Origin: Pseudomonas grandcourensis | Lineage (GTDB): Bacteria > Pseudomonadota > Gammaproteobacteria > Pseudomonadales > Pseudomonadaceae | Length of the DNA stretch: 64,000 nucleotides | Direction of reading: 5' to 3' | Assembly: GCF_039909015.1 (NCBI RefSeq) | Contig: NZ_CP150919.1 | Location: forward strand, 5,928,501 to 5,992,500 | Shown here: positions 1 through 64,000 of the stretch, one piece after another | Numbering within the stretch: position 1 is the stretch's first letter | Layout of the letters: each line of letters starts with the position of its first letter | Made by a program: the position numbers and the translations under genes | The notes under the pieces: generated by a model | The model's input: only the letters and a program-made list of their open reading frames with translations | Database searches by the model: none | Told to the model about the DNA's origin: nothing

Positions 1-3000
1 TGGTGGAAAACCGCATCAATCATCAGATCATCAGCCGCGACGACGCGCAGGCCTCGGTCAATCCGGGCACGCTGACCGAGGACGATGTCGCCAACAGCGT
101 GCTGACCGTTCCGCTGAGCAGCAGCGATTGGCAACTGCGCGGTTTGTTCGACCGCCAGCGCGTGCTGGAAGAGCTGCTGCCGGCGTTCATCGGCAAATGT
201 CTGCTGGGCCTGGCGTTTTCCATACTGCCGTTCATCGCCCTGCTGAACATGCGCCGGCGTCAGCGCCAGTTGAATGAAGGCCGCCGGCGTTACCAGGACA
301 TTTTCGAAGGCACCGGCGTGGCCTTGTGCGTCCTCGACATGTCCGGGCTCAAGGTCTTTTTCGACAAGGCGCAACTGCAGGACAGCGAGCAACTGCAAGC
401 GTGGCTGGCGATCCCGGAGCAACGCCGGCCATTGCTCAAGGAACTGCGGATCACCGAGGTCAACCAGGTTGCGCTGCAACTGCTTAATGTCGATAGCGCC
501 GACAAAGCCTGGAAACTGCTGATCGACGGTAATCCACAGGACGGCACCACCATCGGCAATCAGGTGCTCGACGCGATGTTCAACCAGCAGCAACAGCTTG
601 AGCTGGAAATCAAACTCCAGAACGCTGGCGGCCGCGACCAGCACCTGTGGCTGGTGCTGCGCCTGCCGCAAACCCCGGACGACTATAAAGCGGTGATCCT
701 GAGCATCACCGACATCACCAGCCGCAAGCTCATCGAACTGTCGCTGCAGGAGCGCGAAGGGTTCTGGTCGGATGTGGTGCGCACCGTGCCGGATCATCTG
801 TATGTGCAGGATGTGATCAGCCAGCGCATGATCTACAGCAACCACCATCTGGGCCAGACCCTAGGCTACAACCGCACCGAACTGCACCAGATGGGCGAAT
901 ACTTCTGGGAAATCCTTCTGCATCCCGAAGACGCCGACTATTACCATCGCTCCCGCCAGGTCCAGCGCCAGGCCGGTTATCGCCAGTTGATGCAGTGCCA
1001 GTTGCGCTTCCGCCATCGGGACGGCCAGTGGCGACGCTTCGAGATTCGCGAGCAGGCACTGGCCCGGGACAAAAACGATCAGGTCACGCGGATCATCGGC
1101 GTGGCCAAGGACATCACCGACCAGATCGAAGCCAGCGAATCCCTGCGCGACAGCGAGCAACGCTACCGGATGCTCGCCGAAAGCATCAGCGACGTGATTT
1201 TCTCCACCGACAACCGCCTTAACCTCAATTACGTCAGCCCTTCGGTGCAAGCGGTGCTGGGTTACGACGCCGAGTGGATTTTCCAGAACGGCTGGCAATC
1301 GACCATCGCCAACCCGCAACAACTGACCGGCATCTACCACCTGATGGACCGAGTCAGCAAAGCGCTGGATAAACCGGACCAACTGGCGCTGTTGCGCAGC
1401 CAGGTGCAAACCCAACTGTTCCTGTTCGATTGCCTGCGGGCCGACGGGCGCAAGATCCCGATCGAACTGCGCCTGGTGTTGGTCTGGGACGAACACGGTA
1501 CGTTCGAAGGGGTGCTCGGCGTCGGCCGCGACATCAGCCAGCAACGCCGGGCCGAAAAAGACCTGCGCATGGCGGCTACGGTATTCGAACACTCGACCTC
1601 GGCGATCCTGATCACCGACCCGGCCGGCTACATCGTCCAGGCCAACGAAGCCTTCAGTCGTGTCAGCGGTTACGCCGTGGAGCAGGTCCTCGACCAGTTG
1701 CCGAACATGCTGACGGTCGACGACCAGCAGGAAGCCCATCTGCGTTACGTGCTCAAGCAATTGGGCCAGCACAGCACCTGGGAAGGCGAAGTCTGGCTCA
1801 AGCGCCGCAACGGCGAGCACTACCCGGCCTGGGTCGGGATCACCGCCGTGCTCGACGATGAAGGCGACCTGGCCAGTTATGTGTGCTTCTTCAGCGACAT
1901 CAGTGAGCGCAAGGCCAGCGAGCAGCGGATTCACCGCCTCGCCTACTACGACGCCCTGACCCACCTGCCCAACCGTTCGCTGTTCCAGGATCGCCTGCAC
2001 ACGGCACTGCAATCGGCCGAACGGCAGAAGTCGTGGGTGGTGCTGATGTTCCTCGACCTCGACCGATTCAAACCGATCAACGACTCCCTGGGCCATGCCG
2101 CCGGCGACCGCATGCTCAAGGAAATGGCCACGCGCCTGCTCGGTTGCGTCGCCGATGACGACACCGTGGCACGCATGGGCGGTGACGAATTCACCTTGCT
2201 CCTGCAACCGCGAGCCAACCGTGAAATCGCCCTGAACCGGGCGATCCATGTGGCCGAACAGATTCTCGCCAGCCTGGTGAAACCGTTCGTGCTCGAAGGC
2301 CGCGAGTTCTTCGTCACGGCCAGTATCGGCATCGCCCTGAGTCCGCAGGACGGCAACGAACTCAGCCAGCTGATGAAGAACGCCGACACCGCGATGTACC
2401 ACGCCAAGGAGCGTGGCAAGAACAACTTCCAGTTCTATCAGGCGGACATGAACGCCAGTGCGCTGGAACGTCTGGAGCTGGAAAGCGACTTGCGCCACGC
2501 CCTGGAACAGAACGAATTCGTGTTGTATTACCAGCCGCAGTTCAGCGGTGATGGCAAGCGCCTGACCGGTGCCGAGGCGCTTTTGCGCTGGCGCCATCCA
2601 CGCCGCGGGCTGGTGCCGCCGGGGGATTTCATTCCGGTGCTTGAAGAACTCGGGTTGGTGGTGGATGTCGGCGACTGGGTGATCACCGAAGCCTGCCGTC
2701 AACTCAAGGCCTGGCATCAGGCCAAGGTACGAGTGCCGAAGGTGTCGGTGAATATCTCGGCGCGGCAGTTCTCCGACGGTCAGCTCGGTACGCGGATCGC
2801 CACCATCCTCAAGGAAACCGGCCTGCCGCCGGCGTGCCTGGAACTGGAACTGACCGAAAGTATCCTGATGCGCGAAGTCAGCGAGGCGATGCAGATTCTC
2901 GCCGGGCTGAAAAACCTCGGCCTGAGCATTGCGGTCGACGATTTCGGGACCGGTTATTCATCGCTCAACTACCTCAAGCAGTTCCCGATCGACGTGCTGA

Positions 3001-3251
3001 AGATCGACCGCACCTTTGTCGATGGCCTGCCCAGCGGCGAGCAGGACGCACAAATTGCCCGGGCAATCATTGCCATGGCCCACAGCCTCAATCTGGCGGT
3101 TATCGCCGAGGGCGTGGAGACCCACGAGCAACTCGACTTCCTGCGTGAGCATGGTTGCGACGAGGTTCAGGGGTATCTGTTCGGCCGTCCGATGCCGGCG
3201 AGCCGGTTTGAAGCGCAGTTCAGTAATGATGCGTTGTTCATGCTTGACTAA
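1..3251 (+). CDS. morA: MorA-type PAS-GGDEF-EAL c-di-GMP enzyme (5' truncated by window)
   Basis: This membrane-bound protein makes and/or degrades c-di-GMP and controls motility and biofilm formation. The readable 1082 residues start inside the protein, because the frame is already open at base 3. They show the end of a probable periplasmic segment, one membrane helix near residues 60-80, several PAS/PAC units (about 90-640), a GGDEF domain with intact GGDEF at 726-730, and an EAL domain with EAL at 858-860 plus the [10 protein letters not shown] signature. The usual inhibitory RxxD site before GGDEF reads ADDD, so product feedback through that site is unlikely. The gene sits directly before glyA, as morA (PA4601) does in P. 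aeruginosa, and family members are about 1400 residues long. The name rests on this synteny and the domain order. Confidence 0.9.
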
Positions 3252-3386
3252 GCTCCCTCGCCACAAACACTAAAAATCCCACGCATGAACACCACTTGTC
3301 TGCGACATGATGCCGTTTCATATGCCATCTAAAACCCATTGGGTTAGAATGCCCCCCTTTTCCGCCCCCGATCCCTGAGGACCGCC

Positions 3387-4640
3387 ATGTTCAGCCGTGA
3401 TTTGACTATTGCCAAGTACGACGCCGATCTCTTTGCCGCCATGGAGCAAGAAGCTCAGCGCCAGGAAGAGCACATTGAGCTGATCGCTTCGGAAAACTAC
3501 ACCAGCCCTGCGGTGATGGAAGCTCAAGGCTCGGTACTGACCAACAAGTACGCCGAAGGTTACCCGGGCAAGCGCTACTACGGTGGTTGCGAGTTCGTCG
3601 ACGTGGTTGAGCAACTGGCCATCGATCGCGCCAAAGAATTGTTCGGCGCCGATTACGCCAACGTTCAGCCACACGCCGGTTCCCAAGCCAACAGCGCCGT
3701 TTACCTGGCCCTGCTGCAAGCGGGCGATACCATCCTGGGCATGAGCCTGGCCCACGGTGGTCACCTGACCCACGGTGCCAGCGTTTCGTCCTCCGGCAAG
3801 CTGTACAACGCCATCCAGTACGGCATCGACGCCAACGGCCTGATCGACTACGACGAAGTCGAGCGCCTGGCCGTTGAGCACAAGCCGAAAATGATCGTGG
3901 CCGGTTTCTCTGCCTACTCGCAGATCCTCGACTTCCCACGCTTCCGCGCAATCGCCGACAAGGTAGGTGCTTACCTGTTCGTCGACATGGCCCACGTGGC
4001 CGGTCTGGTCGCCGCTGGCGTCTACCCGAACCCGGTTCCATTCGCTGACGTCGTGACCACCACCACCCACAAGACCCTGCGCGGTCCACGTGGCGGCCTG
4101 ATCCTGGCTCGTGCCAACGCCGACATCGAGAAGAAGCTGAACTCCGCCGTATTCCCGGGTGCCCAGGGCGGCCCGCTGGAACACGTGATCGCGGCCAAGG
4201 CGATCTGCTTCAAGGAAGCGCTGCAGCCTGAGTTCAAGGTTTACCAGCAACAAGTGGTGAAGAACGCCCAGGCCATGGCCAGCGTGTTCATCGAGCGCGG
4301 TTTCGACGTGGTTTCCGGCGGTACTGAGAACCACCTGTTCCTGCTGTCGCTGATCAAGCAGGAAATCTCCGGTAAAGACGCCGACGCCGCGCTGGGCAAA
4401 GCGTTCATCACCGTGAACAAGAACTCCGTGCCAAACGACCCACGCTCCCCGTTCGTCACCTCCGGCCTGCGCTTCGGCACCCCGGCTGTGACCACTCGCG
4501 GCTTCAAGGAAGCAGAGTGCAAGGAACTGGCCGGCTGGATCTGCGACATCCTGGCTGACCTGAACAACGAAGCGGTAATCGATGCCGTTCGTGAGAAGGT
4601 CAAGGCCATCTGCAAGAAGCTGCCGGTGTACGGCGCTTAA
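3387..4640 (+). CDS. glyA: serine hydroxymethyltransferase
   Basis: This PLP enzyme converts serine and tetrahydrofolate into glycine and methylene-tetrahydrofolate, and is central to one-carbon metabolism in the cytoplasm. The 417-residue length is normal for the family. The PLP-lysine motif [13 protein letters not shown] lies near residue 228, and [14 protein letters not shown] lies near the C-terminus. GAGG precedes the ATG by a short spacer. A strong hairpin with a T-run follows the stop, so the gene is probably monocistronic. Pseudomonads carry glyA paralogues; this one is the copy beside morA. Confidence 0.97.
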
Positions 4641-4664
4641 TCAGCCCGCTAAACCGTAGCTGTA

Positions 4665-4694
4665 AAAACCGGCCAGAGATGGCCGGTTTTTTTT
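4665..4694 (+). terminator. Rho-independent terminator of glyA
   Basis: A perfect 10-bp stem (AAAACCGGCC / GGCCGGTTTT) with a six-base loop runs into a T-tract, 25 bp after the glyA stop. Confidence 0.9.
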
Positions 4695-4745
4695 CGCCCG
4701 TTTTTTATTCAGCAGGGGAAGGCTCTAAACCGGGCTCCCCCACCA

Positions 4746-4760
4746 ACTGGTAAGACCGGT
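4746..4760 (+). promoter_or_regulatory. GntR/FadR-type operator O1 before the DctA-family gene
   Basis: ACTGGTAAGACCGGT is a near-palindrome with the GGTnnnACC core recognised by FCD-type GntR regulators such as LldR and PdhR. A second copy lies 85 bp downstream. Two FCD-GntR genes follow the carrier gene. The binding assignment is inference. Confidence 0.65.
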
Positions 4761-4783
4761 CATGCCAATTTCTTAATTTTCGC

Positions 4784-4813
4784 TTGCGAACGACCAAAAA
4801 CAGCGCCTAGACT
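4784..4813 (+). promoter_or_regulatory. possible sigma-70 promoter of the DctA-family gene
   Basis: TTGCGA and TAGACT are separated by 18 bp and lie between the two GntR-type operators. The -10 match is moderate. The position between O1 and O2 is the main reason to propose it. Confidence 0.4.
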
Positions 4814-4830
4814 GCGCCTGCACTGGACAT

Positions 4831-4845
4831 ACCGGTAAGACCACA
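4831..4845 (+). promoter_or_regulatory. GntR/FadR-type operator O2 before the DctA-family gene
   Basis: ACCGGTAAGACCACA repeats the GGTAAGACC core of O1 in the same orientation. It would lie just downstream of the predicted transcription start. Confidence 0.65.
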
Positions 4846-4911
4846 ATAATTAAGTCCTGAATCTGATGTGCCCCGCACACGGCAGCCAGGACACCGACCA
4901 GGATTCCTCCC

Positions 4912-6225
4912 ATGCTCAGATGGTGCTCGCGTTCAATCTTCCTCCAAGTGGTTCTCGGACTGGTGCTCGGCATCGTCTGTGGGCTGACCCTTCCCGAATA
5001 CTCCGCTCAGCTCAAACCGCTCGGTGACGGTTTTATCAAACTGATCAAAATGCTCATTGGCTTAATTGTGTTCTGCGTAGTGGTCAGCGGCATCAGCGGT
5101 GCCGGCGACCTCAAGAAAGTCGGCCGTATCGGCCTCAAATCGGTGATCTACTTCGAAGTGCTGACCACCATCGCCCTGGTGATCGGTCTGGTGTTCGCCT
5201 TCAGCACCGGCATCGGCAGCGGCGCGAACATTCACCTGGAGCAGCTTTCCGCAGCCGACATGGGCGACATTGCCCAGCGCGGCCAGCACATGCACACCAC
5301 CACACAGTTCCTGATGGACCTGATTCCGACGTCAGTGATCGGTGCCTTCGCCGATAACAACATCCTGCAGGTCCTGCTGTTCTCCGTGCTGTTCGGCAGT
5401 GCGTTGAATCTGGTGGGCGAGGCGGCATCGGGTATTTCGCGGCTGATCAATGAACTCAGCCACGTGATCTTCCGCATCATGGGCATGATCGTGCGCCTGG
5501 CGCCGATCGGTGTGTTCGGTGCGATCGCCTTCACCACCAGCAAATATGGCCTGGACTCGCTGCAACACCTGGGCAGCCTGGTCGGCCTGTTCTACCTGAC
5601 CTGCGTGGCCTTCGTGTCCCTGATTCTCGGCCTGGTGATGCGCCTCTCCGGCTTGAAGATGTGGCCATTGCTCAAGTACCTGCGCGAAGAACTGCTGATC
5701 GTCATGGGCACCGCTTCGTCCGACGCTGTGCTGCCACAAATCATGCGCAAGCTTGAGCACCTGGGCATCGGCAGTTCGACGGTGGGGCTGGTGATTCCAA
5801 CGGGTTACTCGTTCAACCTCGACGGTTTCTCGATCTACCTGACCCTGGCCATCGTGTTCATCGCCAATGCCACCGGTACGCCGCTGGCAATGACCGACCT
5901 GCTGACGATTCTGTTGGTATCGTTGATCACCTCCAAGGGGGCCCACGGCATTCCGGGCTCGGCGCTGGTGATTCTGGCGGCCACCCTGACAGCCATTCCG
6001 GCCATTCCGGTGGTGGGTCTGGTGCTGGTGCTGGCCGTGGACTGGTTCATGGGCATTGGCCGGGCGCTGACCAACCTGATCGGCAACTGTGTGGCGACCG
6101 TCGCCATCGCGCGGTGGGAAAAGGACATCGATGTGCAGCGGGCGAACAAGGTACTTTCCGGCCAGGCGGGTTATACCTTTCAGCCGAGAAAACCGGTTGC
6201 TCAAGCGACAGCCAAAGAATTCTGA
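4912..6225 (+). CDS. dctA: C4-dicarboxylate/cation symporter of the DctA family
   Basis: This is an inner-membrane Na+ or H+ symporter for organic acids such as succinate, fumarate or malate. The 437 residues match family length. The family motif LKPLGDGFIKLIKMLI lies near residue 35, the conserved VIPTGYSFNLDG segment near 288, and SKGAHGIPGSALVILAATL in the second re-entrant region. It appears to be a paralogue rather than the main DctA, since the usual IAPIIF segment reads IGLIVF, so the substrate could be another carboxylate such as lactate or glycolate. It is followed with no gap by a GntR regulator, and GntR-type operators sit upstream, which argues for substrate-induced local control. 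Confidence 0.85.
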   Translation: MLRWCSRSIFLQVVLGLVLGIVCGLTLPEYSAQLKPLGDGFIKLIKMLIGLIVFCVVVSGISGAGDLKKVGRIGLKSVIYFEVLTTIALVIGLVFAFSTGIGSGANIHLEQLSAADMGDIAQRGQHMHTTTQFLMDLIPTSVIGAFADNNILQVLLFSVLFGSALNLVGEAASGISRLINELSHVIFRIMGMIVRLAPIGVFGAIAFTTSKYGLDSLQHLGSLVGLFYLTCVAFVSLILGLVMRLSGLKMWPLLKYLREELLIVMGTASSDAVLPQIMRKLEHLGIGSSTVGLVIPTGYSFNLDGFSIYLTLAIVFIANATGTPLAMTDLLTILLVSLITSKGAHGIPGSALVILAATLTAIPAIPVVGLVLVLAVDWFMGIGRALTNLIGNCVATVAIARWEKDIDVQRANKVLSGQAGYTFQPRKPVAQATAKEF

Positions 6226-6978
6226 ATGAACGCCGTGCCTGCCGACCGCAGGCACGGCTCATGGAGCGAACAAGTGATTACCTCATCAACCGTCGTCAAC
6301 TCAGTGGTAGAAAAACTTCGGGCCGCTTTGGCCCGTGGTCAGTGGCGCTCCGGCGAAATGCTGCCGGGGCAACGCGATCTGGCCGAACAACTGGGCATCA
6401 GCCGCCCGAGCCTGCGTGAAGCCGTCATCGTTCTGGAAACCCTCGGTCTGGTGCGCTCGATGCCGGGCAAAGGCGTGGTGGTGCTCGAAGCCAATCTCGC
6501 CGACAGCCAGACGCATGACAGTGCAGTGGCCGCAGCGAGCCTGGAAGACGTGCTGCAACTGCGCTACACCCTTGAGCCGTTCATCGTCGGCCTGGTGGCG
6601 CAGTCCATCAGCAGCAAGGAAGTCGGGCAACTGCGCCTGACCCTGATGGACATGCGCGAAGCCCTGGAGGCCAATGACAGTGAAGCCGGCGTAAGCGCCT
6701 ACATCGCGTTCCACGAAGAGCTGTTCACGCTGACGTCGAACCCGATCTTCCAGAGCGTGGTCCTGCAAACCAGCAATGCCCTCAAGCAAAGCGCCGACGT
6801 GTTGCGCAACTCCCCAGAACATCTGGCTGAACGCCTTGAAGAAAACGAAGCCGTGGTACGGGCGATCCGCAGCAAGAACAGCGCCCAGGCCAGCGCCGAG
6901 ATGCGTCGGCACATTTTGCGCGAAGGTCAGCGCATGGGCATCGAACTGAACATCCCGGAAGACAACTTCGGCAGTTGA
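6226..6978 (+). CDS. FCD-type GntR family transcriptional regulator (first of two)
   Basis: This is a cytoplasmic repressor or activator with an N-terminal winged helix (LAEQLGISRPSLREAVIVLETLGLV) and an all-helical FCD ligand domain from about residue 100. FCD domains usually bind organic acids. The ATG at 6226 touches the stop of the carrier gene. A GTG at 6274 has a good GGAG 7 bp upstream and removes a poorly conserved 16-residue tail, so it may be the true start. It probably recognises the two GGTAAGACC sites before the carrier and forms an autoregulated unit with it. Confidence 0.85.
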   Translation: MNAVPADRRHGSWSEQVITSSTVVNSVVEKLRAALARGQWRSGEMLPGQRDLAEQLGISRPSLREAVIVLETLGLVRSMPGKGVVVLEANLADSQTHDSAVAAASLEDVLQLRYTLEPFIVGLVAQSISSKEVGQLRLTLMDMREALEANDSEAGVSAYIAFHEELFTLTSNPIFQSVVLQTSNALKQSADVLRNSPEHLAERLEENEAVVRAIRSKNSAQASAEMRRHILREGQRMGIELNIPEDNFGS

Positions 6979-7003
6979 AACCTCTTCGAACTGGAGATTG
7001 GCC

Positions 7004-7687
7004 ATGAACAGCTTCGCCTCGCCACAAACGCTCGCTACCCTGCCCGTCCGCCCTTCGGTGGATGATCTGTATTCGCGGGTCCTCGATGCCATTTTCGAAC
7101 AGCGCATCCATTCGGCCAGTCGCTTTACCGAAGAAAGCCTGGCGCAGATGTTCGGTGCAAGGCGTAGCGACATGCGTGATGTACTGACGCGACTGTCCCA
7201 TCAGCAGATCATCATCCTTCGCGTCAACCATCGTCCCCGCGTCGCCGAGCTTGATGTCGAGCAGACCCGGCAGACACTGCACGCCCGGCGTCTGGCCGAG
7301 ATCATGCTGGTGCGACTGGCCTGTCAGCGACCTTGCGCACAAGACTTGAAGCGCCTGCGGACACTGGTCGAAAACGAGCGTCAATGCGCCGAGCGTGGCC
7401 GGGCGATTCGCTTGTCGGGAGAGTTTCATCTGCAGTTGGCACAAATGGCGGGGAATGCACCGCTAGCGCATTTTCTTGAGAGCCTGGTACCGCTGACTTC
7501 CTTGGCGATTGCGCAGTTTGATCTGCAGCAGAAGGATTATTGCGTGGAGCACATGGAGATTCTGGATGCGCTGGAGCGAGGAGATGCCGCGACGGCGCAA
7601 GTCGCGCTCAACCGGCATCTGGATTATCTGGAAGATTTGTTGCTGAGCCCTGCATCGGCGCTGGGCCAAAACTGTGCCACGGGTTAG
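7004..7687 (+). CDS. FCD-type GntR family transcriptional regulator (second of two)
   Basis: This second GntR regulator of 227 residues lies 25 bp after the first, probably in the same transcript. The winged-helix segment FTEESLAQMFGARRSDMRDVLTRLSHQQIIIL is followed by an FCD-like helical domain. The ATG at 7004 has GGAG at 6993-6996; a TTG two codons earlier is less likely. The recognition helix differs strongly from that of its neighbour, so the two regulators probably read different operators. Its target is unknown. Confidence 0.8.
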   Translation: MNSFASPQTLATLPVRPSVDDLYSRVLDAIFEQRIHSASRFTEESLAQMFGARRSDMRDVLTRLSHQQIIILRVNHRPRVAELDVEQTRQTLHARRLAEIMLVRLACQRPCAQDLKRLRTLVENERQCAERGRAIRLSGEFHLQLAQMAGNAPLAHFLESLVPLTSLAIAQFDLQQKDYCVEHMEILDALERGDAATAQVALNRHLDYLEDLLLSPASALGQNCATG

Positions 7688-7708
7688 ATCGCTTTCGTCG
7701 GAACGCCG

Positions 7709-7770
7709 CCCGGAGCAGGCTCGCCCCCACAGGGGACTGCACTTCAGCGAGCCTGCTCGCGATGGCGACT
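7709..7770. repeat. REP-type inverted pair
   Basis: Two divergent copies of the fluorescens-group REP unit (core GAGCAGGCTCGC / GCGAGCCTGCTCGCGATGGCG) face each other between a plus-strand and a minus-strand gene. The unit may fold as a hairpin in transcripts from either side. Confidence 0.7.
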
Positions 7771-7794
7771 TAAGGCTCGCTGCAATTTCTGACT

Positions 7795-8769
7795 TTAATC
7801 CGCCGCCACCCGCGCAAACCCCTCGCGAATCTTTTCTTCCGGCAAGTCATCGGCAATGAACACGATCACGCTTTCGCGCACGTCGTCTTCATCCCACTCT
7901 GTATCCCAGTCGAAACCATAAAGCTTCAGCACCCCCTGAAACACCATGCGACGCGATTCGCCGAGGATATTCAACACGCCTTTGTAGCGCAGCAACTGCT
8001 TGCCATGCTCCTCCAGCAGCTCGTTCATGAACTCGCTGAGCTTGTCGATATCCAGCGGCTTTTCAGTGCGCAGCACCAGGCTGGAAATGCGGTCGATGGA
8101 CGGAGCAGCCTGGCTGACCGGGCGCAAACTCACGCCACCACCGAGGTCGGCATTGAGGTTGAAGCCGCGTACATCGAGCAACTCGGCCAGGTCGATCTTG
8201 CCGTGGTCGACCACGCGGATCGGCGCACGGCGGTTGATGCGGGTCAGTCGCTCGCTCAACGCGGTGAAGGTTGGCTCGTCCACCAGGTCACGCTTGCTCA
8301 CCAGCAAGCGGTCGGCGAATCCGACCTGCGCCTGGGCGATGGTCTGGGTCAGGTGCAAGTCGGCATGTGCCGCGTCGACCAGCGTGATGATGCCGTCGAG
8401 GATATAGCGCTCACGCAACTCTTCGTCGATGAAGAAGGTTTGTGCCACGGGCGCCGGATCGGCCAGGCCGGTACATTCGATCACCAGGCGGTCGAAGGCG
8501 ATGTCGCCCCGGTCCAGACGCTCGAGCAACAGATAAAGCGCTTTGGTCAGGTCGGTGTGGATGGTGCAGCAGACGCAGCCGTTGGACAGTGTCATCACTT
8601 GTACCGGTTCATCGCCCAACAACTGGGTATCGATACCGGCATCGCTGAATTCGTTCTCGATCACGGCAATTTTCAGGCCGTGCTCGGCCTTGAGCAGGTG
8701 ACGCAACAGGGTGGTCTTGCCGGCGCCGAGGAAGCCGCTGAGGATCGTGACCGGGATGGGAGAGGACAA
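7795..8769 (-). CDS. yjiA: G3E-family GTPase (YjiA/CobW type)
   Basis: This is a metal-chaperone-like P-loop GTPase. GFLGAGKTTLLRHLL (Walker A) begins near residue 12. The CXCC metal motif lies in SNGCVCC near 64-70, followed by the Glu motif VIECTGLADP and the base-recognition segment SKRDL. A CobW C-terminal domain occupies about 215-324. The gene order with yjiX and cstA on the same strand matches E. coli yjiA-yjiX-yjiY, so it probably forms an operon with them. The metal and client protein are not evident; zinc binding is known for YjiA. Confidence 0.9.
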   Translation of the reverse strand: MSSPIPVTILSGFLGAGKTTLLRHLLKAEHGLKIAVIENEFSDAGIDTQLLGDEPVQVMTLSNGCVCCTIHTDLTKALYLLLERLDRGDIAFDRLVIECTGLADPAPVAQTFFIDEELRERYILDGIITLVDAAHADLHLTQTIAQAQVGFADRLLVSKRDLVDEPTFTALSERLTRINRRAPIRVVDHGKIDLAELLDVRGFNLNADLGGGVSLRPVSQAAPSIDRISSLVLRTEKPLDIDKLSEFMNELLEEHGKQLLRYKGVLNILGESRRMVFQGVLKLYGFDWDTEWDEDDVRESVIVFIADDLPEEKIREGFARVAAD

Positions 8770-8814
8770 AATTGATCTCCTGTTTCACAAAACTGATAAA
8801 CAACACAAAACAAA

Positions 8815-8904
8815 TGTGGGAGCGGGCTTGCTCGCGATAGCGGCTTAACATTCAACATCATTGTTGATTGACAGTCCGCCATCGCGAGCAAGCTCGCTCC
8901 CACA
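8815..8904. repeat. REP doublet, inverted, between yjiA and yjiX
   Basis: Two 24-bp arms (8815-8838 and 8881-8904) are inverted copies with one mismatch and a 42-bp spacer. The unit contains GCTTGCTCGCGAT and GTGGGAGCG. It lies inside a probable operon, so it could attenuate or stabilise mRNA. Confidence 0.8.
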
Positions 8905-8931
8905 GGTATTGCTGTTAATCCGACAACCGGA

Positions 8932-9129
8932 TCAACAGCACTTCGGCCCACCCTTGCCACCGTAACGGGCTTCCTGACGCTCCCGAAAGAACATCTCATA
9001 GCTCATCACCGGTTTGTCCGGGTGTTTGGTCTGCATATGCTCGACGTAGTTGTCGTAGTCGGGCATGCCGACCATCAGGCGCGCGGCCTGACCGAGGTAT
9101 TTACCGAGGCGACTCAAGTCATTGAACAT
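8932..9129 (-). CDS. yjiX: YbdD/YjiX family small protein
   Basis: This 65-residue cytoplasmic protein carries the family signature [15 protein letters not shown] and [17 protein letters not shown], and ends in GPKCC. Members sit almost always beside CstA-family transporters, as here (15 bp downstream of cstA on the same strand). It has been proposed to assist transporter function, but its biochemical role is unknown. The C-terminal double Cys beside a metal-binding GTPase gene is noteworthy. Confidence 0.9.
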
Positions 9130-9144
9130 GCTGCAATCCTCTGG

Positions 9145-11211
9145 TTACGCATCCGGCAGCGCCTGGAATGGCGATTCTTTATCCGTACGTTCTTTTTTAC
9201 CCCAGGCGGCAATACCGACCTTGAGTGCATAGAACAGGATGCTGAACACCACAAACAGGAACAGCGCAGTCAGCGTTGCGTTCGTGTAGGCGTTGAAGAT
9301 CACATGTTGCATCTGAGTGATGTCCTTGGCCGGGGCGAGGATCTGACCATTGGCCAGGGCATCGCTGTATTTTTTCGCCAGGGCCAGGAAGCCGATCGCC
9401 GGGTTGGCGTCGAACAGCTTGATGAAGCCTGCGGTGGTGGTGCAGATCAGCAACCACACGGCCGGCAACATGGTGACCCAAACATAACGCTGGCGTTTCA
9501 TCTTGATCAGCACCACGGTGCCGAGCATCAGCGCGATACCGGCCAGCATCTGGTTGGAGATACCGAACAGCGGCCACAAGGTGTTGATGCCACCCAACGG
9601 ATCGATCACGCCCTGGTACAGCAACCAACCCCACATCGCCACACAACCGGCGGTGGCGATCAGGTTGGCGGTCCAGGATTCGGTGCGTTTCAGCGCCGGC
9701 ACGAAAGAGCCGAGCAAGTCCTGCAGCATGAAGCGTCCGGCACGGGTACCGGCGTCGACTGCGGTCAGGATGAACAGCGCTTCGAACAGGATCGCAAAGT
9801 GGTACCAGAACGCCATGGTGTTTTCACCCGGCAGGACACTGTGCAGGATCTGCGCGATACCGACCGCCAGGGTCGGTGCACCACCGGCACGGGCCAGGAT
9901 GGTGGTTTCACCAATATCGTGGGCCACCGCTTGCAGGGCTTCCGGGGTAATCGCAAAGCCCCAGTTGCTGACGGCTGTAGCAACGGCCACCACATCACCG
10001 CCGACCACGGCCGCCGGGCTGTTCATGGCGAAGTACACGCCAGGCTCGATCACCGAAGCGGCAACCATGGCCATGATCGCCACGAAGGATTCCATCAGCA
10101 TGCCGCCGTAACCGATGTAGCGGGCGTTGGTTTCGTTATCCAGCAGCTTCGGCGTGGTGCCGGAAGCGATCAGCGCGTGGAAACCCGATACCGCGCCACA
10201 GGCGATGGTGATGAACAGGAACGGAAACAGACCGCCCTTCCATACCGGGCCGGTGCCGTCGATGAATTGGGTCAGGGCCGGCATTTTCAGCTCGGGCATG
10301 GTCACCAGGATGCCGATGGCCAGGGCGACGATGGTGCCGATTTTCAGGAAAGTCGACAGATAGTCACGGGGCGCCAGGATTAGCCACACCGGCAACACCG
10401 CTGCGACAAAACCGTAACCGATCAACATCCAGGTGATCTGGATACCGGTAAAGCTGAATGCCTTGGCCCACACCGGATCCGCTGCGATCTGCCCGCCGAG
10501 CCAGATAGAACCCAGCAACAGCAGCACACCGATCACCGAAATCTCACCGATGCGACCCGGGCGGATGTAGCGCATGTAGATGCCCATGAACATCGCGATC
10601 GGGATGGTCGCCATCACCGTGAAAATACCCCACGGGCTCTCGGCCAGGGCTTTCACCACGATCAGCGCCAGCACCGCGAGGATGATGATCATGATCAGGA
10701 AGCAGCCGAACAGCGCGATGGTGCCGGGGATACGGCCCATTTCTTCCCGGACCATATCGCCCAGGGAACGGCCGTTGCGGCGGGTGGACATGAACAGGAC
10801 CATGAAGTCCTGAACGGCACCGGCCAGCACCACGCCGGCGATCAGCCATAGCGTGCCGGGCAGGTAGCCCATCTGCGCCGCCAATACAGGGCCGACCAGC
10901 GGACCTGCGCCGGCAATGGCCGCGAAGTGGTGACCAAAAAGAATGTGCTTGTTGGTTGGAACGTAGTCCAGACCGTCATTGTTGAGCACAGCGGGAGTGG
11001 CCCGTCGCGCATCGAGTTGCATGACATTGTTAGCGATGAACAGACTGTAGTAGCGGTAGGCGACGAGATAGATGGCCACGGCAGCGACCACAATCCACAA
11101 GGCGTTGATTGCCTCGCCTCGGCGCAATGCCACGACACCCAGGGCGCACGCACCTACGATTGCCAGCACCAGCCAAGGCAAATGGCGTAGCGGGCTATTA
11201 TTATTTTTCAT
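9145..11211 (-). CDS. cstA: CstA/BtsT family carbon-starvation (pyruvate or peptide) transporter
   Basis: This large inner-membrane permease of 688 residues has about 18 hydrophobic segments. The family signature GHHFAAIAGAGPLVGPVLAAQMGY lies near residue 85, and FALIASGTTPKLL-like sequence near 350. E. coli homologues take up pyruvate or peptides. The ATG at 11211 (MKNNNSPLRHLP) fits family length; a longer open frame to 11283 has no support. Codons 2-6 contain an AATAATAA Hfq/Crc motif, which predicts catabolite control of translation. It heads the cstA-yjiX-yjiA unit and is divergent from mapZ. Confidence 0.93.
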   Translation of the reverse strand: MKNNNSPLRHLPWLVLAIVGACALGVVALRRGEAINALWIVVAAVAIYLVAYRYYSLFIANNVMQLDARRATPAVLNNDGLDYVPTNKHILFGHHFAAIAGAGPLVGPVLAAQMGYLPGTLWLIAGVVLAGAVQDFMVLFMSTRRNGRSLGDMVREEMGRIPGTIALFGCFLIMIIILAVLALIVVKALAESPWGIFTVMATIPIAMFMGIYMRYIRPGRIGEISVIGVLLLLGSIWLGGQIAADPVWAKAFSFTGIQITWMLIGYGFVAAVLPVWLILAPRDYLSTFLKIGTIVALAIGILVTMPELKMPALTQFIDGTGPVWKGGLFPFLFITIACGAVSGFHALIASGTTPKLLDNETNARYIGYGGMLMESFVAIMAMVAASVIEPGVYFAMNSPAAVVGGDVVAVATAVSNWGFAITPEALQAVAHDIGETTILARAGGAPTLAVGIAQILHSVLPGENTMAFWYHFAILFEALFILTAVDAGTRAGRFMLQDLLGSFVPALKRTESWTANLIATAGCVAMWGWLLYQGVIDPLGGINTLWPLFGISNQMLAGIALMLGTVVLIKMKRQRYVWVTMLPAVWLLICTTTAGFIKLFDANPAIGFLALAKKYSDALANGQILAPAKDITQMQHVIFNAYTNATLTALFLFVVFSILFYALKVGIAAWGKKERTDKESPFQALPDA
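11198..11205 (-). promoter_or_regulatory. Hfq/Crc CA motif at the cstA start
   Basis: On the minus strand AATAATAA fits the AANAANAA catabolite-activity motif and lies within codons 3-6 of cstA, where Hfq/Crc binding would block initiation. Confidence 0.5.
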
Positions 11212-11371
11212 TTTATGATTCCAGCCAGAGTGGACAAGAAAGACAGCCACCCCGAGTTTAGCGCTCCTGACGGCAAAGACCATACCCCGACATTGGTCTA
11301 GACACCTGCACGCGCTGGCAGCCTCTGATCATGCGGGTCTATAGTCAGCGTACATTTCCGAGGACCGCGCC

Positions 11372-11740
11372 ATGAGCGAGTACCCTGCCGAACGTCGCCG
11401 CTTCAAACGTATTGCGTTCGATGCCCGAACCGAGCTGAGTCAGGGCGAGTCCACCTGGCCGGTGAAGTTGATCGACCTGTCGCTCAAGGGCTTGCTGATC
11501 GAACGACCCGATCCGTGGCTGGGCAATCCAAGGCAGGATTTTCTGGTCGACATTCATCTGAGCGAAGAGGCCGACATCACCATGGATGTGCAACTGGCCC
11601 ACGACGACCATGGCCAACTCGGCTTTGTCTGCCTGCACATCAGCCTGGAGTCCATCGAGCGCCTGCGGCGATTGATCGAGCTCAACCTCGCTGATCCGCA
11701 GGAGCTGGAGCGAGAATTGGGGGCGCTGATCGAGATTTGA
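11372..11740 (+). CDS. mapZ: MapZ-like PilZ-domain c-di-GMP adaptor
   Basis: This is a single PilZ domain of 122 residues. Both c-di-GMP motifs are present: RRRFKR at residues 8-13 (RxxxR) and DLSLKG near 36-41 (D/NxSxxG). The protein resembles P. aeruginosa PA4608 (MapZ) through ERRRFxRIAFDA and the LRRLIELNL...LERELxxLI tail. MapZ inhibits the chemotaxis methyltransferase CheR1 when loaded with c-di-GMP. The position between cstA and radA matches PA4606-PA4609. The c-di-GMP enzyme morA lies 8 kb away. Confidence 0.88.
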   Translation: MSEYPAERRRFKRIAFDARTELSQGESTWPVKLIDLSLKGLLIERPDPWLGNPRQDFLVDIHLSEEADITMDVQLAHDDHGQLGFVCLHISLESIERLRRLIELNLADPQELERELGALIEI

Positions 11741-11782
11741 CGGCCTGTCATCGCTCCCACAGGGTTATGTATTCAACTGAAA

Positions 11783-13150
11783 TTATTCGAACAACGCATC
11801 CAACGCCTGCTCCAGGCGTGTGACCGCAATGATCTGCAACCCGGCCGGCGCCTCCTTCGGCGCATTGCCCTTGGGCACGATGGCGCGCTTGAAGCCGTGC
11901 TTGGCGGCTTCCTTCAAGCGCTCCTGACCGCTCGGCACCGGACGCACCTCACCGGAAAGCCCGACCTCACCGAACACCAGCAGATCGTGGGGCAACGGCC
12001 GGTTGCGCAAACTGGACATCACCGCTGCCATCAACGCCAGGTCGGACGCCGTTTCCAATACCTTGACCCCGCCGACCACGTTGAGAAAAACGTCCTGATC
12101 ATGAGTCGGAATGCCGCCGTGACGGTGCAGCACCGCCAGCAACATCGCCAGCCGGTTCTGGTCCAGCCCCAGTGTGACTCGACGGGGGTTGGCCAGGTGA
12201 CTGTCGTCCACCAGCGCCTGAACCTCCACCAGCATCGGCCGCGTGCCTTCCCAGGTTGCCATCACCACGCTACCCGGGACTTCTTCCTGGGCCCGGGTCA
12301 GAAATATCGCCGAAGGGTTGGAGACTTCTTTCAGGCCCTTGTCGGTCATGCCGAACACGCCAAGCTCATTGACCGCACCAAAACGGTTCTTCACCGCCCG
12401 CAGCAGACGCAAGCGACCGTCGGACTCGCCTTCGAAATACAGCACGGTGTCGACCATGTGCTCCAGCACCCGAGGGCCAGCCAGCGCGCCTTCCTTGGTG
12501 ACGTGGCCCACCAGGAAAATCGCCGTACCGCTCTGTTTGGCATAACGCACCAGCAATGCCGCGCTTTCACGCACCTGGGATACACCACCCGGTGCCGATT
12601 GCAGCTGCTCGGTAAAGATCGTCTGGATCGAGTCGATCACCATCACCTTGGGCTTTTCCTGACGGGCCGTGGCGATGATGGCTTCGATGCAGGTTTCGGT
12701 CATCACCCGCAGTTGATCCTGAGGCAACCCCAGGCGCCGCGCACGCATGGCCACTTGCTGCTGGGATTCTTCACCGGTGACGTACAGCGCCGGCATGCTC
12801 TTGGCGAGGTTGCACAAGGTTTGCAACAGAATGGTCGACTTGCCGATGCCGGGGTCGCCACCGATCAGCACCACCGAGCCATCCACCAGACCACCACCCA
12901 GAACCCGGTCGAGCTCACTGGAAGCGGTGGAGAAGCGCGGAATTTCCTCGACACTGACTTCGGCCAGGGTCCTGATCTGCGCCTGCTGACCGGCCCAGCC
13001 GGTACGACCGCTGGGGGCAGCTGCCCCGCCGCTTTCCACCATGGTTTCGGTGAGCGTGTTCCAGGCCCCGCACTCACCGCACTGGCCGGCCCATTTGGGA
13101 AAGGTTGAGCCGCACTCGGTGCAGCCGTACATGCGCTTGGCCTTGGCCAT
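11783..13150 (-). CDS. radA: DNA repair protein RadA (branch-migration ATPase)
   Basis: RadA extends heteroduplex and processes recombination intermediates with RecA. The order is a C4 zinc finger (CTECGSTFPKWAGQCGECGAW) at residues 9-30, a RecA-like core with Walker A GGDPGIGKST, the RadA-specific KNRFG motif near 255, and a Lon-like C-terminal domain. The ATG at 13150 gives MAKAKRMYGC and 455 residues, the family norm; the frame is open 23 codons further upstream without support. Confidence 0.97.
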   Translation of the reverse strand: MAKAKRMYGCTECGSTFPKWAGQCGECGAWNTLTETMVESGGAAAPSGRTGWAGQQAQIRTLAEVSVEEIPRFSTASSELDRVLGGGLVDGSVVLIGGDPGIGKSTILLQTLCNLAKSMPALYVTGEESQQQVAMRARRLGLPQDQLRVMTETCIEAIIATARQEKPKVMVIDSIQTIFTEQLQSAPGGVSQVRESAALLVRYAKQSGTAIFLVGHVTKEGALAGPRVLEHMVDTVLYFEGESDGRLRLLRAVKNRFGAVNELGVFGMTDKGLKEVSNPSAIFLTRAQEEVPGSVVMATWEGTRPMLVEVQALVDDSHLANPRRVTLGLDQNRLAMLLAVLHRHGGIPTHDQDVFLNVVGGVKVLETASDLALMAAVMSSLRNRPLPHDLLVFGEVGLSGEVRPVPSGQERLKEAAKHGFKRAIVPKGNAPKEAPAGLQIIAVTRLEQALDALFE

Positions 13151-13778
13151 CGGAACTCCCGGAAAAAAACGCGATGATAGCTCAGCTGAAGCGCGCGAGT
13201 ACGGCCGGATACTTCGCAACCCTTTGGATGATCTTAAACAGCGACATTAAACGCAGAGATATTGATACACACTCAATTACAAGTCTTGTATAAGTTTCCT
13301 TGTTCAACATAACCAACAAACTCTAGAGACAGGGCTTACTGTACAACTTGAAAACCTATACAAACCTTATCCAACACACAACTCCGAAAACACTTACACA
13401 AAGCGCGGCTATTAACGCAGAGAAATACGCAGTTTGCTACCCCCCGAACTAACCAAATAGTCCACATCACTACAACAGCAATCTATTTTCAATACCGCCC
13501 ACTGACCACTATCTGCCCGATCAGCTTTCAACGTCCCGATTCGGTGATAGCCCCTCAACCTTGGCTCGCTCACACAACGAAGCCATATCGCTGAAAAACG
13601 TCATATGCAAAACACCGCAGAAGGCCTGGCCGCCCCACAGTTGAGATCCATCGGTGATTTTTTCAACACCACCCGCTGTCGATTGCTCGCAAGCGCGGCA
13701 GGCAGTTGATTCGAGCAGAATGCGATTTGGTGATTTACACTGCGTTCATCAACCTCATCTGTAACAAGGAAATAACCT
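13151..13778. other. 628-bp AT-rich gap between radA and mscL
   Basis: No convincing gene is seen. The stretch at about 13220-13500 is clearly poorer in GC than all neighbouring genes. Two related segments, ATTAAACGCAGAGATAT near 13246 and ATTAACGCAGAGAAAT near 13411, form an imperfect direct repeat. The mscL ATG is preceded by an AAGGAAA ribosome site. The region is long enough for a small RNA, but no terminator hairpin was recognised. Confidence 0.5.
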
Positions 13779-14192
13779 ATGGGCGTGCTAAATGAGTTCA
13801 AGGCCTTCGCGGTCAAAGGCAACGTGGTCGACATGGCCGTCGGCATCATCATCGGTGCGGCCTTCGGCAAGATCGTCACCTCGTTTGTCGGTGACCTGGT
13901 CATGCCACCAATCGGGATGCTGATCGGTGGCGTCGACTTCAGTGATCTGGTCGTAACGCTCAAGGCAGCGGACGGCGCGACTCCGGCGGTGGTGCTGGCT
14001 TATGGCAAATTCATCCAGACCATCATCGACTTTGTCATTGTCGCCTTCGCGATCTTCATGGGCGTCAAGGCTATCAACCGCCTGAAGCGCGAAGAAGCCG
14101 TGGCCCCCAGCCTGCCGCCGGTTCCAACCAAGGAAGAAGAGTTGCTGGGCGAGATCCGCGACTTGCTCAAGGCCCAGAACAACCGGCCTTGA
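13779..14192 (+). CDS. mscL: large-conductance mechanosensitive channel MscL
   Basis: MscL is an inner-membrane safety valve that opens on hypo-osmotic shock. The 137 residues show the N-terminal [33 protein letters not shown] pore segment (residues 1-33), a periplasmic loop, a second helix (about 76-98) and the conserved C-terminal [14 protein letters not shown] bundle helix. A strong ribosome site precedes the ATG and a bidirectional terminator follows. Confidence 0.98.
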
Positions 14193-14204
14193 CGGCATCA
14201 GCAT

Positions 14205-14235
14205 AAAAAACGGCGCCTTCGAGGCGCCGTTTTTC
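14205..14235. terminator. bidirectional terminator between mscL and fpr
   Basis: The stem CGGCGCCT / AGGCGCCG has a 3-base loop and is flanked by A-runs on the left and T-runs on the right. It can stop both mscL and the convergent fpr. Confidence 0.9.
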
Positions 14236-15012
14236 TTACCAGAAGTTTTCCACCGCCACCTGGCCGGGTCGCCGGCTGAGGCTCAAGTGCATGTCCCGCT
14301 GCTTAAGCAGCTTGCGCGTGTCATCGATCATCTGCGGATTACCGCACAGCATGACCCGAGAATGCTCAGGGGTCAGCGCAACACCCGCGACGCGCTCCAG
14401 CTCGCCGTTTTCAATCAGCGTGGTGATCCTCCCGTTCAATGAGCCGGGATGCTGTTCACGAGTGACCGTGGTGATGAGTTGAAGTTTATGGGCGTACTCC
14501 GCCAGATACTCACGCTTGGCCAGCCCTGCGATCAGCTCCTGATAAGCCAGTTCCCGGGCTTCGCGAACGCTGTAGACCAGGATGATCCGCTCGAATCGCT
14601 CCCAGACTTCGAAATCCTGAAGTATCGACAGGAACGGCGCGATGCCCGTGCCGGTGGATAACAACCACAGATCGCGCCCATCGACAAACCGGTCCAGCGT
14701 CAGGTAACCAAACGCCTGGCGGTCGACCAGCAATGCATCGCCGACACCCAGCCGGCTGAGCTCGCTGGTGAACTCACCGCCAGGTACGACAATGGAAAAG
14801 AACTCGAGGAACTCGTCAAAGGGCGAGGACACCATGGAATAGGCGCGCCATACCGTGCTGCCGTCAGCCTTGGTGACACCCAGCCGGGCAAATTGTCCCG
14901 CCCGAAAACGAAAACCTGCGTCCCGGCTGGCACGCAAGGTAAACAGGTTCGGGGTCAGCGGATGAACCTCGAGCAAGGTCTGACGGGTAAATTTTTCCTC
15001 ACTGACGGACAT
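14236..15012 (-). CDS. fpr: ferredoxin/flavodoxin-NADP reductase
   Basis: This FAD enzyme exchanges electrons between NADPH and ferredoxin or flavodoxin and feeds Fe-S, haem and redox-stress pathways. The FAD-binding RAYSMVSSP is near residue 50, LLSTGTGIAPFLSIL near 115 marks the NADP domain, and CGNPQMIDD lies near 230. The ATG at 15012 has GGAG six bases upstream and gives 258 residues; the frame is open 25 codons further without support. It sits between mscL and ppoR, as in P. putida. Confidence 0.93.
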   Translation of the reverse strand: MSVSEEKFTRQTLLEVHPLTPNLFTLRASRDAGFRFRAGQFARLGVTKADGSTVWRAYSMVSSPFDEFLEFFSIVVPGGEFTSELSRLGVGDALLVDRQAFGYLTLDRFVDGRDLWLLSTGTGIAPFLSILQDFEVWERFERIILVYSVREARELAYQELIAGLAKREYLAEYAHKLQLITTVTREQHPGSLNGRITTLIENGELERVAGVALTPEHSRVMLCGNPQMIDDTRKLLKQRDMHLSLSRRPGQVAVENFW

Positions 15013-15317
15013 GGAAGGCTCCAATCGAAAGATACCCCAGTGTCCCGCAAAGAAAGCAGCGTAACCACCGACAATTTGTAGTGGCATTAACGAGCACTAC
15101 CGATCGAACATTAAATGCGACATACAACCATGATTATAAAATGACATATGGCATTTCATAACTCGTCTATTGCCTAAGAACCTGGAACACACTTTTCCAA
15201 CAGTCAAAAGAACAAAATTGTCGAACCATCCATGTAAGAACCGTCCTACACTTCGTGACGTGCCGGATTTCGGATCCAATACTGCATCCGAACAACAGGC
15301 ACATGGAGATCATGTGT
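15013..15317. other. 305-bp AT-rich divergent promoter region of fpr and ppoR
   Basis: No gene is seen. The region is AT-rich relative to its neighbours and includes ACATATG-type small palindromes near 15145. No clear lux box (20-bp dyad) was recognised. Confidence 0.45.
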
Positions 15318-16031
15318 ATGGAGATCTGGAAGGAGTCACAGCTCAAACATTTGGCCCACACGCAAGAGATCAATACGGCCTATCGAATCGCGCTCAATTT
15401 CGCTAGAAACCTTGGATATAAATTTTGTGGCTTTTCAATTACTTCGACCTCAGTCGGGGCCGACGCCAGTACGGTGAACCTGAACAATTTTCCCCAGGAG
15501 TGGAACAGTCAATATGAAAAAAACAACGCCACACAAATAGACCCGATAGTGGCGCATTGCAATCACTCAACGCTGCCTGTTCTCTGGAGCGAAGAGCTTT
15601 TTTCCAGGACGCCATGGCTATGGCAGTTGCTGCAGCAACAAGGTTTGCAGCATGGCTGGTCCCAGGCGATCCACGATGAGGAAACCGGTCTGCGCAGTAT
15701 TCTCAGCCTTGCCAGAAGCCATTGCCCGATTTCAGCCTATGAGCTGTACGAGCATCTTGGATTCTCGGTATTCATCAGTCGCCATTTGCACGCTCTGGCG
15801 ATCGCAATGCAACCGAGAAAACCGGTTCCCCCCCAGGCTCCCCCCTTGTCACGGCGGGAACTCGAAGTATTGAAACTGTCGGCCGATGGCAAGACGGCCT
15901 ATGAAATTTCCAGGATCCTCAGTTTGAGTGAACGCACGGTCAATTTTCATGTGCACAGGGCTATCGAGAAGTTCGGCGTCAATAACAAGATTGCGGCAGT
16001 CATCGCCGCGGCCCGGTCCGGAGCCATCTGA
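15318..16031 (+). CDS. ppoR: LuxR-family quorum-sensing solo PpoR
   Basis: This regulator has an N-terminal acyl-homoserine-lactone domain (about 15-165) and a C-terminal LuxR helix-turn-helix (LSRRELEVLKLSADGKTAYEISRILSLSERTVNFHV). The key ligand residues of the family (TraR W57, Y61, D70, P71, W85) are all present as W62, Y66, D75, P76 and W90, so it should bind AHLs. No luxI gene is in the window, so it is a solo. Three in-frame ATGs compete (15303, 15312, 15318). The last has GGAG nine bases upstream and gives 237 residues, close to P. putida PpoR. Position between fpr and rlmG matches PP4646-PP4648. Confidence 0.85.
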   Translation: MEIWKESQLKHLAHTQEINTAYRIALNFARNLGYKFCGFSITSTSVGADASTVNLNNFPQEWNSQYEKNNATQIDPIVAHCNHSTLPVLWSEELFSRTPWLWQLLQQQGLQHGWSQAIHDEETGLRSILSLARSHCPISAYELYEHLGFSVFISRHLHALAIAMQPRKPVPPQAPPLSRRELEVLKLSADGKTAYEISRILSLSERTVNFHVHRAIEKFGVNNKIAAVIAAARSGAI

Positions 16032-16206
16032 AAGCGCCCGCCCGCGGGAAAACCTGCGGGTAATCCAGGCAAAAAAAACGTACCATTTGCGGTCCCTCCT
16101 GAGTGATGGCGTGTAGACCTTCACGACGCAGTACACTCGGACGGCTCCGCCCGCTTCAACGCCTTCAGGCAGCGGGACATCCGTTGATTACCCAGAGCCC
16201 CGCCCC

Positions 16207-17331
16207 ATGCCTTTGCTCGAAACACCCTTCGCCAGCCTCGACCTGATCCGCCAGCCCGAACAGCAGAACGAACCGCTGCAAGCTTTCGATGCAGCCGATG
16301 AATACCTGCTCAATCATCTGGCCGAACAGCAGCCGGCCTCGGACACCCGGGTATTGGTGCTCAATGACAGTTTCGGCGCGTTGGCGGCGAGCCTCGCGGG
16401 CAAGGTGCGGGTGGTCAGCAGCGGTGATTCGTTCCTGGCCCTGCAGGGTCTGGAAAAGAACCTGGTGCGCAACGGCCTGGCCTTTGATGCGGTGCCGAGC
16501 GTACCCGCCAGCGAAGCCCTTGCCGGGCCGTTCGACTGCGTGCTGATCCGTGTACCGAAAACCCTGGCGCTGCTGGAAGAACAACTGATCCGCCTGCAAG
16601 GCCAACTGGCACCCGGCGCCCAAGTGGTTGCCGCAGCCATGATCAAGCACCTGCCTCGGGCGGCGGGTGACCTGCTGGAGCGTTACATCGGCCCTGTGCA
16701 AGCCTCGTTGGCGGTGAAGAAGGCGCGGCTCTTGATTGCCACGGCTCAGGACAAAACGCCATCGGTGTCGCCTTACCCAACGCGATACAGACTCGACGAA
16801 CCGGCCATCGAACTGCTCAACCACGCCAACGTGTTTTGCCGCGAAGGCCTGGACATCGGCACCCGGGCATTTTTGCCACACCTGCCGAAAAACCTCGGCT
16901 CGGCGCGGGTCGCCGATCTCGGTTGCGGCAACGGCGTCCTGGCCATCGCCAGCGCCCTGCAAAACCCCGAGGCCCACTACACGCTGGTGGACGAGTCGTT
17001 CATGGCCGTGCAATCGGCCTTCGAGAACTGGCGCGCTGCACTGGGTGAACGGGAAGTGATCGTGCGCCCCGGTGATGGCCTGGCCGGGCAGGAACCGCAA
17101 TCACTGGACGTCGTGCTGTGCAATCCACCCTTTCACCAGCAACAGGTGGTGGGCGACTTCCTGGCCTGGCGGATGTTCCAGCAGGCGCGAGAAGCGCTGG
17201 TCGTGGGCGGCGCACTGTACATCGTCGGCAATCGTCACCTGGGTTACCACAGCAAGCTGGCGCGATTGTTCCGTGGCGTCGAGCAAGTGGCGGCCAATCC
17301 GAAATTCGTGATCCTCAAGGCGCGCAAGTAA
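16207..17331 (+). CDS. rlmG: 23S rRNA guanine-1835 N2-methyltransferase
   Basis: RlmG methylates G1835 of 23S rRNA using S-adenosylmethionine. The 374 residues form two methyltransferase-like halves: a degenerate N-terminal one and a C-terminal catalytic one with VADLGCGNGVLAIA near residue 236 and the amino-methyltransferase motif CNPPFH near 303. It follows ppoR on the same strand after a 175-bp gap and is probably transcribed on its own. Confidence 0.93.
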   Translation: MPLLETPFASLDLIRQPEQQNEPLQAFDAADEYLLNHLAEQQPASDTRVLVLNDSFGALAASLAGKVRVVSSGDSFLALQGLEKNLVRNGLAFDAVPSVPASEALAGPFDCVLIRVPKTLALLEEQLIRLQGQLAPGAQVVAAAMIKHLPRAAGDLLERYIGPVQASLAVKKARLLIATAQDKTPSVSPYPTRYRLDEPAIELLNHANVFCREGLDIGTRAFLPHLPKNLGSARVADLGCGNGVLAIASALQNPEAHYTLVDESFMAVQSAFENWRAALGEREVIVRPGDGLAGQEPQSLDVVLCNPPFHQQQVVGDFLAWRMFQQAREALVVGGALYIVGNRHLGYHSKLARLFRGVEQVAANPKFVILKARK

Positions 17332-17336
17332 CAGGC

Positions 17337-17361
17337 AAAAAAAACCCTCCGGTCGGAGGGT
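17337..17361 (-). terminator. terminator of the cioAB operon
   Basis: CCCTCC / GGAGGG with a 4-base loop has a run of eight T on the minus strand, 35 bp after the last small gene of the oxidase operon. On the plus strand no T-run follows, so it serves rlmG poorly. Confidence 0.75.
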
Positions 17362-17395
17362 CGTAAATCCGTGCCCTGAGGCCACGGGAGAGATG

Positions 17396-17563
17396 TCAGT
17401 GCGTGGTCAGGCCGGCCGCGTTCATGAACAGGCGCATCAGGCTGGCGACGATGAACAAGGCACCCACGCTGCCGACCCAGATCAGGGCCAACCAGCCGAG
17501 CCGCTGCCATAGCGGCTTTTTTTCGGCTTCTTCAATGTCGTGCAGGGAATGTTTGCCGTTCAT
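17396..17563 (-). CDS. DUF2474 small membrane subunit of the cio operon
   Basis: This 55-residue protein has one membrane helix (LGWLALIWVGSVGALFIVASLMRLFM, about 21-46) after a charged N-terminus. It lies downstream of cioB on the same strand, the usual place of DUF2474 and of CydX-like accessory subunits of bd-type oxidases. It is probably a structural or stabilising subunit; this is inferred from size, topology and position. The ATG at 17563 is chosen because the upstream extension is REP sequence. Confidence 0.8.
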   Translation of the reverse strand: MNGKHSLHDIEEAEKKPLWQRLGWLALIWVGSVGALFIVASLMRLFMNAAGLTTH

Positions 17564-17600
17564 TGATAAATCCTCCGATGTAGATCGATGGCGTCTGTCA

Positions 17601-17633
17601 GAACGCCATCGCGAGCAGGCTCGCTCCCACAAG
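17601..17633. repeat. single REP unit
   Basis: CGCCATCGCGAGCAGGCTCG followed by CTCCCACA is one REP unit, located between cioB and the small subunit gene. Confidence 0.7.
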
Positions 17634-17650
17634 GTTCGCGGTGCACAGGG

Positions 17651-18658
17651 CTAGTGGTAGCCGTCTTCATGGGTCACCTTGCCGCGGAACACGTAGTAGC
17701 TCCAGAAGGTGTAGCCCAGGATGAACGGGATGATGAACAGCGTGCCCACCAGCATGAAGCCCTGGCTTTGCGGCGGCGCGGCGGCATCCCAGATCGAGAT
17801 CGACGGCGGGATGATGTTCGGCCACAGGCTGATGCCCAAGCCGCTGTAACCGAGGAAGATCAGCACCAGGGTCAGCAGGAACGGCGTGTAATGCGCGTTG
17901 CGGGCCACGGCGCGGATCAGGCCGTACATCGTCACCAGCACCAGGATCGGCACCGGCATGAACCAGAACAGATTCGGCATGGTGAACCAGCGGGCGGCGA
18001 TATCCGTGTGGGCCAACGGGGTCCAGATGCTGACGATGCCGATCACCGCCAGCAGCACGAAGGCCAATGGCCGTGCCAGGTCATGCATCTGTTCCTGCAA
18101 CTTGCCTTCGGTCTTCATGATCAGCCAGGTGCAACCGAGCAACGCATAAGCAACCACCAGCGCCGCACCACAGAACATCGTGAACGGTGTCAGCCAGTCC
18201 AGTGAACCACCGGCGAACTGCCGGTTGACCACCGGCAGCCCATCGATGAACGCGCCGAGCGCAACGCCCTGGAAAAACGTCGCAGTGACCGAACCACCGA
18301 TGAACGCCTTGTCCCACAGGTGACGCTTGTCGTCCCTGGCCTTGAAGCGGAACTCGAAGGCCACGCCGCGGAAGATCAACCCGATCAACATCAGTATCAG
18401 CGGCAGGTACAACGCCGAGAGCACCACCGAGTAGGCCAGCGGAAACGCGCCGAACAACGCCGCGCCCCCCAACACCAGCCAGGTCTCATTGCCGTCCCAC
18501 ACAGGGGCGACGGTGTTCATCATCACATCGCGATCGGTCTTGCCCGGAATGAACGGGAAGAGAATGCCGATGCCCAGGTCGAAACCGTCCATGACTACGT
18601 ACATCATGATGCCGAAGATGATGATCACGGCCCAGATCAGCGGAAGATCAATACCCAT
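17651..18658 (-). CDS. cioB: cyanide-insensitive terminal oxidase subunit II
   Basis: This is the CydB-type subunit of a bd-family quinol oxidase in the inner membrane. It has eight or nine hydrophobic helices in 335 residues, with the family N-terminus MGIDLPLIWAVIIIFGIMMYVVMDGFDLGIGIL and RDVMMNTVAPVWDGNETWLVLGG. The cioA stop and the cioB start are three bases apart. The CIO oxidase supports respiration with cyanide present or under high oxygen. Confidence 0.95.
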   Translation of the reverse strand: MGIDLPLIWAVIIIFGIMMYVVMDGFDLGIGILFPFIPGKTDRDVMMNTVAPVWDGNETWLVLGGAALFGAFPLAYSVVLSALYLPLILMLIGLIFRGVAFEFRFKARDDKRHLWDKAFIGGSVTATFFQGVALGAFIDGLPVVNRQFAGGSLDWLTPFTMFCGAALVVAYALLGCTWLIMKTEGKLQEQMHDLARPLAFVLLAVIGIVSIWTPLAHTDIAARWFTMPNLFWFMPVPILVLVTMYGLIRAVARNAHYTPFLLTLVLIFLGYSGLGISLWPNIIPPSISIWDAAAPPQSQGFMLVGTLFIIPFILGYTFWSYYVFRGKVTHEDGYH

Positions 18659-18661
18659 GAT

Positions 18662-20098
18662 TCAAATCTCCTTGGTCAGGTTGTGGCCGGCATCGGCGTG
18701 ATCGTCGTCGGCTGCGGACAACGGCCGGGCCGGTGTGCGTTTCTGGCCGGGGCCACCGTCGTTGGTTTCCTTGCCTTCGTCGGTCTTCGGCCCCTTGCGC
18801 ACCAGGCGCATCATGTAGCCAAGACCGGCGCCAAACAGCGCGAAATAAACCACGACAAACAGGATCAGGGTGATGCTCATCTGCATGAAGCTATGGTTGG
18901 ACGACGCATCCGCCGTACGCATCAGGCCATAGACCACCCACGGCTGACGGCCGATTTCCGTGGTGAACCAGCCAGCGAGGATCGCGATCAGGCCGGACGG
19001 CCCCATCCACAGCGCCAGGTACAGGAACGGCCGCGAGGTGTAGAGGGTGTCGCGCTTGCGCAGCCACAGGCTCCACAAACCAGTGAAGATCATCAGGAAG
19101 CCCAGGCCCACCATGACCCGGAACGACCAGAACACGATGGTCGAATTCGGCCGGTCTTCAGGCGGGAACTCCTTGAGCGCCGGCACCTGTTTGTCCAGGG
19201 AGTGCGTGAGGATCAGGCTGCCCAGGTACGGGATCTCGACGGCGAACTTGGTTTTTTCCTCCTTCATGTCCGGCCAGCCGAACAGGATCAGCGGGGTCGC
19301 CTCGTTGCCCTTGTTTTCCCAGTGCCCCTCGATCGCGGCGATTTTCGCCGGCTGATGCTCAAGTGTATTGAGGCCGTGGAAGTCACCGATGACCGCCTGG
19401 ATCGGCGCAACGATCAACGCCATCCACATGGCCATCGAGAGCATTTTGCGGATCGCCGGGTTGTCCTTGCCGCGCAGCAAATGCCAGGCCGCGGAAGAAC
19501 CGACGAAGAAGGCCGTGGCGACGAAGGCTGCCGTGGCCATGTGCATCAGGCGATACGGGAACGATGGGTTGAAGATAATCGCCAGCCAGTCGGTGGGTAT
19601 GACCTGACCGTTGACGATCTCGAAGCCCTGCGGGGTCTGCATCCAGCTGTTGGAAGCGAGAATCCAGAAGGTCGAGATCAACGTACCGATGGCCACCATC
19701 ACGGTGGCGAAGAAGTGCAGGCCACGCCCGACCTTGTTCCAGCCAAACAGCATGACACCCAGGAACCCGGCCTCGAGGAAGAATGCCGTGAGCACTTCAT
19801 AGGTCAGCAACGGCCCGGTCACGGAACCGGCGAAGTCCGAGAAGCGGCTCCAGTTGGTGCCGAACTGATAGGCCATTACCAGACCGGAAACCACCCCCAT
19901 GCCGAAGTTGACGGCAAAGATCTTCGACCAGAAATGGTAGAGGTCACGGTAGGTGTCGTTATGGGTTTTCAGCCACAGGCCTTCGAGTACCGCCAGGTAA
20001 CTCGCCAGGCCGATGGTGATGGCCGGAAACAGGATGTGGAACGAGATGGTGAACGCGAACTGAATTCGGGCGAGATCAAGTGCCTCTAAACCGAACAT
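18662..20098 (-). CDS. cioA: cyanide-insensitive terminal oxidase subunit I
   Basis: This is the catalytic CydA-type subunit with haems b558, b595 and d. The 478 residues show the haem ligand His21 in FTISFHILFPAITIG, the conserved WFTTEIGRQPW segment in the C-terminal half, and a quinol loop short enough to assign the protein to the CioA rather than the E. coli CydA class. The ATG at 20098 is chosen because the extra open frame upstream covers the promoter. A perfect Anr box lies 163 bp upstream, consistent with the known anaerobic repression of cio by Anr. Confidence 0.95.
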   Translation of the reverse strand: MFGLEALDLARIQFAFTISFHILFPAITIGLASYLAVLEGLWLKTHNDTYRDLYHFWSKIFAVNFGMGVVSGLVMAYQFGTNWSRFSDFAGSVTGPLLTYEVLTAFFLEAGFLGVMLFGWNKVGRGLHFFATVMVAIGTLISTFWILASNSWMQTPQGFEIVNGQVIPTDWLAIIFNPSFPYRLMHMATAAFVATAFFVGSSAAWHLLRGKDNPAIRKMLSMAMWMALIVAPIQAVIGDFHGLNTLEHQPAKIAAIEGHWENKGNEATPLILFGWPDMKEEKTKFAVEIPYLGSLILTHSLDKQVPALKEFPPEDRPNSTIVFWSFRVMVGLGFLMIFTGLWSLWLRKRDTLYTSRPFLYLALWMGPSGLIAILAGWFTTEIGRQPWVVYGLMRTADASSNHSFMQMSITLILFVVVYFALFGAGLGYMMRLVRKGPKTDEGKETNDGGPGQKRTPARPLSAADDDHADAGHNLTKEI

Positions 20099-20491
20099 AA
20101 GTCTTCCTCTGTCAGGTAGTACGGCTGCTGGCTGGAAGCCTGCACCCACGGCCCCCACGGATATGGAGTGTGGCGAATCTCTGTTTGTTCTTTTTTTTGC
20201 ACGCATCACAACGCAGGGAGTCTGGCCTTGCGGCCGCCGGATCAATTCCTTTTGTGGGTTTTGATCTGGATCAATCAACGTTGAAAGAGTAGTCCCAATT
20301 TCGGGGAGGAACCGCGTGGTCTTTTGCCGCGTGACAAGTTGCCTCACGGCTTTTGTCATCAGCAGCAACACATTCCCTGTGGGAGCGTTAAGGAAATCGA
20401 TGTCTGGCTAACTAAATTTTTTGTCACGGCAACTTTCTGTTACAGGTTGGTGATAATCTCGCCGTTCCCCTCTCCCCAGATTTCCCCGCAG
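20099..20491. other. 393-bp divergent promoter region, cioA / MFS exporter
   Basis: No gene is seen. The region contains the Anr box at 20261-20274 and T-rich stretches near 20185-20200 and 20410-20440. Short open frames here have no ribosome sites or family features. Confidence 0.5.
20261..20274. promoter_or_regulatory. Anr/FNR box
   Basis: TTGATCTGGATCAA is an exact match to the Anr/FNR consensus TTGATnnnnATCAA. It lies between cioA and a divergent MFS gene. Anr is known to repress cioAB at low oxygen in P. aeruginosa. Confidence 0.85.
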
Positions 20492-21751
20492 ATGCCCAGC
20501 CAAGAGCCCTTGCTGTTACGTCACCACCGCCCTTTTCTCGCGTTCTGGCTGGCCCGGGTATTTACCGCCAGCGGCTTCCAGATGCTCACCGTGGCCATCG
20601 GCTGGAACCTGTACCAACTGACCGGCAACGTGCTCGACCTGGGGTTGGTCGGCCTGGTCGAGTTCGCCCCGCGCGTGCTGTTCATGCTGCACACCGGGCA
20701 CGTCGCCGACCGCTATGACCGGCGCAAGGTCGCGGCAATCTGCCAATCCCTGCAGGCATTGATCGCCCTGTCGTTGGCCATCGGCAGCGCCACCGATCAT
20801 GTCACCCGGGAAATGATCTTCATCCTGGCCTTCCTGCTCGGTGCCGCTCGCTCCTTTGAAATGCCGACCACCCAGGCCCTGTTGCCAAGTATCGTGCCCA
20901 GCGCGCTGTTTCCCCGTGCAGTGGCCGCCGCACAATCGGCCCAGCAATCAGCCACCATCGTCGCCCCGGCCCTCGGCGGTTTGCTCTACGCCTTCGGCAG
21001 CGTCTGGGTGTATGGCCCGACGGTTCTGTTGTATGTCATCGCCTGTTCGCTGATGCTCAACCTGCCGGCCCGGCAAACCCCGCTGAACAAGGGCAAGGCC
21101 ACTCTGGATTCGCTGTTGGCGGGCATTCGCTTCATCCGCAGTCGTCCGGACATTCTCGGGGCGATCTCCCTCGATCTGTTCGCGGTGCTGTTGGGTGGCG
21201 CCACGGCCTTGCTGCCGGTGTTCGCCAAGGACATTCTGCTGACCGGCCCGTGGGGGCTTGGCCTGCTGCGCTCGGCACCGGCGGTGGGCGCGCTGCTGAT
21301 GTCGCTGTTCCTGGCGCGGTTTGCCGTGGAACGCAACGTCGGGCGGGTGATGTTCACCGCCGTGGGCATCTTCGGCGTGGCAACCATTGCCTTCGGCCTG
21401 TCGACCTCGTTCTGGTTTTCCCTGGCGGTGTTGGTGGTGCTGGGCGCGGCAGACATGATCAGCATGGTGATCCGCGCCTCGTTCGTTCAACTGGAAACCC
21501 CGGACGAAATGCGTGGCCGAGTCAGCGCCGTGAATGGTCTGTTCATCGGTGCCTCGAACCAGTTGGGCGAATTCGAATCGGGCCTTACTGCCCACTGGTT
21601 CGGCACCGTGCCCGCCGTGGTCATGGGCGGGATCGGTACGCTGGTGGTGACCGGGGTGTGGGTCAAGCTGTTCCCGACACTGGCCAGCCGCGATCGCATG
21701 CACGTGGCTAAAGATGAAGAGAAGGAAGAGGCGAAAGTCCAGGCAGGCTAA
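20492..21751 (+). CDS. MFS transporter of the EntS/MFS_3 type
   Basis: This inner-membrane major-facilitator protein of 419 residues has about 12 helices and the conserved loop GHVADRYDRRKVAAI near residue 68. The family includes enterobactin exporter EntS and multidrug exporters; no siderophore gene is adjacent, so the substrate is unknown. The ATG at 20492 begins MPSQEPLLLRHHRPFLAFW; its ribosome site is weak. It is divergent from cioA and ends four bases into the convergent DJ-1-like gene. Confidence 0.8.
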   Translation: MPSQEPLLLRHHRPFLAFWLARVFTASGFQMLTVAIGWNLYQLTGNVLDLGLVGLVEFAPRVLFMLHTGHVADRYDRRKVAAICQSLQALIALSLAIGSATDHVTREMIFILAFLLGAARSFEMPTTQALLPSIVPSALFPRAVAAAQSAQQSATIVAPALGGLLYAFGSVWVYGPTVLLYVIACSLMLNLPARQTPLNKGKATLDSLLAGIRFIRSRPDILGAISLDLFAVLLGGATALLPVFAKDILLTGPWGLGLLRSAPAVGALLMSLFLARFAVERNVGRVMFTAVGIFGVATIAFGLSTSFWFSLAVLVVLGAADMISMVIRASFVQLETPDEMRGRVSAVNGLFIGASNQLGEFESGLTAHWFGTVPAVVMGGIGTLVVTGVWVKLFPTLASRDRMHVAKDEEKEEAKVQAG

Positions 21752-22299
21752 ACCAACAACTCCCCCGCCACCGCCGTACGTATGGCTTTCCCGCAGAGTT
21801 GCTCCACCAGCGCCAGGGCAAACGCCAAAGCGGCGCCTGAGCCTTGAGCCGTGATGCAGTTGCCGTCGACTACCACCGGTTGATCGACGAAGGTACAGCC
21901 CGACAGTTGATGGCTGGCCGAGGGCAGGCAGGTCATACGCCGTTGACGCAATACGCCGAAGGCCTGCAGCGCCACGGCGGGCGCTTCGGCGATGCCGGCG
22001 AACAGGCGACCGGCCGCCGCCTGATCCTTGATCAATTGTTGCAGGGGTTGGTGGGCTGCCAGGTGCTGCGAACCCACCGCACCGCCGGGCAAGGCAATCA
22101 GGTCGAAGGGTTGCGCCAGCAAGTCCACCAGCATCGCATCGGACGTCAGGCGAGTGCCGCGGGCGCAGGTGAGCATGCGCCGCCCTTCGATACTGGCCAC
22201 CACCACTTCCACTTTGGCGCGGCGCAACACGTCGATCAGGGTGACGGTTTGCAGGTCATCGGTACCCTCGGCAAGGGCAATCAAGGCTCTAAAGGTCAT
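21748..22299 (-). CDS. DJ-1/PfpI family protein lacking the nucleophile Cys
   Basis: This is a 183-residue DJ-1-like flavodoxin fold. The N-terminus ALIALAEGTDDLQTVTLIDVLRRAKVEVVVAS and LIALPGG match YajL/DJ-1. At the nucleophile elbow the usual A-I-C-A-A-P reads GIAEAPAVAL, so the catalytic Cys is Ala and the next residue Glu. The conserved Glu equivalent to human E18 reads Gln (DDLQTV). Glyoxalase or deglycase activity is therefore unlikely, and a binding or redox-independent role is possible. The ATG at 22299 is chosen by alignment of the DJ-1 N-terminus. Confidence 0.85.
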   Translation of the reverse strand: MTFRALIALAEGTDDLQTVTLIDVLRRAKVEVVVASIEGRRMLTCARGTRLTSDAMLVDLLAQPFDLIALPGGAVGSQHLAAHQPLQQLIKDQAAAGRLFAGIAEAPAVALQAFGVLRQRRMTCLPSASHQLSGCTFVDQPVVVDGNCITAQGSGAALAFALALVEQLCGKAIRTAVAGELLV

Positions 22300-22367
22300 C
22301 AGGTGCTGTCCACGGAATGATCTTTTAAGCGTAGTCAGCTTTCCCGCCCCTTGTTCGAGACCTGTGG

Positions 22368-22814
22368 TTACTTGATGTAAAGCTGCGTCGACAGCGTGTT
22401 GCCGGGCGCGTTGATCGAGGTGTTGCTGAAGGTCAGCGTGCCTTCCTGCTTGCCCGCCAGATCGAGGGCATACAAATAGCCGACGGTTTTTTCCCCGGGG
22501 GTGCAACTGGTCAGGTTGCCGTTCTTGAACGCGCAAACCGGTGTCCGTGTGCCGTTCACTTCGAAACCGTCGAGGGCAACATGGGCCTCACGCCCGTAAC
22601 CCACTTCCAGCACGTACACCGTGATGTTCGGGCCATTGTGATCGCAGCGCGTCCGGGTTTGCCCTTCGTCGATGTTCTCGACACCACAGGACGGCGACGC
22701 GACCTTGAGCACTTTCAATTGCGTCAGCGGTGGAGCCGAGGCCGCCACGGCCGCTTGAGCCCCGAGAAACAACGCCATCCCTACTCCGAAGGCGGCAACC
22801 AGACGCTTTTTCAT
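22368..22814 (-). CDS. secreted four-cysteine protein of unknown function (possibly DUF4879)
   Basis: This 148-residue protein starts with a clear Sec signal peptide (MKKRLVAAFGVGMALFLG, cleavage after AVAA near residue 23-25). The mature part has four Cys (SPSCG, RTRCDHNG, PVCAF, LTSCTPG), fitting two disulfides, plus YVLEVGYGREAHV, which recalls DUF4879 proteins. It is probably periplasmic or secreted. No operon partner is seen, and its function is unknown. Confidence 0.7.
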   Translation of the reverse strand: MKKRLVAAFGVGMALFLGAQAAVAASAPPLTQLKVLKVASPSCGVENIDEGQTRTRCDHNGPNITVYVLEVGYGREAHVALDGFEVNGTRTPVCAFKNGNLTSCTPGEKTVGYLYALDLAGKQEGTLTFSNTSINAPGNTLSTQLYIK

Positions 22815-23036
22815 GCAGGCCCCATCCACCCCAAAAAATCAGCGCGCAGTATGGCGCACTTGGCTTTGTCGCAAAACATCGACGACGATCACCGCCAAAG
22901 CAGCCATATTCCCAAGCTACTGGTATGATGCGCGGCTTTTTCCGGCCCACAGTAATTTCCAGGCGCGTTCTGCTGCCTGTGCTTTGCTGTTGAGGTCGAT
23001 ACATTCACGGCGCCCGGCGCGCCACGGGGAGCAGAC

Positions 23037-24332
23037 ATGCTGGAAAGGCTGTTTCAACTCAAGGCACACAACACCAACGTGCGGACCGAGATTCTGGCGG
23101 GCGTCACGACCTTCTTGGCCATGGCCTACATTCTGTTCGTCAACCCGAGCATCCTCGGCGAGACCGGCATGGACAAGGGCGCAGTGTTTGTCGCCACCTG
23201 CCTGGCAGCTGCCATCGGCTCGACGACCATGGGCCTGATCGCCAACTACCCGATCGCCCTCGCACCGGGCATGGGCCTGAACGCCTTCTTCACCTACACC
23301 GTGGTCCTGCACATGGGCCATACCTGGCAAGTGGCGCTGGGCGCGGTGTTCATCTCGGCGGTGTGCTTCTTCCTGCTGTCGATCTTCCGCATCCGTGAAT
23401 GGATCATCAACAGCATCCCGCTGCCGCTGCGCTCGGCGATTGCCGCCGGTATCGGCCTGTTCCTGGCGCTGATCGCCCTGCACAACGCCGGTATCGTGGT
23501 CAGCAACCCGGCGACCATGGTCGGCCTCGGTGACCTGAAACAACCGGCCCCGATCCTCGCCACCCTCGGTTTTGCCCTGATCGTCGCCCTCGAAGCCCTT
23601 GCCGTGCGCGGTGCGGTGCTGATCGGCATTCTGGTGGTGACCATCGTTTCCATCGTGATGGGCTTCACCCCGTTCGGCGGCGTGATGTCGATGCCACCGT
23701 CCCTGGCCCCGACCTTCCTGCAACTGGACATCAAGGGCGCGCTGGACATCGGTCTGGTCAGCGTGATCTTCGCCTTCCTGTTCGTCGATCTGTTCGACAA
23801 CTCCGGCACCCTGATCGGCGTGGCCAAGCGCGCCGGCCTGATGGGCAAGGACGGCCATATGCCGAAAATGGGCCGCGCGCTGATCGCTGACAGCACCGCC
23901 GCCATGGCTGGCTCCCTGCTGGGCACCTCGACCACCACCAGCTACATCGAATCTGCAGCCGGCGTGAGTGCCGGTGGCCGCACCGGCCTGACCGCCGTCG
24001 TGGTGGCGATCCTGTTCCTGCTGGCGCTGTTCTTCTCGCCGCTGGCCGCCAGCGTTCCGGCCTTCGCCACCGCACCGGCACTGCTGTTCGTCGCCGTGCT
24101 GATGACATCCGGCCTGGCCGAAATAGACTGGGACGACATTACTGTCGCCGCGCCGGTGGTGATCACCGCGCTGGCAATGCCGTTCACTTACTCCATCGCC
24201 AATGGCATCGCCTTCGGTTTCATTTCCTGGACCGCCATCAAGCTGATGTCCGGTCGTGGTCGTGAGCTGAACCCGGCGTTGGTGATCCTGTCGATTCTGT
24301 TCGTGATCAAGCTGGGTTGGTTCAACGCATGA
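23037..24332 (+). CDS. NCS2-family (AzgA/GhxP-like) purine permease
   Basis: This inner-membrane proton symporter for adenine, guanine or hypoxanthine has 431 residues and 13-14 helices. Family motifs are [22 protein letters not shown] near residue 17, [16 protein letters not shown] near 78, and [18 protein letters not shown] with [26 protein letters not shown] in the second half. It overlaps trmA by four bases (ATGA), so the two are co-transcribed. Confidence 0.9.
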
Positions 24333-25408
24333 TTTTTGATTCCCAGGCCTACGCCGTTCAGCTCGAAGAAAAGGTCACGCGCCTGCGTGACCTGCTGGCC
24401 CCGTTCGATGCGCCGGAGCCAGCCGTTTTCGATTCGCCGCTGAAAAACTTCCGCCTGCGCGCCGAGTTCCGCCTGTGGCGCGAGGCCGGCGAGCGTCACT
24501 ACGCGATGTTTTCCCAGGAAGACAAACGCACGCCGATCCTGATCGAAGAGTTCCCGATTGCCAGCCTGCGCATCAACCAGTTGATGCCGCAGTTGAAGGC
24601 AGCGTGGCAAGCGAGTGCGCCCCTGAGCAACAAGCTGTTCCAGGTGGAGTTCCTGACCACTCTGGCTGGCGACGCGATGATCACCCTGTGCTATCACCGC
24701 CCGCTGGACGAGCACTGGCATGCGGCGGCGTCGAAACTGGCAGCCGACCTGAACGTCAGCATCATCGGCCGCTCCAAGGGCAAGCGCGAAGTCATCGGTC
24801 ACGATTATGTGGTCGAGAAGCTGGAAGTCGGCGGTCGCACCTTCAGCTATCGCCAGCCCGAAGGCGCCTTCACCCAGCCCAACGGCACGGTGAACCAGAA
24901 GATGCTCAACTGGGCATACGACGCGCTTGGCGATCGCAGCGACGATTTGCTGGAGCTATATTGCGGCAACGGCAACTTCACCCTGCCGCTCGCTACCCGC
25001 GTGCGCAAAGTGCTGGCCACCGAAATCAGCAAGACCTCGGTCAACGCGGCCTTGAGCAATCTCAGCGAAAACGCTGTGGATAACGTCACCCTGGTGCGTT
25101 TGTCCGCCGAAGAACTGACCGAAGCCCTGAACGAAGTGCGCCCGTTCCGCCGCCTGCACGGCATCGACCTCAAGAGCTACGAGTTCGGCAGTGTGTTCGT
25201 CGACCCACCCCGTGCCGGCATGGACCCGGACACCTGCGAGCTGACCCGGCGCTTCGACAACATCCTGTACATCTCCTGCAACCCGGAGACCCTGGCAGCC
25301 AACATCGCCCAACTGCACGACACCCACCGCATCACCCGATGCGCGATGTTCGACCAGTTCCCGTGGACCCATCACATGGAATCCGGGGTGATGCTGACCC
25401 GGCGTTGA
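24329..25408 (+). CDS. trmA: tRNA (uracil-54-C5)-methyltransferase
   Basis: TrmA makes ribothymidine at position 54 of the tRNA T-loop using S-adenosylmethionine. The 359 residues show [17 protein letters not shown] near residue 208, the DPPRAG motif near 295, and the catalytic Cys in [13 protein letters not shown] near 320, with the base Glu in HHMESGVML at the C-terminus. The ATG at 24329 overlaps the purine permease stop; a terminator follows. Confidence 0.97.
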
Positions 25409-25424
25409 TGACAACCGCACCCAC

Positions 25425-25453
25425 AAAAAAGCCGTCCTCGTGACGGTTTTTTT
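25425..25453 (+). terminator. terminator of the permease-trmA operon
   Basis: GCCGTC / GACGGT with a five-base loop has an A-run before it and a run of seven T after it. Confidence 0.85.
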
Positions 25454-25522
25454 GTACTCGTGCGCGGGAGACTGATAAATACTGGATCAGTTACTTCATC
25501 TGATCCCCCGGTGTAATCAATC

Positions 25523-26434
25523 ATGCAGCGACAATTCGACGATCTTCAGTTGGGCAGCATTGAGCTGTTTTGCCTGGCCGCCGAGGCTGGCAGTTTTACT
25601 GCCGCAGCACTGGTGGCGGGTGTCACGCCCGCTGCCGTGAGCCGTTCGGTGTCGCGCATGGAAGAACGCCTGGGCGTGCGCCTGTTTGCGCGCACCACCC
25701 GCAGCGTGAAGCTGACCGACAGTGGTCGCCGCTATTACGAGGAGTGCCGCTTGGCCCTGGCGCAACTGATCGAGGCCCAGCGCGAGGTGATGGGCCAGCA
25801 GCAAGTGCCGTCCGGCACCTTGCGCATCAGTATTCCGACCACCTACGCACATCATCGAATCTTGCCTTTGTTGCCCGAATTTCGGGCGCGCTATCCGGCG
25901 GTTAAGGTCGAGTCGCACATCAGCAATCGCAACATCGATTTCGTCGGCGAAGGCTACGACATGGCGATTCGCGTGCGAGCCATCCCGGATTCCGGCCTGA
26001 TCGCCCGCCCGTTGGAAGATGCTGCCCTGGTGATGATCGCCAGCCCCGACTACCTGAAACGGGCCGGCACTCCGCAAACCCTCGACGACCTCGAAAACCA
26101 CGAGTGCATTCAGTACGAATTGCCCAGCAGCGGCCGGCGCATTGCCTGGTTGTTCAACGATGAAGGCGTACCCCGGGAAATTCTCGCCGAGGGCAGCCTC
26201 AGTTGTTCCGACGATGTACTGGGCGGTGTCACCTTGGCCAAACACGGGGCGGGGTTGTTTCAGACCTATCGTTTTATCGTGGAAAAGGAACTGGCCGACG
26301 GCTCGCTGGTGGAAGTGCTCAAGCCCTATGGCGGGCGCTCCCGGCCGTTTACCTTGCTGTACCCGCAAAGTCGCCATGTACCGCTGCGCTTGAGGGCGTT
26401 CATTGATTTTCTGGTGGAGCATTTGCCGCGCTGA
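25523..26434 (+). CDS. LysR-family regulator
   Basis: This 303-residue protein has a typical LysR helix-turn-helix (GSFTAAALVAGVTPAAVSRSVSRMEERLGVRLFART, residues 24-60) and a periplasmic-binding-like effector domain with RISIPTTYAHHRILPLLPEF from about 92. It belongs to the AaeR/DmlR-like group. It precedes the quinate genes on the same strand, but a 140-bp gap with its own operator separates them, so its targets are uncertain. Confidence 0.85.
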   Translation: MQRQFDDLQLGSIELFCLAAEAGSFTAAALVAGVTPAAVSRSVSRMEERLGVRLFARTTRSVKLTDSGRRYYEECRLALAQLIEAQREVMGQQQVPSGTLRISIPTTYAHHRILPLLPEFRARYPAVKVESHISNRNIDFVGEGYDMAIRVRAIPDSGLIARPLEDAALVMIASPDYLKRAGTPQTLDDLENHECIQYELPSSGRRIAWLFNDEGVPREILAEGSLSCSDDVLGGVTLAKHGAGLFQTYRFIVEKELADGSLVEVLKPYGGRSRPFTLLYPQSRHVPLRLRAFIDFLVEHLPR

Positions 26435-26494
26435 ACTCCGAAAGTGTCCGATCACCGCCCACAACCCTTCAGCGTGCCTTCACTCCAATTGACC

Positions 26495-26512
26495 AAATTA
26501 ACTAGTTAGTAC
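26495..26512 (-). promoter_or_regulatory. shared 18-bp operator at the aroQ promoter
   Basis: Read on the minus strand it is GTACTAACTAGTTAATTT. It differs at three positions from the site at 30695-30712 in the quiC1/MFS promoter. The centre TTAACTAGTTAA is palindromic, as expected for a TetR-family site; the TetR gene of this locus is the likely binder. Confidence 0.65.
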
Positions 26513-26552
26513 AATTTATCTCCACAGGCCGGGATCCTCGGCCGATTCCAAA

Positions 26553-26560
26553 AATAATAA
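26553..26560 (+). promoter_or_regulatory. Hfq/Crc CA motif overlapping the aroQ ribosome site
   Basis: AATAATAA fits AANAANAA and directly abuts the GTGGAGAG ribosome site of aroQ, 14 bases before the ATG. Confidence 0.6.
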
Positions 26561-26574
26561 GTGGAGAGATTCCG

Positions 26575-27015
26575 ATGTCCCCTATCGTTCTGGTGCTCAA
26601 CGGCCCGAACCTGAACCTGCTCGGCACTCGTGAACCGGCGACTTACGGCCACGAAACCCTGGCAGACATTTCGACCCTGTGCGCACGTAGCGCCGAAGAG
26701 TTCGGCCTGGCAGTGGAGTTTCGCCAGACCAACCATGAAGGCGAATTGCTCGACTGGATTCACGCCGCCCGCGGTCGCTGCGCCGGGATCGTCATCAATC
26801 CTGCCGCGTGGACCCACACCTCCGTTGCGATCCGCGATGCCCTGGTCGCCAGCGAACTGCCGGTGATCGAGGTCCACCTGTCCAACGTGCATGCCCGGGA
26901 GCCCTTCCGCCACCACTCGTTCGTATCCGCCATTGCAACGGCGGTGATGGCCGGTTTTGGCAGTCATGGCTATCGCCTGGCGCTGGAACACTTCAGTCAT
27001 CGCTTGAAGGGGTGA
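26575..27015 (+). CDS. aroQ: catabolic type II 3-dehydroquinate dehydratase
   Basis: This enzyme dehydrates 3-dehydroquinate to 3-dehydroshikimate. The 146 residues begin [23 protein letters not shown], with catalytic Tyr24 and His101 ([10 protein letters not shown]), both at canonical positions. It is followed after 5 bp by an AroE-like dehydrogenase and lies in a quinate locus, so it is the catabolic paralogue (like PA0245, aroQ2) rather than the biosynthetic one. The TetR-type operator and the CA motif just upstream point to induction by substrate and repression by preferred carbon sources. Confidence 0.95.
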
Positions 27016-27020
27016 TCGCA

Positions 27021-27875
27021 ATGACTCAGAACCACGTGATACTGGCCGGGCTGATTGGCGCCGGCATCCAGGCGTCCCGCACACCGGCCTTGCACGAGCA
27101 TGAAGGCGATGCCCAGGGGCTGCGCTACCTCTATCGCCTGATTGATCTTGATCAGCTGAAGCTCGACAGCAACGCCTTGCCCGACCTGTTGATGGCTGCC
27201 GAGCGCATGAACTACACCGGGCTGAACATCACCTTTCCCTGCAAGCAGGCGATCATCCCGCTGCTCGACGAACTCTCGCCGGAGGCCCGCGGTATCGGTG
27301 CGGTCAACACGGTGGTGCTCAAGGATGGCAAACGCGTCGGCCACAACACCGACTGCCTGGGCTTTGCCGAGGGTTTTCGCCGGGGCTTGAAAGGTGTTGC
27401 CGTTGAACGTGTCGTACAGATGGGCGCCGGCGGCGCAGGTGCGGCGGTGGCCCACGCATTGTTGAGCGAGGGCGTACAACAGCTGAGCATTTTTGACGTG
27501 GACATCCGCCGTGCCCAGGATCTGGCTGACAATCTCAATCAGCATTTCGGCGTCGCTCGGGCGGTGGCCGGGTATGACCTGCCCAACGCCATGGCCCTGG
27601 CTGATGGCTTGGTGAACACCACGCCGATGGGCATGAAAAAGCTGCCGGGCATGCCGGTGCCGGTCGAGCTGCTGCGGGCCGAATTGTGGGTGGCGGAGAT
27701 CGTTTACTTCCCGCTGGAAACCGAACTGCTGCGCAACGCCCGCGCCCTCGGTTGCCGGACGCTGGACGGCGGCAACATGGCGGTGTTTCAGGCGGTGAAG
27801 GCGTTCGAGTTGTTCAGCGGCGTGGTGCCGGATGCCCAGCGGATGCTTGAGCATTTCCAGAGCATGAATGACTGA
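27021..27875 (+). CDS. quinate/shikimate dehydrogenase (AroE-like)
   Basis: This NAD(P)-dependent enzyme of 284 residues probably oxidises shikimate and/or quinate to the 3-dehydro acids. The catalytic pair is present as Lys75 (TFPCKQ) and Asp111 (HNTDCLGF). The nucleotide site GAGGAGAAVAHALL is near residue 138. The substrate loop reads ASRTPALHEHEG instead of the biosynthetic SxSPxxHN, typical of catabolic YdiB/RifI-like members. The ATG at 27021 is five bases after the aroQ stop; the frame continues upstream inside aroQ but this is not used. Confidence 0.9.
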   Translation: MTQNHVILAGLIGAGIQASRTPALHEHEGDAQGLRYLYRLIDLDQLKLDSNALPDLLMAAERMNYTGLNITFPCKQAIIPLLDELSPEARGIGAVNTVVLKDGKRVGHNTDCLGFAEGFRRGLKGVAVERVVQMGAGGAGAAVAHALLSEGVQQLSIFDVDIRRAQDLADNLNQHFGVARAVAGYDLPNAMALADGLVNTTPMGMKKLPGMPVPVELLRAELWVAEIVYFPLETELLRNARALGCRTLDGGNMAVFQAVKAFELFSGVVPDAQRMLEHFQSMND

Positions 27876-27911
27876 ATGAGTGAAGTGAGGGGGCAACCCC
27901 CTCACCTCGCC

Positions 27912-28589
27912 TCAGGCTTGCAGGTACCGCAGAACCGACTCGCAAATCATCTCCCGATGACGCTGCTTGATGCCCTCGTCCGGCAGGTCGATCTGGAAAA
28001 TCTCACCAAAGGTATGGCGGTTCGAGACGCGATAGAAGCAGAACGAACTGATCAGCAGATGCACATCCAGCGGATCAAGCCCGGTACGGAACAGCCCTTG
28101 CTCGGCGCCTCGACGCAGAATCTCGCCCAGTGAATCGAGGATAGTGTTGTTCATCGCCTTGATCGCATCGGAGCGCTTCACATACTCGGCGTTGTGAATG
28201 TTCTCGATACTGACGATGCGCACGAAATCGACGTTGCGATCATGGTGGTCGAAGGTGAACTCCACCAGCCGCCGAATGGCTTCGATCGGCGCCAGTTCCG
28301 TCAGGTGCAGGCGATTTTCGGTGATGCGGATATCGCCGTAGAGTTTTTCCAGCACCTCGACGTAGAGCTGCTCCTTACTGCCGAAGTAGTAATAGATCAT
28401 GCGCTTGGAGGTGTGGATGCGCTCGGCGATGGCATCGACGCGAGCCCCGGAAAGCCCCTGCTGGACGAATTCGACAATCGCCTCCTGCAGGATGTTTTCG
28501 CGGGTCTTTTCCGGGTTGTTCTTGCGACTCTTGCGCGGCTCGGCACCAGGTTCTACGGAGGCTGCGGGGAGTTCTGAGGTCATTGTCAT
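27912..28589 (-). CDS. TetR-family regulator of the quinate/shikimate locus
   Basis: This 225-residue repressor has an N-terminal helix-turn-helix (ENILQEAIVEFVQQGLSGARVDAIAERIHTSKRMIYYYFGSKEQLY, about 29-75) and a helical ligand domain. It lies between aroE-like and quiC1, as PA0243 does in P. aeruginosa. It is the best candidate to bind the 18-bp operator found at both the aroQ and quiC1/MFS promoters. It may be read from the quiC1 transcript, since the gap is 102 bp on the same strand. The ligand is unknown; dehydroshikimate or protocatechuate is plausible. Confidence 0.88.
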   Translation of the reverse strand: MTMTSELPAASVEPGAEPRKSRKNNPEKTRENILQEAIVEFVQQGLSGARVDAIAERIHTSKRMIYYYFGSKEQLYVEVLEKLYGDIRITENRLHLTELAPIEAIRRLVEFTFDHHDRNVDFVRIVSIENIHNAEYVKRSDAIKAMNNTILDSLGEILRRGAEQGLFRTGLDPLDVHLLISSFCFYRVSNRHTFGEIFQIDLPDEGIKQRHREMICESVLRYLQA

Positions 28590-28691
28590 TGCGGGCTCAC
28601 GGCCATCACTGCACAGGCTGGCGATTATGGGCTGCGCGGCACGGTGAAGGAAGCCGCGCAGCCCACGTTTAATCCCGCGTTTACGAATTAC

Positions 28692-30593
28692 CTACAACTT
28701 CGCCTGGCGCAATGCGCCGCTACGGGATTTGGCCATGGCCGCCAGGCGCACCGCGACGTTGGCCGCGCCGTAGCCGGCATAACCGTTTTTACGCTGGATG
28801 ATCTCGAAGAAGAATCGCCCCTCGAACGGCTCGGTGTACACATGAAACAACTCACCGCCCTGTGCATCGCGGTCGTACAACACATTGTAGTAGGCCAGTT
28901 CGCTGAGGAACTCGTCGTCGAAATCGAACCGCGCCGCCAGGTCATCGTAGTAGTTGAGCGGGATATCCAGCAGCGGCACGCCCGCCTCTTTTGCACGACT
29001 GACCTGGGCAAAGATGTCATCACAATCAAACGCGATGTGATGCACGCCGGAGCCGCGATAACTCGACAGCGCGTGTGAGATCGCGGTGTTGCGGTTCTCG
29101 GAAATGTTCAGCGGCAGGCGGATCGAACTGTCGCGACTGCGCAAGGCACGGCTCTTCACCAGACCATAAGGATCCGGCAGCACGACTTCATCGTCCGCCT
29201 CGAAATCCAGCAGGCTCTTATAGAACAGCACCCAGCTGTCGAGGCTGTCGGCCGGCAGCGCCATGGCCATGTGGTCGATGCGCTTGAGGCCGCCGCTGAC
29301 CGGCGCATCCGCCAGCAGATTGAAGTCGGTGCCGTAGACGTCGGCATCCTGGTCCACCAGATAAATCAGGCTGCCATCCGGCGCACGCACCGCCGCCAGT
29401 TCCAGTTCATTGGGACCCACCAGCCCGCGATAGGGCTGGCCCTTGTAGGCCACGGCTCGGGCCAGCGCACTGGCGCTGTCCTTGACCCGCACGGCGGTGG
29501 CGCACAACGAAGGGCCGTGGGCCTCAAAGAAACTGTGAGCGAAGGAGTAAGGCTCGGAGTTGAGGATCAGGTTGATATCGCCCTGGCGCATCAGGCTGAC
29601 GCTCTTGGAACGATGCTGCCCGGCCTTGACGAAACCCAGTCGTTCCAGCCAATGGGCGAGCTTGGCGCCTAGGCTTTCGTCCACGGCAAACTCCAGGAAC
29701 TCGATGCCGTTGTACTCACTGGCCTTGGGCGTTTCGAACAGAATCTCGGAGTTAGCCGCAGGCTTGGCTTCCTGCGCCAGGCGCTCGCGGGTTTTCTCTT
29801 CCAGGTACAGCAACGAACGCAAGCCGTCGGCGGCGTTGGCCCGTGGCGGTGCGGCGCGGAAACCGTCGTTGAAGATCTCCAGCGACAGCGGCCCGGTGTA
29901 GCCGCTCTTGATGATCGGCGCGAGGAACCCCGGCAAGTCGAATTCACCCTGGCCCGGGAAGCAGCGAAAATGCCGGCTCCACTCCAGCACGTCCATGGCC
30001 AGGATCGGCGCGTCAGCCATTTGCACGAAGAAAATCTTGTCCCCGGGAATCTCGGCGATAGCGCTTGGATCGCCCTTGAGCGACAGGGTGTGAAAGCTGT
30101 CCAGCAACACGCCCAGGCTTGGGTGATCGGCCTGACGCACGATGTTCCACACCTGTTGCCAGGTGTTCACATGCCGGCCCCAGGCCAGCGCTTCGTAACC
30201 GATGCGCAGGCCCCGTGCTCCGGCGTGCTCAGCCAGCAGGCGCAAGTCGTCGACCAGGATCTGCTCATCACCGATGGACTCGGCCGAGGCGTTGCTGCAC
30301 ACCAGCACCAGGTCAGTGCCCAGCTCCTGCATCAGGTCGAACTTGCGTTCGGCGCGTTCCAGGTTGCGCGACAGGCGATCGCGGCGGCAGCCTTCGAAAT
30401 CGCGGAACGGTTGAAACAGCGTGATGGCGATCCCGAGATCGGCGCACATCTGTTTAATTTCCCGCGGACTGCCGTCGTAGTAGAGAAGGTCGTTCTCGAA
30501 AATCTCGACGCCGTCGAAACCGGCGGCGGCAATGGCTTCGAGTTTTTCCGGCAGGGTACCGCTCAAGGATACGGTGGCAATGGAACGCTGCAT
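28692..30593 (-). CDS. quiC1: 3-dehydroshikimate dehydratase QuiC1 (two-domain fusion)
   Basis: QuiC1 converts 3-dehydroshikimate to protocatechuate, the entry to the beta-ketoadipate pathway. The N-terminal TIM barrel (1-280) keeps all four metal ligands at expected positions: Glu134, Asp165, Gln191 and Glu239. The C-terminal half (about 290-633) is a 4-hydroxyphenylpyruvate-dioxygenase-like domain that still carries the 2-His-1-Glu set in IDHMAMAL, VHHIAFDC and FFFEIIQR. The 633 residues match P. putida QuiC1 and PA0242. GGGAG precedes the ATG, and the gene is divergent from the MFS transporter. Confidence 0.95.
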   Translation of the reverse strand: MQRSIATVSLSGTLPEKLEAIAAAGFDGVEIFENDLLYYDGSPREIKQMCADLGIAITLFQPFRDFEGCRRDRLSRNLERAERKFDLMQELGTDLVLVCSNASAESIGDEQILVDDLRLLAEHAGARGLRIGYEALAWGRHVNTWQQVWNIVRQADHPSLGVLLDSFHTLSLKGDPSAIAEIPGDKIFFVQMADAPILAMDVLEWSRHFRCFPGQGEFDLPGFLAPIIKSGYTGPLSLEIFNDGFRAAPPRANAADGLRSLLYLEEKTRERLAQEAKPAANSEILFETPKASEYNGIEFLEFAVDESLGAKLAHWLERLGFVKAGQHRSKSVSLMRQGDINLILNSEPYSFAHSFFEAHGPSLCATAVRVKDSASALARAVAYKGQPYRGLVGPNELELAAVRAPDGSLIYLVDQDADVYGTDFNLLADAPVSGGLKRIDHMAMALPADSLDSWVLFYKSLLDFEADDEVVLPDPYGLVKSRALRSRDSSIRLPLNISENRNTAISHALSSYRGSGVHHIAFDCDDIFAQVSRAKEAGVPLLDIPLNYYDDLAARFDFDDEFLSELAYYNVLYDRDAQGGELFHVYTEPFEGRFFFEIIQRKNGYAGYGAANVAVRLAAMAKSRSGALRQAKL

Positions 30594-30694
30594 GTTTCGG
30601 CTCCCGGTGGAGGCTTCGGCTACAGGGAATTTGCGCCGCTTTTAAAAGAGTGAGGGGATTATTGAGCCGGGTTGGCCATTGGGCAATTTAAAGT

Positions 30695-30712
30695 GTACTA
30701 CCCAGTTAGTTT
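30695..30712 (+). promoter_or_regulatory. shared 18-bp operator in the quiC1/MFS promoter
   Basis: GTACTACCCAGTTAGTTT matches 15 of 18 positions of the site before aroQ (read on the minus strand there). It lies between the divergent quiC1 and MFS genes. Confidence 0.65.
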
Positions 30713-30734
30713 TGTGTTCGATTATCGAACACAA
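30712..30734. promoter_or_regulatory. PcaR/IclR-type palindromic operator
   Basis: Perfect 11-bp arms, TTGTGTTCGAT and ATCGAACACAA, flank one central base. The core GTTCGATTATCGAAC closely resembles the known PcaR site GTTCGATAATCGCAC of P. putida (from memory). PcaR responds to beta-ketoadipate, the downstream product of this pathway. Confidence 0.7.
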
Positions 30735-30831
30735 TGGCCGATAGCGAATTGACGATTTTTTGTTCGCTGCGCAACATCGTCCTCACATTAAGTCCGGACA
30801 CGCAGCACCGGCCGCGATGTCCAAAACACCA

Positions 30832-30839
30832 AATAACAA
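30832..30839 (+). promoter_or_regulatory. Hfq/Crc CA motif before the quinate-locus MFS gene
   Basis: AATAACAA fits AANAANAA and lies 22 bases before the chosen ATG, in an A-rich leader. Confidence 0.5.
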
Positions 30840-30861
30840 ATTCAAAAAACGGGTGGTACAC

Positions 30862-32199
30862 ATGATTCCTTCCCAAAGCTCTCGCATGGCTCCAGCCATG
30901 AACGTCACTGCCGGCGGTATCGGCGACAAGATTCGCGGCGCCATGGCCGTCGGCAAAACCCGTTGGGGCATGCTGGCGCTGGTGTTCTTCGCCACCACCC
31001 TGAACTACATCGACCGCGCCGCCCTGGGCGTGATGCAGCCAATCCTGGCCAAGGAAATGAGCTGGACGGCGATGGACTACGCCAACATCAACTTCTGGTT
31101 CCAGGTCGGTTACGCCATCGGCTTCGTGCTGCAAGGCCGCTTGATCGACCGGGTCGGCGTCAAGCGCGTGTTCTTCTGCGCGGTGTTGCTCTGGAGCCTG
31201 GCAACCGGCGCCCACGGCCTGGCCACTTCGGCGGTCGGCTTCATGGTTTGCCGATTCATCCTCGGCCTGACCGAAGCGGCAAACTATCCGGCCTGCGTGA
31301 AAACCACCCGCCTGTGGTTCCCGGCCGGCGAGCGCGCCGTGGCCACCGGCATTTTCAACGCCGGCACCAACGTCGGTGCGATGTTCACACCCATGCTGCT
31401 GCCACTGATCCTGCACGTCTGGGGCTGGCAGGCCGCGTTCCTGTGCATGTCGGCACTGGGCGGGATCTGGCTGCTGTTCTGGGGCCTGAAGTACTTCAAC
31501 CCGGAAGACCATCCGAGCGTCAAACAGTCGGAGCTGGACTACATCCAGAACGAAGTCGAACCGGAACAAACCCGCGTACCGTTCTCGAAAATCCTGCGCA
31601 TGCGTGGCACCTGGGCCTTCGCCCTCGCCTACTCGATGACGGCGCCGGTGTTCTGGTTCTACCTGTACTGGCTGCCGCCGTTCCTCAACCAGCAATACAA
31701 CCTGGGCATCAACGTGACCCAGATGGGTATCCCGCTGATCATCATCTACCTCACTGCCGACTTCGGTAGCGTTGGCGGCGGCATCCTCTCCTCGTTCCTG
31801 ATCGGTCGCGGCGTCAATCCGATCAAGGCGCGACTGATGTCCATGTTCCTGTTCGCCTGCTGCATCATCGGCGTGATCATGGCGGCCGGCTCCAGCAACC
31901 TGTGGGTCGCGGTGTTCGCCATCTCCCTGGCCATCGGCGCGCACCAGGCCTGGACCGCGAACATCTGGAGCCTGGTGATGGACTACACGCCCAAGCACAT
32001 GATGAGTACGGTGTTCGGCTTCGGCGGCATGTGTGCGGCGATTGGCGGGATGTTCATGACCCAGCTGGTCGGCCACATCCTGACCGTCACCAACAACAAC
32101 TACACCGTGCTGTTCACCATGATTCCGGCGATGTACTTCATTGCGCTGACCTGGATGTACTTCATGGCACCGCGCAAGATTCCGAATGTAGAAGACTGA
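30862..32199 (+). CDS. MFS transporter for quinate/shikimate-type acids (ACS family)
   Basis: This inner-membrane importer has 445 residues and 12 helices. The N-terminal half shows FATTLNYIDRAALGVMQPILAKE (typical of anion:cation symporters), GRLIDRVGVKRVFF and RFILGLTEAANYPACVKTTRLWFP. It is divergent from quiC1 and corresponds to PA0241. The ATG at 30862 is preferred; further ATGs at 30886 and 30898 remain possible, since the ribosome site is weak. Likely cargo is quinate, shikimate or 3-dehydroshikimate. A strong terminator follows. Confidence 0.88.
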   Translation: MIPSQSSRMAPAMNVTAGGIGDKIRGAMAVGKTRWGMLALVFFATTLNYIDRAALGVMQPILAKEMSWTAMDYANINFWFQVGYAIGFVLQGRLIDRVGVKRVFFCAVLLWSLATGAHGLATSAVGFMVCRFILGLTEAANYPACVKTTRLWFPAGERAVATGIFNAGTNVGAMFTPMLLPLILHVWGWQAAFLCMSALGGIWLLFWGLKYFNPEDHPSVKQSELDYIQNEVEPEQTRVPFSKILRMRGTWAFALAYSMTAPVFWFYLYWLPPFLNQQYNLGINVTQMGIPLIIIYLTADFGSVGGGILSSFLIGRGVNPIKARLMSMFLFACCIIGVIMAAGSSNLWVAVFAISLAIGAHQAWTANIWSLVMDYTPKHMMSTVFGFGGMCAAIGGMFMTQLVGHILTVTNNNYTVLFTMIPAMYFIALTWMYFMAPRKIPNVED

Positions 32200-32209
32200 T
32201 GTTCCCTCG

Positions 32210-32243
32210 GCGCAGGCCCGATCTCGGGCCTGCGCTTTTTTTT
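32210..32243 (+). terminator. terminator of the MFS gene
   Basis: A perfect 11-bp stem (GCGCAGGCCCG / CGGGCCTGCGC) with loop ATCT is followed by eight T. Confidence 0.92.
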
Positions 32244-32262
32244 GCCTGCGTTTTACCGCAGC

Positions 32263-33141
32263 TTAGCGACGGCTCTGCTGCCAGGCCGCTGCCAACCCGC
32301 TGCAGCAGATCACGGCAATGCCGAGCACGGTGGTCGGTGTCGGCGTATGGGAAAACAGCAGCCAGCCCAGCAGGCCGGCGAAGATGATCTGGCAGTAGCT
32401 GAACGGCGCCAGCAGTGCTGGTGCCGCGAGACGGAAAGCCTGGGTCAGGAACAGGTGAGCCGTCATCCCGCAGGCCCCCAGCGCCAGCATCATCGCGCCA
32501 TGCACCAGGTTCGGCGTCTGCCAGAAGAACGGCACCAGCGCACTCATCACCAGCGTGTTGCACAAGCCTGCGAAGAAGTTGCTGGTGGTCGGGCTGTCGA
32601 TATCGCTGAGCTTGCGGGTCAGCAGTTGATAGAAACAGAAAAACAGCGCCGAACAGAACGGCAGCAACACCGCCGGGGTAAACAGATCACCACCAGGGTG
32701 AACGATGATCAGCACCCCGCTGAAACCGAAAATCACCGCCAGCCATTGCCCCCGCGTCACCCGCTCGCCAAGCAGCGGTACCGACAACGCGGTGACCAAC
32801 ACCGGCGCGAGGAAGTTGACCGACGTGGCCTCGGCCAGCGGGATGTACATCAGCCCCGTGGTGAAAAACAGACTGGTGCCCAGCAGGCACAGCGCCCGGA
32901 TCACCTGCAGTAATGGCCGTTTTGTACGCAGCACCCGCAGCCCGGATTGCGGCAGGAAAATCCCGGCCATCAGCAAGGTATGAACCACGTAACGCGCCCA
33001 GACCACCATGACAATGGGATAGAAACCGGAGAGGTATTTGGAAAAGGCGTCGTGGCTGGAAAACAGGAAGGTTGCGACAACGATCAGCAGGATGCCTTTG
33101 AAGGGCTGATTGACGCCGGAAAGCGGGGTGCTGACGGTCAT
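32263..33141 (-). CDS. DMT-superfamily (EamA) transporter
   Basis: This inner-membrane protein of 292 residues has ten helices and two EamA repeats (about 14-145 and 155-285). The repeat signatures are NFLAPVLVTALSVPLLGERVTRGQW and FSYCQIIFAGLLGWLLFSHTP. It lies downstream of the isomerase/dehydrogenase pair on the same strand after a 103-bp gap, so it may export or import a metabolite of that pathway. The cargo is unknown. Confidence 0.8.
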   Translation of the reverse strand: MTVSTPLSGVNQPFKGILLIVVATFLFSSHDAFSKYLSGFYPIVMVVWARYVVHTLLMAGIFLPQSGLRVLRTKRPLLQVIRALCLLGTSLFFTTGLMYIPLAEATSVNFLAPVLVTALSVPLLGERVTRGQWLAVIFGFSGVLIIVHPGGDLFTPAVLLPFCSALFFCFYQLLTRKLSDIDSPTTSNFFAGLCNTLVMSALVPFFWQTPNLVHGAMMLALGACGMTAHLFLTQAFRLAAPALLAPFSYCQIIFAGLLGWLLFSHTPTPTTVLGIAVICCSGLAAAWQQSRR

Positions 33142-33244
33142 GGGGTTTCCTTACTTGAAATCAAAAGCATCACGGGCAAACCACGCTTCCACCTGGTCAG
33201 CATAGAACCTGTGTGGCTTGCCCGAGATAGATGCGCAGCACCGA

Positions 33245-34060
33245 TTAGAGCCGCGCCAACAATTCCCGGGTTTTATCCAGCGCCATCTGCGCCCGGTCCA
33301 ATCCACTCACGCCCTGCTCCAGCAACTGCACCGTGGGAATCTCCAGGCTCAATGGAATGTCAGCCGGCAAACCGCGCAACAACCCCGGCAGGTCACAATC
33401 GCCATCGCCGGGGAAACGCCTTTCGTTACGCGCCTGACGCAAGATCTCCGCCATGTCGGCCGGCCGTGGTCCTGCGACGTCACACAACTGTGCATACCGT
33501 AACCGTGAGGGGGCAACTTTGGCCAGATCTTCCAGCCGCGATCCAGAGCGGTCGAAGTGGAAGGCGTCGACCAATACGCCGCCGTTTTCACGCCCGGCGT
33601 TTTCCACGATGCGCGTAGCTTGTTGAAGATTGCGCGCATCGGTCCAGGGCATGAACTCCAGGTGCGGGTGCAGCCCATAGGCTGCTGCCAGATCACAGAG
33701 CTGGGCAAAATGCTGCGTCAGCCGCTGTTCGTCAGGATCGTTACCGGCCACCAGCAACTCACTGGCGCCGAACTCGGCACCCACCGCGAGGATTTTCTCG
33801 AAATCGGCGACGATGGCTTCCGGCTTGAGCCGCAGGATTTCGACGTCCAGCACCCGAATACCGGTATCGCGCAGACGCGCCAGGGTCTGGCGCCGCAATT
33901 CGTGGTCGGCCACCAGGGCAAAATGGTGCTCCTCCGGAGTCGCCGGTACCAGACGCAAACCGACATGGCTGTAACCGGCCCGCGCGGCGACCTCGACCAT
34001 GTCGGGCGGTGACAACTCCAGCACGGTCAGGCTGGCCAGGGAGAAGATACGCTCGCTCAT
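33245..34060 (-). CDS. TIM-barrel sugar phosphate isomerase/epimerase
   Basis: This 271-residue AP-endonuclease-2-type barrel carries metal ligands in HLEFMPW (Glu), LVDAFHFDRSG (Asp/His), YAQLCDV (Gln) and LSLEIPT (Glu). This is the same Glu-Asp-Gln-Glu pattern as QuiC1. The ATG at 34060 follows the Gfo/Idh stop by two bases, so the two are translationally linked. The reaction could be an isomerisation, epimerisation or dehydration of a sugar, cyclitol or shikimate-like acid. Confidence 0.82.
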   Translation of the reverse strand: MSERIFSLASLTVLELSPPDMVEVAARAGYSHVGLRLVPATPEEHHFALVADHELRRQTLARLRDTGIRVLDVEILRLKPEAIVADFEKILAVGAEFGASELLVAGNDPDEQRLTQHFAQLCDLAAAYGLHPHLEFMPWTDARNLQQATRIVENAGRENGGVLVDAFHFDRSGSRLEDLAKVAPSRLRYAQLCDVAGPRPADMAEILRQARNERRFPGDGDCDLPGLLRGLPADIPLSLEIPTVQLLEQGVSGLDRAQMALDKTRELLARL

Positions 34061-34062
34061 GC

Positions 34063-35118
34063 TCAACCCTCGATCACGGATGGCGCGCAGGCACGCCCGG
34101 TTTCGGCGGCTTCGCGGATGGCTTCGATCAGCGCCAACGTACGCGCGGCATCGGCGGCACTCACCAGTGGCTCGACTTCCCGACGTGCAACGCGCACGAA
34201 GTGTTGCAACTGCAAACGCAGGGCTTCATCGGCACTGAAGCTTTCCTGGGTTGCCTGCAACGGTTGATGCCAGCCGCCGTCGACTTCGTCGTAGTGCCAG
34301 CGTTTAAGTTGCGGAATGCTCAGCGCCCCACCTGTCCCGGCCAGCAGATAGCACGGCTGATCAGGATGACGCGGATACACCGGGTTCTCCCCCGAATCCA
34401 GCTCCCAGCTCCAGGGCGCCGCCACCGCATCGGAGCCGGTCAGGCTGCCCAGTGCACCGTTGTCGAATTGCAGCAACACTGCCGCGCAATCCTCGTTGGC
34501 AAACCCGCGAATGGCATTGCTGGTGATGGCCTGAACCTGACGCACTTCACCGCATAAGTGCCGCAGCAGATCAAGGTCGTGGATCAGGTTGGTCAACAAC
34601 ATCCCCGCACCGGCCTCGCGGCGCCAGGGTGTTTCGAAATAGCTGTCGGGCTTGCGCAACTGCCAGAGCGCCGTGACCGTGGTCAACCGACCCAATGCGC
34701 CGCTGTGGACAAGTTCGTGGGCACGGACGATCAGCGGATTGTGCCGGCGGTGATGTCCGACCAGTACCGGAACGCCAGTCGCCTTCGAGGCAGCCACCAA
34801 CTCCCTGGCTTCATCCAGGTGCACGCCCACCGGTTTTTCCAGCAATACCGGCACACCGGCCGCGAGGCAATCGAGGGCCGTGCTGACGTGCTGCGTGTTC
34901 GGGTTGGCGACTATCACGGCGTCCGGCTTCGCCTGCTCCAGCATCTGACGATGATCGGCGAAACAGGCTACGCCCCATTGAGCCGCAAGACTGGCCGCCT
35001 GCGGTCCGGGATCGGCCACGGCGCACAACGTCACTTCAGCCAGGGATTGCAGGTGCTGGTAGTGCTGCTGGCCCATGTTGCCTGCACCGATCAGGGCGAT
35101 GCGAAGTGGCGAATTCAA
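34063..35118 (-). CDS. Gfo/Idh/MocA-family NAD(P)-dependent dehydrogenase
   Basis: This 351-residue protein has the Rossmann motif LRIALIGAGNMGQQHY at residues 5-20, the EKP motif in VLLEKPVGVHLDEA near 95, and the catalytic GGxxxDxxxH-like helix reading GMLLTNLIHDLDLLRHLCG. Family members oxidise sugars, inositols and similar polyols. The start is a TTG at 35118, chosen because AGAGGA lies seven bases upstream and the Rossmann strand begins at once. An operator-like palindrome lies upstream. Confidence 0.83.
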   Translation of the reverse strand: MNSPLRIALIGAGNMGQQHYQHLQSLAEVTLCAVADPGPQAASLAAQWGVACFADHRQMLEQAKPDAVIVANPNTQHVSTALDCLAAGVPVLLEKPVGVHLDEARELVAASKATGVPVLVGHHRRHNPLIVRAHELVHSGALGRLTTVTALWQLRKPDSYFETPWRREAGAGMLLTNLIHDLDLLRHLCGEVRQVQAITSNAIRGFANEDCAAVLLQFDNGALGSLTGSDAVAAPWSWELDSGENPVYPRHPDQPCYLLAGTGGALSIPQLKRWHYDEVDGGWHQPLQATQESFSADEALRLQLQHFVRVARREVEPLVSAADAARTLALIEAIREAAETGRACAPSVIEG

Positions 35119-35139
35119 GATGCGGTCCTCTTGTGAGTG

Positions 35140-35164
35140 TTATTGGAGCGATGAATTCCAATAA
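35140..35164. promoter_or_regulatory. long-spaced palindrome in the Gfo/Idh promoter
   Basis: Perfect 8-bp arms TTATTGGA and TCCAATAA are separated by 9 bp, directly next to the GAACC-type operator. No regulator is assigned. Confidence 0.4.
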
Positions 35165-35166
35165 TT

Positions 35167-35181
35167 TAGAACCTGGTTCCA
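35167..35181 (-). promoter_or_regulatory. IclR-type operator before the Gfo/Idh operon
   Basis: Read on the minus strand it is TGGAACCAGGTTCTA, with inner palindrome GAACC-N-GGTTC. It shares 12 of 14 bases with the site at 36190-36203 upstream of the flavoprotein, and the iclR gene lies between them. Confidence 0.6.
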
Positions 35182-35278
35182 GATTCTTACACAGACCTGT
35201 CCTGAAAGTGTTCGAACAGCGCACAGCTTCTCAAGCTGAACAAAGAGCTCGCTCCTACAAAGTTTTTTTGCGAGGGTC

Positions 35279-36055
35279 TTAAGCAAACAACTCCGACGCC
35301 AAACTCGCCGCCGACAACTCCTCGGTGTACGCCAGCAACAACGGCGCCAGCTCATGCAGCCGCGCCCCCGGCATCCGTGCACTCGGCCCGGCGATGCTGA
35401 GCACACCGATCACCCGTCCATCGGCGGGATGGCGCACCACTGCCGCAATCGCCGAAGTGCCCACCGCCGAGCTTTCTTCAACCCAGGCGTAGCCTTGCTC
35501 CCGCGCCAGACGCAGGCGTTCGAGCAATTCGATGTTCGAGCGTGGCGCGTTCGGCCCCACATGTTCCGGCACCTGCGCACCCTGCCGTTCCACCAGCGAC
35601 AAGGCTTCGGCATCGCTCATGCACGCCAGCCACGCATGCCCCGAGGCTGTGTAGAACAACGGCGCATCGCGGCCCATGTCCGGGTCGTAACGCAGACCGG
35701 AGCGCGCGCCCTGGGATTTGGCGATCCAGGTCTGACGCTCACCGTCGATCACCCCGAGACGCACCAGCTCGCCGGTTGCCTGAGCCAGGCGGTCAAGCAC
35801 CGGCTGCACGATATCGGTACCGCTGCTCGACAGGTAACGGAAGCCCATCGCCACCAGTTTGGTCGAGAGGTGATAACGCAAATTATCCGGATTCTGCCGC
35901 ACATAACCGAGGCGGATCAGCTCGGCCAGCAGGCGATGGGTCGCGCTCTTGGGGATGTCCAGTTGCTCCGCCAGGGTCTGCATCGGCAGGCCATGGGGAT
36001 CGCTGGTGAGGCTTTCGAGCACACTGAAAACACGTTCGATCTGACTGCCGGCCAT
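35279..36055 (-). CDS. IclR-family regulator
   Basis: This 258-residue regulator has a winged helix (RVFSVLESLTSDPHGLPMQTLAEQLDIPKSATHRLLAELIRLGYV, about 8-52) and an IclR ligand domain (about 75-250). The ATG at 36055 has GGAAG six bases upstream; a GTG at 36067 is possible. Matching GGAACCAGRTTCYA sites upstream of the Gfo/Idh operon and of the divergent flavoprotein gene suggest it controls both. Confidence 0.88.
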   Translation of the reverse strand: MAGSQIERVFSVLESLTSDPHGLPMQTLAEQLDIPKSATHRLLAELIRLGYVRQNPDNLRYHLSTKLVAMGFRYLSSSGTDIVQPVLDRLAQATGELVRLGVIDGERQTWIAKSQGARSGLRYDPDMGRDAPLFYTASGHAWLACMSDAEALSLVERQGAQVPEHVGPNAPRSNIELLERLRLAREQGYAWVEESSAVGTSAIAAVVRHPADGRVIGVLSIAGPSARMPGARLHELAPLLLAYTEELSAASLASELFA

Positions 36056-36189
36056 GGTCGCTTCCACGCAAAATTTGCTCGATTCTAGAAGACAACCGCA
36101 CGAATGCGAAATCTGGAACTGACCGTTCGATAACCGCCCGTTTTACGCCCCCCAGACTTGTTCGGCCTCACCCGATTCTTATATTTTCC

Positions 36190-36203
36190 GGAACCAGATT
36201 CCA
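36190..36203 (+). promoter_or_regulatory. IclR-type operator before the flavoprotein gene
   Basis: GGAACCAGATTCCA is an imperfect palindrome (GGAA-N6-TTCC). It is a close copy of the site before the Gfo/Idh operon and lies 28 bp before the flavoprotein ATG. Confidence 0.6.
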
Positions 36204-36205
36204 CA

Positions 36206-36213
36206 AAAAATAA
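36206..36213 (+). promoter_or_regulatory. Hfq/Crc CA motif before the flavoprotein gene
   Basis: AAAAATAA fits AANAANAA and lies 18 bases before the ATG, just upstream of the GGAG ribosome site. Confidence 0.5.
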
Positions 36214-36231
36214 AACACCGGAGTTCAAACA

Positions 36232-37998
36232 ATGCCTGCCGAAGCGCACTTTCTTCCCGACATCGACTGCGATGTGCTGATCGTTGGCTCCGGTGCGGCG
36301 GGACTGTCGGCGGCCGTGACCGCCGCGTGGCACGGGCTGAAAGTCATAGTGGTGGAAAAGGACCCGGTGTTCGGCGGCGCCACGGCCTGGTCCGGTGGCT
36401 GGGCCTGGGTGCCCTGCAACCCGCTGGCCCGACGCGCGGGCATCGTCGAAGACGTTGAACTGCCGCGTACTTACCTGAAGCACGAACTGGGCGAGCGTTT
36501 TGATCCGGCGATGATCGACGCTTTCCTGGAGGCCGGCCCGCGGATGGTGTCGTTCTTCGAGCAGCACACTTCGCTGCAATTTTCCGACGGCAATGCCATT
36601 GCCGACATTCATGGCGACACGCCCGGGGCCGGCACCGGTGGACGCTCGGTGATCGCCGCCCCTTACGACGCACGCAAAGTCGGCACGCTGCTCAAGCGCC
36701 TGCGCAAAACCATGCGGGAAACCTCGTTCATGGGCATGCCGATCATGGCGGGGGCGGACCTCACGGCATTCCTCAACCTGACCCGCTCACTGTCGGCGGC
36801 CTGGCACGTTACCCGGCGTTTCAGCCGGCACCTGTTCGACCTCGCCATGCATGGCCGGGCGATGCAACTGGTCAACGGCGTGGCCTTGGTGGCACGGCTG
36901 GCGAAATCCGCCGATGACCTCGGCGTGTCGCTCTGGGAATCAGCGCCCGTGACCCGATTGCTGCGCGAGAATGATCAGGTACGAGGTGCAGTGGTCATCA
37001 CCGCCAAAGGCTCGGTGCGCATCCATGCACGCAAGGCCGTGGTGCTCGCCGCGGGTGGTTTCGCCAATGACATCGCACGCCGCAAGGCACTGTTCCCCCG
37101 TACACCGACCGGGCATGAGCATCTGGCCTTGCCGCCCCTCGGCGTTTGCGGCGATGGCCTGCGCCTGGGCGAAAGTGCCGGTGCCAGGGTCAATAGCGAC
37201 ATGGCGTCCGCCGTCGCCTGGGCGCCGGTTTCGCAGGTGCCGCACAGCGACGGCAGCACGGGGCACTTCCCGCACATCATCGAGCGGGGCAAACCCGGCA
37301 TCATCGGTGTGCTGAGCAACGGCCAGCGCTTCGTAAATGAAGCCAACGGATACTACGACTACGTTACGGCCATGGTCGCCACCGCTCCGCCGGGTGAAGA
37401 AGTGGCGTCGTGGCTGATCTGCACCCATGGCTTTCAGCGTCGATATGGCCTGGGCATCTCTCGGCCATTTCCGGTGCCGCTGTCATCCTTCATCCGCAGC
37501 GGCTATCTGAAAACCGGCAACACCCTTGAGGAATTGGCTGCTGCCTGCGGCATCGACCCGGTTGGCTTGCGCAGCACCGTGTCGGACTACAACCGCCACG
37601 CGCGCAACGGCGAGGACCCGCAGTTCGGTCGTGGTTCCACGCCCTACAACCGCAAGCAGGGTGACGCACTGCAACGACCCAACCCATGCGTCGCACCGAT
37701 CGAGCAAGGCCCCTTCTATGCCGTGAAAGTCCAGCCGGGCTGCTTCGGCACCTTCGCCGGACTCAAGGTCAACCAACATGCCCAGGTCCTGGATGGCGCG
37801 GCGCAACCCATCGCCGGCCTGTACGCGGCGGGCGGCGACATGGCCAGCATCATGGGCGGCCACTACCCCGCTGGCGGCATCAACCTTGGCCCGGCGCTGA
37901 CCTTCGGCTACATCGCCGCGCACCACATCGCAGGCGTCACTGCTTATGAAAAGGAGATCGACCATGCGGCACAAACGAGATCGTCAGGTCAACCCTGA
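36232..37998 (+). CDS. FAD-dependent dehydrogenase of the KstD/fumarate-reductase flavoprotein family
   Basis: This 588-residue FAD_binding_2 enzyme has the dinucleotide motif CDVLIVGSGAAGLSAAV at residues 13-29 and GGATAWSGGWAWVP near 45. The C-terminal GGHYPAGGINLGPALTFGYIA resembles the 3-ketosteroid-1-dehydrogenase signature, where a Tyr and Gly in this loop act on a cyclic ketone. No steroid genes are nearby. With a Gfo/Idh dehydrogenase and a TIM-barrel isomerase under a shared operator, an alicyclic keto acid is a plausible substrate. This is inference. Confidence 0.82.
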   Translation: MPAEAHFLPDIDCDVLIVGSGAAGLSAAVTAAWHGLKVIVVEKDPVFGGATAWSGGWAWVPCNPLARRAGIVEDVELPRTYLKHELGERFDPAMIDAFLEAGPRMVSFFEQHTSLQFSDGNAIADIHGDTPGAGTGGRSVIAAPYDARKVGTLLKRLRKTMRETSFMGMPIMAGADLTAFLNLTRSLSAAWHVTRRFSRHLFDLAMHGRAMQLVNGVALVARLAKSADDLGVSLWESAPVTRLLRENDQVRGAVVITAKGSVRIHARKAVVLAAGGFANDIARRKALFPRTPTGHEHLALPPLGVCGDGLRLGESAGARVNSDMASAVAWAPVSQVPHSDGSTGHFPHIIERGKPGIIGVLSNGQRFVNEANGYYDYVTAMVATAPPGEEVASWLICTHGFQRRYGLGISRPFPVPLSSFIRSGYLKTGNTLEELAAACGIDPVGLRSTVSDYNRHARNGEDPQFGRGSTPYNRKQGDALQRPNPCVAPIEQGPFYAVKVQPGCFGTFAGLKVNQHAQVLDGAAQPIAGLYAAGGDMASIMGGHYPAGGINLGPALTFGYIAAHHIAGVTAYEKEIDHAAQTRSSGQP

Positions 37999-38258
37999 CT
38001 TTGCGCCGGTATGGGATGCATTCGACGAATAATCCGCAAGACCGGCGATCGCTCTCTCGATAAAAACCTATCGCAGGACGGAATTCGACGGGATATCCGT
38101 GTTCAATACAAACCTGAAACCTTCTCGGCAGCCCCTCGCGGGTGGCCGGGAATCAGCCTGTGCGCGAAAAAAAGACGGACGACCGGACTGGCGCCGCTCC
38201 CACTTGGCAGCAACACTCATCGCACGGAGCTTTACCCGGAACAGAAGAGGATTCCCAC

Positions 38259-39149
38259 ATGCTATGGAAAAAAGGCCGACGCAGCGACAACGTGGTCGAC
38301 GCCCGTGGCGATGAGGTCGGCGGCGGTGGCGGCATGCGTTTTGGCGGCGGCAAGGGACTGAGCCTTACGGCGATCCTCCTGATTGTCGGCATCGGCTGGA
38401 TCACCGGCCAGGATCCGTTGCAGATCCTTGGACAACTGACCGGGCAAATGGAGCAACAATCGGCGCCCGCCACCAACCAGAGTCGACAGGCACCGCCGGC
38501 CAATGATGAGAGCGCGGAGTTCGTGCGTTCGATCCTCGGCGATACCGAGGACACCTGGGGCACAATTTTTCAGCAGGCCGGCCGCCAATATAAGGACCCG
38601 ACCCTGGTGCTGTTCAGCAACCGCGTGAATTCCGCCTGCGGTCTGGCCACCTCGGCGACCGGCCCCTTCTATTGCCCGGCCGACCAGAAGGTCTACCTGG
38701 ACATGGCGTTCTTCCAGGAAATGTCCCAACGCTTTTCCGCCGCGGGCGACTTCGCCCAGGCCTACGTAATCGCTCACGAAGTCGGACACCATGTGCAGAC
38801 CTTGCTTGGGGTTTCCGCGAAAATTCAGGCAGCACGCCAGCAAGGTCGGCAGATGGAGGGCGATGGCGGTTTGCTGGTTCGTCAGGAACTGCAAGCCGAT
38901 TGCCTGGCCGGTGTCTGGGCCAACCATGCGCAGAAGCGCCTGAACTGGCTGGAACCGGGCGACATCGAAGAAGCACTGAACGCAGCGAACGCCATCGGTG
39001 ACGATCGTTTGCAGCAACAGGGTCAGGGCCGCGTGGTCCCGGACTCGTTCACCCACGGTACGTCGGCGCAACGGGTGCGCTGGTTCAAAACCGGTTTCGC
39101 CCAAGGCCAGGTTGGCCAGTGCGATACCTTTGCGGCGAAAAATCTGTAA
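38259..39149 (+). CDS. YpfJ/KPN_02809-family neutral zinc metallopeptidase
   Basis: This 296-residue protein has a cytoplasmic Gly-rich N-terminus, one membrane anchor (LSLTAILLIVGIGWITG, about 36-52) and a peptidase domain with the zinc motif HEVGHH near residue 172 and the third ligand region QELQADCLAGVWA near 212. The ATG at 38259 has GAGG eight bases upstream. It directly abuts the next esterase gene. The biological substrate is unknown. Confidence 0.88.
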   Translation: MLWKKGRRSDNVVDARGDEVGGGGGMRFGGGKGLSLTAILLIVGIGWITGQDPLQILGQLTGQMEQQSAPATNQSRQAPPANDESAEFVRSILGDTEDTWGTIFQQAGRQYKDPTLVLFSNRVNSACGLATSATGPFYCPADQKVYLDMAFFQEMSQRFSAAGDFAQAYVIAHEVGHHVQTLLGVSAKIQAARQQGRQMEGDGGLLVRQELQADCLAGVWANHAQKRLNWLEPGDIEEALNAANAIGDDRLQQQGQGRVVPDSFTHGTSAQRVRWFKTGFAQGQVGQCDTFAAKNL

Positions 39150-40109
39150 ATGAAGAAGTGGTTGTTGGTTGTTCTGTTTACTTGCGCAACGTCCCAGGCC
39201 GCCGAGCATGGGGTCAAGGAACTCAGCTCTGGGCGCCTGCTGTTGAAATCAGGTGAAATCGCGGTGGGCATCAGCCCCGCCCCGGCAAAAATCGAACGGG
39301 TGCTGATCATCCTCCACGGTCGCTTGCGCAACGCGCAAACCTATCTGCAGAGCGGTGAGCACGCGGCCGAACTGGCCGGGCAAAGCGCAACGACCCTGGT
39401 GATTGCCCCGCAATTTCTCAATGAAACCGACGTTGCGGTCCATCCGGTGGCCGACACCGTTTTGCGCTGGCAAGGCAATGAATGGATGGCAGGCGGCGAA
39501 TCCACAGCACCGTTTCGGCTGAGCTCCTACGCGGCGCTCGACGAAATCATCGCCCGCTTGGGTGACCGTCAGCAGTTTCCGGATGTGAAGCAAATCGTCA
39601 TCGCCGGGCACTCCGGTGGCGCGCAGGTGGTTCAGCGCTATGCATTGCTCGGTCACGCGCAATCCGACCTAGATGCGGCCGGCGTGCAGGTGCGCTACGT
39701 GATCGCCAATCCGTCCTCCTACGCTTATTTCGATGAGCGTCGACCGGTGGCGTTCAGCCACGCCGGTTGCCCGCAATTCGATCGTTGGAAATATGGGCTG
39801 ACGGATTTACCAGCCTACGCCGAAGGACAAACCGCCGCGCAGTTGCAGGAAAGTTACCTCAAGCGTGAAGTCGTTTATCTGCTGGGGCAGCAGGACACCG
39901 ACGCTAATCATCCGGCGCTGGATAAAAGCTGTGAGGCCAGCGCGCAAGGGCCCTCTCGATTGGCCCGCGGGCGTTTTTACTTCGATTATCTGAAGCGGCT
40001 GCAACCGCAAGGGTTGAAGCAGCAACTGATTGAAGTGCCCGGGGTCGGGCATGACGGGGATGGGATGTTTACCTCGCCGGAGGGGCAGAAGGCGTTGTTT
40101 GGGCAGTAG
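39150..40109 (+). CDS. secreted alpha/beta-hydrolase
   Basis: This 319-residue protein has a Sec signal peptide (MKKWLLVVLFTCATSQAAEH, cleavage near 18), the nucleophile elbow GHSGGAQ near 152, and a C-terminal catalytic His in PGVGHDGDG. It is probably a periplasmic esterase or lipase-like enzyme. The ATG follows the TAA of the peptidase gene with no spacer, so translation is coupled. The substrate is unknown. Confidence 0.8.
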   Translation: MKKWLLVVLFTCATSQAAEHGVKELSSGRLLLKSGEIAVGISPAPAKIERVLIILHGRLRNAQTYLQSGEHAAELAGQSATTLVIAPQFLNETDVAVHPVADTVLRWQGNEWMAGGESTAPFRLSSYAALDEIIARLGDRQQFPDVKQIVIAGHSGGAQVVQRYALLGHAQSDLDAAGVQVRYVIANPSSYAYFDERRPVAFSHAGCPQFDRWKYGLTDLPAYAEGQTAAQLQESYLKREVVYLLGQQDTDANHPALDKSCEASAQGPSRLARGRFYFDYLKRLQPQGLKQQLIEVPGVGHDGDGMFTSPEGQKALFGQ

Positions 40110-40130
40110 GTTTTTCGGGGCTTGAACTGA

Positions 40131-40158
40131 CGCCATCGCGAGCTTGCTCGCGATGGCG
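40131..40158. repeat. REP hairpin between convergent genes
   Basis: Perfect 12-bp arms CGCCATCGCGAG / CTCGCGATGGCG with a 4-base loop lie between the convergent hydrolase and HAD genes. It may also act as a terminator, though no T-run is present. Confidence 0.75.
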
Positions 40159-40179
40159 GATTAGCAGGCAACATTTTCT

Positions 40180-40773
40180 TCAAGCGCAAAGCATTTGACG
40201 CAACGCCACACAATCCGCCGCATGCCAATCGGTCAATTCCGGCCATGGATTATCCGGCAGATTCACCAGCACAGTCCGCGCTCCCGCTGCCCGCCCGCAA
40301 TCGAGATCGAAGCGGTAATCACCAACCATCACCATCTCGCTCGCCGGCACCTTCCACGCTTCGGCCAGTTTCAATAGCCCGCCCGGATGCGGCTTGGGCG
40401 GTGCATCATCGCGGCCCAACACATCCTCGAGCGCAAAGCAGTCGGCCAGGCCAATGGCCTCCAGCGTGACATGGGCCAGCTCCCGGGCATTGCGCGTGAG
40501 AATGCCCAGGCGATACCCGCGCCCGGCCAGTTCGCGCACCAACTCCACCGCACCCGGTGCCGGTTGCGAACCGAGGGCCAGGTCCCGCTCATGCTCCAGC
40601 AGCCATGCATGTTTGGCCGCAGCCTCCTCGGCCGGCAGTGCGGCGAGGTGGGTCAGGATGTCGTGTTCGGCAGGGATCGCCAACGCCACGCGAATCGCCG
40701 CGAAGTCGTGCACGGCCACGGTCAGGGTGCCGTCCATGTCGAACACCCAGTGACGCACGTCGGCCAGGCTCAT
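40180..40773 (-). CDS. HAD-superfamily hydrolase (phosphatase-like)
   Basis: This 197-residue protein carries the HAD motifs: DMDGTL near residue 12 (nucleophile Asp), LTRNA near 99, a Lys in PPKPHPGGLLKL and MVGDYRFD near 158. A small helical cap makes it similar to phosphoglycolate-phosphatase-like members. The ATG at 40773 overlaps the tesB stop by four bases (ATGA), so it is co-translated with tesB. The substrate is unknown. Confidence 0.88.
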   Translation of the reverse strand: MSLADVRHWVFDMDGTLTVAVHDFAAIRVALAIPAEHDILTHLAALPAEEAAAKHAWLLEHERDLALGSQPAPGAVELVRELAGRGYRLGILTRNARELAHVTLEAIGLADCFALEDVLGRDDAPPKPHPGGLLKLAEAWKVPASEMVMVGDYRFDLDCGRAAGARTVLVNLPDNPWPELTDWHAADCVALRQMLCA

Positions 40774-41639
40774 GCCCAATCCTTGCGGTGACGGATCAAG
40801 CCTTCCTGGGTGACCGAGGCCACCAGTTGCCCGGCGCGGTTGAACACGCTGCCACGGGAGAATCCACGGGAGTTGCCGGCCCACGGACTGTCCATCGCGT
40901 AGAGCAACCAGTCATCGGCGCGCAGATCCTGGTGGAACCACAGCGCGTGATCGAGGCTGGCGACCTGCATGTCCTTGTGCCAGACCGACTTGCCGTGGGG
41001 CTGCATCGAGGTGACCAGCAGACCGAAATCCGATGCATAGGCCAGCAGGTATTTATGCAGCGCCGGCGAATCGGCCAACGCCCCGTCGGCGCGGAACCAG
41101 ACGTACTTGACCGGGTCGGAGGGCAGCGGGTTGTAGGGATCTTTCTCGGTCACCGGGCGAAATTCGATCGGCTTCGGGCACAGCAGTTTTTCGCGCATTT
41201 TCTCGGGGATCAGGTGCGCGCGCTGCTGGGTGATCTCCAGCTCCGATGGCAGGTTTTCCGGACCGACCACTTGCGGCATTTCGCTCTGGTGCTGGAAGCC
41301 TTCTTCGTCGTACTGGAACGACGCACTGCAGGTGAAAATCGGGTGGCCCTTCTGGATCGCCGTCACCCGACGCGTACTGAAACTGCCACCGTCACGCACC
41401 CGGTCAACCTGATACACCACCGGCAATCCGGCATCGCCCGGACGCAGGAAATAGCCGTGCATCGAATGCACATGGCGCGCCTCTTCCACCGTCTGACTGG
41501 CCGCCGACAGCGACTGGCCGAGCACCTGACCACCGAACAGCTGACGAAAGCCCAGGTCCTGGCTACGGCCACGGAACAGGTTTTCTTCGATCGGTTCCAG
41601 GGTCAGCAGGTCGACCAGATCATCCAACACTTGGCTCAT
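40770..41639 (-). CDS. tesB: acyl-CoA thioesterase II
   Basis: TesB hydrolyses medium- and long-chain acyl-CoA. The 289 residues form two hotdog folds. Family motifs are NLFRGRSQDLGFRQLFGGQVLGQSL near residue 20, VHSMHGYFLRPGD near 55, and the C-terminal SLDHALWFHQDLRADDWLLYAMDSPWAGNSRGFSRG that holds the active site. It forms a two-gene operon with the HAD hydrolase. Confidence 0.95.
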   Translation of the reverse strand: MSQVLDDLVDLLTLEPIEENLFRGRSQDLGFRQLFGGQVLGQSLSAASQTVEEARHVHSMHGYFLRPGDAGLPVVYQVDRVRDGGSFSTRRVTAIQKGHPIFTCSASFQYDEEGFQHQSEMPQVVGPENLPSELEITQQRAHLIPEKMREKLLCPKPIEFRPVTEKDPYNPLPSDPVKYVWFRADGALADSPALHKYLLAYASDFGLLVTSMQPHGKSVWHKDMQVASLDHALWFHQDLRADDWLLYAMDSPWAGNSRGFSRGSVFNRAGQLVASVTQEGLIRHRKDWA

Positions 41640-41743
41640 TCAGATGCTCCTCACGCAAAACATTGCCGCGCAGCCTTGGCTGCAACGCTCGATTCAGTTT
41701 CTGGACTCGGCCCATGAGGGCCATTGTAAACGTCCGTGTCAGG

Positions 41744-42313
41744 TTATCCATGCAAGGTTTGCAGCCATTGCTCGCGGCTAATGCGATACAGCACATGCCG
41801 ACGCAACGGATGATCGGCTTCGAGTCGCGGGTGATCGAAGTCATTTTCCGGATCATGGTGCATGCCGATGGCCTGCATGACTTTCTCTGATGGCAGATTG
41901 GTTTGCGTGGTGAAGGCCACCAGCTCTTTCAGCGGCAAACGGTCGAACCCGCAGCGCAGAGCGGTCCACGCCGCTTCACTGGCGTAACCCAAGCCCCAGT
42001 GCTCGCGGGCCAGGCGCCAGCCGATTTCCGTGGCCGGGGTAAACGGTGCGTCGAAACCGACCACGCCAAGCCCGGTAAACCCGATGAACTGACCAGAGTC
42101 CTTGCGCTGCAAAGCCCAGAGACCATAACCATGCTCGGCGAAATGACCACGGATTCGCCCGATCAATGATGCGCTTTCCAGCCGGCTCAAGGTTGCCGGG
42201 AAATAGCGCATCACCTGCGGATCGGCACACATCGCCGCAAAGTCAGGTAAATCTTCATCGCGCCACTGGCGCAACAGCAGCCGAGCGCTTTCAAGTTCCA
42301 GTATTGGCTCCAT
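41744..42313 (-). CDS. GNAT-family N-acetyltransferase (RimJ/RimL type)
   Basis: This 189-residue acetyltransferase has SARLLLRQWRDEDLPDFAAMCADPQVMRYFP at the N-terminus and the acetyl-CoA segment EIGWRLAREHWGLGYASEAAWTALRCGFD near 85-115, typical of the RimJ/RimL subgroup. The ATG at 42313 gives MEPILELES; longer open frame upstream is not conserved. The target is unknown. Confidence 0.85.
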   Translation of the reverse strand: MEPILELESARLLLRQWRDEDLPDFAAMCADPQVMRYFPATLSRLESASLIGRIRGHFAEHGYGLWALQRKDSGQFIGFTGLGVVGFDAPFTPATEIGWRLAREHWGLGYASEAAWTALRCGFDRLPLKELVAFTTQTNLPSEKVMQAIGMHHDPENDFDHPRLEADHPLRRHVLYRISREQWLQTLHG

Positions 42314-42391
42314 TGCTCCCCGCCCTCCGTTTGCATGCCGCAAGTCTACAACGCTGGTAGGATCCTTCTCTCATTCCTGAATGAAATCATC

Positions 42392-43312
42392 ATGCCGCTC
42401 CCGCTGATTTATCACGAAGACTACAGCCCCGAGTTTCCGGCGGATCACCGCTTTCCCATGGACAAGTTTCGCCTGTTGCGCGATCACCTGGTGGACAGCG
42501 GCCTGACCCGCGACGCGGACCTGCTGCGCCCGGAGCTGTGCCCTACAGAGATTCTCGCCCTCGCCCATGACCCTTCGTATATCGAGCGCTACATGAGTGG
42601 CGAATTATCCCGCGAAGACCAGCGCCGCCTCGGCCTGCCCTGGAACGAAGCCCTGGCCCGGCGTACGGTGCGGGCGGTCGGTGGCTCGTTGCTCGCGGCC
42701 GAGCAGGCGCTGGAGCATGGTCTGGCCTGCCACCTGGCGGGCGGCACCCACCATGCGCACTACGACTACCCGGCCGGCTTCTGCATCTTCAATGACCTGG
42801 CGGTGATCAGTCATTACCTGCTGGAAAGTGGTCGGGTGAATCGGGTGCTGATCTTCGATTGCGACGTACATCAGGGCGACGGGACCGCACGAATACTGCA
42901 CAACACTCCGGAGGCGGTGACCGTTTCCCTGCACTGCGAAAAGAATTTTCCTGCGCGCAAGGCCGAAAGTGACTGGGACATTCCGCTGCCCAACGGCATG
43001 GGCGATGCCGACTATCTGAAGGTGGTGGACGATGCACTCAACTACCTGCTGCCGCTCTACCAACCGGACCTGGTGCTGTATGACGCCGGGGTCGATGTGC
43101 ATAAGGACGACGCCCTGGGTTATCTGAAGCTGACAGACGAAGGCGTCGCCGCCCGCGATGAAAGCGTGATGCGCCATTGCCTGGGCCGTGACATTCCTGT
43201 GGTCGGGGTAATCGGCGGCGGCTACAGCAAGGACCGCCAGGCCCTGGCCCGCCGTCACGGCATCCTTCATCACAGCGCGCAGCGCGTCTGGCAGTCATCA
43301 GGTTGTCACTGA
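42392..43312 (+). CDS. histone-deacetylase-family hydrolase
   Basis: This 306-residue zinc amidohydrolase of the HDAC/AcuC/ApaH-like superfamily has GGTHHAHYDYPAGFCIFNDLAV near residue 126 (active-site His pair), the metal Asp in IFDCDVHQGDGTA near 162, and YDAGVDVHKDDALGYLKLTDEGV near 230. Bacterial members deacetylate small molecules such as polyamines or protein lysines. The start at 42392 has a weak ribosome site. Confidence 0.9.
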   Translation: MPLPLIYHEDYSPEFPADHRFPMDKFRLLRDHLVDSGLTRDADLLRPELCPTEILALAHDPSYIERYMSGELSREDQRRLGLPWNEALARRTVRAVGGSLLAAEQALEHGLACHLAGGTHHAHYDYPAGFCIFNDLAVISHYLLESGRVNRVLIFDCDVHQGDGTARILHNTPEAVTVSLHCEKNFPARKAESDWDIPLPNGMGDADYLKVVDDALNYLLPLYQPDLVLYDAGVDVHKDDALGYLKLTDEGVAARDESVMRHCLGRDIPVVGVIGGGYSKDRQALARRHGILHHSAQRVWQSSGCH

Positions 43313-43505
43313 GCTGTGGATGCTTTACCCACAATGCCTGTGGAACTGCCTGTGGATAACCTGAGTGAAAGGGCCTGCAGCCCATGCTGCGTATAGGCTA
43401 CAGAACGGTGGTTGTTTTTTAACCAGCATTAGCAAACACCACCGCCCCCTGTGGGACGGGGCTGGTAGAATGCCCGGCTTATCCCGCCAGACCGCAGCGC
43501 ATCCC

Positions 43506-44747
43506 ATGACCCGATCCTCGTCAGCCCTCCCCCCTCACGTCGCCATCATCGGCGGTGGCCCCGCCGGTCTGATGGCGGCCGAAGTGTTGAGCCAGGCCGG
43601 GATCAAGGTCGACCTGTACGACGGCATGCCCTCGGTCGGACGAAAATTCCTCCTGGCCGGCGTCGGCGGCATGAACATCACACACTCCGAAGCCTACCCG
43701 GCGTTTCTCTCGCGCTACGCCGAACGCGCCCCGCAGATCGCCCCGCTGCTGCGCAGCTTCGGCGCCGAAGCGCTGCGCCAGTGGATTCATGACCTGGGCA
43801 TCGAAACCTTCGTCGGCAGCTCCGGCCGGGTATTCCCCACCGACATGAAGGCCGCACCGCTGCTGCGCGCCTGGCTCAAGCGCCTGCGCGACAGCGGCGT
43901 AGTTATCCACACCCGCCACCGCTGGCTCGGCTGGGACGAGCGTGGCGGTTTGCGCATCGACAGCCCGGAAGGCGAAAAAGCCGTGCAAGCCGATGCCATC
44001 CTGCTCGCCCTCGGTGGCGGCAGTTGGTCGCGGCTGGGTTCGGACGGTGCTTGGATGCTGCCACTGGAGCAACACGGTGTCGGACTGGCGCCGTTGCAAC
44101 CGAGCAATTGCGGCTTCGAGGTGCAGGCCTGGAGCGAGTTGATGGTCAGCAAATTCGCCGGCGCGCCGCTGAAAAACATCGCCATCGGCCTTAACGACGA
44201 CGTGCCGCGACTCGGCGAATGTGTGATTACCGCCACCGGGATCGAAGGCAGCTTGATCTACGCCCTGTCGGCACCGATCCGCGAGGCAATCAACCGGCAC
44301 GGCTCGGCAACCATTCATTTTGACCTGTTGCCGGGCCGGCCTGTGGATAAAGTTCAGGCGGCGTTGAGCAAGCCCCGGGGATCGCGCTCCATGGCCAAGC
44401 ACCTGCACAGTCAGTTGGGCATCGATGGGGTCAAAGCGGCGCTATTGCGTGAGCTGACCAGCGCCGACTGCTTTGCCGACATGGCCTTGCTGGCCAAATC
44501 GATCAAGGCATTGCCACTGACGCTGGTGAAAACCCGTCCACTGGACGAGGCCATCAGCAGCGCGGGTGGCGTGTTGTTTGAAGCGATGGATGAGCGATTG
44601 ATGCTCAAGCAACTGCCTGGCGTGTTTTGCGCCGGGGAAATGCTCGACTGGGAAGCGCCGACGGGCGGCTATCTGCTGACTGCGTGTTTTGCCAGTGGGC
44701 GGGCGGCCGGAATTGGAATGATTGAGTGGTTGCAGCGCAAGGGCTGA
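43506..44747 (+). CDS. HI0933-like NAD(P)/FAD-dependent flavoprotein
   Basis: This 413-residue flavoprotein starts with VAIIGGGPAGLMAAEVL at residue 13 and has GRKFLLAGVGGMNITHSE, ALGGGSWSRLGSDG and the C-terminal FCAGEMLDWEAPTGGYLLTACFASGRAAG. These features fit the TIGR03862/HI0933 family of unknown reaction. The ATG at 43506 is 193 bp after the HDAC-like gene; the frame is open further upstream without a good start. Confidence 0.88.
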   Translation: MTRSSSALPPHVAIIGGGPAGLMAAEVLSQAGIKVDLYDGMPSVGRKFLLAGVGGMNITHSEAYPAFLSRYAERAPQIAPLLRSFGAEALRQWIHDLGIETFVGSSGRVFPTDMKAAPLLRAWLKRLRDSGVVIHTRHRWLGWDERGGLRIDSPEGEKAVQADAILLALGGGSWSRLGSDGAWMLPLEQHGVGLAPLQPSNCGFEVQAWSELMVSKFAGAPLKNIAIGLNDDVPRLGECVITATGIEGSLIYALSAPIREAINRHGSATIHFDLLPGRPVDKVQAALSKPRGSRSMAKHLHSQLGIDGVKAALLRELTSADCFADMALLAKSIKALPLTLVKTRPLDEAISSAGGVLFEAMDERLMLKQLPGVFCAGEMLDWEAPTGGYLLTACFASGRAAGIGMIEWLQRKG

Positions 44748-44765
44748 AGACCGAGGCGCGCCCTT

Positions 44766-44826
44766 CGCAAGCAGGCTCACTCCTACAGAAAAATGCATTC
44801 CTACTGTAGGAGCGAGCCTGCTCGCG
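44766..44826. repeat. REP inverted pair
   Basis: Arms 44766-44788 and 44804-44826 are inverted copies with two mismatches (core GCAGGCTC...CTCCTACAG), lying between convergent genes. Confidence 0.75.
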
Positions 44827-44854
44827 ATGGCGGCTTAACAGACGCCGGGAAAAA

Positions 44855-46195
44855 TCAAGGCTTGCGCTTACGCGGCCCGGTATTGAACACCGGCACCTTG
44901 CGCACAGGCTTGATCGAAGGCTCTGCCGGCGCAACCTCTCCGCTATCAACCCACCGACCCAGATTGCGTTTACCACCGCCACCACCGGAAGCCTTGGGCT
45001 TCTTCGGTTTCTTCGGCTTCTTGACGACCTGGCCACTGGCATCGGTGTCCGGCACGCGGTGTTCAGGTTCGAAGTCCGGCTCGTTCTGCCGCTTCAAGGT
45101 CTGGCGGGTCAGCGTCTCGATGGCCGACAGCAGATTCACTTCATCGGCGCAGACCAGGGAAATCGCCTCGCCCGTCGAACCCGCGCGGCCGGTACGACCG
45201 ATGCGGTGGATGTAGTCTTCAGCGACGATCGGCAAGTCGAAGTTGACCACCAACGGCAGGTCTTCGATGTCCAAGCCACGGGCCGCCACATCGGTGGCGA
45301 CCAGAATCTGCACTTCACTCGCCTTGAAACGGTCCAGTGCGCGCTGACGAGTCGCCTGGGGTTTGTCGCCATGGATACCGTCGGCATTGATGCCCAGGCC
45401 CTGAAGTTTATCCACCAGCGCGTCCACGCCGTTGCGGGTCTTGGCGAACACCAGCACCTGCTTCCACTTGCCCTTGCGCATCAGATGCACGAACAGTTCC
45501 GGCTTGCGCTTCTTGTCCACCGTCACGATCCACTGCTTGACGGTGTTGGCCGCGACGTTGCGCGGGCTGACTTCAATGGTCAGCGGATCGTTGAGCATCT
45601 GCCCGGCCAGCAGGCGGATGTCATCGGAGAAGGTCGCGGAGAACAGCAGCGTCTGACGTCTCGAAGGCAGCGCGCGGTAAATGTTCGCCAGCTCCTCGGA
45701 AAAACCCAGATCGAGCATGCGGTCAGCTTCGTCCAGCACCAGGGTCTGCAGTTGGTTGAACTTCAGCGCGTTCTGGCGGAACAGGTCGAGCAAGCGGCCC
45801 GGGGTCGCCACCAACAGGTCGACACCGCTGCGCAGCTTCATCATTTGCGGGTTGATGCTGACCCCGCCGTACACCGCGTAAGTACGCAGCGGCAGATTCT
45901 CGGCGTACTGGCGCACGGCTTCGTGAACCTGCTCGGCCAGCTCGCGGGTCGGTACCAGGATCAGCGCGCGGACCGAGTTGGCGGTGACTTTCGGCCCTTC
46001 CATGGCCAGCAGTTGCAACAGCGGCAGGGCGAAACCGGCAGTCTTGCCGGTGCCGGTCTGGGCGGCGGCCATCAGGTCGCGACCGGCCAGCACCGCCGGA
46101 ATGGCTTGCGCCTGAACCGGCGTCGGAGTCTGGTAGCCGAGCGTCTCGAGAGAGCGCAGCAAGGGTTCGATCAGGCCAAGAGTGGCGAAAGTCAT
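44855..46195 (-). CDS. rhlE: DEAD-box RNA helicase RhlE
   Basis: This ATP-dependent RNA helicase of 446 residues has the Q motif YQTPTPVQAQAIP, Walker A AAQTGTGKT near residue 45, PTRELA, DEAD near 150 (LDEADRMLDLGF), SAT (LFSATFSDD) and HRIGRTGRAG near 325, then a basic low-complexity tail (KKPKKPKKPKASGGGGGKR) for RNA binding. The ATG at 46195 matches RhlE homologues; an upstream extension is not used. Confidence 0.93.
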   Translation of the reverse strand: MTFATLGLIEPLLRSLETLGYQTPTPVQAQAIPAVLAGRDLMAAAQTGTGKTAGFALPLLQLLAMEGPKVTANSVRALILVPTRELAEQVHEAVRQYAENLPLRTYAVYGGVSINPQMMKLRSGVDLLVATPGRLLDLFRQNALKFNQLQTLVLDEADRMLDLGFSEELANIYRALPSRRQTLLFSATFSDDIRLLAGQMLNDPLTIEVSPRNVAANTVKQWIVTVDKKRKPELFVHLMRKGKWKQVLVFAKTRNGVDALVDKLQGLGINADGIHGDKPQATRQRALDRFKASEVQILVATDVAARGLDIEDLPLVVNFDLPIVAEDYIHRIGRTGRAGSTGEAISLVCADEVNLLSAIETLTRQTLKRQNEPDFEPEHRVPDTDASGQVVKKPKKPKKPKASGGGGGKRNLGRWVDSGEVAPAEPSIKPVRKVPVFNTGPRKRKP

Positions 46196-46259
46196 GGGAG
46201 TACCGTAGGAAAATTCAGCGCGGTTGTGCAAACGAGTGTGCAATGGCGCGCAGTTTACC

Positions 46260-47192
46260 CTAATTCACACGGGATTCTGTCGGTACTGCCTTCGCCACCA
46301 CTGGCCGCTCTGGCGTGCGACGCCACTGCGGCAGGCCAATCAACACCACGGCGCTGATGATGACCGCCATCGCCAGGGCCTCTTCGATACCGATGGTTTC
46401 GCCGACAAACACGATCCCCAGCAACACCGCCACCGCCGGGTTGACGTAGGCATAGCTTGTGGCCGCCGCCGGGCGCACGTGTTTCAGCAGGTACATGTAG
46501 GCGTTGAAGGCGATGATCGAACCGAACACCGTCAGGTACGCCAGCGCAGCCCAACCTTCGATCGGTGGCAGCTTTTCCAGGTGCTCACCGCTGACTGCGC
46601 TGGCAATCAGCAACACCACACCGCCCACCAGCATTTCCACAGCGCTGGCCATCGCGCCTTGGGGCAGCGGCAGGTGCTTGCTCCATACCGAGCCGAAGGC
46701 CCAGGTCGCCGCCGCGAATATCAGCAAGGCCGCACCCAGAGGGCTCGATTGCAGGTTGGAGCCCAGGTTGAGCATGGCGATGCCGATCAAGCCGAGCACA
46801 ATCCCGGCCCATTCCAGACGGGTATTACGCGCGCCCCAGAAATATCCGCACAGCAAGGTAAACAGCGGCACCGTCGCCACCGCCAAAGCCGCCACCCCGG
46901 AGGCCACGCCCGTATGCTCGGCCACGCTCACCGCGCCGTTGCCGCACGCCAGCAGCAAAATCCCGATGATCCCGGCAGCTTTCCACTGCGCCCAGGTCGG
47001 TGCCGGCGCCCCGCGCCAGCGCAGAAAGGCGTACATCAAGGTCCCGGCGATCACGAAGCGGATGCCGGCAAGCAGCAGTGGCGGCCAATATTCCACGCCA
47101 ATGCGGATCACCAGGTAGGTCGAGCCCCAAATCACATACAAGGCGAAGAAGGCTGCGATCAAGGGTAAGGGAAAGCGACGAAGGCCGGACAT
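46260..47192 (-). CDS. yedA: YedA-like DMT-superfamily exporter
   Basis: This 310-residue inner-membrane protein has ten helices and two EamA domains. ALYVIWGSTYLVIRIGVEYWPPLLLAGIRF at the N-terminus is the YedA signature, and YAYVNPAVAVLLGIVFVGETIG marks the second repeat. It is divergent from an Lrp/AsnC gene over 165 bp, which suggests that regulator controls it, perhaps in amino-acid export. No substrate is shown by the sequence. Confidence 0.85.
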   Translation of the reverse strand: MSGLRRFPLPLIAAFFALYVIWGSTYLVIRIGVEYWPPLLLAGIRFVIAGTLMYAFLRWRGAPAPTWAQWKAAGIIGILLLACGNGAVSVAEHTGVASGVAALAVATVPLFTLLCGYFWGARNTRLEWAGIVLGLIGIAMLNLGSNLQSSPLGAALLIFAAATWAFGSVWSKHLPLPQGAMASAVEMLVGGVVLLIASAVSGEHLEKLPPIEGWAALAYLTVFGSIIAFNAYMYLLKHVRPAAATSYAYVNPAVAVLLGIVFVGETIGIEEALAMAVIISAVVLIGLPQWRRTPERPVVAKAVPTESRVN

Positions 47193-47357
47193 GGGGGCAG
47201 CTCACAGGCAAGGACAAGTGAACGGCTATTCTAGAAAGGCCAGCGCCGAAAAATAAGTTACAAAACCTGTTTAAAGCGCCGGTACACTTTTCAAAACACG
47301 GAGTTCAGCGCTATAAACCGTGTTTTCGAAAGTCGGCCATTTTCAGGAGTCACCCCG

Positions 47358-47810
47358 ATGGATAAGTACGACCGCATGCTGCTCAGCGCCCTGCTGGAAA
47401 ACGGTCGCGCGTCCTACGCGGACCTGGCGCGCAAGGTCAACCTGTCTGCCCCGGCCGTGGCCGAGCGCGTGGCCAAGCTCGAAGCCAGCGGCGTGATCAC
47501 CGGTTATCAGGCGAAGGTCGACATGGCCAAGCTCGGCCTGCCGATCCAGTGCGTGATCGAACTGCGCCTGAACCAGCACGGCAACCAGAAAGCCTACGAC
47601 GACCTGATCAAAATCCCGCAATTGACCGAATGCCATCGGGTGACCGGTGACCCGTGCGTGATCATGCAGGCGGCGGTGGGCTCGATGCCGGAGTTGGAAG
47701 AGTTGATCAACCGGATTGCCACGTTCGGGTTCAGCAAGACGTCGATTGTGTTGTCGAGTGCGATAGAGAAGCGGGTGCCGTTGGGGCACATTGAGGGGAA
47801 TGGCAAATAA
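47358..47810 (+). CDS. Lrp/AsnC-family regulator
   Basis: This 150-residue regulator has an N-terminal helix-turn-helix (DRMLLSALLENGRASYADLARKVNLSAPAVAERVAKLEASGVI, 5-47) and a RAM ligand domain (about 65-145) with VTGDPCVIMQAAV. It is divergent from yedA, the typical arrangement for an Lrp-like regulator and an amino-acid exporter. The effector is unknown. Confidence 0.9.
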   Translation: MDKYDRMLLSALLENGRASYADLARKVNLSAPAVAERVAKLEASGVITGYQAKVDMAKLGLPIQCVIELRLNQHGNQKAYDDLIKIPQLTECHRVTGDPCVIMQAAVGSMPELEELINRIATFGFSKTSIVLSSAIEKRVPLGHIEGNGK

Positions 47811-47860
47811 ACCCAAGACCACAGCAGATCAAAATGTGGGGATTTGCGGTGTTTTCGGGA

Positions 47861-48466
47861 TCAGCGATAACGCTTTAGGTGCTCGCCCACTTTCGCCGCC
47901 GGGACCTTCTGCAACTTGCACAGCAAGTCATGGGACAGCTCGCGCAAACCATGCTTCTGGCGCAACTCTTCAGCCAGATGCGCCGTCAGGTTGGCCGCCA
48001 TCTCGGCATCGGCCATGGCCCGGTGGGCCTTGCCGGTGTGGGGCAGGTTGGCGAAGGTGGTGAGGGTGCCGAGTTTGTGGTTCGGCGCGGCGGGCATCAG
48101 GCGGCGGGCCAGCAGCAGCGAGCAGGCAAAGTTCTGCAAGCGGGTGCGTTTGATTCGCCCGAGTTCAAAGTCCCAGAACTTCTGGTCGAACGCGGCATTG
48201 TGCGCGAGCAACGGGGTGCAGCCGACGAACTCATTCACCTCGTTCATCACCTGCTCCGCCGACGGCGCGGTGCGCAGCATGGCGTTGCTGATGCCGGTGA
48301 GTTGTTCGATGAAGGCCGGGACGCGCACGCCGGCGTCCATCAGGCTTTGGTAACGCTCGACAATGCGCCCCTGTTCAAGGATCACCACGGCGATTTCCGT
48401 GGCCCGGCAACTGCTGCTCGGGGAGATCCCGGTGGTTTCAAAGTCGATGACTGCTATGCGTTCCAA
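47861..48466 (-). CDS. DnaQ-like 3'-5' exonuclease (DEDDh)
   Basis: This 201-residue exonuclease has Asp8 and Glu10 in AVIDFETTG, the second Asp in AHNAAFDQKFW near 95, and the HRAMADAEM motif (His...Asp) near 147. It resembles the epsilon proofreading fold but is a stand-alone protein. The only start in frame is a TTG at 48466, with GGAG about 11 bases upstream. It is 22 bp downstream of the NYN gene on the same strand. Confidence 0.87.
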   Translation of the reverse strand: MERIAVIDFETTGISPSSSCRATEIAVVILEQGRIVERYQSLMDAGVRVPAFIEQLTGISNAMLRTAPSAEQVMNEVNEFVGCTPLLAHNAAFDQKFWDFELGRIKRTRLQNFACSLLLARRLMPAAPNHKLGTLTTFANLPHTGKAHRAMADAEMAANLTAHLAEELRQKHGLRELSHDLLCKLQKVPAAKVGEHLKRYR

Positions 48467-48488
48467 ACCTGGTTCAACTCCGTAAAAA

Positions 48489-48968
48489 TCAATTCTTGAG
48501 CAGCAACGCGCCTTCGATCGGCACGTAGCGGCTGGCGGCGCGGATCAGCGAGTTGGCGGTCAGGCCCGGCACACCGTAGGCCACCGCCTGCACCCCGTGT
48601 TTGCTGATGATGCGTTCGAGCAGCATGTCGAAATCACCGTCGCCGGAGGCCAGGACGATTTCATCGACATGGTCGGCGGCATCCATGATGTCGAGGGTAA
48701 TGCCCACGTCCCAGTCGCCCTTGGCCGAACCATCGCTGCGCTGGATGTACGGCTTGAGCTTCACGGTGAAACCGAGGTTGCGCAGGATCTGCTGGAACTG
48801 CTGCTGTTTGCTGTCGCCACGGTCGATGGCGTAGGCGTAGGCTTCGACGATCTCGCCCTGTTTGCTGATGTCAGCCCACAGTGCGGCGTAGTTGAAGTGA
48901 CAACCATAGGCCTGACGCACGGTGTAGTAGAGGTTCTGGACATCGGCGAACACTGCGATTTTTTTCAC
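48489..48968 (-). CDS. NYN-domain (LabA/DUF88) putative RNase
   Basis: This 159-residue PIN-like protein has the conserved Asp residues of NYN nucleases in VFADVQNLYY near residue 9, KGDWDVGITLDIMD near 83-96 and LASGDGDFDMLLE near 106-114. NYN proteins cleave RNA. The start is a GTG at 48968 with GAGGA upstream. It is likely co-transcribed with the DnaQ-like exonuclease gene. Confidence 0.88.
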   Translation of the reverse strand: MKKIAVFADVQNLYYTVRQAYGCHFNYAALWADISKQGEIVEAYAYAIDRGDSKQQQFQQILRNLGFTVKLKPYIQRSDGSAKGDWDVGITLDIMDAADHVDEIVLASGDGDFDMLLERIISKHGVQAVAYGVPGLTANSLIRAASRYVPIEGALLLKN

Positions 48969-49054
48969 CGGCTTTCCTCAAGGCTGAATCAGGCACCAGG
49001 CCCGAAAAGTTGCCCAGTATGCCAGCCCGGAGGATTGTTCCGCGAATAATCGGC

Positions 49055-49088
49055 TATGTGGCAAGGGAGCAAGCTCCCTTGCCACATA
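49055..49088. repeat. perfect 16-bp palindromic hairpin
   Basis: Arms TATGTGGCAAGGGAGC and its complement are separated by AA, just after the DUF2076 stop on the minus strand. It is a different sequence class from the GCGAGC REP units. Confidence 0.7.
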
Positions 49089-49092
49089 TGTG

Positions 49093-49875
49093 TCAGACGA
49101 AGGAATCGTCGTCGCCGCCAAAGAACGATGAGCTGTCATCGCTGTAGTCGGCGTCGCTGAACCCGCCCTGATCGTTACTGTAGGAATCGTTACCGGCCAT
49201 ACGCTGGTCATCGCCCCAGCCATTGTTGCCCTGGTCGTTGACCTGGGCCGGCTCTTCCTTGATGACTTCGACGACTTCCGGTTGCTGATTGTGATGGAAC
49301 AGGCTGCTGATGCCTTGTGCCAGCATCACGCCACCCGCCACGCCAGCGGCGGTTTTCAACGCACCACCGAGGAAACTGCTGCCGGCCGCTGCCGGAGCCT
49401 GTTGTTGCGGCGCATAGCCCTGCTGTGGATAGTTTTGCGGCGGCGCGCCGAAGTTCTGCTGTGGCGGTTGCGAACCGAACGACGAGCGTCCCGGCTCACG
49501 CCAGCCACCGCTCGACGGCGGTGCACTCTGGGTTGGCGCGGGCTGTGGCTCACGGGAGCTGCCGCCAAAGATGCTCGACAAAAAGCCACCACTACTCGGC
49601 GCAGGAGCCGGGGTCGCCTGGGCCTTGGTCTGTTGCAGTTCGGCCTGCAGCTGCTGGACTTGCTGGGTCAGTTGTTTGTTCTGCTCATCGAGGCTCTTGA
49701 TCGCCGCCTCTTGCACCAGAATCGCCTGGGTCATGAAATAACCGGCCGCGGGCTGGCGCGTCAGGTGTTCCTTGATCCGCGCCTCGGCCTGGACGTCGCG
49801 CGGGGCTGAGTCCGTTTCGGCCTGTTGCAGCCGGGAAAACAGTCCATCGATCAGGGTTTGTTCTTCGCTGTTCAT
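49093..49875 (-). CDS. DUF2076 domain protein
   Basis: This 260-residue protein has an N-terminal helical part (EEQTLIDGLFSRLQQAETDSAPRD), a coiled coil rich in Gln (about 60-88), a Pro/Gln/Ser-rich linker, the conserved LGGALKTAAGVAGGVMLAQGISSLFHH (about 170-196) and an acidic C-terminal tail (DYSDDSSSFFGGDDDSFV). The GVAGGVMLAQGISSLF stretch may insert in a membrane. It is widespread in proteobacteria and of unknown function. Confidence 0.88.
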   Translation of the reverse strand: MNSEEQTLIDGLFSRLQQAETDSAPRDVQAEARIKEHLTRQPAAGYFMTQAILVQEAAIKSLDEQNKQLTQQVQQLQAELQQTKAQATPAPAPSSGGFLSSIFGGSSREPQPAPTQSAPPSSGGWREPGRSSFGSQPPQQNFGAPPQNYPQQGYAPQQQAPAAAGSSFLGGALKTAAGVAGGVMLAQGISSLFHHNQQPEVVEVIKEEPAQVNDQGNNGWGDDQRMAGNDSYSNDQGGFSDADYSDDSSSFFGGDDDSFV

Positions 49876-50053
49876 GGCGACCTCGTAGATTGCCGGGGAA
49901 ATCGTTGCCTTTATCCGATGAGGATAAGGTGCCCAACCTTAATGGAGGCTGAAACAAGATGTTTCAATGTCCTTTACCGAACGTTTACGTTTGCGTCCCC
50001 GAGCACTTGATCGGTTAAAGTGAGCCACTGCTTCCAACCTGCGATACCAACTG

Positions 50054-50728
50054 ATGAATCCGTTAGATGTGCTGCGTGACTCCCTGTATTTCTTCAAGCG
50101 CAATCTGGGCCAGATCGTGCAACTGTGCCTGCCGCTGATAATGCTTGAGGCGCTGTTGCAACAAGTGGTCGACCACTCCACGGAGCCGGACAGTTTCCCC
50201 GGCATCAGCGTGATTGTCGGTTTGCTGGTGTACCCGCTGTACACCGCCGCGCTGATTCTGTTTCTCGACGCCCGCAGCCGCGGCGAATCGCCGAGCAACC
50301 GCGAGCTGCTGTCTAGGTCCGCCTACCTGTGGCCACGCTTCGCCCTGCTGACGGCGCTCAATACCGTGCTGATTCTGCTGGGCCTGTCGCTGTATTTCCT
50401 GCCGGGTATCTACCTGATGGTGACCCTGGCGTTTGGCGAATACCTGCTGGTGTTGCGCGGCCTGGCGCCGCTGGCGGCCATGAAGGAAAGCCTGCGCATG
50501 ACCAAAGGTCACTTCCTGCGCATCCTGTTGTGCATTCTGTGTGTGATGGGGCCGTTGTGGCTGCTCAAGGGGGCCACCCTGGCGGTGTACCCGGAACCTC
50601 AGAACCCGGTGATCTCGCTGCTGATCGACAGCGCCCACAGTTTCCTGCAGCTGTTTACCAGTGTGGTGCTGTTCCGGCTGTTCATGCTGATCAACCCGTT
50701 GCCTGAGAGAAATGACAGCGCGCTCTGA
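50054..50728 (+). CDS. YciC-family (UPF0259) membrane protein
   Basis: This 224-residue inner-membrane protein has six hydrophobic helices. It starts MNPLDVLRDSLYFFKRNLGQIVQLCLPLIMLE and has AAMKESLRMTKGHFLRILL near residue 140, both typical of YciC. Its function is unknown. It precedes the EEP-family gene by 66 bp on the same strand. Confidence 0.85.
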   Translation: MNPLDVLRDSLYFFKRNLGQIVQLCLPLIMLEALLQQVVDHSTEPDSFPGISVIVGLLVYPLYTAALILFLDARSRGESPSNRELLSRSAYLWPRFALLTALNTVLILLGLSLYFLPGIYLMVTLAFGEYLLVLRGLAPLAAMKESLRMTKGHFLRILLCILCVMGPLWLLKGATLAVYPEPQNPVISLLIDSAHSFLQLFTSVVLFRLFMLINPLPERNDSAL

Positions 50729-50794
50729 CCTTGGGCGCGGCCATCGCTCTCGGGTATGCTCGGGAGCAATTTTGTAACGCTAATAAGCCGAGCC

Positions 50795-51874
50795 ATGACC
50801 CGTCTACTGCGCTACACCCTGCTGGGCCTGCTGATCGTGACCGGCCTGATCGCCGTGATGATCTACAGCCTGACCTGGCGCCCTGATGCCAAAGAAGTGT
50901 TGCCCGTCAGTTGCAGTGCCCATGCCCCCTCCCTGGTCCCCGGGCAGGCGTTGAAGGTGATGACCTGGAACGTCCAGTCCCTGGCCGGCAAGCGTTACGT
51001 ATTCTGGAATGACCTGGCCGCCGGCACCGACGAACGCCCCACAGCGGAAGACATGGCCTTCAGCCTCGACGAAGTGGCGCGGGTGATTCGCGACGAACAG
51101 CCGGACATCGTGCTGTTGCAGGAACTGGACGACGGCGCCAAGGCCAGCGATTACCAACACCAGTTCAAACTGCTGCAAGAACGGCTCGCCGACTTGTATC
51201 CGTGTGGCACCAGCGCGTTCGACTGGAAGGCCGACTTCGTGCCGGACCCGCACATCTTCGGCAGTGTCGGCCGGCAACTGGCGACCCTGAGCCGTTACCA
51301 GATCGAACATGCCGAACGGCTGCAGTTGCCAGTCGCCTCGGGCAATCCGCTCAGCCGCCAATTCAAACCCAGAGATGCCTTGCTGGTGAGCTACTTGCCG
51401 TTGAGTGATGGCGGGCAAATAGCGGTGCTCAATACCCATCTGGACCGCGCCAGCCAAGCCGACAACTACTTGCAAAACCAGGTGAACGCCGTGGCCAGGA
51501 CCCTCGATAAATTCGAAAGCCGTGGCACGCCGTGGCTGATCGGTGGGGATTTCAACCTGTTGCCGCTGGGCCAGTATCGACGCCTGTCCGATGCGCAACG
51601 CGCGCCCTACTCCGCCGACAGCCCGTTGCACCTGCTGTGGGACAAGTACCCGATGATCCCGACCAACAACGAAGCCAGTGGTATCGACCGCGAACGCTGG
51701 CTGACCCATTACCCGAACGATCCCGGGCTGAACGGCCCGGACCGGACCGTCGACTACCTGTTCTACAGCCCGCGGATCAAACGGGTGGAGGCAATGGTGC
51801 GCCAGGATGATACGTTGCGTATCTCCGATCACCTGCCAGTGATTGCGCGGTTCCTGCTGCCGGCTGCGCCGTAG
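50795..51874 (+). CDS. endonuclease/exonuclease/phosphatase-family protein
   Basis: This 359-residue protein is anchored by one N-terminal helix (LLGLLIVTGLIAVMIYSL, 8-25) with the catalytic domain probably in the periplasm. EEP motifs are TWNVQSLAG near residue 57, LLQELDDG near 110, NTHLDRASQ near 213, GGDFNLLPLG near 250 and SDHLPVIA at the end. The superfamily includes DNases, sphingomyelinases and phosphatases; the substrate is unknown. Confidence 0.88.
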   Translation: MTRLLRYTLLGLLIVTGLIAVMIYSLTWRPDAKEVLPVSCSAHAPSLVPGQALKVMTWNVQSLAGKRYVFWNDLAAGTDERPTAEDMAFSLDEVARVIRDEQPDIVLLQELDDGAKASDYQHQFKLLQERLADLYPCGTSAFDWKADFVPDPHIFGSVGRQLATLSRYQIEHAERLQLPVASGNPLSRQFKPRDALLVSYLPLSDGGQIAVLNTHLDRASQADNYLQNQVNAVARTLDKFESRGTPWLIGGDFNLLPLGQYRRLSDAQRAPYSADSPLHLLWDKYPMIPTNNEASGIDRERWLTHYPNDPGLNGPDRTVDYLFYSPRIKRVEAMVRQDDTLRISDHLPVIARFLLPAAP

Positions 51875-51900
51875 CACCTCACTCCAGCCAGACACAAAAC

Positions 51901-51930
51901 CTGTGGGAGCGAGATTGCTCGCTCCCACAG
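51901..51930. repeat. REP hairpin
   Basis: Perfect 13-bp arms CTGTGGGAGCGAG / CTCGCTCCCACAG with loop ATTG lie between convergent genes. Confidence 0.75.
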
Positions 51931-51948
51931 GGTCTGTGTATGCCCGAC

Positions 51949-52782
51949 TTAATGCACCTCCTCCAGATCATCATGCAGCAGCCCGAAGATCTCGCGCTTC
52001 ATCTCGATGAACGAGCGCTCCATGACCATATCGAGGTTGCGTGGGCGCTCAATCGGTACATCCAGAATCTGCTTGATCCGCCCAGGCCTGGCGCCCATCA
52101 CATACACCCGGTCGCCGAGCAGGATCGCCTCGTCGATGTCGTGGGTCACGAACAACACGGTCTTCTTGCTGTTGCCCCACACCCGCAACAACAACTGCTG
52201 CATTTGCAGGCGCGTCTGGCTGTCGAGGGCGCCGAAGGGTTCGTCCATCAACAGGATTTGCGGGTCATTGGCCAGCGCGCGGGCGATGGCGACGCGCTGC
52301 ATCATGCCACCAGACAACTGCTTGGCGTAGTTGTCGGCAAAGCCGCTCAGGCCCACTTCGTTGACGTAGTAATCAACGATGTCCTTGCGCTGCGCCGCCG
52401 GCATGCCGCGCCGCTTGAGGCCGAACTCGACGTTCTGCCGCACCGTCAGCCACGGAAACAGCGTGTAGCTCTGGAACACCATGCCGCGATCCGCACCGGG
52501 GCCTTCCACCTGTTGGCCGCCGACGTAAATCTCGCCCGAGGTCGGTTCGGCCAGGCCGGCGGTGAGGTACAGCAGGCTCGACTTGCCGCAACCCGAAGGT
52601 CCGACCAGTACGGCGAATTGCTGGTCCGGCACCTCGAACGACACTTCCTCCAACGCGGTAAAGGTACCGCCATCGGGCTTCTTGTAACTCAGGCTGACCT
52701 TGTCCACTTGCAACCGTGGCGCGTTCGCCGGGGCAGCATGAGGGGCGGTAAAACGATGAGTGGCGGCGGTTACTGAGCCCAT
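51949..52782 (-). CDS. ABC transporter ATPase, nitrate/sulfonate/taurine class
   Basis: This 277-residue ATPase has Walker A GPSGCGKSSLLYLTAG near residue 58, the signature KQLSGGMMQRVAIARALANDPQ near 153, and Walker B ILLMDEPFGALD near 175. It belongs to the TauB/SsuB/NrtD group. The permease and ATPase genes overlap by 13 bp, and a substrate-binding protein gene precedes both. Confidence 0.92.
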   Translation of the reverse strand: MGSVTAATHRFTAPHAAPANAPRLQVDKVSLSYKKPDGGTFTALEEVSFEVPDQQFAVLVGPSGCGKSSLLYLTAGLAEPTSGEIYVGGQQVEGPGADRGMVFQSYTLFPWLTVRQNVEFGLKRRGMPAAQRKDIVDYYVNEVGLSGFADNYAKQLSGGMMQRVAIARALANDPQILLMDEPFGALDSQTRLQMQQLLLRVWGNSKKTVLFVTHDIDEAILLGDRVYVMGARPGRIKQILDVPIERPRNLDMVMERSFIEMKREIFGLLHDDLEEVH

Positions 52783-53573
52783 GCGGTGATCCTCAGACGT
52801 AGGAAACGGAACAGTTGATCGGTGACCAGGCCCAGCAGACCGATGATCGCGATGGCGAGGAAAATCACATCCACCTGGAAGCCACGCATGGCCTTGAGGC
52901 TCAGGTAACCCAGGCCACTGGAAGCGGCGACCAGTTCAGCCACCACCAGGTAAGTCCAGGCCCAGCCCATGGTCACGCGCAGGGTGTCGAGCACACCTGG
53001 CAAGGAAGCCGGAGCGATCACGTGCAGCACCGCATCACGACGGTTGGAACCCAGGGTGTAGGAGGCGTTGATCAGGTCCTTGGAGATGCCTTTGGACACG
53101 TCCGCGATCATCACCAATTGCTGGAAAAATACGCCGAAGATGATCACCGACACCCGCTGCTCCAGACCGATGCCGATCCACAGGATGAACAGCGGCACGA
53201 ACGAGGTCACCGGCAGGTAGCGAATGAAATTCACCAGCGGCTCAAGAAAGGCCTGGACGATGCGGAAGCTGCCCATCAACAGCCCCAACGGCACCGCCAC
53301 CAGGGAGGACACGATGAAACCGACCATCACTACTTCGACACTGGCCCACACATGCTGGCCGAGGGTGCCGTCGCGACCCAGGCGCACGGCGGCCTCGACC
53401 ACCGCGCCCGGCGTCGGCAGGAACATGCCCGGCACCACGCCGCCGTAGGACAAGCCGGCCCACAGGCCGACCAACAGCACCCAGGCCAGGCCGCTCGCGC
53501 TCCAGATCACCGAGACCGGCAAACCGGTCTTGGGCGTGATGCAACGGCTCAGCCATGAATTGCGCTTGAACAT
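52770..53573 (-). CDS. ABC transporter permease, nitrate/sulfonate/taurine class
   Basis: This 267-residue permease has six helices and the BPD signature PASLPGVLDTLRVTMGWAWTYLVVAELVAASSGLG near residue 185-220, typical of SsuC/TauC. It is nine bases downstream of the binding-protein gene. Confidence 0.92.
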   Translation of the reverse strand: MFKRNSWLSRCITPKTGLPVSVIWSASGLAWVLLVGLWAGLSYGGVVPGMFLPTPGAVVEAAVRLGRDGTLGQHVWASVEVVMVGFIVSSLVAVPLGLLMGSFRIVQAFLEPLVNFIRYLPVTSFVPLFILWIGIGLEQRVSVIIFGVFFQQLVMIADVSKGISKDLINASYTLGSNRRDAVLHVIAPASLPGVLDTLRVTMGWAWTYLVVAELVAASSGLGYLSLKAMRGFQVDVIFLAIAIIGLLGLVTDQLFRFLRLRITAWAQ

Positions 53574-53581
53574 GCAGCCTC

Positions 53582-54568
53582 CTAGAGCGGGGTGACGAAA
53601 CGGTTGTCGATCAGGTCGTCATTGCTGACGTTGTAGGGCTTGCCTTGCAGCTCGCTGGCGGTCTCGTTGGCCAGTTTGATCAGCGGTGCGCTGTCACCCG
53701 GTTTGCCCGGCGCGCCCAGCAGTTTTTCGCTCATGGCCTGATCGTAGAAACGCACGCCTTGCGCTGCGGCTTCCAGTTCCTTCGGATCGGCCAGGTAACC
53801 GCCAACACCCTTGGCCATGATTTTGTAGGCTTCCTGCGGATGATCCTTGGTGTACTGCACGGCTTTGTACAAACCGGCCACCAGGGCCTTGACGTCTTCC
53901 GGCTGTTTTTCGATCACGGTGCAGTTCAGTGCGACCACGTCGACGATCACCCCCGGTGTGCTGCTGCTGTCGATCAGCACCTTGCCCTGCTGCTTGTCGC
54001 GAACCATCGACAGGTGCGGCTCCCAGGTCACGGCAGCCGGTACGCGACCGGCGATGAACGCGGTGGCGGCGTCGTCGGCCGTCATGTTCTGCACGGTGAT
54101 GTCGCTCATTTTCATGCCGTTCTTTTTCAGCAGATACGACAACCAGAACTGCGAGGTCGAACCTTCGTTCACCGCCACGGCCTGGCCTTTGAGCTCTTGC
54201 AGGCTCTTGACGTCCTTGCCTACCAGCACGCCGTCGCCACCATGGCTGTCGTCCAGCGCGGCCACGGCCTTGAAGCAGAATTGCGGACGGTACTTGAGCA
54301 CCTCGTCGATGGTCGACGCCGAGCCGGACAACTCGCCGGAAGCTTGTGCGGCCATGTACATCGCCGCTTCTTCGACCACCGGCAACTCGACGGTCAAACC
54401 GTTCTCCTTGAAGTAGCCGAGGTCCTGGGCCAGGTACAGGGTGCCGTAGCCGACCCAGGTGGTATGACCGATGGACAGGGTGCCGGCCTGGGCGCTGGTG
54501 GCGACCGTCGCGGCGATGGCGGTGACCGCCAGTGGATGGGCAACGCGGGTAAGCAAGGACTTGATCAT
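53582..54568 (-). CDS. ABC transporter substrate-binding protein (TauA/SsuA/NMT1-like)
   Basis: This 328-residue periplasmic protein has a signal peptide (cleavage near TSAQAG, residue 28) and a binding fold beginning LSIGHTTWVGYGTLYLAQDLGYFKENGLTVEL. The N-terminal GHTTWVGYGTLYLA is typical of this class. Substrates in the family include sulfonates, taurine, nitrate, pyrimidine precursors and polyamines. The neighbouring aminotransferase and aldehyde dehydrogenase point to an amine. The ATG at 54568 has a GGGAG site upstream and starts the signal peptide. Confidence 0.85.
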   Translation of the reverse strand: MIKSLLTRVAHPLAVTAIAATVATSAQAGTLSIGHTTWVGYGTLYLAQDLGYFKENGLTVELPVVEEAAMYMAAQASGELSGSASTIDEVLKYRPQFCFKAVAALDDSHGGDGVLVGKDVKSLQELKGQAVAVNEGSTSQFWLSYLLKKNGMKMSDITVQNMTADDAATAFIAGRVPAAVTWEPHLSMVRDKQQGKVLIDSSSTPGVIVDVVALNCTVIEKQPEDVKALVAGLYKAVQYTKDHPQEAYKIMAKGVGGYLADPKELEAAAQGVRFYDQAMSEKLLGAPGKPGDSAPLIKLANETASELQGKPYNVSNDDLIDNRFVTPL

Positions 54569-54826
54569 GGAGCACTCCCAAAGCTGTTGATTTAGTTTTG
54601 TCATGGGCAGTACGGCGAGCCCTGAATCGGCTGCGACCTGTGGTCTCTCAGGGACCCTTCGGCGGGCAGCATTCGGCGGGCTGGCGATATCGATGTTGGC
54701 CCAAGGGCGGGATTAGGAAAATGAGGAAATATGTGGATGCGAGTGATGAAAAAACTGGTTAGCGCGCACCGCGAAAGGGCGCTGTGGGCGGGGATGCCCG
54801 AGGTGGGTGCAAAGCTTGAGAACAGC

Positions 54827-54902
54827 AAAAGATCGCAGCCTTCGGCAGCTCCTACATTGGAATGCGATCCCCTGTAGGAGCTGCCGAAGGCTGCGATCTT
54901 TT
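54827..54902. repeat. perfect 30-bp inverted repeat with 16-bp loop
   Basis: Arms 54827-54856 and 54873-54902 match at 30 of 30 positions (core GATCGCAGCCTTCGGCAGCT). This is the second repeat family of fluorescens-group genomes, distinct from the GCGAGCAGGCTCG REP. Confidence 0.85.
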
Positions 54903-54914
54903 ATGTCTGTCGCA

Positions 54915-55006
54915 ATCGCGAGCAGGCTCGCTCCTACAGGGGTCTATGTCGCCCTCGTTTCCGATGATCGACACAAATCCAATGTAGGAGCGAGCCTGCT
55001 CGCGAT
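54915..55006. repeat. REP doublet, perfect 24-bp arms
   Basis: Arms 54915-54938 and 54983-55006 are perfect inverted copies of the GCGAGCAGGCTCG unit with a 44-bp spacer, next to the 3' end of the aminotransferase gene. Confidence 0.85.
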
Positions 55007-55032
55007 AAGGTCCGCAGGACCTTCCAGCAAGA

Positions 55033-56403
55033 TCAGAGCCGGCCGTATTCCTGCGCCGTCCGATCCAGCGCTTTCAGGGTCTTGCTGATCAGCTCGTCAA
55101 TCTCCTCACGACTGGCGATCAAGGCCGGCGCCATGATCATCCGGCCAAGGGTCGAGCGAATGATCACCCCCTCCTCGAAACCAATCGTACGGCAACGCCA
55201 GGCAATATCGTTCTCGTTGGCGAAACGCTTGCGAGTGGACTTGTCTTCGGCCAGTTGCAACGCCGCGACCATGCCGGTGCCCTGGATATCACCCACCAGC
55301 GGGTGCTTGCCGAACACTTCCCGCAGGCACTGTTGCAGGTACGGGCCGATGTCGTCCTTGACCCGCGTCACCACACCTTCGTCACGTAGCGCCTTGAGGT
55401 TGGCAATCGCCACCGCCGCCGCCACCGGGTGCCCGGAATAGGTCAAGCCGTGGGCAAACACGCCGCCCTGCTCCACCAGCACCGAGGCCATTTTCTTCGA
55501 CAGGATCAAGCCGCCCATGGGGATGTAACCCGAGGTCAGGCCTTTGGCGATGGACAGGGTGTCCGGCTCGAAACCGAAGTACTCGTGGGCGAACCATTCG
55601 CCGGTACGACCGAAGCCGCCGATCACTTCATCCGCGCACAGCAGCACATCGTACTTGCGGCAGATGCGCTGGATTTCCGGCCAGTAGCTCTCTGGCGGGA
55701 AGATCATGCCGCCGGCGCCCTGGAACGGTTCGGCGATAAAGCCCGCGACCTTGTCCGCACCCAGTTCGAGGATCTTCGCTTCCAGTTGCTGTGCCGCGCG
55801 CAGACCGAACTCGGCCGGGGTCAGGTTGCCTTCGTGGGCGAAAAAGTACGGCTCGTCGATGTGCTCGATGTCCGGAATCATGCCGCCCATTTCGTGCATG
55901 AACTTCATGCCGCCCAGCGCCGTCGCGGCCAGGGTCGAACCGTGGTAACCGTTCCAGCGGCCGATCATGATTTTCTTCTCGGGCTTGCCGAGCACCTGCC
56001 AGTAGCGACGCACCGTGCGGATCAACACCTCGTTGGCTTCGGAGCCGGAGTTGGTGTAGATCGCGTGGCTGTAGTGAGCCGGCAGCAGGCTGAACAGCAG
56101 CTCGGACAGCTCGATCACCTGCGGGTGGGTGGTGTGGAAAAACATGTTGTAGTACGGCAACTGTTCCAGCTGCTGGCTCGCCGCAGCGGCCAGGTCCTTG
56201 CGCCCATAACCGAGGTTGGTGCACCACAACCCGGACATGCCGTCGAGGTAACGCCGGCCATCGTTGTCCCACAGGTGCAGGCGTTCGCCACGGACCATCA
56301 CCCGTGGCCCCTCTTCGTTGAGGGCTTTCTGATCGACGAACGCATGGATGTGGTGCGCAGCGTCGGCGGCCTGGTAGTCGCGGGTGTCACGTGATGTGGT
56401 CAT
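55033..56403 (-). CDS. class III (omega-amine) aminotransferase
   Basis: This PLP enzyme of 456 residues moves the terminal amine of a diamine, beta-alanine or similar compound to pyruvate. The PLP Lys lies in LSIAKGLTSGYIPMGG near residue 288, with YTNSGSEANEVLIRTVR near 118 and LCADEVIGGFGRTG near 256. It resembles SpuC/BauA-type enzymes. Its start is 22 bp downstream of the aldehyde dehydrogenase, which would oxidise the aldehyde product, so the pair forms one catabolic step. Confidence 0.9.
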   Translation of the reverse strand: MTTSRDTRDYQAADAAHHIHAFVDQKALNEEGPRVMVRGERLHLWDNDGRRYLDGMSGLWCTNLGYGRKDLAAAASQQLEQLPYYNMFFHTTHPQVIELSELLFSLLPAHYSHAIYTNSGSEANEVLIRTVRRYWQVLGKPEKKIMIGRWNGYHGSTLAATALGGMKFMHEMGGMIPDIEHIDEPYFFAHEGNLTPAEFGLRAAQQLEAKILELGADKVAGFIAEPFQGAGGMIFPPESYWPEIQRICRKYDVLLCADEVIGGFGRTGEWFAHEYFGFEPDTLSIAKGLTSGYIPMGGLILSKKMASVLVEQGGVFAHGLTYSGHPVAAAVAIANLKALRDEGVVTRVKDDIGPYLQQCLREVFGKHPLVGDIQGTGMVAALQLAEDKSTRKRFANENDIAWRCRTIGFEEGVIIRSTLGRMIMAPALIASREEIDELISKTLKALDRTAQEYGRL

Positions 56404-56424
56404 CGCCAGTTCTCCGTTTTGTTA

Positions 56425-57915
56425 TCAGCGCAATTGAAACCAGGTGGTCTTCAACTGGGTGTATTTATCGAATGAATGCAGGGACAGGTCGCGGCCGAAC
56501 CCCGACTGCTTGCCGCCGCCAAAAGGCACGGTCACGTCCAGCGCATCGACGCTGTTGACCGACACCGTACCGGCCCGCAATTGTCGCGCCACACGGTGGG
56601 CGCGGTTGAGGTCGTCGGTCCACAGCGAAGCCGCCAGACCGTAGACGCTGTCGTTGGCCAACTGCAAGGCGTGGGCCTCGTCGTCGAATGGCGTAATCGC
56701 CAGCACCGGGCCGAACACTTCATCGCGAAACAGCGGCATGTCCGGCGTCACGCCGGTGAAAATCGTCGGTTGGATGAAGTTGTCCGAGCCGTTGAAGATC
56801 GACTGCCGACCACCACAAACCTTGGTCGCGCCTTGCTGCTCGGCCTGCTGGATGAATTTCATGATGCGCGCAGTCTGACGGCTGTCGACGATGGCCCCGG
56901 CGGCGCTCGACGGGTCCAGCGGATCGCCCGGCAACCAGCGTTCGGCCTGGGCCTTGAGGCGCTCGACGAACTCGTCATGGATCGAGCGCTGCACCAGCAA
57001 CCGCGAGTTGGCCGAGCAGACTTCGCCCTGATTGAAGAAGATGCCGAATGCGGCTTTTTCCGCTGCCAGATCGAGGTCCTGGCAATCGGCGAACACCAGG
57101 TTCGCACTCTTGCCACCGCACTCCAGCCACACCTGCTTGAGGTTCGACTGGGCCGAGTACTGCATGAAATATTTGCCGACTTCGGTGGAGCCGGTGAACA
57201 CCAGGCAATCGACGTCCGGGTGCAGGCCCAGAGCCTTGCCGGTCTGTTCGCCGAGGCCCGGCAGTACGTTGAGTACACCTGGCGGAATCCCCGCCTCCAG
57301 CGCCAGCTCAGCCAGGCGCAGGGCGGAAAACGGCGATTGCTCGGCCGGTTTGAGGACTACCGAGTTACCGGCGGCCAGGGCCGGGGCGAGTTTCCACGCC
57401 GCCATGTCCAGAGGGAAATTCCACGGCACCACGGCAGCCACTACGCCCAAGGCTTCGCGAGTAATGGTTGCCAGCACGTTCTGCGCACTCGGCGCGACCT
57501 GGTCGTAGAGCTTGTCGAGGCTCTCGGCGTACCAGCGGAACACGCCTGCGGCACCCGGTACGTCGATGTTGTAGGCATCGGTGACGGGCTTGCCCATATT
57601 CAGCGAATCGAGCAGCGCCAGCTCTTCACGGTTTTCCAGGATCAAGTCGGCCAGGCGCAACAGTACTTGCTTGCGTTCGGTCGGCGAGCGCGCAGCCCAG
57701 GTGCCCGCCTCGAAGACCTGCCGCGCATTGTGTACCGCTGCGTTCACATCTTCTTCGCCGCAGGCGGCAATGTTGGCCAGGCATTGCCCGGTGGCAGGGT
57801 TGATCGCGGCGAAAGTCTGCCCCGACTGCGCCGGGCGGCGCTGGCCGTCGATCACGGCCTGGTCGGGAAACCGCATAGAAGCGGCCTTGCGTTGCCAATA
57901 CTCAAGCTCGAACAC
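56425..57915 (-). CDS. PuuC/KauB-like aldehyde dehydrogenase
   Basis: This NAD(P)-dependent enzyme oxidises amino-aldehydes to acids. The 496 residues match E. coli PuuC (495), including the N-terminus VFELEYWQRKA. The catalytic Glu is in WLECGGKSAN and the nucleophile Cys in FNQGEVCSANSR. The start is a GTG at 57915 with GGAG nine bases upstream, chosen because PuuC homology begins there; the first internal ATG would remove this conserved part. The gene is divergent from a LysR regulator. Confidence 0.9.
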   Translation of the reverse strand: MFELEYWQRKAASMRFPDQAVIDGQRRPAQSGQTFAAINPATGQCLANIAACGEEDVNAAVHNARQVFEAGTWAARSPTERKQVLLRLADLILENREELALLDSLNMGKPVTDAYNIDVPGAAGVFRWYAESLDKLYDQVAPSAQNVLATITREALGVVAAVVPWNFPLDMAAWKLAPALAAGNSVVLKPAEQSPFSALRLAELALEAGIPPGVLNVLPGLGEQTGKALGLHPDVDCLVFTGSTEVGKYFMQYSAQSNLKQVWLECGGKSANLVFADCQDLDLAAEKAAFGIFFNQGEVCSANSRLLVQRSIHDEFVERLKAQAERWLPGDPLDPSSAAGAIVDSRQTARIMKFIQQAEQQGATKVCGGRQSIFNGSDNFIQPTIFTGVTPDMPLFRDEVFGPVLAITPFDDEAHALQLANDSVYGLAASLWTDDLNRAHRVARQLRAGTVSVNSVDALDVTVPFGGGKQSGFGRDLSLHSFDKYTQLKTTWFQLR

Positions 57916-58141
57916 GTTCAGATGCTCCAGAGGACATTCTTGTGTATTGGATAGTCGCTCAGGCCCGAGCGGTGGAAAACCAGTAAAAATGTGTTCGCAG
58001 GCCAAGAAAAAACTACGTAGCCAATCTCCCTTCTGGCGCAGCATGTGGTTATTGTTCAAACACAACAAATCGCTACCCGAGCGGATAGGGGTGGCGCGCA
58101 AATTGCCTGGATGCCTGATCCGTTCTCCCCCGAGGTTTGCT

Positions 58142-59065
58142 GTGGCTGCCTACAATCTGCGTCAACTGAAATACTTCATCACCACCGTCGAGTGCGGCAG
58201 CGTCGCCGAGGCCTCGCGCAAGCTGTACATCGCCCAGCCTTCGATCTCCACGGCCATCAAAGGGCTGGAAGACAGTTTCGGCGTGCAACTGCTGATCCGC
58301 CATCACGCTCAGGGGGTGTCATTGACCCCCAGCGGTGCACGCTTCTACCGCAAGGCCCAGGAACTGCTGCGCATGGCCAAGGAGTTCGAGCAGAACGCCT
58401 TGGCCGACAACGACGTGGTCGCCGGGCAGATCGATATCGGCTGCTTCGAAACCGTCGCGCCGCTGTACCTGCCGCAATTGATTGCCGGGTTTTCGGCGCT
58501 GTACCCGGGGGTGGAAATCCGCATCCGCGACGGCGAGCAACAAGAGCTGGTGCAAGGCCTGACCTCCGGTGCTTTCGATCTGGCGATTCTTTACGAGCAC
58601 GATCTGGACGGCACCATCGAGACCGAACCGCTGATGCCGGCGCAACGACCTTACGCCCTGCTGCCGGCGGATCACCGCTTTGCCCAGCAAGCGCAAGTGT
58701 CGCTGCGGGATCTGTACCTGGAGCCGATGATTCTTCTGGACGTGCAGCCGAGCCGGACCTACTTCGTCAGCCTGTTCGAAGAGCTGGGCCTGACGCCACG
58801 GATCGCCTTCAGCTCGCCATCGATCGAGATGGTGCGCGGCATGGTCGGACAGGGATTCGGGTTCTCAATCCTGGTGACCAAACCGCATTCGGAGTGCACC
58901 TACGACGGGCAAAAAGTGGTGTGCGTGGACATTTCCGAGGACGTCACCGGTTCCGGGCTGGTGGCGGCATGGCTCAAGCGTGGGCAACTGACCAAGCCGG
59001 CGCAGTTGTTTGCTGACTATTGCCGCGAACAACTGACCGCCAAGGCTGAAAGACCTGCCCCGTAA
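58142..59065 (+). CDS. LysR-family regulator of the ALDH/aminotransferase genes
   Basis: This 307-residue LysR protein starts at a GTG (58142) with GAGG six bases upstream. The helix-turn-helix is CGSVAEASRKLYIAQPSISTAIKGLEDSFGVQLLIRH (about 17-55), followed by an effector domain. It is divergent from the aldehyde dehydrogenase gene over 226 bp, the classical position of an activator of that operon. The ligand is probably the amine or an intermediate. Confidence 0.87.
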   Translation: MAAYNLRQLKYFITTVECGSVAEASRKLYIAQPSISTAIKGLEDSFGVQLLIRHHAQGVSLTPSGARFYRKAQELLRMAKEFEQNALADNDVVAGQIDIGCFETVAPLYLPQLIAGFSALYPGVEIRIRDGEQQELVQGLTSGAFDLAILYEHDLDGTIETEPLMPAQRPYALLPADHRFAQQAQVSLRDLYLEPMILLDVQPSRTYFVSLFEELGLTPRIAFSSPSIEMVRGMVGQGFGFSILVTKPHSECTYDGQKVVCVDISEDVTGSGLVAAWLKRGQLTKPAQLFADYCREQLTAKAERPAP

Positions 59066-61582
59066 CTACTTGCGCGGTTTTATCCGCGCGGTGGCTTCGG
59101 CCACCAGCGGATCATCCGGCCAGTAATGCTTCGGATAACGCCCCTTCAAATCCTTCTTCACCTCGGCATAGGTGCTGCGCCAGAAGTTGGCCAGGTCCTG
59201 AGTCACCTGCACCGGCCGCCGCGCCGGGGACAACAGATGCAGTTTGACCACCTGCCGCCCCCCGGCAATGCGCGGGGTTTCGGCCAGGCCGAACAACTCC
59301 TGCAAGCGCACCGCCAGAATCGGCGGCTGTTCGCTGTAGTCCAGACGAATCGACGAACCCGACGGCACGCTTAGATGATGGGGCGCCAGTTCGTCCAGCC
59401 GTTGCGGCAGCGGCCACGGCAGCAGGTTGTGGACGATGCTCGACAGGTCCAGGTTGGCGAAGTGACTGAGCCGCGAAACCTTGCCCAGATACGGCATCAG
59501 CCAGTGTTCCAGACTCTTGAGCAACGCCGCATCGCTGACATCGGGCCACTCGCTCTCGCCCTTGGCGGCGAGGTCCAGTTGCCGCAACAAGGCGACCCGC
59601 GCCTGCCACTGACGCAGCTCCGGGGTCCACGGCAACAGCTCCAGGCCTTTGCGCCGCACCAGGTTGACCAGCGCCTGGCTGCGGGCGGTTTCGTCGAGGC
59701 CGGTCAGTGGCTCGCGGCTGAGGATCAGTTCGCCAACCTTGCGCTGACGCTCGGCCCGCAGCACGCCTTCGCGCTCATCCCAATCCAGTTGATCGACGCA
59801 GCGTACCTGCTCGGCCAGTACTGAATCGAAGAGCGCCGGATCGAAGTCCGTCGCCAGGTAAATCCGCTCCTCACGCTGGCCCTGGCGACTGCCCAGATCG
59901 GCAATCACCAGCCACGCTTGCTTCATCAGGCTGTCGGCTTCGGCGAACAGTGCGGCACGTCCGTTGGCCAAGCGATATTCCGCACCACCGGGGCGCCGTT
60001 GCTGGGCGACCCGGTCGGGATAGGCCAGCGCCAGCAACGCGCCGAGCCAGCGCGGATGATCGGGATCGCTGACCGGCTCCGAGGCTTTGCCGCGCAGGTA
60101 ACCACGATACTGCCGCGCCAGTTGCCGGGCGCGTTGCACCCCGCCCTGGGCACCGCGTGCGGCGCGTTCTTCGCCAGACAGCAATACCAGTCGGCTGTGC
60201 AAGTCCGCCCCGGCGCCGCGCAAGATATCGCGCTCGCCGAGCAGTGCCGCGACATCACAGGCCATGTCCGCCAGACCCAGCGCCTGGCCGCGCAACAGCA
60301 AATGCGCGATGCGCGGATGCGCCGGCAGTTCGGCCATGGCCTGACCGTGACGGGTCAGCGCTTCGCCCTCCAGAGCCCCCAGGCGTTCGAGCAGATCCTG
60401 AGCCTGTGCATAAGCGGCGGCCGGCGGCACGTCGAGCCACACCATTTGCCCGGGCGTCACGCCCCAACGCCCCAGTTGCAAGGCCAGCCCGGCGAGGTCC
60501 GCCGAAAGGATTTCCGCACTGCCATAGGCCGCCAATTGCTCGTGCTGATCCTGGGACCACAAGCGATAACACACGCCGGCTTCCAGGCGCCCGGCCCGGC
60601 CCGCGCGCTGGATGGCGCTGGCCTTGGAAATGCGCTGGGTGTCGAGACGGGTCATGCCGCTGCCGGGGTCGAAACGCGGCACCCGCGCCAGCCCGGCATC
60701 GATTACGACGCGTACGCCGTTGATGGTCAGGCTGGTTTCGGCAATGTTGGTGGCCAGCACCACTTTGCGTTTGCCCGCAGGAGCCGGATCGATTGCTGCC
60801 CGTTGCGCGGCGAGGTCCAGTTCACCGTGCAATGGGCACAGTAGAACCTGAGTGTTTTCGCCCAAGGCATCGGCCAGTTGCTGATGCACGCGGCGGATTT
60901 CTGCCTGCCCCGGCAGGAACACCAGCACGCTGCCGGTCTCGTCGTTCAAGGCTTCGAGGATGGTCTGCACCAGACGCGGCTCGATGAATTCACCGGTCTG
61001 GAACGGCCGGCCCCAACGCATCGCCACCGGGTACATGCGCCCTTCGCTGCGCAGGATCGGCGCGTCGTCGAGCAACCCGGCCAAGCGTTCGCCTTCGAGC
61101 GTGGCGGACATCAAGAGGATTTTCAGCGGCTGATCGTCACGGAACAGTTCGCGGCCATTGAGGCTCAGGGCCAGCGCCAGATCAGCGTCGAGGCTGCGTT
61201 CGTGAAATTCGTCGAAGATCAGCAGGCCCACGCCCTCAAGCGCAGGGTCATCCTGCAAACGCCGGGTGAGGATGCCTTCGGTGACCACTTCGATGCGGGT
61301 GTTGGGGCCGACCTTGCTGTCGAGCCGAATGCGATAGCCCACGGTTTCGCCGACCTTCTCCCCCAACTCACTGGCCAGACGTTCCGCCGCTGCACGCGCG
61401 GCCAACCGGCGGGGTTCGAGCATCAGGATGGTCTGCCCGGCCAGCCACGGTTCATTGAGCAAGGCCAAAGGCACCCGGGTGGTTTTACCGGCGCCGGGCG
61501 GCGCTTCAAGCACGGCTTCGTGGCGTGTAGCGAGGGCTTCACGCAGGGCGGGTAAAACTTCATCGATCGGCAAAGAAATCAT
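59066..61582 (-). CDS. hrpB: ATP-dependent RNA helicase HrpB
   Basis: This DEAH/RHA-type helicase of 838 residues has Walker A APPGAGKTTRVP near residue 26, the DEFH box LIFDEFHERS near 120, SATLEG, LVFLPG and QRAGRAGR near 330, then HA2, OB and the HrpB-specific C-terminal domain ending YPKHYWPDDPLVAEATARIKPRK. The last domain identifies HrpB rather than HrpA. The stop abuts the convergent LysR stop with no spacer. The cellular RNA target is unknown. Confidence 0.95.
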   Translation of the reverse strand: MISLPIDEVLPALREALATRHEAVLEAPPGAGKTTRVPLALLNEPWLAGQTILMLEPRRLAARAAAERLASELGEKVGETVGYRIRLDSKVGPNTRIEVVTEGILTRRLQDDPALEGVGLLIFDEFHERSLDADLALALSLNGRELFRDDQPLKILLMSATLEGERLAGLLDDAPILRSEGRMYPVAMRWGRPFQTGEFIEPRLVQTILEALNDETGSVLVFLPGQAEIRRVHQQLADALGENTQVLLCPLHGELDLAAQRAAIDPAPAGKRKVVLATNIAETSLTINGVRVVIDAGLARVPRFDPGSGMTRLDTQRISKASAIQRAGRAGRLEAGVCYRLWSQDQHEQLAAYGSAEILSADLAGLALQLGRWGVTPGQMVWLDVPPAAAYAQAQDLLERLGALEGEALTRHGQAMAELPAHPRIAHLLLRGQALGLADMACDVAALLGERDILRGAGADLHSRLVLLSGEERAARGAQGGVQRARQLARQYRGYLRGKASEPVSDPDHPRWLGALLALAYPDRVAQQRRPGGAEYRLANGRAALFAEADSLMKQAWLVIADLGSRQGQREERIYLATDFDPALFDSVLAEQVRCVDQLDWDEREGVLRAERQRKVGELILSREPLTGLDETARSQALVNLVRRKGLELLPWTPELRQWQARVALLRQLDLAAKGESEWPDVSDAALLKSLEHWLMPYLGKVSRLSHFANLDLSSIVHNLLPWPLPQRLDELAPHHLSVPSGSSIRLDYSEQPPILAVRLQELFGLAETPRIAGGRQVVKLHLLSPARRPVQVTQDLANFWRSTYAEVKKDLKGRYPKHYWPDDPLVAEATARIKPRK

Positions 61583-61682
61583 GCTGGCTCCAAAACAGAG
61601 GCGCGAGTATAACGGCGAACTGTTTGGCGTAGTCTGGGCTCTAACCAGTAACGTTATTGGCGTTCTACTCAGGAGATTTCAT

Positions 61683-62102
61683 ATGCGTGCTCCCTTTCGC
61701 CTGATTGGCGGTGTTCTGGTCGCAACCTTGCTGACTCAAGTGACCGCCTGCGGTTCGATCTTCTACCCGGATCGCCGGGGCCAGATCGAAGGCAAGATCG
61801 ACCCGGCCATCGCCGCGCTCGACGCCGTGGGCCTGCTGTTCTACATCATCCCCGGCCTGATCGCATTTGCCGTGGACTTCGCCACCGGCGCGATTTACTT
61901 CGAGCCGGGCAAGACCGCCCAGGTCGACCCGCAAAAACTCAAGGACGCCATCGGTGCCGACGGCAAGGTCGATAACCGCAAGTTGCAGACTATTCTGGAA
62001 AGCGAACTGGGCCGCAGCTTCCCGCTGGACGATCCACGCCTGATCCAGAGCAAAGGCAGCGCACAGCAACTGGCGATGTTCGGCCTGCAACCCGCAGCGT
62101 AA
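61683..62102 (+). CDS. small lipoprotein of unknown function
   Basis: This 139-residue protein has a lipoprotein signal with lipobox VTAC (Cys23) and Gly after it, predicting outer-membrane sorting. A hydrophobic stretch (ALDAVGLLFYIIPGLIAFAVDFATGAIYF, about 46-74) could be a second membrane contact. AGGAG precedes the ATG at 61683. I do not recognise a named family. It precedes fieF by 32 bp and may share its transcript. Confidence 0.75.
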   Translation: MRAPFRLIGGVLVATLLTQVTACGSIFYPDRRGQIEGKIDPAIAALDAVGLLFYIIPGLIAFAVDFATGAIYFEPGKTAQVDPQKLKDAIGADGKVDNRKLQTILESELGRSFPLDDPRLIQSKGSAQQLAMFGLQPAA

Positions 62103-62134
62103 TCCCTACGCGCGAAAGGACTCTTCAAGGAACG

Positions 62135-63040
62135 ATGGCCTCTATGACCTCCAGCTCCGAACACGCCCGCCTGCTGCGGCTGGCGACCCGTGCCTCGGTG
62201 GCGGTGGCGTGCACATTGATTGTCGCCAAAGCCATCGCCTGGTGGCTGAGCGGCTCGGTGAGCATGCTCGCCGGGCTCACCGACTCGACACTCGACGGCG
62301 TCACGTCATTGCTCAACCTGCTGGCGGTGCATTACGCCCTGCGCCCCGCCGACAATGATCATCGCTACGGGCACGGCAAGGCCGAATCGTTGGCTGGCAT
62401 GGCCCAGGCGTTGTTCATTGGTGGCAGTGCGGTGCTGATCGCGTTGCAGGCCTATGAGCGGCTCAAACATCCCGAACCGGTCGGCGCGCCGTGGATCAGT
62501 ATCGGCGTGATTGTGTTCTCCCTCGCGTTGACCCTGGCGTTGTTGATGTTTCAACATCGGGTGGTCAAGGCCACCGGCTCCAACGCGGTGCGCGCCGACT
62601 CCCTGCACTACCGCTCGGACCTGCTGCTCAACGGCAGCATTCTGATCGCGCTGGTGTTGGCCGGGTTTGGGCTGCACCAGGTCGACCCCTGGTTCGGTCT
62701 GGGAATCGCTGCCTACATTCTGTGGAGCGCGGTGCAGATCGCCCGGGAGAGCTTTGCAGTGTTGATGGATGAAGAGCTGCCGCCGGAGGTCAGCCAGCAC
62801 ATGCTGGAATTGGCGTGCAGTGTGCCTGGCGTATTGGGTGCCCATGACCTGCGCACGCGGATCTCCGGCAATCAATGGTTTGTGCAGTTGCATCTGGAGC
62901 TGCCGGGGGAACTGACGCTATCCGTTGCCCACGGCATCAGCGATCAGGCGGCCGCGGCGATTCACACCGCCTACCCGCGGGCCGAAGTGCTGGTGCACGC
63001 CGATCCGCAGGAAGTGGTGAAAGCCGCCCTGGATCAGTAA
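62135..63040 (+). CDS. fieF: FieF-type cation diffusion facilitator
   Basis: This inner-membrane metal/proton antiporter of 301 residues has six helices and a cytoplasmic C-terminal domain. The transport-site ligands of FieF are conserved as Asp50 and Asp54 (LTDSTLDG) and His158 and Asp162 (SLHYRSD), which suits Zn(II) or Fe(II) efflux. RYGHGKAESLAG is the family loop. The first ATG (62135) follows AAGGA closely; an ATG three codons later has more normal spacing. Confidence 0.92.
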   Translation: MASMTSSSEHARLLRLATRASVAVACTLIVAKAIAWWLSGSVSMLAGLTDSTLDGVTSLLNLLAVHYALRPADNDHRYGHGKAESLAGMAQALFIGGSAVLIALQAYERLKHPEPVGAPWISIGVIVFSLALTLALLMFQHRVVKATGSNAVRADSLHYRSDLLLNGSILIALVLAGFGLHQVDPWFGLGIAAYILWSAVQIARESFAVLMDEELPPEVSQHMLELACSVPGVLGAHDLRTRISGNQWFVQLHLELPGELTLSVAHGISDQAAAAIHTAYPRAEVLVHADPQEVVKAALDQ

Positions 63041-64000
63041 GTCACCTGATAACCGCGACTGCTCAGGCAGTTGCCCTGGGCCTGTCGGTAGGCTTGCACC
63101 ACTGACGGGTCTGGCTGGTAGGTGGCGGTTCGTGGATCGAAACCACTCTGCTGCACCGCGTATTGATAACACTCGTAACCGTCCCGACTGACCTGCTCCG
63201 GCGACTGACCGTTGGCTGGATAGGCCTCCACGTCATAACCATTGTTGCCGGCGGGAGGTTGCGATTGGCCAACCGGCGGTTCGACCACGACGTAGTCCTG
63301 AGTGCTTTCCTGATAGGCGTAATACGAACCGGCCGCGAGGAACAGCAATGCCCCGCCGATCCACACTTGCTCGGCGTAATCGGGCAAGTATCTGACGCGA
63401 ATCCCGCGCGGTGGCTCTACCACCTCATAGCGCGGGCCCAGCGGGCGATACCAGTAGCCACCGGAATAGTAGTAATCCATCCCACGGTAAGGCACGCGGA
63501 AGTTGCGCTCGGGGAAGCGGTCGATCACCTGGCCGGGGCGATACCTGGGGCCTGACCCCCAACCGTTACCATGGCCATTCGGGCGCCCCTGCCCGTGATT
63601 GTCATAGGACGGTGCGCCTGTGTAGCCATTCCAGTGCTGGTTGTAATCGTTGCGACGCGGCTGATCCTGATAGTAGCCACGCTGCGGCTGCTGGGTCTGG
63701 CGCACGGTGTCGGGCCGGGGCTGGATTGGCATGTCAGTGGCCGGCATCTGCGGCGGAGGTGGCGGCGAGCGCACCCGGCTGTTGAAATCCGGCGCTGGAC
63801 GGTTCTGCCACTGGCCATTGTCCTGATGCTGATTCTGGCCGTTGTGCTCGTACTGGCGATTGTCGTTGTTCTGCGCCCGGGGCTGATTCTGCTGCTGGCC
63901 GTTTTGCGGATGCGGCTGGTTGCTGCCACCATGGCCCTGGTTATCGCCCTGATGCCCACCCTGGCCGTGTTGCTCGCCATCATGGCCACGGTTTTGCGGT
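63034..64000 (-). CDS. DUF6515-like protein with Q/N/G/H-rich region (5' end beyond window)
   Basis: The frame is open from its stop at 63034 to the window edge at 64000, with no stop and no convincing start; the GTG at 63774 is internal. The visible part is at least 320 residues. The outer half is extremely rich in Gln, Asn, Gly and His. The inner half has RVPYRGMDYYYSGGYWYRPLGPRYEVVEPPRGIRVRYLP, a membrane segment (VWIGGALLFLAAGSYYAY) and a C-terminal domain with two Cys (YECYQYAVQQSGFDP, GNCLSSRGYQ). This fits DUF6515 proteins, probably exported. Its function is unknown. Confidence 0.8.
   Translation of the reverse strand, partial: PQNRGHDGEQHGQGGHQGDNQGHGGSNQPHPQNGQQQNQPRAQNNDNRQYEHNGQNQHQDNGQWQNRPAPDFNSRVRSPPPPPQMPATDMPIQPRPDTVRQTQQPQRGYYQDQPRRNDYNQHWNGYTGAPSYDNHGQGRPNGHGNGWGSGPRYRPGQVIDRFPERNFRVPYRGMDYYYSGGYWYRPLGPRYEVVEPPRGIRVRYLPDYAEQVWIGGALLFLAAGSYYAYQESTQDYVVVEPPVGQSQPPAGNNGYDVEAYPANGQSPEQVSRDGYECYQYAVQQSGFDPRTATYQPDPSVVQAYRQAQGNCLSSRGYQVTY

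Follow-up and report, generated by a model that had tools for sequence, protein, structure and literature searches.

The window analyzed is a 64,000-nucleotide stretch of the Pseudomonas grandcourensis genome. It contains two outward-facing units with the gene of an IclR-family regulator (35279–36067, minus strand) between them. The minus-strand unit is headed by a Gfo/Idh dehydrogenase gene (34063–35118), followed by the gene of an AP_endonuc_2 TIM barrel (33245–34066). The two frames share 4 bases as listed, counted from the first start codon. The last gene of this unit encodes a DMT/EamA permease (32263–33141; PF00892, 88.6 bits), a predicted transporter. The opposite unit carries the gene of a FAD_binding_2 flavoprotein of the KstD/ChcC2 type (36232–37998, plus strand). 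At its end lies the scar of a lost aldo/keto reductase (AKR) gene (37973–38029, plus strand), of which the last 19 codons remain, with 84% identity to AKR residues 267–285. The AKR gene is present in 49 of 80 named loci, e.g. L077.

A quinate locus adjoins the set. An MFS transporter gene (30760–32199, plus strand; PF07690) separates the set from quiC1 (28692–30593, minus strand), the product of which scores 1291 bits with the 3-dehydroshikimate dehydratase model NF042435, above the cut-off of 1200. Next to it are genes for a TetR regulator (27912–28589, minus strand; PF00440 and PF17938), a shikimate/quinate-dehydrogenase-like protein (27021–27875, plus strand; an open reading frame with inferred start codon) and the type II DHQ dehydratase AroQ (26575–27015, plus strand; PF01220, 203.7 bits). 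The dehydrogenase-like protein is 33.6% identical to the shikimate-dehydrogenase-like protein of locus L032.

The palindromic operator

Palindromes are present in front of both units: TAGAACCTGGTTCCA / TGGAACCAGGTTCTA before gfo-tim-dmt (35167–35181, minus strand) and CGGAACCAGATTCCA before the flavoprotein gene (36189–36203, plus strand). The gene set and these near-identical sites, with iclR between them, were located as the sequence-only reading had described them. The common pattern TGGAACCNGRTTCYA, derived from the two window operators themselves, is found with at most one mismatch at four places in the whole 6.76 Mb genome, two of which are the operators. At the other two (L213 and L214) there are no genes of the query set. 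With up to two mismatches, 49 and 53 places are found genome-wide compared to 36 and 31 for the reversed pattern. These counts are little above the control, so a sequence match by itself carries little weight and conservation provides the stronger test.

Of 104 loci, window included, 83 have a site matching at least 11 of 14 positions close to the start of the flavoprotein gene; for the Gfo start the count is 93 of 104, again with the window. At the genus level the numbers are 28 of 32 (L031–L070) and 18 of 18, respectively. Shuffled controls reach this threshold in 6/520 and 5/520 cases, about 1%. Upstream pieces shorter than 200 bases and flavoproteins below 68% identity were left out. Some genomes are represented by both a numbered and a named locus. 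The consensus derives from the window, so its close relatives do not provide independent tests. The site falls below 11/14 before 21 of the 104 flavoprotein genes, including four of the 32 at genus level (L040, L052, L058 and L067).

The operator sits upstream of the first gene in each outward-facing unit. The barrel gene is preceded by a site in 19 of 29 loci in which no Gfo was found, compared to 1 of 98 with Gfo; the ten Gfo-less barrels with a site below 11/14 all belong to loci of more distant genomes. The operator is retained before six of eight flavoprotein genes located away from this iclR. A site precedes the DMT permease gene in only 2 of 91 cases, and the quinate-locus neighbors are essentially free of it (quiC1 1/101, MFS 0/92). 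The count at the IclR start (75/118) is no separate evidence because a single intergenic region lies upstream of both the regulator and the flavoprotein gene. An operator was also predicted before unlinked Gfo copies (43–46% identity) in eight genomes without a linked Gfo. This prediction failed (0/8); five of the eight copies adjoin aroQ.

The regulator contains the domains of the IclR family (HTH_IclR, PF09339, 59.1 bits; IclR_C, PF01614, 91.8 bits). With the PcaR/PcaU/PobR model TIGR02431 it scores 110.2 bits, below the subfamily cut-off of 284.75. The IclR protein is predicted to bind both operators.

Active sites of the three enzymes

The FAD_binding_2 domain (PF00890, 360 bits) spans residues 14–552 of the flavoprotein and covers the protein as a whole. 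The flavoprotein exceeds the cut-off of NF004789, has 7p18 and 4c3x as relatives, and its relatives carry the database name FAD-dependent oxidoreductase or 3-oxosteroid 1-dehydrogenase. Tyr374, Tyr545 and Gly549 correspond to Tyr318, Tyr487 and Gly491 of KstD1 and are invariant across 15 aligned sequences (4c3x numbering was converted to that of KstD1 by a 20-residue offset). KstD1 Tyr119 is not kept; its place is taken by Ile126 with His127 adjacent. Thus, three of the four residues for which an excerpt of PMC6130075 describes roles in KstD are retained, and the proposed likeness to KstD holds in part.

The best reaction-named model for the flavoprotein is ChcC2 (4-oxocyclohex-2-ene-1-carboxylate 5-dehydrogenase, NF053677) with 517.5 bits at a cut-off of 900. 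The 3-oxosteroid models PRK12844 (438.9 bits, cut-off 789) and PRK07843 (391.5 bits, cut-off 788) are not reached either, and among the matches listed the protein stays under the cut-offs of all named ChcC and 3-oxosteroid models. A steroid substrate was rejected on the 3-oxosteroid scores. The second KstD-like locus of the genome (L212) is separate, with 36% identity. Proteins beside it resemble, by eye, short-chain dehydrogenases and a CoA ligase.

The Gln-containing metal site of QuiC1, claimed earlier for the barrel, was recovered by alignment: Glu137, Asp167, Gln193 and Glu242 align with QuiC1 Glu134, Asp165, Gln191 and Glu239. Seven of the ten active-site residues that the available part of PMC7442255 lists for QuiC1 are retained in the barrel (Glu134, Asp165, His168, Gln191, Arg210, Glu239 and Leu97). 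Leu136 is replaced by Met139 and Ser206 by Ala212, whereas Arg64 is unaligned and pairs with Arg79 of the barrel only if an alignment gap is moved. The QuiC/DSD equivalog NF042435 is the only NCBIfam match of the barrel at E-values up to 0.001, with 38.4 bits at a cut-off of 1200. Its closest folds are IolI and Lmo2234, which has no assigned function, alongside QuiC1. IolI has His at the position of the metal-site Gln. The barrel is predicted to be a ring dehydratase; it could also be an isomerase.

The Gfo protein belongs to the Gfo/Idh/MocA family, with PF01408 (95.9 bits), PF22725 (82.9 bits) and PF02894 (74.2 bits) all above the gathering score, and is predicted to be a ring-hydroxyl dehydrogenase. 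Its best named model is the inositol 2-dehydrogenase IolG (TIGR04380; 153.5 bits, cut-off 355), and it remains under the cut-offs of all equivalogs among the matches listed. In other genomes, related Gfo genes are located by a gene for type II DHQ dehydratase.

Co-occurrence and gene neighborhoods

In 149 genomes of the same genus the flavoprotein (at least 68% identity) is present in 46, the barrel in 47 and Gfo (E up to 1e-60) in 46, and they occur almost only together. All 46 flavoprotein genomes contain the barrel (Fisher p = 7e-38, uncorrected for common descent), as do all 46 Gfo genomes. G146 keeps the barrel with no flavoprotein of at least 68% identity; in G139 Gfo is missing and the barrel is just 43% identical. 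In two flavoprotein genomes (G076 and G080) the flavoprotein is in pieces. QuiC1 accompanies the barrel in 47 of 47 genomes, compared to 77 of the 102 others. The survey of co-occurrence called for by the sequence-only reading thus leaves the regulon standing, and the proposal of a single, jointly conserved regulon with a tie to quinate catabolism is supported. In the named loci the flavoprotein is absent from 17 of 80, some on short contigs. The DMT permease adjoins the barrel in 76 of 80 and, at 38–40% identity, also in L172 and L173. It is a plausible member of the regulon; its role is a guess.

Across the phylum, 23 barrel loci outside the own family were fetched and 20 counted. A KstD-like, Gfo/SDH-like, AroQ or QuiC1 gene lies within about 10 kb in 16 of the 20; four (L177, L186, L188 and L191) have no hydroaromatic neighbor, and the uncounted L209–L211 all have such neighbors. 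In the control, hydroaromatic neighbors occur in one of 20 arbitrarily chosen stretches from these genomes (contig starts or fixed positions, not random; two span only 1.5 and 2.3 kb). Matches covering less than 40% of the query were dropped from these maps. The recurrent neighbors of the barrel across proteobacteria are QuiC1, AroQ, shikimate-dehydrogenase-like proteins and pca genes. L179 is arranged as SDH-FADa-TIM in a single row and L180 as AroQ-Gfo-TIM-AKR. Sister clusters encode a shikimate-dehydrogenase-like protein, either instead of Gfo or in addition to it. A neighboring operon of P. putida-type genomes comprises SDH and two KstD-like enzymes, with no dehydratase.

Predicted pathway and related systems

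The order of the genes, the operators with their conservation, the co-occurrence, the common active-site residues and the linked genes are direct observations. There is about an even chance that the conserved set forms an IclR-controlled route that aromatizes a ring-saturated compound related to shikimate to protocatechuate, with dihydroshikimate (3,4,5-trihydroxycyclohexanecarboxylate) as the most likely substrate. The flavoprotein argues for a ring-saturated substrate. Dihydroshikimate would fit best by oxidation level, since a dehydrogenase, a dehydratase and a desaturase acting once each would take it exactly to protocatechuate. The acid would be taken up by the MFS or the DMT permease. 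Gfo, or the SDH-like enzyme in sister clusters, would oxidize a ring hydroxyl to the 3-ketone; an excerpt of PMC9171043 describes the oxidation of dihydroshikimate to 3,4-dihydroxy-5-oxocyclohexanecarboxylate. The barrel, with its QuiC1-type metal site, His170 and Arg216, would dehydrate the β-hydroxyketone, and the flavoprotein would desaturate the C–C bond beside the ketone to complete the aromatic ring. Desaturation before dehydration would instead yield 3-dehydroshikimate, leaving the last step to the adjoining QuiC1. Protocatechuate would enter the β-ketoadipate (pca) pathway.

The proposal of an alicyclic keto or hydroxy acid as substrate is supported by these results, and no named pathway with this set was found in the open-access literature searched, as had been supposed. 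The SDH-like stand-in for Gfo, Gfo genes near DHQ dehydratase and the indication of a ring-saturated substrate go beyond the earlier proposal. We judge the set to be a new variant form of hydroaromatic catabolism.

Alternatively, the same regulon may serve a stereoisomer of quinate or shikimate. Gfo would oxidize it, the barrel, akin to IolI-like and allulose-epimerase-like epimerases, would epimerize the ketone, AroQ and QuiC1 would finish the conversion and the flavoprotein would serve a side branch. This is unlikely: it does not account for the almost invariable association of the barrel with the flavoprotein (46 of 47 genomes), and the barrel has Gln for the His of IolI and retains His and Arg of QuiC1. 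Degradation of a less oxidized cyclohexane carboxylate, resembling the ChcC1/ChcC2 route to 4-hydroxybenzoate, would agree with the best reaction-named model of the flavoprotein and with the two further KstD-like enzymes adjoining the cluster in P. putida-type genomes. It is improbable: the ChcC2 cut-off is missed, 4-oxocyclohexanecarboxylate needs neither a dehydratase-like barrel nor a polyol-type dehydrogenase, and the few neighbors checked against Pfam include no P450.

Still less probable is catabolism of an inositol-type cyclitol by an IolG-like Gfo and an IolE/IolI-like barrel, with an inosose as substrate of the flavoprotein, despite IolG being the best named model of Gfo and IolI one of the two nearest barrel folds with assigned function. 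The IolG score is far under its cut-off, the only NCBIfam match of the barrel is QuiC, and the recurrent neighbors are quinate, shikimate and pca genes (the query set did not target iol genes). Furthermore, we know of no inositol route that requires a ring desaturase of this type. The inositol-like part of the earlier proposal was rejected on model scores and neighboring genes. That the genes are mere neighbors with no pathway in common is highly improbable: every protein is from a large, versatile superfamily, but the operator is common, co-occurrence persists even where genes are unlinked, and the same partners are repeatedly re-assembled in distant proteobacteria.

The P. putida-type neighboring operon would fit 3,4-dihydroxycyclohexanecarboxylate as a substrate. 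The wider idea, that Pseudomonas and other proteobacteria possess a dedicated re-aromatization of dihydroshikimate and that the sister operon does the same for 3,4-dihydroxycyclohexanecarboxylate, is tentative. If it is true, a function could be assigned in many Pseudomonas genomes to three groups of enzymes that are characterized mostly at the family level, and the KstD flavoproteins would gain a substrate class, a polyhydroxy carbocyclic acid. Additionally, a carbon loop would be closed in which fermenting bacteria reduce plant quinate or shikimate to dihydroshikimate and aerobes re-oxidize it.

Compared to known systems, inositol catabolism (IolG, IolE, IolI) also combines a Gfo/Idh protein with a xylose-isomerase-like barrel; it differs in the model score of Gfo, the metal-site residue and the gene neighbors. 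The shikimate-dehydrogenase-like proteins of the Pseudomonas sister clusters, e.g. in L032, may be of the RifI2 type and lie outside this regulon. The 3-ketosteroid Δ1-dehydrogenases KstD and AcmB share the FAD_binding_2 fold and the equivalents of Tyr318, Tyr487 and Gly491 with the flavoprotein, which has Ile at Tyr119 and no steroid genes among its identified neighbors. In the ChcC1/ChcC2 system of Sinomonas, two desaturases aromatize 4-oxocyclohexanecarboxylate according to the available part of PMC9795900. In the regulon, some of the unsaturation would come from dehydration, and the predicted substrate is a 3-oxo polyhydroxy rather than a 4-oxo acid. Quinate/shikimate catabolism by QuiC1 is encoded next door, and protocatechuate is the predicted end product of both. 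The barrel has the fold of the QuiC1 dehydratase domain with its metal set, His and Arg, in a single domain of 273 residues. To this the regulon adds a Gfo-type dehydrogenase, a flavin desaturase and its own operator and IclR regulator.

Organization of the gene set

The five genes that the sequence-only reading had described are all located in the window where it had placed them. The minus-strand unit has the order gfo-tim-dmt (Gfo/Idh dehydrogenase, QuiC1-like TIM barrel and DMT permease), and iclR sits between this unit and the divergent gene of the KstD-like flavoprotein. To the left of the set lies a quinate locus with AroQ, a shikimate/quinate-dehydrogenase-like gene, TetR, QuiC1 (NF042435, 1291 bits, above the cut-off) and an MFS transporter. 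The roles of the transporters, assigned from family membership, are guesses.

The host genome of the window has a size of 6.76 Mb. The ten proteins of this stretch that were mapped are 95–100% identical to their counterparts in Pseudomonas fluorescens strain C8 (locus L077). The flavoprotein gene is followed by a remnant of an aldo/keto reductase (AKR) gene, consisting of its last 19 codons (37973–38029). The flavoprotein frame extends into this remnant and comprises 588 codons, compared with 582 in many close relatives. Strain C8 still has an AKR gene. Of the 80 named loci (the best 80 of 172 matches), 49 carry one.

Operators of the two units

The near-identical palindromes reported before gfo (35167–35181, minus strand) and before the flavoprotein gene (36189–36203) read as claimed. 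A site was counted if at least 11 of 14 positions matched within the 260 bases before and the first 60 bases of a gene. By this measure a site precedes the flavoprotein gene in 83 and gfo in 93 of 104 fetched loci; mononucleotide shuffling gave 6/520 and 5/520, respectively. In the genus-level loci L031–L070 the corresponding counts are 28/32 and 18/18. The site is rare at the DMT gene inside the unit (2/91) and at QuiC1 of the quinate locus (1/101), and was found before none of 92 MFS genes of that locus. The barrel gene carries it in 20 of 127 loci overall, namely in 19 of the 29 where no Gfo was found versus 1 of the 98 with Gfo. Since the site mostly lies at the barrel gene where no Gfo was found and is rare at internal and quinate genes, the palindrome marks whichever gene comes first in a unit.

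In eight genus-level loci (L035, L036, L038–L042 and L067) the flavoprotein gene lies apart from this iclR, and six of the eight retain the site. The best sites of L040 and L067 are below 11/14; in L067 another IclR gene (47% identical) adjoins the flavoprotein gene. The site pattern supports one regulon, with IclR as the predicted binding protein of the operators.

Genes of one MCP cluster, possible counterparts of PcaY, border the flavoprotein gene in L035, L038, L039, L041 and L042 (Pfam-checked in L035). In two genomes (L230 and L231, with L040 and L067) the cluster has no flavoprotein gene but contains pcaG-like genes and often an AKR gene; the flavoprotein of these two genomes is encoded at another position, where the site reaches only 10/14. 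The cluster likewise lacks the flavoprotein in some named loci of P. protegens and P. chlororaphis, for example L125 and L123.

Distribution of the genes

Of 149 genomes in the genus, 46 encode the flavoprotein (at least 68% identity), 47 the barrel (E ≤ 1e-40), 46 Gfo (E ≤ 1e-60) and 124 QuiC1. The barrel accompanies the flavoprotein in 46/46 and Gfo in 46/46 genomes. One genome (G146) has the barrel without the flavoprotein and another (G139) has a 43% identical barrel without Gfo. Fisher's test of flavoprotein against barrel yields p = 7e-38, uncorrected for shared descent.

A scan of named genomes for the barrel gave 172 matches. The best 80 come from Pseudomonas, apart from two in Azotobacter and one in Stutzerimonas, and some are on short contigs. 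The flavoprotein was found in 63 of the 80 loci, IclR in 74, Gfo in 70, DMT in 76, MFS in 73 and QuiC1 in 73. An environmental, non-pathogenic carrier of the set is P. fluorescens FW300-N2E3 (L135). The order flavoprotein-IclR-Gfo-barrel-DMT is uninterrupted in 53 of them.

Nine of the 46 Gfo genomes have Gfo only as a 43–46% identical copy, which adjoins the barrel in one genome (G023) and lies elsewhere in eight. None of these eight unlinked copies is preceded by the operator. Five are found near a type II DHQ dehydratase gene, either adjacent (L221, L224 and L228) or at a distance of about 1.5 kb (L222 and L227), and a LysR-cluster gene is divergent beside the copy in L221, L222, L224 and L227 (Pfam-checked in L221 and L227). 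These neighbors suggest that the five copies are Gfo-family dehydrogenases of the quinate type.

Across the phylum, 21 of 398 genomes, including that of the window, contain the barrel at E ≤ 1e-40. Within about 10 kb of 20 such loci, a KstD-like flavoprotein was found in 11, a shikimate-dehydrogenase-like gene in 12, Gfo in 6, AroQ in 5, QuiC1 in 8, IclR in 7 and a pca gene in 5. A flavoprotein, dehydrogenase, AroQ or QuiC1 gene is present at 16/20 barrel loci versus 1/20 arbitrary stretches of the same genomes. The barrel adjoins the flavoprotein in L172–L174, L181, L182 and L185. Shikimate-dehydrogenase-like, KstD-like and barrel genes are consecutive in L179, and L180 combines AroQ, Gfo, barrel and AKR.

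Proposed chemistry and related loci

A KstD-type desaturase would be required only for a ring more reduced than that of 3-dehydroshikimate. Starting from 3,4,5-trihydroxycyclohexanecarboxylate (dihydroshikimate), a single alcohol oxidation together with a single dehydration and a single desaturation would yield exactly protocatechuate. Judging by its title (Carr 1957, cited in PMC10558750), an early study describes the conversion of quinate to dihydroshikimate by lactic acid bacteria, and a passage of PMC9171043 mentions oxidation of dihydroshikimate to the 5-oxo acid.

P. putida-type loci, of which L032 is an example, have a sister operon (L032:699–6249) next to the set. This operon adjoins the same MFS gene and encodes an IclR protein, two KstD-like flavoproteins and a protein resembling shikimate dehydrogenase. 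Its IclR is of the PcaR/PcaU/PobR type (303.5 bits, above the cut-off). With this content, one oxidation and two desaturations could lead from 3,4-dihydroxycyclohexanecarboxylate to protocatechuate. A second KstD-like locus in the genome of the window (L212, G000:C1:2209000–2228900) encodes flavoproteins of 580 and 559 residues and possibly serves steroid or other ring catabolism. By eye, further proteins of this locus resemble short-chain dehydrogenases, a CoA ligase and a ferredoxin-type reductase.

As the literature search covered only open-access articles, absence of the pathway from them is weak evidence of novelty. In aerobic degraders of cyclohexanecarboxylate, according to a passage of PMC9795900, an oxo acid is aromatized by two desaturases.
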